DNA of 15,041 nucleotides, taken from positions 7,542-22,582 of the forward strand of contig PAYY01000003.1 of NCBI GenBank assembly GCA_002715465.1, in the 5' to 3' direction. The DNA comes from Fidelibacterota bacterium. Its GTDB lineage: Bacteria > Marinisomatota > Marinisomatia > Marinisomatales > S15-B10. Positions 1 through 15,041 of this stretch are shown piece after piece. The stretch's first letter is position 1. Each line of letters opens with the position of its first letter. A program made the position numbers and the translations under genes. A model generated the notes under the pieces. The model did no database searches, was not told where the DNA came from, and was given only the letters and a program-made list of their open reading frames with translations.

Positions 1-917
1 AAATTACCCCAATCAGTTTGGTTATTAGGCCTTTCCCTAGTCCGTTGTAAGAATCTAGCCGTAAGAGATTCTAGCTCTTGCAATGAGTCCGCCCTTACAA
101 GTAATTGATGACCTTCCTGTTTTTTACCTATTCTAACTAATGCTTGGCCAAGATTGTAATTAGATCCATAATGCCATTGCATATTCTGTTGAGCTAAGTA
201 TAGATAATTTATTGATTCATCAATAGAACCAGATTTTAGAAGTAACGCTCCTAATTCATAAATATATTCATGATTTTCTGGATCAAGTTTGTGAGCTTTC
301 CTTAAATTGATTAAAGCATCCTTTATTTTTCCTTCATCTCTGTAAATCCTACCCAATAGGAAATATGCTGGAGCATATAAACTGTCAATTTCTACGGCTT
401 TCATTACATTTTCCATAGCCTTTTCAGATTCATAAAGATTAGAATGGGTAACAGCTATTTTCTCATATACTTCAGCACGTGGGTATTCTTTTAATTCATT
501 ATTGTAATGTTTAAGAGCTTTATTGAATTGATCAAGTCCTAAGGCATTATTTCCCATATTAAACCATGCACCATGAAAAGATGGATTTATTATTAGAGCT
601 TGTGAGTATGCTATCTCCGAGTCATCAAAACGGTTTAATTGATCCAAAATTAAGCCACGAAAATAATGTACTCCGGCTAGGTGCTTACCATAGATTTCTG
701 CACTATCGATCTGAGTTAAGGCAGCATTATAACGACCTTCATCAAGAGCCTCTTGTGCAAGATTAAGAAATGAAAGAATCTTTTCAGCAGTTTTCAATTC
801 ATCAAGAGTAAGCTCTTCTTTTTGTTCAGAATCGCCGCAACCTAAAATCATTATTAGAATAAGAATCAAGGTTAGATGGATAATAGAAGATAGCTTAATT
901 ATTTTTAAACTGATCAT
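1..917 (-). CDS. TPR-repeat lipoprotein, C-terminus cut by left edge
   Basis: The reading frame is open from an ATG at 917 to the window edge (305 codons, no stop), so the C-terminus is missing. Residues 1-27 form a type II signal peptide with a long hydrophobic run ending in a lipobox (I-L-G-C, Cys27), so the protein should be an exported lipoprotein. From about residue 45 onward there are repeated TPR-like helical pairs with the usual small/aromatic pattern, for example 'AWFNMGNNALGL', 'APAYFLLGRIYRDEGK' and 'YIYELGALLLKSG'. TPR arrays bind other proteins; the partner cannot be told from the sequence. It starts 33 nt after the FG-GAP/ASPIC gene on the same strand, so co-transcription is likely, and TPR modules are often found near or fused to ASPIC/UnbV proteins. 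No clear Shine-Dalgarno precedes the ATG. The start rests on the signal peptide. Confidence 0.85.
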   Translation of the reverse strand, partial: MISLKIIKLSSIIHLTLILILIMILGCGDSEQKEELTLDELKTAEKILSFLNLAQEALDEGRYNAALTQIDSAEIYGKHLAGVHYFRGLILDQLNRFDDSEIAYSQALIINPSFHGAWFNMGNNALGLDQFNKALKHYNNELKEYPRAEVYEKIAVTHSNLYESEKAMENVMKAVEIDSLYAPAYFLLGRIYRDEGKIKDALINLRKAHKLDPENHEYIYELGALLLKSGSIDESINYLYLAQQNMQWHYGSNYNLGQALVRIGKKQEGHQLLVRADSLQELESLTARFLQRTRERPNNQTDWGN

Positions 918-950
918 TAAAGTATAGACGTTATTAACAATAATTATTTG

Positions 951-3416
951 TTAAGGCGCAATCTGACTACCCGGATTAAACGGTAGTACATTATTATTTT
1001 TTTCATGAATCAAAATATGCCTATCTACATCAATTTCTCCGATTTCTTGAATAATACCTGATGGCCATTCAATTATCAAAGAATCAATCTTATTATGTTT
1101 CCCAAGCCCAAAGTGAATTAAACTAGGGGATTGGGAACGATAGCTATTAATAGGATGCAATTCTCTTACTATAAGTCTACCTGAAAGATTTGCAGTAACT
1201 TTTGCTCCAATTCCTAGACTATTACTCTTTGTTCCGCGAAGAGATAGCTTAAGCCAATGTTGTTTAGGGAACCGATTCTCATAGACTTGTAAAGGTCCTC
1301 CCCCTACTTGCCTTACAACAAGGTCTTGCCTTCCATCATTATTTAAATCCGCGGGTATAACACATCTGCCATCTCCATCTGAATCAGCACCTGTAAGATA
1401 ACTTATATCTACAAAATTAGAACCTGACTTATTAAGATAAACTAAATTTCTCTCAAAGCCACTAAGATTATTACTGGTTGAAATAGCCCAAGGATCTCCA
1501 ACCCAGAATTCATCTAATGATTCATCTATTTCACCAGGCACTGGAACTTTACAAGCTCTATCAAAAGGCTGTGACACGACAGCCTGCCATAAGCATGATC
1601 ATCCATCTGGTTTATCACGATTTCTACTTATAAAACCTGCTGTAGCATAAATATCTAACCAACCATCATTATCAAGATCAACCATTGCTGGACCATATGC
1701 CCAACCAACTTGATCTACATCATATTCTGAACCAACTCGTTTAAACTCTAAATTTCCTTCATTATGATAGAGTTGACTACCTGCTACCATACGATCCAAT
1801 TCCAACATCAATTCTCTAGGGTATGCATCGGGTCTGAGATTCCTGATTACTCTTTTACCAGCACTGGAATACATACTAGCAACATAAAGATCTGGCAAAC
1901 CATCATTGTCAAAATCTCCAAAAGTAACTCCCATTGAACCAAAATCGGCTGGTCCATCAGTTAATTGATGTTCAGTAAATCCAGTACCATTATTGTTAAT
2001 TAATAAAATACCATTACCAAATTCATGTATAACATATAAATCCTGCCAACCATCAGAATTAGCATCCCACCAAACAGAACTGAAAACTGACCTGCTACCT
2101 CCACTTGCATTCAATTTTTCAGTGACATTTTCGAATTTCCAATCCCCAAGATTACGAAGAAGTTCATTCCCTAATTCATCAGAAACTTTTCCACGTATCC
2201 ATGATCCTTCTTTTGGTACGGCGCTAGCTCTAAAAACATAAATATCAATTTTCCCATCTCTATCAAAATCAGCGAATGTTAATCCTGTTACTTTTTCACT
2301 TATTCTAAGATTGCCAATTTTAGTTAAATTGCTTAAATCAGAAACATTTTGAAATTTTTTACCTTCAATATTTTGAAAAATAAGACCAGGGCCTAAAATA
2401 AAATCTTCCCAACCATCACCATTTATATCAGCTATTGCAGCAAGGGAAATATTATTTAATGGAGGCAATCCAACCTCTATAGTAACATCAGTAAACTTTC
2501 CACCTAATTCACCTTTATAGAGTATATAACCTCTATATAGTGCTAAATCATTAATAAGTAAATCAATAATACCATCACGATTATAATCACATGCATAAAC
2601 GCCACCCGTACTTGCGTGAGTAGAAGCTGGCCCATGATTCCAATTATCATGCATCATTTTAGAATTAATTCCCCAATCAAAAGAAGTTTCTTTCATAAGA
2701 TATTCTGATGAAACAGCTAATTTACTTTTGATTAATTTTAAAGTTTTTAACCAACCCCCATCTATTATATCTTTTTCGTTTGGTTCATTCATAATTAATT
2801 GTAGATATAGAATTAATTCACCTAGTCCACTATTTTCTATTTCTCCCCAAATACGTAATTGAAAAACTCCAATCCAATCACCATCAATTTCTTCACGATG
2901 AAGTGGTGCTAATGATTTTAAACGAATTTTTGTTTGAGGAATACCAACAAATTTTTTACGTTTTGACAAAAACCAATTAATAAAACTTGCCTTATCTAGA
3001 GATTTAAATTCCGAATCATTATCAACAAAACGAGATATAGAACTAAAACCTATATTTAAATCTATACTAGATTCATTGACGGGAATTTCTCCTATAAATT
3101 CAGAATGTAAAATATTTTTTATGGCTTCAATATTTCCCATCATTATATCATTAACAAATGGTTTTAAACCATATTCTACTAAAGTATTACCAGCATGTTC
3201 AGTTTTCCATAAGTAATGTCTATCATTTTGAGGAAGTGTTAATCCTAGACTATCAGTCGGAATGTTAAGCTCATCAATCAACTCATTGGCAAGCTCTACA
3301 TCCTTTTGATTATTTATAAAATTATAAGAGATAAAGATTAAAATAATAATAACAACTAAAGACAGATATTTTATATAACCTACAATATGATTATTATAAT
3401 TATTTTTTTTGAACAT
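951..3416 (-). CDS. FG-GAP / ASPIC-UnbV (CRTAC1-like) protein with in-frame TGA; candidate selenoprotein
   Basis: Read through a single TGA at codon 606, this is an 821-residue protein. An N-terminal membrane segment (about residues 15-35, 'LSLVVIIILIFISYNF') acts as a signal anchor, so the rest lies outside the cytoplasm. FG-GAP calcium-loop repeats run from about residue 277 to 590 (DYNRDGIID, DINGDGWED, DFDRDGKID, DANSDGWQD, DFDNDGLPD, DLDNDGWLD). One more (DLNNDGRQD) lies near 690, followed by a typical ASPIC/UnbV domain at about 720-785 (SLGIGAKV...HFGLG...IEWPSG). A beta-propeller with adhesive or scaffolding roles is expected; no reaction can be assigned. The frame could open at a TTG (3443), but the ATG at 3416 has an AAGGAA ribosome site 9 nt upstream. 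The TGA splits the frame after '...NRDKPDG'. It resumes in the same frame as 'SCLWQAVVSQPF' and stays open for 215 codons to a TAA. With the downstream hairpin, I infer selenocysteine insertion. A nonsense mutation or read error remains possible. Confidence 0.8.
1566..1585 (-). promoter_or_regulatory. Candidate bacterial SECIS hairpin
   Basis: On the coding strand the arms AGGCTGT and ACAGCCT pair perfectly (7 bp) around the 6-nt loop CGTGTC. The stem begins after 14 nt and the loop after 20 nt downstream of the TGA. Bacterial SECIS elements are described as a stem close behind the UGA, an apical loop of 3-14 nt starting roughly 16-37 nt away, and a G within the first two loop bases. All of these hold here (G is loop base 2). 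G-U pairs below a single C-T mismatch could lengthen the stem. Folding energy and covariation were not computed. Confidence 0.6.
1599..1601 (-). other. In-frame TGA, candidate selenocysteine codon
   Basis: This TGA lies in frame between two halves of one FG-GAP/ASPIC protein, in the context K-P-D-G-[TGA]-S-C-L-W-Q. If decoded as Sec it gives a U-x-C motif (U606, C608), a plausible redox pair. Every other gene end visible in the window is TAA, and tryptophan elsewhere is coded by TGG, so general reassignment of TGA is not indicated. From memory, some ASPIC/UnbV relatives carry Cys-Ser followed by an aromatic/Trp stretch at this place; that was not checked here. Confidence 0.65.
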
Positions 3417-3483
3417 AATAAAGAGTTCCTTTACATGGTACAAAGTTATCTATTTTTACAGATTAGATGAAATACCAATAAAA

Positions 3484-3510
3484 ATTATAGTAACTATTTT
3501 ACCTAGACAA
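3484..3510 (-). promoter_or_regulatory. Possible promoter of the FG-GAP/TPR unit
   Basis: On the minus strand a perfect TATAAT (3489-3484) is preceded by TTGTCT (3510-3505) with a 15-nt gap, which is shorter than the usual 17. It sits just past the terminator of the upstream PorV gene and about 70 nt before the FG-GAP start, where a promoter is needed. A TAnnTTTG-type element (TAACTTTG, 3448-3441), as used in Bacteroidota, is also present, so the true start site is uncertain. Confidence 0.35.
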
Positions 3511-3513
3511 AAA

Positions 3514-3546
3514 TAAAAAAAGTTCCCAAGAAGGGAACTTTTTTTA
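3514..3546 (-). terminator. Rho-independent terminator after the PorV-like gene
   Basis: The arms AGTTCCC (3521-3527) and GGGAACT (3533-3539) pair perfectly around a 5-nt loop. They are flanked by an A-run on one side and a T-run on the other, so the stem can extend and each strand has a T-tract. It lies about 35 nt past the PorV-like stop on the minus strand, so it ends the TonB/sorting-protein/PorV unit and separates it from the FG-GAP unit. Confidence 0.9.
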
Positions 3547-3577
3547 TTTTTCTATAATTCTATTAATGAATTAATTA

Positions 3578-4567
3578 TTAAAATGAGGCTCCTACAGTGA
3601 TCCTACTTATTCCATCAAAGTCACCCATAGCAGAATATGCATAATCAACTCTGAAACCGCTCATTTTAATTCCAAAACCCATGCTAAAACTTTCTTGATC
3701 ATAATTTGTTTTATAACCACCTCTAAGTGCTAGCATATTTCCATATAGGAATTCACCACCAAGGTGAACACGTTCTGTATAATCACGTGGATGAATTGCA
3801 TTTACTTCAAAATTCAATGAACTATTAGATGGGCCACTAATCAGATCAAATAAATTCATAGCCACACCTAATTTGAATGTGAGCGGCAATTCAAAAGCTT
3901 CTTCTTCATATTTAAACTGTTCTGAAAAATTTGTGAAGCTCATTCCTAGTTTTAAACTTTTAAATCCAGGATAAAACATCGTGCCAAAATCATAGGCGAA
4001 ACCACCTACTTGATTGGTTTTTGTTTTATTTGTTTCTGGCATTAGACTTTCACCTAATTGTTGGCTAGCATATTTAACTGTACCACCAAACCTAAATTTA
4101 TCACTTAAAGCACGGGCCCAAGTTAGACCTACAGCCGAAGCATTTACTCCAAGGTTTCCAGTTGTTACATAGCCGTCTTCTGATCCAGCATCAACCCGAG
4201 TACCAACAATATCACCATAATTAGCGGTGATAAGGCTAACACCCACAGTACCTAAATTTCCCATCGTTTTTGTAACACCGGTTGCAAGATAGCTTATATC
4301 AGCTATCCAACCAACCTGTGAAGCGAAGAAGTCTAGACCTGTCTCCATTTCAGCTGTACCAGCCGGGTTGTAGAATAATGCATCTGCACCACCCATAGTC
4401 ATAATGGATGCACCACCCATTCCTGCAGCTCTGGCATGCATATCCACCTTGAGAAATTGCAAACCTGTCTGACCAATTTTTTTAAGATCAGTTTGCGCAT
4501 TAACGTTAGGCATCAACAAAAAGATGGCCAAAAACGCTACAATAGTATATTTACTTAGTCTTTTCAT
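3578..4567 (-). CDS. PorV/PorQ-family outer-membrane protein
   Basis: This is a 329-residue protein of the PorV/PorQ family, which are 14-strand-type outer-membrane barrels related to FadL. In Bacteroidota, PorV shuttles cargo of the type IX secretion system (T9SS). The sequence shows a signal peptide (residues 1-24, '...LLMPNVNA' then Q) and the family signature near the N-terminus ('QFLKVDMHARAAGMGGASI' through 'ADALFYNPAGTAEM', about residues 36-75). Alternating hydrophobic strands follow, and the protein ends in Phe ('RITVGASF'), as outer-membrane barrels do. The frame could begin 48 nt earlier (ATG at 4615, with its own AAGGAA). I prefer 4567 because it directly precedes the signal peptide and has GGAAGGA upstream. 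It lies right after the sorting-domain protein, which could be its cargo. Whether it is PorV itself or another family member cannot be decided. Confidence 0.85.
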   Translation of the reverse strand: MKRLSKYTIVAFLAIFLLMPNVNAQTDLKKIGQTGLQFLKVDMHARAAGMGGASIMTMGGADALFYNPAGTAEMETGLDFFASQVGWIADISYLATGVTKTMGNLGTVGVSLITANYGDIVGTRVDAGSEDGYVTTGNLGVNASAVGLTWARALSDKFRFGGTVKYASQQLGESLMPETNKTKTNQVGGFAYDFGTMFYPGFKSLKLGMSFTNFSEQFKYEEEAFELPLTFKLGVAMNLFDLISGPSNSSLNFEVNAIHPRDYTERVHLGGEFLYGNMLALRGGYKTNYDQESFSMGFGIKMSGFRVDYAYSAMGDFDGISRITVGASF

Positions 4568-4642
4568 GCTAATCTTCATCCTTCCTTTAGCAGTTCGATG
4601 AATGAATCCAGTCATATTAAATAATATTCCTTATTGCCAATA

Positions 4643-6775
4643 TTATCTTACGATCAAGAATTTTCGAATTACGGCATTACCAGTGCGTTTTCCATTAGAT
4701 GTTTCTTCAATACGCGCTATGTAAAGGCCACTAACAACTGTTTGACTTGAAGAAGTAGTAGACCATTCCTCAGCCAATACACCCCAAGCCTGGTCACCAG
4801 AACCATCATCATGAACGATTTCTTTAATATGGTCACCACTTTCAGAGTAAATATCTATGATACATTCACCAGGGACATTGTAGAAAATAATTTTATCTCT
4901 TTCCCCAGTAAACTGAATTGCTTCAGCATTCAAGTTAAATGGATTTGGCACCACTATAACTTCATCCAACGTGCCTGGAGGTCTAGTCAAATAAGCAGCT
5001 TTTGTAGTTCTATTAAGATATAAACCACTCTCAGCTACTTCTGAACTACCACTTAAGCCAGGAACATTAGAATTACCGTCATCATATGCTGTAACTGAAT
5101 AAAAATATGCAAGCCCTCTGGATGCTGTAACATCACTATGTGAATGCGTACCTGATCCAGGATACTCTGCAATCAAAACCATAGTGCTATCAGGTGTACC
5201 AACGGATCTATACACACGATAACCTGCAAAATCACTTGCAGATTCAGATTCTGTTCCCCATTCAACTAAAACCTGATCAGGTTTTGATGAAACAACAATA
5301 GAAGGAGCAGGAGGAGGTTCAGGAACATTAAAATCGTTATTTACAACCCATTGGGCATTATACATGTTTCTATGTAACGAATCTCTACCAGTCATAATCC
5401 ATTGATCTTTTGCACGATCATTATCTGTTGGTGCTAATTCAGAACCAAAGGCATCAGCACCATAACGCCAAGGTAGATTATCCTCACCATCAAAAGTTGC
5501 ATTCCCAGCTAGCCAAGCTTTTCCAACTTCCCAACCTTTATCACGGGAAATTGAACCAACTCCATCAGCCCACACAACTCTAAATGACTCACCTGGAGCC
5601 AATTGCCAAGGACCAGCACCATACATATGCATTAATGTCCAGAAATAACCTGGAAGATCACTTGAATATTTGTAATTAAAAAATTCATCATCAATCCTGA
5701 TGCTATGGTGAGTACCTTCCCAAACCAATGATGGATCCATTTCAGCCTTACCATTATAAGGCAACCAACCAGACTCCATAAACTCATAATTCTGAGCCCA
5801 TTCTGAAGGAGACATTTGAAGAGGATGTTTTACAAAAAGAGGAACATCAGCATCTTCTGTACCACCTACTCTCCAACCACCTTCCCACCAATCACTTTCA
5901 TCACTAGCTGTTTTATCAATATGAAGAAATGCTTCACCTGAATGTATTGGATATAGGATATTTCCAGTTTCTGGCACAACATCCCCAAAGTTATCAAATT
6001 CAGCACCTGGCTGCCTCTCTGGATAAGCAATTGTCGGTATTCTTAGAGTATCAGTTTTAAATTCGCCATAACTAGTATTCCATTGCTTTGGATGCTCAGA
6101 AGCACGTGTTTGCCTAATAAAGAAAACATCAGTTAAGGTTTGATTAGGCAATTCGATTTCATCATCAGCGTCAACATTACCTGTATTGGTAAATTCCCAA
6201 TCAACAATTATAAAATCATCAAAATCTTTATGACTATACGCTAAAGCTTTTTGATGAAGACTGAGACCCATATCAGTATTAACAAAGGATTCTAACATTA
6301 AGTCAGCTGTTCCAGGAATCTTTTCTGGAGCAATTGCTTCATTATCCAAAGGGAAAGGGTCTTGCAAGATAAAACCATCAACACTTATTTCAGGTGGCTT
6401 ATTTCTTACATACTTTCTAATGGTAATCCCTTCAGAATCTTCTATAGGTATTGTTACCTTGGTTTCATCGCATGTCCATTGTCCTGCACCAGAGATTTTT
6501 ACGGTGAACAAATCACCATCTGCATCAGTCCAATTTTCTGTACCTACATACCAAGCCTTACTTGACCAAGTATTTTCTGTGAAACCAGTGTATTTATACA
6601 CACCATTAGTATTCCAAGGCACTGTACATTCGCCCTCATCACCGGAATCAGTAACAGGCTTCCAATAACTTCCCACTCTAATCCAAACTTGACGAGCAGC
6701 AAAAACATCACTGGAAAACATTCCGAAAATCAGCAAAATGTACATGAATCGCAGCCATGATGAATTTATTTTCAT
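4643..6775 (-). CDS. Large exported protein with FnIII-like domain and C-terminal PNPFN sorting-type module
   Basis: This is a 710-residue secreted protein. The ATG at 6775 has a GAGG ribosome site 7-8 nt upstream and directly begins a signal peptide (cleavage near '...SSDVFA', residue 26). An upstream ATG at 6817 lacks a good site. The first 480 residues have no domain I can name; they are rich in Trp, Asp and Gly. A fibronectin type III-like domain spans about 485-585 ('VLVEWGTESESASDFAGYRVYRS' to 'AYFYSVTAYDDG'). At about 609 'VVPNPFN' opens a roughly 100-residue module ending 'GLYIARIEETSNGKRTGNAVIRKFLIVR', the pattern of T9SS-type A sorting or FlgD-like C-terminal domains. It sits between a TonB receptor and a PorV-like protein, which suggests a surface-displayed partner of the receptor, loosely like SusD. 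The ligand is unknown. Confidence 0.75.
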   Translation of the reverse strand: MKINSSWLRFMYILLIFGMFSSDVFAARQVWIRVGSYWKPVTDSGDEGECTVPWNTNGVYKYTGFTENTWSSKAWYVGTENWTDADGDLFTVKISGAGQWTCDETKVTIPIEDSEGITIRKYVRNKPPEISVDGFILQDPFPLDNEAIAPEKIPGTADLMLESFVNTDMGLSLHQKALAYSHKDFDDFIIVDWEFTNTGNVDADDEIELPNQTLTDVFFIRQTRASEHPKQWNTSYGEFKTDTLRIPTIAYPERQPGAEFDNFGDVVPETGNILYPIHSGEAFLHIDKTASDESDWWEGGWRVGGTEDADVPLFVKHPLQMSPSEWAQNYEFMESGWLPYNGKAEMDPSLVWEGTHHSIRIDDEFFNYKYSSDLPGYFWTLMHMYGAGPWQLAPGESFRVVWADGVGSISRDKGWEVGKAWLAGNATFDGEDNLPWRYGADAFGSELAPTDNDRAKDQWIMTGRDSLHRNMYNAQWVVNNDFNVPEPPPAPSIVVSSKPDQVLVEWGTESESASDFAGYRVYRSVGTPDSTMVLIAEYPGSGTHSHSDVTASRGLAYFYSVTAYDDGNSNVPGLSGSSEVAESGLYLNRTTKAAYLTRPPGTLDEVIVVPNPFNLNAEAIQFTGERDKIIFYNVPGECIIDIYSESGDHIKEIVHDDGSGDQAWGVLAEEWSTTSSSQTVVSGLYIARIEETSNGKRTGNAVIRKFLIVR

Positions 6776-6835
6776 TATATATCCTCTCAGATTTTTTTGT
6801 GAATTCCTTTTAAACATTCTTTCAAATTCCCTTTA

Positions 6836-9800
6836 TTAAATATTTATTTTTATACCAAAAAGGAAAGTTCTTGGATTTAGGTAAGTAAACAGACCGCGGT
6901 TAGGCATATCAATATAATCCTTTTCAGAACTTCTAACATCACCTACTCTGTCAGTACCTCCCGTAAATCCGGCAGCTTTGTATTCTGGATCATCATACAT
7001 TGGCAATTTAAGAGAGCCAAGATAAGCACGCCTGTCATCACCTGGAGCAAAACCAAGATCTGAAACAAATTGCTGGTTAAACAAATTCTTAATATCAGCG
7101 AATACATAAAGAGAAGCACCGCCAACAAGGAACTGTTTAGCAAACCTTAAATCTGTATAGTTCTCACCTTTCCACTGGATATTATCCTGAAGTTTTTTGA
7201 TGAGTGGATCCCAAGTCTCATATCTACCAGCTTTCCAAGACCATAAGAAATTAATGTCAAAACCACCAAGCAACCCTAACTCATCAGGACTTCTGAAACG
7301 TATGTTTGCTCTAGCTAGAGGCCTTGCTAAAGGACGCTCTTGGTACGGGTTGTACAACCCGTAAAGCGCCTGCTCTCTAGGATCTTCGTAGTTCACCTCA
7401 CGACCAACAAAACCAGAAGTTTCTACTCTATAGTCATAGTTAAACCAACCAGTAAAATATTTGCCAAACCTTTTATCAACCCTTATTTCTAAGCCTCTAA
7501 CGTCTGCATAGAAGTTGTTGTCGTAGGTTGTATAATTAACACTTCTGTCATAGTTAATGTACTGAACCTCACCAGTTTGACCAGTGACATCTTTATAATA
7601 ACCAGCAAGATGTACATAATACATATCACTGAAGTCCTGCTCATAACCAAGTTCATACGAAATTGAACGAGGAGGTTCTGCCGAAGGGTTACCTAAGTTA
7701 GTAATTCCGTCCGTACCAGAACCAGGTCTAATAGTGTACATATTTTCTGCCAATGGCATAGAATAAAAATGACCGTAGTTGAAATACATCTTTGAACTTG
7801 CTGTAATAGGATGAGAAATACCCAAGCGAGGACTTAACCTAGTATGAGTTTTTGTTGCCTCTGTTGGCGCCACTTCTTGGAAGTTATCTCTATACTTTTT
7901 ACTAAAATATTTAGAATAAACATCTGTTGTATACCACTCTGAATTCGGATTGCTTTGATCCATGCGAAGTCCAAAATTTGCAATCATGCCTTCAAACTCT
8001 AACTTATTCTGCAAATAAAGGCCCAACCTCGTTGGCTCTTGTGCCCACTGCATGTCAAAGTTTCCAGTAACATCATAAGGATTTGCGGATGCAAAATGAG
8101 TCTGAAGATCATCCATAGTATATTCAAAACCAGCTTTAAACTGATTATACTTGTTTACCTGGCTAGTTATGTCACCCTTAATCTGAGTTGTTTTAACCTC
8201 AGTCCAATCACGCTCTCCTGATCCAGTAACGGAAAAAAGAGCCCCATCAGCGCCATTAATAAAGTCTGGACCTGTATAGCCGTAAGGTATTTCATCAACT
8301 GTTTGTGATCCAAAACTACGCACTGTAGTTAAGTCTCTAACACGAGTTGGACCATTGGCATCGAACGCAATATTGATCTGAGAAACTTTAATGCTATAAT
8401 AAGTAGCTGGACTCAAAATATGATCCATAGTAAAAGCGGTCATGCCACGATCAATAGTCATAGGAGTGAGGAGATGCGGCCACCAAAGACGTGTTGCCGT
8501 TCCTGAGGTCTTACTGCTAAACATAACATCAAGTGGATCAACAGCATATCTACCTACTGAACCTCCACCACCAGTTCCTGAATAAGTCATGATTGACTCA
8601 TTCTTTGCTTGCATGTAATCAACCTTTAGCTTTATTGAATTACCAAGACTTGAAGTTAGCTTCACATGAGCATTTTGCTCTTCAAAAGCTTCTATTTGAA
8701 CTGGAATAGGCATCATCTGAAATTGATTTTTAAAAGAAGCAAAAAAGCTAAGCCCACCAAGCATTTTACCAACTACAGGGACTGGACCACTAATACTAAC
8801 GTCTGTTAAATGATCTGGCTTGTTTGCATAATCAAGTTCTTTTTGACCAAGACGTTCACTGCCGATCAAGGCATGCTGCCATAAAAACATTTCTTGTGCT
8901 TGGCGAGGAGTTTGGTCATTACCTGGAGCTTCATCAGCTAGAAGTCTTTCTGACCAGCTGTTCCAACCTTCCCATTCTGGATACTGGTTTTGAGTGTACT
9001 CATCCCAACCACCATTAGAAGTGCCTACAAAAGCAACATCAGGATCGAAAAAAGGACGCATAAAATAATTCATCGTATCAGTAACTGCTTTACCACCATG
9101 CTTTTGCTGGGCTGGTGTAAATCGAAAATCAACTGATGCATTATAAGTATCTCCACCATCTTTCGTAACAGCGCTAATTAGACCAGAACGTATATTACCA
9201 TATTCTGCGTTAAAACCACCTTTTATGATTGTCAATTCTTTAATAGCACTAAGGTTGACCATGTCCATCATTGGCCTGTTTTGACCATTGTTGTTAAGCA
9301 TTAAACCATCAACCTGCATACCAATCTGGTCAACACCACCACCTCGAATAACCATACTTTCAATACCTTGACCATTTCTATCAATACCAACCTGAGTATC
9401 AAGAAAGTCATTCACATCAGTAATGGTAGGGACGTCTACAATTGCGGAGGCCTCAACAGTAATTGCACTTGCTGATTGGTCCATCTGGATAACAGCTCTT
9501 TCCGCCGTAACCGTTACAGCCTCACCTTCAACGGCTTCGCTCGACATTTCAAAATTCACCGTACTAGTGAGGTCTGATGATACCAAAATATTTGTAATTG
9601 TCAAATCCTGATAACCAATAACTGACGCTGTAACATTATAACGTCCAGGACTCACCCTAATTATAAAATAATCTCCCTCACCATCTGCGGCTCCACCCAT
9701 GGAGGTGCCATCAATAATGACATTTGCTCCAGGAATTGCTTCACCAGTTGATGCATCAGTAACTCTACCTGACACTTTTCCTACTTGCGCTGAAAGTGTG

Positions 9801-9883
9801 AGTGGAGCTATTAATAATAAAAAAGCTAATAAATTTGCTCCCGTAAAGGCAGATCCACTGAAAATTGGCTGATTTTTAGTCAT
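6836..9883 (-). CDS. TonB-dependent outer-membrane receptor with carboxypeptidase-regulatory N-domain
   Basis: This 1015-residue outer-membrane receptor imports a ligand using energy passed on by TonB. Residues 1-32 are a signal peptide (...LTLSA-Q). Residues 35-115 form a carboxypeptidase-regulatory-like (CarboxypepD_reg) domain ('GRVTDASTGEAIPGANVIIDG'), the arrangement seen in SusC-type receptors. 'EAVTVTA' (121-127) resembles a TonB box. The plug runs from about 150 to 245 ('DFLDTQVGI', 'VIRGGGVDQIGMQVDGL', 'AEYGNIRSGLISAVTKDGG'). The rest is a beta-barrel rich in aromatic and Gly/Asn loops, ending in a strand ('RTFLFGIKINI'). The ATG has a GAGG site 7 nt upstream. The exported sorting-domain gene follows after about 60 nt, so they form one operon. 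The substrate cannot be inferred; homologues near secreted proteins often handle sugars, peptides or chelated metals. Confidence 0.93.
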   Translation of the reverse strand: MTKNQPIFSGSAFTGANLLAFLLLIAPLTLSAQVGKVSGRVTDASTGEAIPGANVIIDGTSMGGAADGEGDYFIIRVSPGRYNVTASVIGYQDLTITNILVSSDLTSTVNFEMSSEAVEGEAVTVTAERAVIQMDQSASAITVEASAIVDVPTITDVNDFLDTQVGIDRNGQGIESMVIRGGGVDQIGMQVDGLMLNNNGQNRPMMDMVNLSAIKELTIIKGGFNAEYGNIRSGLISAVTKDGGDTYNASVDFRFTPAQQKHGGKAVTDTMNYFMRPFFDPDVAFVGTSNGGWDEYTQNQYPEWEGWNSWSERLLADEAPGNDQTPRQAQEMFLWQHALIGSERLGQKELDYANKPDHLTDVSISGPVPVVGKMLGGLSFFASFKNQFQMMPIPVQIEAFEEQNAHVKLTSSLGNSIKLKVDYMQAKNESIMTYSGTGGGGSVGRYAVDPLDVMFSSKTSGTATRLWWPHLLTPMTIDRGMTAFTMDHILSPATYYSIKVSQINIAFDANGPTRVRDLTTVRSFGSQTVDEIPYGYTGPDFINGADGALFSVTGSGERDWTEVKTTQIKGDITSQVNKYNQFKAGFEYTMDDLQTHFASANPYDVTGNFDMQWAQEPTRLGLYLQNKLEFEGMIANFGLRMDQSNPNSEWYTTDVYSKYFSKKYRDNFQEVAPTEATKTHTRLSPRLGISHPITASSKMYFNYGHFYSMPLAENMYTIRPGSGTDGITNLGNPSAEPPRSISYELGYEQDFSDMYYVHLAGYYKDVTGQTGEVQYINYDRSVNYTTYDNNFYADVRGLEIRVDKRFGKYFTGWFNYDYRVETSGFVGREVNYEDPREQALYGLYNPYQERPLARPLARANIRFRSPDELGLLGGFDINFLWSWKAGRYETWDPLIKKLQDNIQWKGENYTDLRFAKQFLVGGASLYVFADIKNLFNQQFVSDLGFAPGDDRRAYLGSLKLPMYDDPEYKAAGFTGGTDRVGDVRSSEKDYIDMPNRGLFTYLNPRTFLFGIKINI
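7344..7363. repeat. Perfect 20-bp palindrome inside the TonB receptor gene
   Basis: TACGGGTTGT is followed immediately by its exact reverse complement. It codes for Y-G-L-Y-N-P-Y in the receptor barrel. It uses GGG, TTG and CCG, which are G+C-richer codons than the surroundings. With no spacer it would form a cruciform or a very tight RNA hairpin. The role is unknown. Confidence 0.7.
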
Positions 9884-9991
9884 GTCTTAACCTCGTCATT
9901 TTGTTTAATTTTTTTAGTAAACCGTTTTAAAAATTTTAACCGAAGCGTATATCTAGTTTTACCATAAAGTGCCCCACGCATCGGTATCCAG

Positions 9992-10021
9992 AGTCTAAAC
10001 TATTATTTCATTAACAGTCAA
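9992..10021 (-). promoter_or_regulatory. Possible promoter of the TonB receptor operon
   Basis: In the 150-nt gap between the lipoprotein gene and the receptor, the minus strand has TTGACT (10021-10016) and TAGACT (9997-9992) separated by 18 nt. The -35 is close to consensus and the -10 matches at four of six bases. The gap leaves a leader of more than 100 nt before the receptor, so a separate promoter is plausible. Read-through from the lipoprotein gene cannot be excluded, since I see no terminator there. Confidence 0.3.
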
Positions 10022-10034
10022 GTATTTTTTCAAA

Positions 10035-10583
10035 TTAAAGTTTTTTAAACCAAATCTTCTCTCCTGCTTCGAGGAGAGCTTTCCTCGGAGCGCAATTATC
10101 CGACTGAGAAAAAAAGTTTACATAAATTTCATAATTCCCATCATACTGAGAACCGCCTTTTAGGGTGTCTCCTATGCAATATTCATAAGTACCCGAACCC
10201 TCGCAAGTCTTATCATTGCCTGTGCTATCAGAAAAAACAATGCCATCGATAGAGGTGTAGTCATCGCCTATATCAGAAATTTTAACAGTTCCTCCTGAAG
10301 CTACATCTAGATCAGAAGATGATACAAATTGGAAGGTTCCATTTTCAAAGACATTTAATCTAATTGATTTGTTATTTTCATAATTAAACCAACTGCCATA
10401 AATAGTATAACCATCAGCAATTGCTTGGTTCGAAGCACCAGTCAACTGATCTTGACCCGCCCAAAGCTCCCAGAAGGAAGACCGGCAAGGTCCGACTGTA
10501 TATTTATTTGGCTTATCTTCTTCGCAGGCTGTTCCAATCAGTATAAGAGTTATGCAAAGAATAAAAAGTCTATTATTTTTCAT
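10035..10583 (-). CDS. Small hypothetical lipoprotein
   Basis: This is a 182-residue protein I do not recognise. The ATG at 10583 has a GGGGA ribosome site 4-5 nt upstream. The frame can be extended to a TTG at 10598 without reason. Residues 1-20 are a lipoprotein signal peptide (hydrophobic 'LFILCITLILIG', then T-A-C, Cys20 followed by E-E-D). The mature part looks beta-rich, with repeated short strands such as 'IRLNVFENGTFQFVSS' and a closing 'GEKIWFKKL'. Its further cysteines ('GPCRSS', 'KTCEG', 'YEYCIGD', 'DNCAP') could form disulfides outside the cytoplasm. The 'GSW...F..NGTFQF' start recalls lipocalin-like lipoproteins, but only weakly. It lies upstream of the TonB receptor on the same strand and could be an accessory surface lipoprotein. 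Near its 3' end there is a 7-bp hairpin (10059-10078) without a T-tract. Confidence 0.8.
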   Translation of the reverse strand: MKNNRLFILCITLILIGTACEEDKPNKYTVGPCRSSFWELWAGQDQLTGASNQAIADGYTIYGSWFNYENNKSIRLNVFENGTFQFVSSSDLDVASGGTVKISDIGDDYTSIDGIVFSDSTGNDKTCEGSGTYEYCIGDTLKGGSQYDGNYEIYVNFFSQSDNCAPRKALLEAGEKIWFKKL

Positions 10584-10598
10584 GCTTTCCCCACGCAA

Positions 10599-10799
10599 TT
10601 ACCATATTAAGACTACTAACCTACAATGCTATTAATATAAAAACATACTAGTTTTTATATAAAAAACGCTTTGTCTGACCTATAAGTGAAATTTATGTAA
10701 ATTATAGTGGAAAAACGGCTGCCAAAAATAATTGGGGGCTTTGTGGGGTTTTCAGCAAAACTATTCTAGCCTCACCCTATTTGAAAAAAAGGAGTATTT
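10599..10799. other. Divergent intergenic region
   Basis: These 200 bases separate the minus-strand lipoprotein gene from the plus-strand SGNH/cytochrome gene and must hold both promoters. A perfect TATAAT lies on the minus strand at 10706-10701 with no convincing -35. An overlapping TATAGT on the plus strand (10703-10708) also lacks one. A clear AAGGAG ribosome site (10789-10794) serves the plus-strand gene. An inverted repeat is listed separately. I see no RNA gene here. Confidence 0.5.
10635..10660. repeat. Inverted repeat in the divergent region, possible operator
   Basis: ATATAAAAAC and GTTTTTATAT are perfect 10-bp arms around a 6-nt spacer (ATACTA), about 50 nt from the lipoprotein start and 140 nt from the plus-strand start. 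It could be a regulator site shared by the divergent genes, or a weak hairpin in the lipoprotein leader. Being almost pure A+T, it may also be partly chance. Confidence 0.5.
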
Positions 10800-12083
10800 A
10801 TGAGCTTAGCTGTTAGATTGTCAAAAATATTTTTCATTGTTTTTAATTCTCTAATTGCTTCAGAGTCTTATAAAGCTATTGAAAGTCTAAATGTAGGAAA
10901 AGGCAATCAAATTGTAATCATAGGAAATAATCTTTGCTCTCGGATGATGAACTTCGGCTACTTTGAGACCGAGATCCACCTTCGACACCCCAAAAGTAAG
11001 CTCACAATAAGAAATATGTGCGACGGTGGAAATACAGCAGGGTTTCGCCCGCATGCTGGCAGATTATCTCACTGGGCTTTCCCTCTAGCTGAAGACTATA
11101 ATGCTGAATATAGCAGGAACTCTGACAGCCAAGGTCACTTTGAGACACCTGACGAATGGCTAAAAAGGCTTAAAGCTGATATTATTATTGCCTTTTTCGG
11201 TTATAATGAATCTTTTCGAAAAGAAGCTGGTGTTGAGTTATTCAAAAAAGAACTTGAGGCTTTTATCCATCATACAAGAAGTCAAAAATACAATGGAGCT
11301 TCCCCTCCTCAGTTGGCAATAGTATCACCTATAGCATTTGAAGATTTGTCAAACATCCATGATCTACCAAATGGTGAGGATGAAAATAAGTACCTTTATA
11401 TGTATAAGGAGGCTATGAAAAAAGTCTCTGAAAAAAATGGGGTTGTCTTTATAGATGTTTTTAATCCGTCAAAAATTTGGTTCGAGGAACAAGATGAATT
11501 AACTATTGATGGATTTCAACTAAACGATCAAGGCTATAAAAAATTGTCGCAATTGATGGCTGATAAACTTTTTTCAAAAAGAAATAAAAATATCTCTAAA
11601 AGAGAAAATTTAATCCGGGAGGCTGTACTTGAGAAAAACTGGATGTGGCACAATGATTTCAAAATTCCAAACGGAGTCCATGTTTTTGGACGAAGATACG
11701 ACCCCTATGGTCCAGAAAACTATCCGTCTGAATTAACTAAAATCAGGGAAATGACAGTCATACGGGATAAAGCAATATGGTCCGCGATTAAAGGAAAGAG
11801 AACCAATTTAGCTAAAAAAGACAAAGGGACCTCTCCTTTAGCCGTTGTTAAAACCAATTATAATCGAGGAGATTCTTACAGCAACAACAAATCTGGCAGT
11901 ATGGTAGAAGGTAATGAAAAAGAACAAATAGTGGATGTGGATTCTATCTATCTCTCAGAAAATAAAGCGTTATCTGCCTTCACATTAGCGCCTGGCTATA
12001 AGGTTGAATTATTTGCGTCTGAGAAGGAATTTCCTGATTTAGCAAATCCTGTTCAACTTTCATTTGACAATAAAGGCCGATAA
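10800..12083 (+). CDS. N-terminal part of a frameshifted SGNH-like / PVC-type cytochrome fusion gene
   Basis: This frame gives 427 residues before a TAA created by a 10-bp duplication. The start is firm: AAGGAG lies 5 nt before the ATG and a signal peptide follows ('IFFIVFNSLIAS'). Residues 36-260 are an SGNH/GDSL-hydrolase-like domain with blocks 'IVIIGNNL' (38-45), 'FFGYNES' (132-138) and 'DGFQLNDQGY' (237 on). The nucleophile Ser expected in block I is Asn (G-N-N), and the His expected in block V is Gln240, so classical esterase activity is doubtful. A variable linker follows. From about 395 'FTLAPGYKVELFAS' starts the membrane-bound dehydrogenase/PVC-type propeller domain, which is cut after 'SFDNKGR' and continues in the next entry. 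Such fusions are common in Planctomycetes and Verrucomicrobia, so relatedness to or transfer from those groups is possible. Confidence 0.85.
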   Translation: MSLAVRLSKIFFIVFNSLIASESYKAIESLNVGKGNQIVIIGNNLCSRMMNFGYFETEIHLRHPKSKLTIRNMCDGGNTAGFRPHAGRLSHWAFPLAEDYNAEYSRNSDSQGHFETPDEWLKRLKADIIIAFFGYNESFRKEAGVELFKKELEAFIHHTRSQKYNGASPPQLAIVSPIAFEDLSNIHDLPNGEDENKYLYMYKEAMKKVSEKNGVVFIDVFNPSKIWFEEQDELTIDGFQLNDQGYKKLSQLMADKLFSKRNKNISKRENLIREAVLEKNWMWHNDFKIPNGVHVFGRRYDPYGPENYPSELTKIREMTVIRDKAIWSAIKGKRTNLAKKDKGTSPLAVVKTNYNRGDSYSNNKSGSMVEGNEKEQIVDVDSIYLSENKALSAFTLAPGYKVELFASEKEFPDLANPVQLSFDNKGR

Positions 12084-14022
12084 AGGCCGATTATGGATCG
12101 CTACAATGCCGACTTATCCCCATTACAGGGCAGGTGATGAAAGACCAAATGACAAGCTAATTATATTAGAAGACACCGATAAAGACGGAAGAGCTGACAA
12201 CCAAATTACTTTTGCTGATGGACTGCATATCCCAGTAGGCTTTGAGTTTTCTCCTGAAGGAGTATATGTATCCCAGGGTACTAACCTTACTTTATATAGC
12301 GACACAAATGATGATGACAAATTTGATAAAAAACAGATTGTGCTAAGCGGGTTTGATGATCATGACACTCACCACAATATAAGTGCCTTTTGCGCTGATC
12401 CATCCGGAGCCATCTACATGGGAGAGGGGGTATTCCTCCATAGTAACATTGAAACAGCATATGGTCCTGTCGATGCTAATGGTGGAGGCTTCTACAGATA
12501 TAGTCCGCAAAAAAGGTATCTAGAACGTACTGTTCAACATGATTTTCTACCTAACCCTTGGGGAATTGCCTTTGATAGGTGGGGACAAAACTTCTATTGT
12601 GATACATCTGGCCCTCCAATAAGATGGATGATGCCAGCAACAATTAAACCACTTTATGGAGTAGGAACAAAAAAACCGAGGAATCTGGTCCCTAAAGAAC
12701 ATCAAGTTCGGCCCACTTCCGGCTTGGAATTTATTTCAAGTCGTCACTTTCCTGAACAAGTTCAAGGGGATTTACTTGTAAACAATACCATAGGATTCCT
12801 AGGAACTAAACAACACGCTGTCTTAGAAGATGGGACTGGCTACAAATTTGAATTTCGCCAAGATCTTATTGTATCTGAAGATGGGAATTTTCGTCCTGTT
12901 GACATGGAATTTGCTCCAGATGGTTCATTATATATTGTTGATTGGCATAACCTGTTAATTGGACATATGCAGCATAATGCAAGAGATCCACTTAGAGATC
13001 ATTCTCATGGAAGAATTTATCGAATTACTTACCCTGACAGACCATTAGTAAAAGAAGCCCTAATCGCTGGTGCTTCTATCGGCCAACTCCTTGACAATCT
13101 AAAACTTCCAGAATACAGGACTCGCTACAGAACTCGTCGTGAGCTTCGAGCAAGAAACGTAAATGATGTTCTAACGGCAGTTCAAAAATGGGTGAAAGAT
13201 TTAGATGCAATGGAACCCAATTTAAACCATCATCTTCTTGAAGCCCTTTGGGTTACATGGGGACTAAATAAAGTTGATGAAAATTTATTAAAAAAGCTCC
13301 TTAGTTCTAAGGACCATCGAGTCAGGGCTGCAGCTGTAAGGGTTTTACGATATAGCAATATTCAGTTGGATACCAAGACTAAATTAATGAAAACTGCCGC
13401 CATTGATGAACATGGTAGAGTTCGCTTGGAAGCAATTACTGCTGCCTCATGGTTAGAAAAAGATCGTGGGCTTTCTATTTTGTCAGAAGCAAAAAAAATG
13501 CCGCTGGATGACTGGATGGATTATGCTCACCAAGCTTCTGTTGCACATATTAATGGAAGAGCTGTTTATGAAGATAAAATTGAAGAAAAAATTATTACAG
13601 ATTTAAAAGGCAATGACCTAGCTCTTTTTCAGCATGGATGGAAGTTATATAACAAGAATGGTCTTTGTATAACCTGTCATCAAGCCGATGGCAAAGGACT
13701 CATAGCATCTGGGTATCCCCCTTTATCTAACACTGATTGGGTTACTGGGAATGAAGAACGGCTAATTAAAATATTGCTAAAAGGCCTATACGGTCCTCTG
13801 GAGGTTAACGGAAAACAATATAGAGGTGTTATGGCTTCCTACGACAAATTATTAAATGATAATGATATAGCCTCTGTCTTAACTTACATAAGAAACTCAT
13901 TCGGAAACCAAGCTTCTGTTATTACAAAAGAAAAAGTGGCAAAAATACGTCTCGCTAATAAAGATCGGGAGAATTATTTCACTTCTGAAGAGTTGCTAGA
14001 AGGAAATATTAATAATGATTAA
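12064..14022 (+). CDS. C-terminal part of the frameshifted gene: PVC-type propeller, HEAT-like repeats and CxxCH cytochrome
   Basis: The frame opens at a TTG with no ribosome site, but the real family sequence resumes at 'GRLWIATMPTYPH', directly continuing the previous entry. The intact gene would code about 1070 residues. A beta-propeller with sugar-dehydrogenase-like repeats spans about 10-320 ('DTDKDGRADNQITFADGL', 'GPVDANGGGFYRY', 'FAPDGSLYIVDWHN'). HEAT-like helices follow ('DHRVRAAAVRVLRY', 'HGRVRLEAITAASWL', about 390-470). A c-type cytochrome module carries CITCH (535-539, bases 13666-13680), with a possible distal Met in 'GVMASY'. This is the order of the TIGR02604/TIGR02603 'PVC-type heme-binding CxxCH' family, thought to oxidise sugars or related compounds in the periplasm. 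Without the upstream signal peptide this half would not reach the periplasm, where haem c is attached, so it should not work alone. The GH32-like gene follows after 20 nt. Confidence 0.85.
   Translation: MTIKADKGRLWIATMPTYPHYRAGDERPNDKLIILEDTDKDGRADNQITFADGLHIPVGFEFSPEGVYVSQGTNLTLYSDTNDDDKFDKKQIVLSGFDDHDTHHNISAFCADPSGAIYMGEGVFLHSNIETAYGPVDANGGGFYRYSPQKRYLERTVQHDFLPNPWGIAFDRWGQNFYCDTSGPPIRWMMPATIKPLYGVGTKKPRNLVPKEHQVRPTSGLEFISSRHFPEQVQGDLLVNNTIGFLGTKQHAVLEDGTGYKFEFRQDLIVSEDGNFRPVDMEFAPDGSLYIVDWHNLLIGHMQHNARDPLRDHSHGRIYRITYPDRPLVKEALIAGASIGQLLDNLKLPEYRTRYRTRRELRARNVNDVLTAVQKWVKDLDAMEPNLNHHLLEALWVTWGLNKVDENLLKKLLSSKDHRVRAAAVRVLRYSNIQLDTKTKLMKTAAIDEHGRVRLEAITAASWLEKDRGLSILSEAKKMPLDDWMDYAHQASVAHINGRAVYEDKIEEKIITDLKGNDLALFQHGWKLYNKNGLCITCHQADGKGLIASGYPPLSNTDWVTGNEERLIKILLKGLYGPLEVNGKQYRGVMASYDKLLNDNDIASVLTYIRNSFGNQASVITKEKVAKIRLANKDRENYFTSEELLEGNINND
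12071..12090 (+). repeat. 10-bp tandem duplication causing a +1 frameshift
   Basis: TAAAGGCCGA occurs twice in direct tandem (12071-12080 and 12081-12090). Removing one copy gives the uninterrupted reading D-N-K-G-R-L-W-I-A-T-M, which matches the family. The second copy supplies the TAA that ends the first half. It is either a slippage mutation or an assembly error. Confidence 0.95.
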
Positions 14023-14042
14023 TAATCTTAAATAGGGGAATC

Positions 14043-15041
14043 ATGAAAAATCTATATAAATCACTACACCATCTACCCTTCCTAATAGTCTTGCTATTAT
14101 TAGTAGGATGTGAAAAAAAAGAAGGAAATGAATTCATTGCCATGAGCACACCAGATATGATTGCTGCACAACGGCAACTTCGCGATCTCCAGCTTAGTGA
14201 TCCCCATCGACCAACGTATCATTTTGTTAACCCCGAAGGCAGAGGAATGCCTTTTGATCCTAATGGTGCCATTTATTGGAAAGGTCGATATCATCTTTTC
14301 TATATTTTTCAAGATCATAATGGGCATAGTTGGGGGCACGCATCAAGCAGAGATTTACTTCACTGGAGATTCCATCCTACAGCACTTTTCCCAGATAAGA
14401 ATGACCCTGACAGGGGAATATTTAGTGGTAATGCTTTTATTACCAAAAATGGTGAAGTTGCTATTTTATATCACGGAGTTAAAGCAGGTAATTGTATAGC
14501 TCTAAGTAGTGATGATGATCTTAATAATTGGACGAAACTAGAATCAAACCCCATTGTTCCTATACCAAATGAAGGTAGCGCTGAAGAAAAACTATATAGT
14601 TCTTGGGATCCACATGGGTGGGTAGAAAATGGGGATTACTATGCTATTTTTGGTGGAAAAAAACCGTCCTTATTTAAAGCATCGACTATAGATAACTGGG
14701 AATATGTAGGTCCACTTTTAGCTTCAAATATGCCCGATGTCGATGAAGCAATAGAAGATTTATCATGTCCAGATTTTTTTACTTTAGGGGACAAGCATGC
14801 TTTATTAAGTATAAGTCATTCCCATGGAGCAAGAATTTATCTAGGAGAATGGAAAAACAATCAGTTTTATCCGGAATCACACCAAAGAATGAACTGGCTG
14901 GGAGGAACTAATTTTGCCCCTGAGACTCTTCTTGATAATAACGGGCGTAGAATCATGTGGGCTTGGGTACTTGATAGACGCGAAAGACTTCATATACGGG
15001 ACCTTCAGGAAGCTCCTCCTTATGGGTGGAGTGGAACAATG
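14043..15041 (+). CDS. GH32-like (beta-fructosidase family) lipoprotein, C-terminus cut by right edge
   Basis: The frame is open for 333 codons to the window edge. The ATG follows AGGGGA at a short spacing. Residues 1-23 are a lipoprotein signal peptide (lipobox L-V-G-C, Cys23). The five-bladed propeller of glycoside hydrolase family 32 is recognisable: 'FDPNGAIYWKGRYHLFYIF' (D72-P-N-G, the nucleophile block), 'IFSGNAF' (126-132), 'WDPHGW' (188-193, in place of the usual FRDP block), 'LSCPDFF' (240-246), and 'NFAPETLLDNNGRRIMWAWV'. GH32 enzymes hydrolyse fructosyl bonds (sucrose, inulin, levan). The usual acid/base Glu of the 'ECPD' block is Ser241 here, so the mechanism or substrate may differ. 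As I recall, a GH32-like group with 'SCPDFF' exists in Planctomycetes-type genomes. It lies 20 nt after the SGNH/cytochrome gene, probably in one operon for carbohydrate breakdown at the cell surface. Confidence 0.88.
   Translation, partial: MKNLYKSLHHLPFLIVLLLLVGCEKKEGNEFIAMSTPDMIAAQRQLRDLQLSDPHRPTYHFVNPEGRGMPFDPNGAIYWKGRYHLFYIFQDHNGHSWGHASSRDLLHWRFHPTALFPDKNDPDRGIFSGNAFITKNGEVAILYHGVKAGNCIALSSDDDLNNWTKLESNPIVPIPNEGSAEEKLYSSWDPHGWVENGDYYAIFGGKKPSLFKASTIDNWEYVGPLLASNMPDVDEAIEDLSCPDFFTLGDKHALLSISHSHGARIYLGEWKNNQFYPESHQRMNWLGGTNFAPETLLDNNGRRIMWAWVLDRRERLHIRDLQEAPPYGWSGTM

Follow-up and report, generated by a model that had tools for sequence, protein, structure and literature searches.

One gene in the window (the whole stretch of DNA that was analysed, 15,041 nucleotides) seems to be broken by a stop codon, and very probably it is one intact gene that inserts selenocysteine (Sec) at codon 606. 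The gene (positions 951..3416, reverse strand) is predicted to encode a CRTAC1-like selenoprotein with an FG-GAP propeller and an ASPIC domain. On the best reading of the sequence comparisons, propeller-ASPIC proteins would constitute a new, sizeable selenoprotein family with several subfamilies. The unusual points are the propeller fold, the breadth of the group, and the fact that 117 of the 120 nearest recorded relatives (the best 120 of 7540) are cut at the Sec codon. The first-pass annotation had already proposed Sec at this codon, and that interpretation is supported, the checks that were run being mainly favourable (TGA column, compensatory hairpin changes, Sec genes in relatives). Its scope, a single gene, was too small: we find a group of subfamilies and not a lone odd gene.

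One reading frame across an in-frame TGA

The gene comprises 821 codons when read through the TGA, from an ATG at 3416 to a TAA at 951-953. As had been claimed, it is otherwise intact: the TGA at codon 606 (1599..1601, reverse strand, as are all gene features below unless stated) is its only in-frame stop, and 215 sense codons follow. The candidate Sec lies in a U-S-C motif (U606 and C608, 1593..1601), and 26 of the 27 sequences of the same subfamily (subfamily A) have Cys at +2. The protein begins with a hydrophobic N-terminal helix. Pfam places the best FG-GAP_3 stretch (PF13517, 1881..2066) upstream of the TGA and the UnbV_ASPIC domain (PF07593, 1017..1214) downstream of it. The scores of the read-through protein are above the cut-offs for PF13517 (132.4 bits), PF01839 (49.7) and PF07593 (60.3), and the Pfam scan found no AhpC-TSA/thioredoxin-like domain in it.

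The AlphaFold model of the read-through protein is one continuous fold (pLDDT 90.4, pTM 0.89), which bears out the earlier view that both sides of the TGA read as one protein. A helix spanning residues 606-615 (codons at 1572..1601) begins with the Sec position, for which the model has Cys. The nearest solved structure by fold is murine CRTAC1 (9etn_A, rank 1, E 2.5e-24; TM 0.70 by target length and 0.48 by query length), and 9etn is also the best sequence match among solved structures (E 1.9e-22). CRTAC1 and the window protein have the FG-GAP propeller and the UnbV-ASPIC domain in common. What sets the window protein apart is an extra helix and an extra domain at the N terminus, and a predicted Sec606 that opens a helix in the propeller region; Sec is not described for CRTAC1 in the literature covered.

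On the same strand, 33 nt downstream, is a gene for a TPR protein (3..917) that runs off the window. Among the ten loci scanned for neighbours (L001-L010), a TPR gene adjoins the selenoprotein gene in L001, L006 and L010, not always on both sides, and the locus in genome G001 has both TonB and TPR neighbours in common with the window. For the TonB receptor of the window, the named relatives are mainly KSB1 and Neomarinimicrobiota/Marinimicrobia bacteria, which makes an FCB-group environmental bacterium the likely source. We also noted a gene for a PorV/PorQ family protein (3578-4615, reverse strand), which scores over its NCBIfam cut-off and hints that the surrounding genes may be linked to type IX-like secretion. 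Between this gene and the selenoprotein gene is an A/T-rich inverted repeat (3502-3557) that looks like a bidirectional terminator; its Rfam matches are far below the cut-offs. Elsewhere in the window, two overlapping forward-strand open reading frames (10800-12083 and 12064-14022) share one split DUF7133 domain (PF23500): the first frame ends with domain positions 2-39 (below the Pfam cut-off) and the second contains 36-383. This split suggests a frameshift near 12064-12083, either real or from the assembly.

Homologues, the aligned column and the hairpin

A search of 5.8 billion proteins returned 7540 homologues, and the best 120 were examined. The 117 that are cut have their C-terminal end exactly at codon 606, their last residues being PDG in 115 cases, PDT in one and LDG in one; the other three read through the column. 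The ended homologues come from multiple sources. For instance, P0005 is on another contig, has the same stop and is 100% identical before it (over 48% of query residues 480-760), so that a sequencing error is unlikely. P0006, which represents 31 sequences on 38 contigs, has the same stop and is 93% identical over the compared pre-stop stretch. A search with the C-terminal part found no close full-length orthologue among the best 120 of 950 matches.

At the DNA level, 12 loci of the subfamily (L001-L012, among 80 kept) all have TGA at the column, followed by 201-223 sense codons. Their identity with the window is 43-61% in the C-terminal alignment (the 130 codons before the TGA plus the remaining gene), and their record titles name Planctomycetota groups, Verrucomicrobiales, Akkermansiaceae and one Dehalococcoidia. 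More widely, genes with the Sec column were seen under Planctomycetota, Verrucomicrobia and Handelsmanbacteria titles, and a scan of viral_contigs gave two distant partial matches. All four orthologue pairs tried have a lower dN than dS over the 60 codons that follow the TGA, the closest pair (L116/L117) having a dN of 0.007 and a dS of 0.27.

We then surveyed the aligned column by profile alignment. From 865 matches, 633 with a gap at the column and five duplicates were dropped, leaving 227 unique sites: 155 TGA, 0 TAA, 0 TAG, 20 Cys codons and a scattered remainder. Because TGA members made up most of the input for the query and the profile, the share of TGA is biased upward; the zero count of TAA and TAG is free of this bias. 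Among the 72 sense sites, 22 lack Trp at +4 and resemble misaligned or distant repeats. Cys is the commonest residue at the 50 that have this Trp (20 of 50, one of them, L045, doubtfully aligned). A TGA within a matching row may also lie off the column, as in L122, L123, L132 and L134, which have Cys at the column and TGA elsewhere.

The 155 TGA sites divide into 27 of subfamily A (motif PDG-U) and 128 of sister subfamilies, with motifs such as D-L/T-U-S-x-x-W-R and PD-Y/F/W-U-T. The sister subfamilies have the same Sec column without the Cys at +2. The expectation that homologues would have TGA or Cys in this column holds for the wider family and fails for Cys in the window's own subfamily, where the three full-length sense-codon orthologues have Asp, Ser and Ala. 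No Cys was seen at the column in subfamily A, all 20 Cys sites belonging to the wider family. Among 123 proteins checked (the best 120 of the 950 and P0002-P0004), 72 have a letter at the column; 23 of these entries have Trp at +4, with S in 14, N in 4, A in 3, D in 1, K in 1 and Cys in none. As far as the sequences go, the Asp, Ser and Ala in full-length subfamily A proteins speak against a simple Sec/Cys picture.

The Cys-form loci (L030, L048, L120-L126, L130, L132-L134, L234, L236, L240, L241, L248 and L250) mostly read DYCT-x-FW/YW-x-HDIY and show no hairpin excess; they could be used as a natural Cys control. Arrays of sister Sec genes (PD-Y/F/W-U-T type and similar) also occur, with at least three copies on a contig at spacings of about 3 to 11 kb (G184:C204, G153:C253, G327:C249 and G271:C159).

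Downstream of the TGA, a spacer of 13 nt (1586..1598) leads to a candidate SECIS hairpin with a 5' arm AGGCTGT (1579..1585), a six-base apical loop CGTGTC (1573..1578) and a 3' arm ACAGCCT (1566..1572). The perfect 7-bp stem and the loop were as first described. A G in the first two loop bases, also claimed, is found only at the second, the first being C. Taken alone, this hairpin is weak evidence for Sec. A 7-bp stem at a similar position follows 7 of the window's 651 TGA triplets, and the 62 nt from the TGA, folded as a single sequence, give a z of -0.38, below significance. An Rfam search of the window at E <= 1 returned no SECIS-type match, only weak matches at one A/T-rich repeat, and a tRNA search of the window found none. 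Because the single-sequence folding is non-significant, we relied on comparison. Of the two hairpin checks proposed at the outset, single-sequence folding thus gave no support, whereas covariation did, in sets of 27 and 48 sequences.

In the 27 sequences of subfamily A, 98.8% of the hairpin cells are paired, against 20-65% when the hairpin is slid. Both sides have changed in three of six pairs (C-G to U-A once, U-A to C-G twice), giving nine double-change cells. The percentage paired, the number of double-change cells and the covariation score were each higher than in any of 500 shuffles. Two measures are weak: 27 of 500 shuffles reached the number of both-side-change pairs and 406 of 500 the number of pair types. 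The sister hairpin, whose stem is 3 nt nearer the UGA, is 96.5% paired with 28 double-change cells in 48 sequences. Again, 0 of 500 shuffles was as high on the main measures, and 478 and 462 of 500 reached the both-side-change pairs and the pair types, respectively. These 48 sequences, out of 74 aligned (themselves chosen from 119), were picked by protein motif (D-L/T-U-S, with Q/H/R at +6) because the others fold in a shifted register.

Random synonymous recoding gave the same picture. The mean z is -1.35 for the TGA members of subfamily A (n=27) and -1.41 for a TGA set of n=127, versus +0.14 for Cys (n=19) and -0.37 for other sense codons (n=30; p = 8e-13). Singly, nine of the 27 subfamily A hairpins reach p <= 0.05, including that of the window (p = 0.035). 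Among conserved residues, codon identity is 0.67 at the preset hairpin codons +6 to +11 versus 0.43 elsewhere; it is 0.70-0.95 at codons +5 to +10, a range picked post hoc. By these alignments the hairpin covaries, and it is covariation and comparison, not the lone hairpin, that carry the case for Sec.

Selenocysteine machinery and known selenoproteins

The 12 genomes of L001-L012 encode SelD (12 of 12), SelA (11 of 12) and SelB (11 of 12), and nine have a tRNA-Sec match above 60 bits. This threshold was chosen because the tRNA-Sec matches of three control genomes, which we take to be non-Sec, still pass the 47-bit cut-off. We extended the analysis to 294 genomes sampled from the phylum of G005, which we identify as Planctomycetota from the record title of L005 (Isosphaeraceae). 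Counted by the column itself, 64 of these genomes have the TGA, 10 of them with subfamily A. Up to seven candidates were scored per genome, here and in the sample of the phylum of G002, so negatives may be undercounts. SelB (E <= 1e-60) is present in 59 of the 64 genomes versus 132 of the 230 others (Fisher p = 4e-8); eight of 77 matching genomes were unclassifiable, their match rows being unlisted, and three of those eight have SelB.

Four of the five column-TGA genomes lacking SelB have a tRNA-Sec of 67-74 bits together with SelA and SelD. The fifth (G099) is without SelA, has SelD below the cut-off and a tRNA match of 50.6 bits, and keeps an intact hairpin. We considered whether the G099 copy is a decaying gene on account of two TAG codons; these are ordinary terminal stops, and G099 stands as a plain exception. 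Among 11 sister-type genomes, SelB was found in eight and a tRNA-Sec over the cut-off in 10, G015 having neither. In G006, the exception for SelA and SelB among the 12 genomes of L001-L012, SelA was not detected and SelB only as a fragment. Assembly gaps are the likely cause of the missing machinery in G099, G015 and G006.

In two genomes labelled Verrucomicrobiales (G002 and G004), a selC-selD-selA-selB cluster adjoins the gene, and in G003 this cluster is on a different contig. G001 has SelA, SelB and tRNA-Sec, and its SelD has an in-frame TGA of its own. One in-frame TGA in the SelD match was seen in G001, G008, G009, G184, G263 and G306, consistent with a putative Sec-type SelD in these six genomes. 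As for the gene itself, the phylum of G002 gave one match in 288 sampled genomes (G002 itself), the family of G002 17 in 20, and the phylum of G001 two in 151.

The predicted protein resembles known bacterial selenoproteins, as described in the accessible part of PMC13188914, in its UGA, its in-gene downstream hairpin, the co-occurrence with Sec genes and the short U-x-C motif. It differs in fold: according to the same part of that source, most characterised selenoproteins have a thioredoxin-like fold, whereas the window protein is a beta-propeller. The first-pass annotation knew of no selenoprotein in this protein family, and Table 1 of PMC13188914 (2026), with 119 prokaryotic selenoprotein families or subfamilies, agrees in listing no FG-GAP, ASPIC or VCBS protein in the part accessible. 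PF07593, PF13517 and PF01839 are likewise absent from its accessible text, and a word search of the available text of PMC12013277 and PMC5029168 gave none of the terms FG-GAP, ASPIC and VCBS. PMC4807772, in the passages covered, describes Sec genes in planctomycetes and mentions the formate and formylmethanofuran dehydrogenases. We found no paper on an FG-GAP/ASPIC selenoprotein family in the literature covered, which took in few subscription papers, preprints or supplements, so an earlier report is possible.

Searches against NCBIfam agree with this. For P0001, no curated selenoprotein model of release 20.0 matched, the one match (XAC2610_fam) being below its cut-off. For five sister proteins and L008, the only selenoprotein model matched was NF041054 (WAxxUGC_long), in three sisters and far below its cut-off.

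Possible role and alternative readings

Taken as a whole, the reading in which we have high confidence is that the gene would yield one 821-residue selenoprotein, with Sec inserted at the UGA of codon 606 under the direction of the bacterial-type SECIS hairpin 13 nt downstream and of the SelB/tRNA-Sec machinery; an extracytoplasmic redox role is likely. The protein would be a probably membrane-anchored FG-GAP propeller with a C-terminal ASPIC domain. The hydrophobic helix at its N terminus, together with the kinds of domain it has, suggests an extracytoplasmic location. The run of propeller repeats is broken by a helix that would start with Sec606, and this residue would form a U-x-C motif with Cys608.

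Pfam scans of five sister proteins with the Sec column found an AhpC-TSA domain in three and TPR repeats in three. TlpA/ResA-like and AhpC/TSA proteins thus occur as a fused domain in these sisters (their NCBIfam matches are weaker than those of Pfam), whereas the Sec of the window protein is in the propeller part, outside a thioredoxin fold. From the CRTAC1-like fold, the sister AhpC-TSA fusions and the TPR neighbours we infer that Sec606 may form a redox-active selenol/selenenylsulfide centre outside the cytoplasm. In the sister subfamilies, the fused thioredoxin-like domain (AhpC-TSA/TlpA-type) is the probable electron partner, and the TPR repeats, whether fused or encoded next to the gene, hint at a protein complex. 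We likewise infer Sec insertion in the living cell, and a substrate and a partner for the propeller protein.

FG-GAP propellers are Ca-binding scaffolds. This favours a different role for the same residue, namely that the protein is a selenoprotein in which Sec binds metals or metalloids, or forms a structural selenenylsulfide, and does not serve redox catalysis. A U-x-C motif could bind soft metals, and Table 1 of PMC13188914 gives UxC as the motif of a Cu/Zn efflux transporter. Since the sister subfamilies keep the Sec column without the +2 Cys, and the AhpC-TSA fusion in three of five suits redox cycling better, we regard this role as possible but unlikely.

A true stop, with the propeller and an ASPIC-containing partner made separately by termination and re-initiation, is very improbable. 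A GTG-started open reading frame of 208 aa does lie directly after the TGA, and the first part is recorded as a protein in databases. However, an ordinary stop codon would vary between TAA, TAG and TGA, whereas the 155 sites that have a stop all have TGA. In other homologues the same column holds Cys or another sense codon, and the Cys homologue L030 has the same order of FG-GAP and ASPIC domains. The stop would also fall where a helix begins, within a model that is unbroken and of high confidence, and both the covarying hairpin and the co-occurrence with SelB argue against termination.

We give scarcely any credence to a selenium-free explanation, in which TGA codes for one of the standard amino acids or a near-cognate tRNA allows read-through. 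What speaks for it is that TAA ends all seven window genes checked (the selenoprotein gene and six others, two genes running off the window ends having been left out), as had been noted earlier. Those six other genes, however, contain no in-frame stop and hence no in-frame TGA, the orthologues L003, L004, L005, L006, L008 and L011 have TGA as their own terminal stop, and reassignment leaves the SECIS-like covariation and the link with SelB unexplained. One-stop pseudogenes are common, but a sequencing error or recent pseudogene in the window copy is a negligible prospect given the same stop in other assemblies (P0005 and P0006) and under the record titles of several phyla, and dN below dS after the TGA.

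With insertion of Sec at codon 606 as the preferred reading, a beta-propeller family with several subfamilies joins a list whose characterised members mostly have thioredoxin folds. Because 117 of the best 120 homologues stop at the Sec codon, their records lack both the ASPIC region at the C terminus and the residue that is likely to be active. In Planctomycetota, where the TGA is at the column in 64 of 294 sampled genomes, these proteins may be a major use for the Sec machinery. We put at about even the chance that FG-GAP/ASPIC propellers are a major unrecognised selenoprotein superfamily of environmental bacteria, with a catalytic selenol at a helix start in the propeller and not in the thioredoxin fold usual for selenoproteins; together with thioredoxin-like and TPR partners they would form an extracytoplasmic redox system that helps to sustain the Sec trait in the phyla concerned. 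As the Sec-bearing column is a candidate active site, the chemistry of the CRTAC1/ASPIC family becomes testable.
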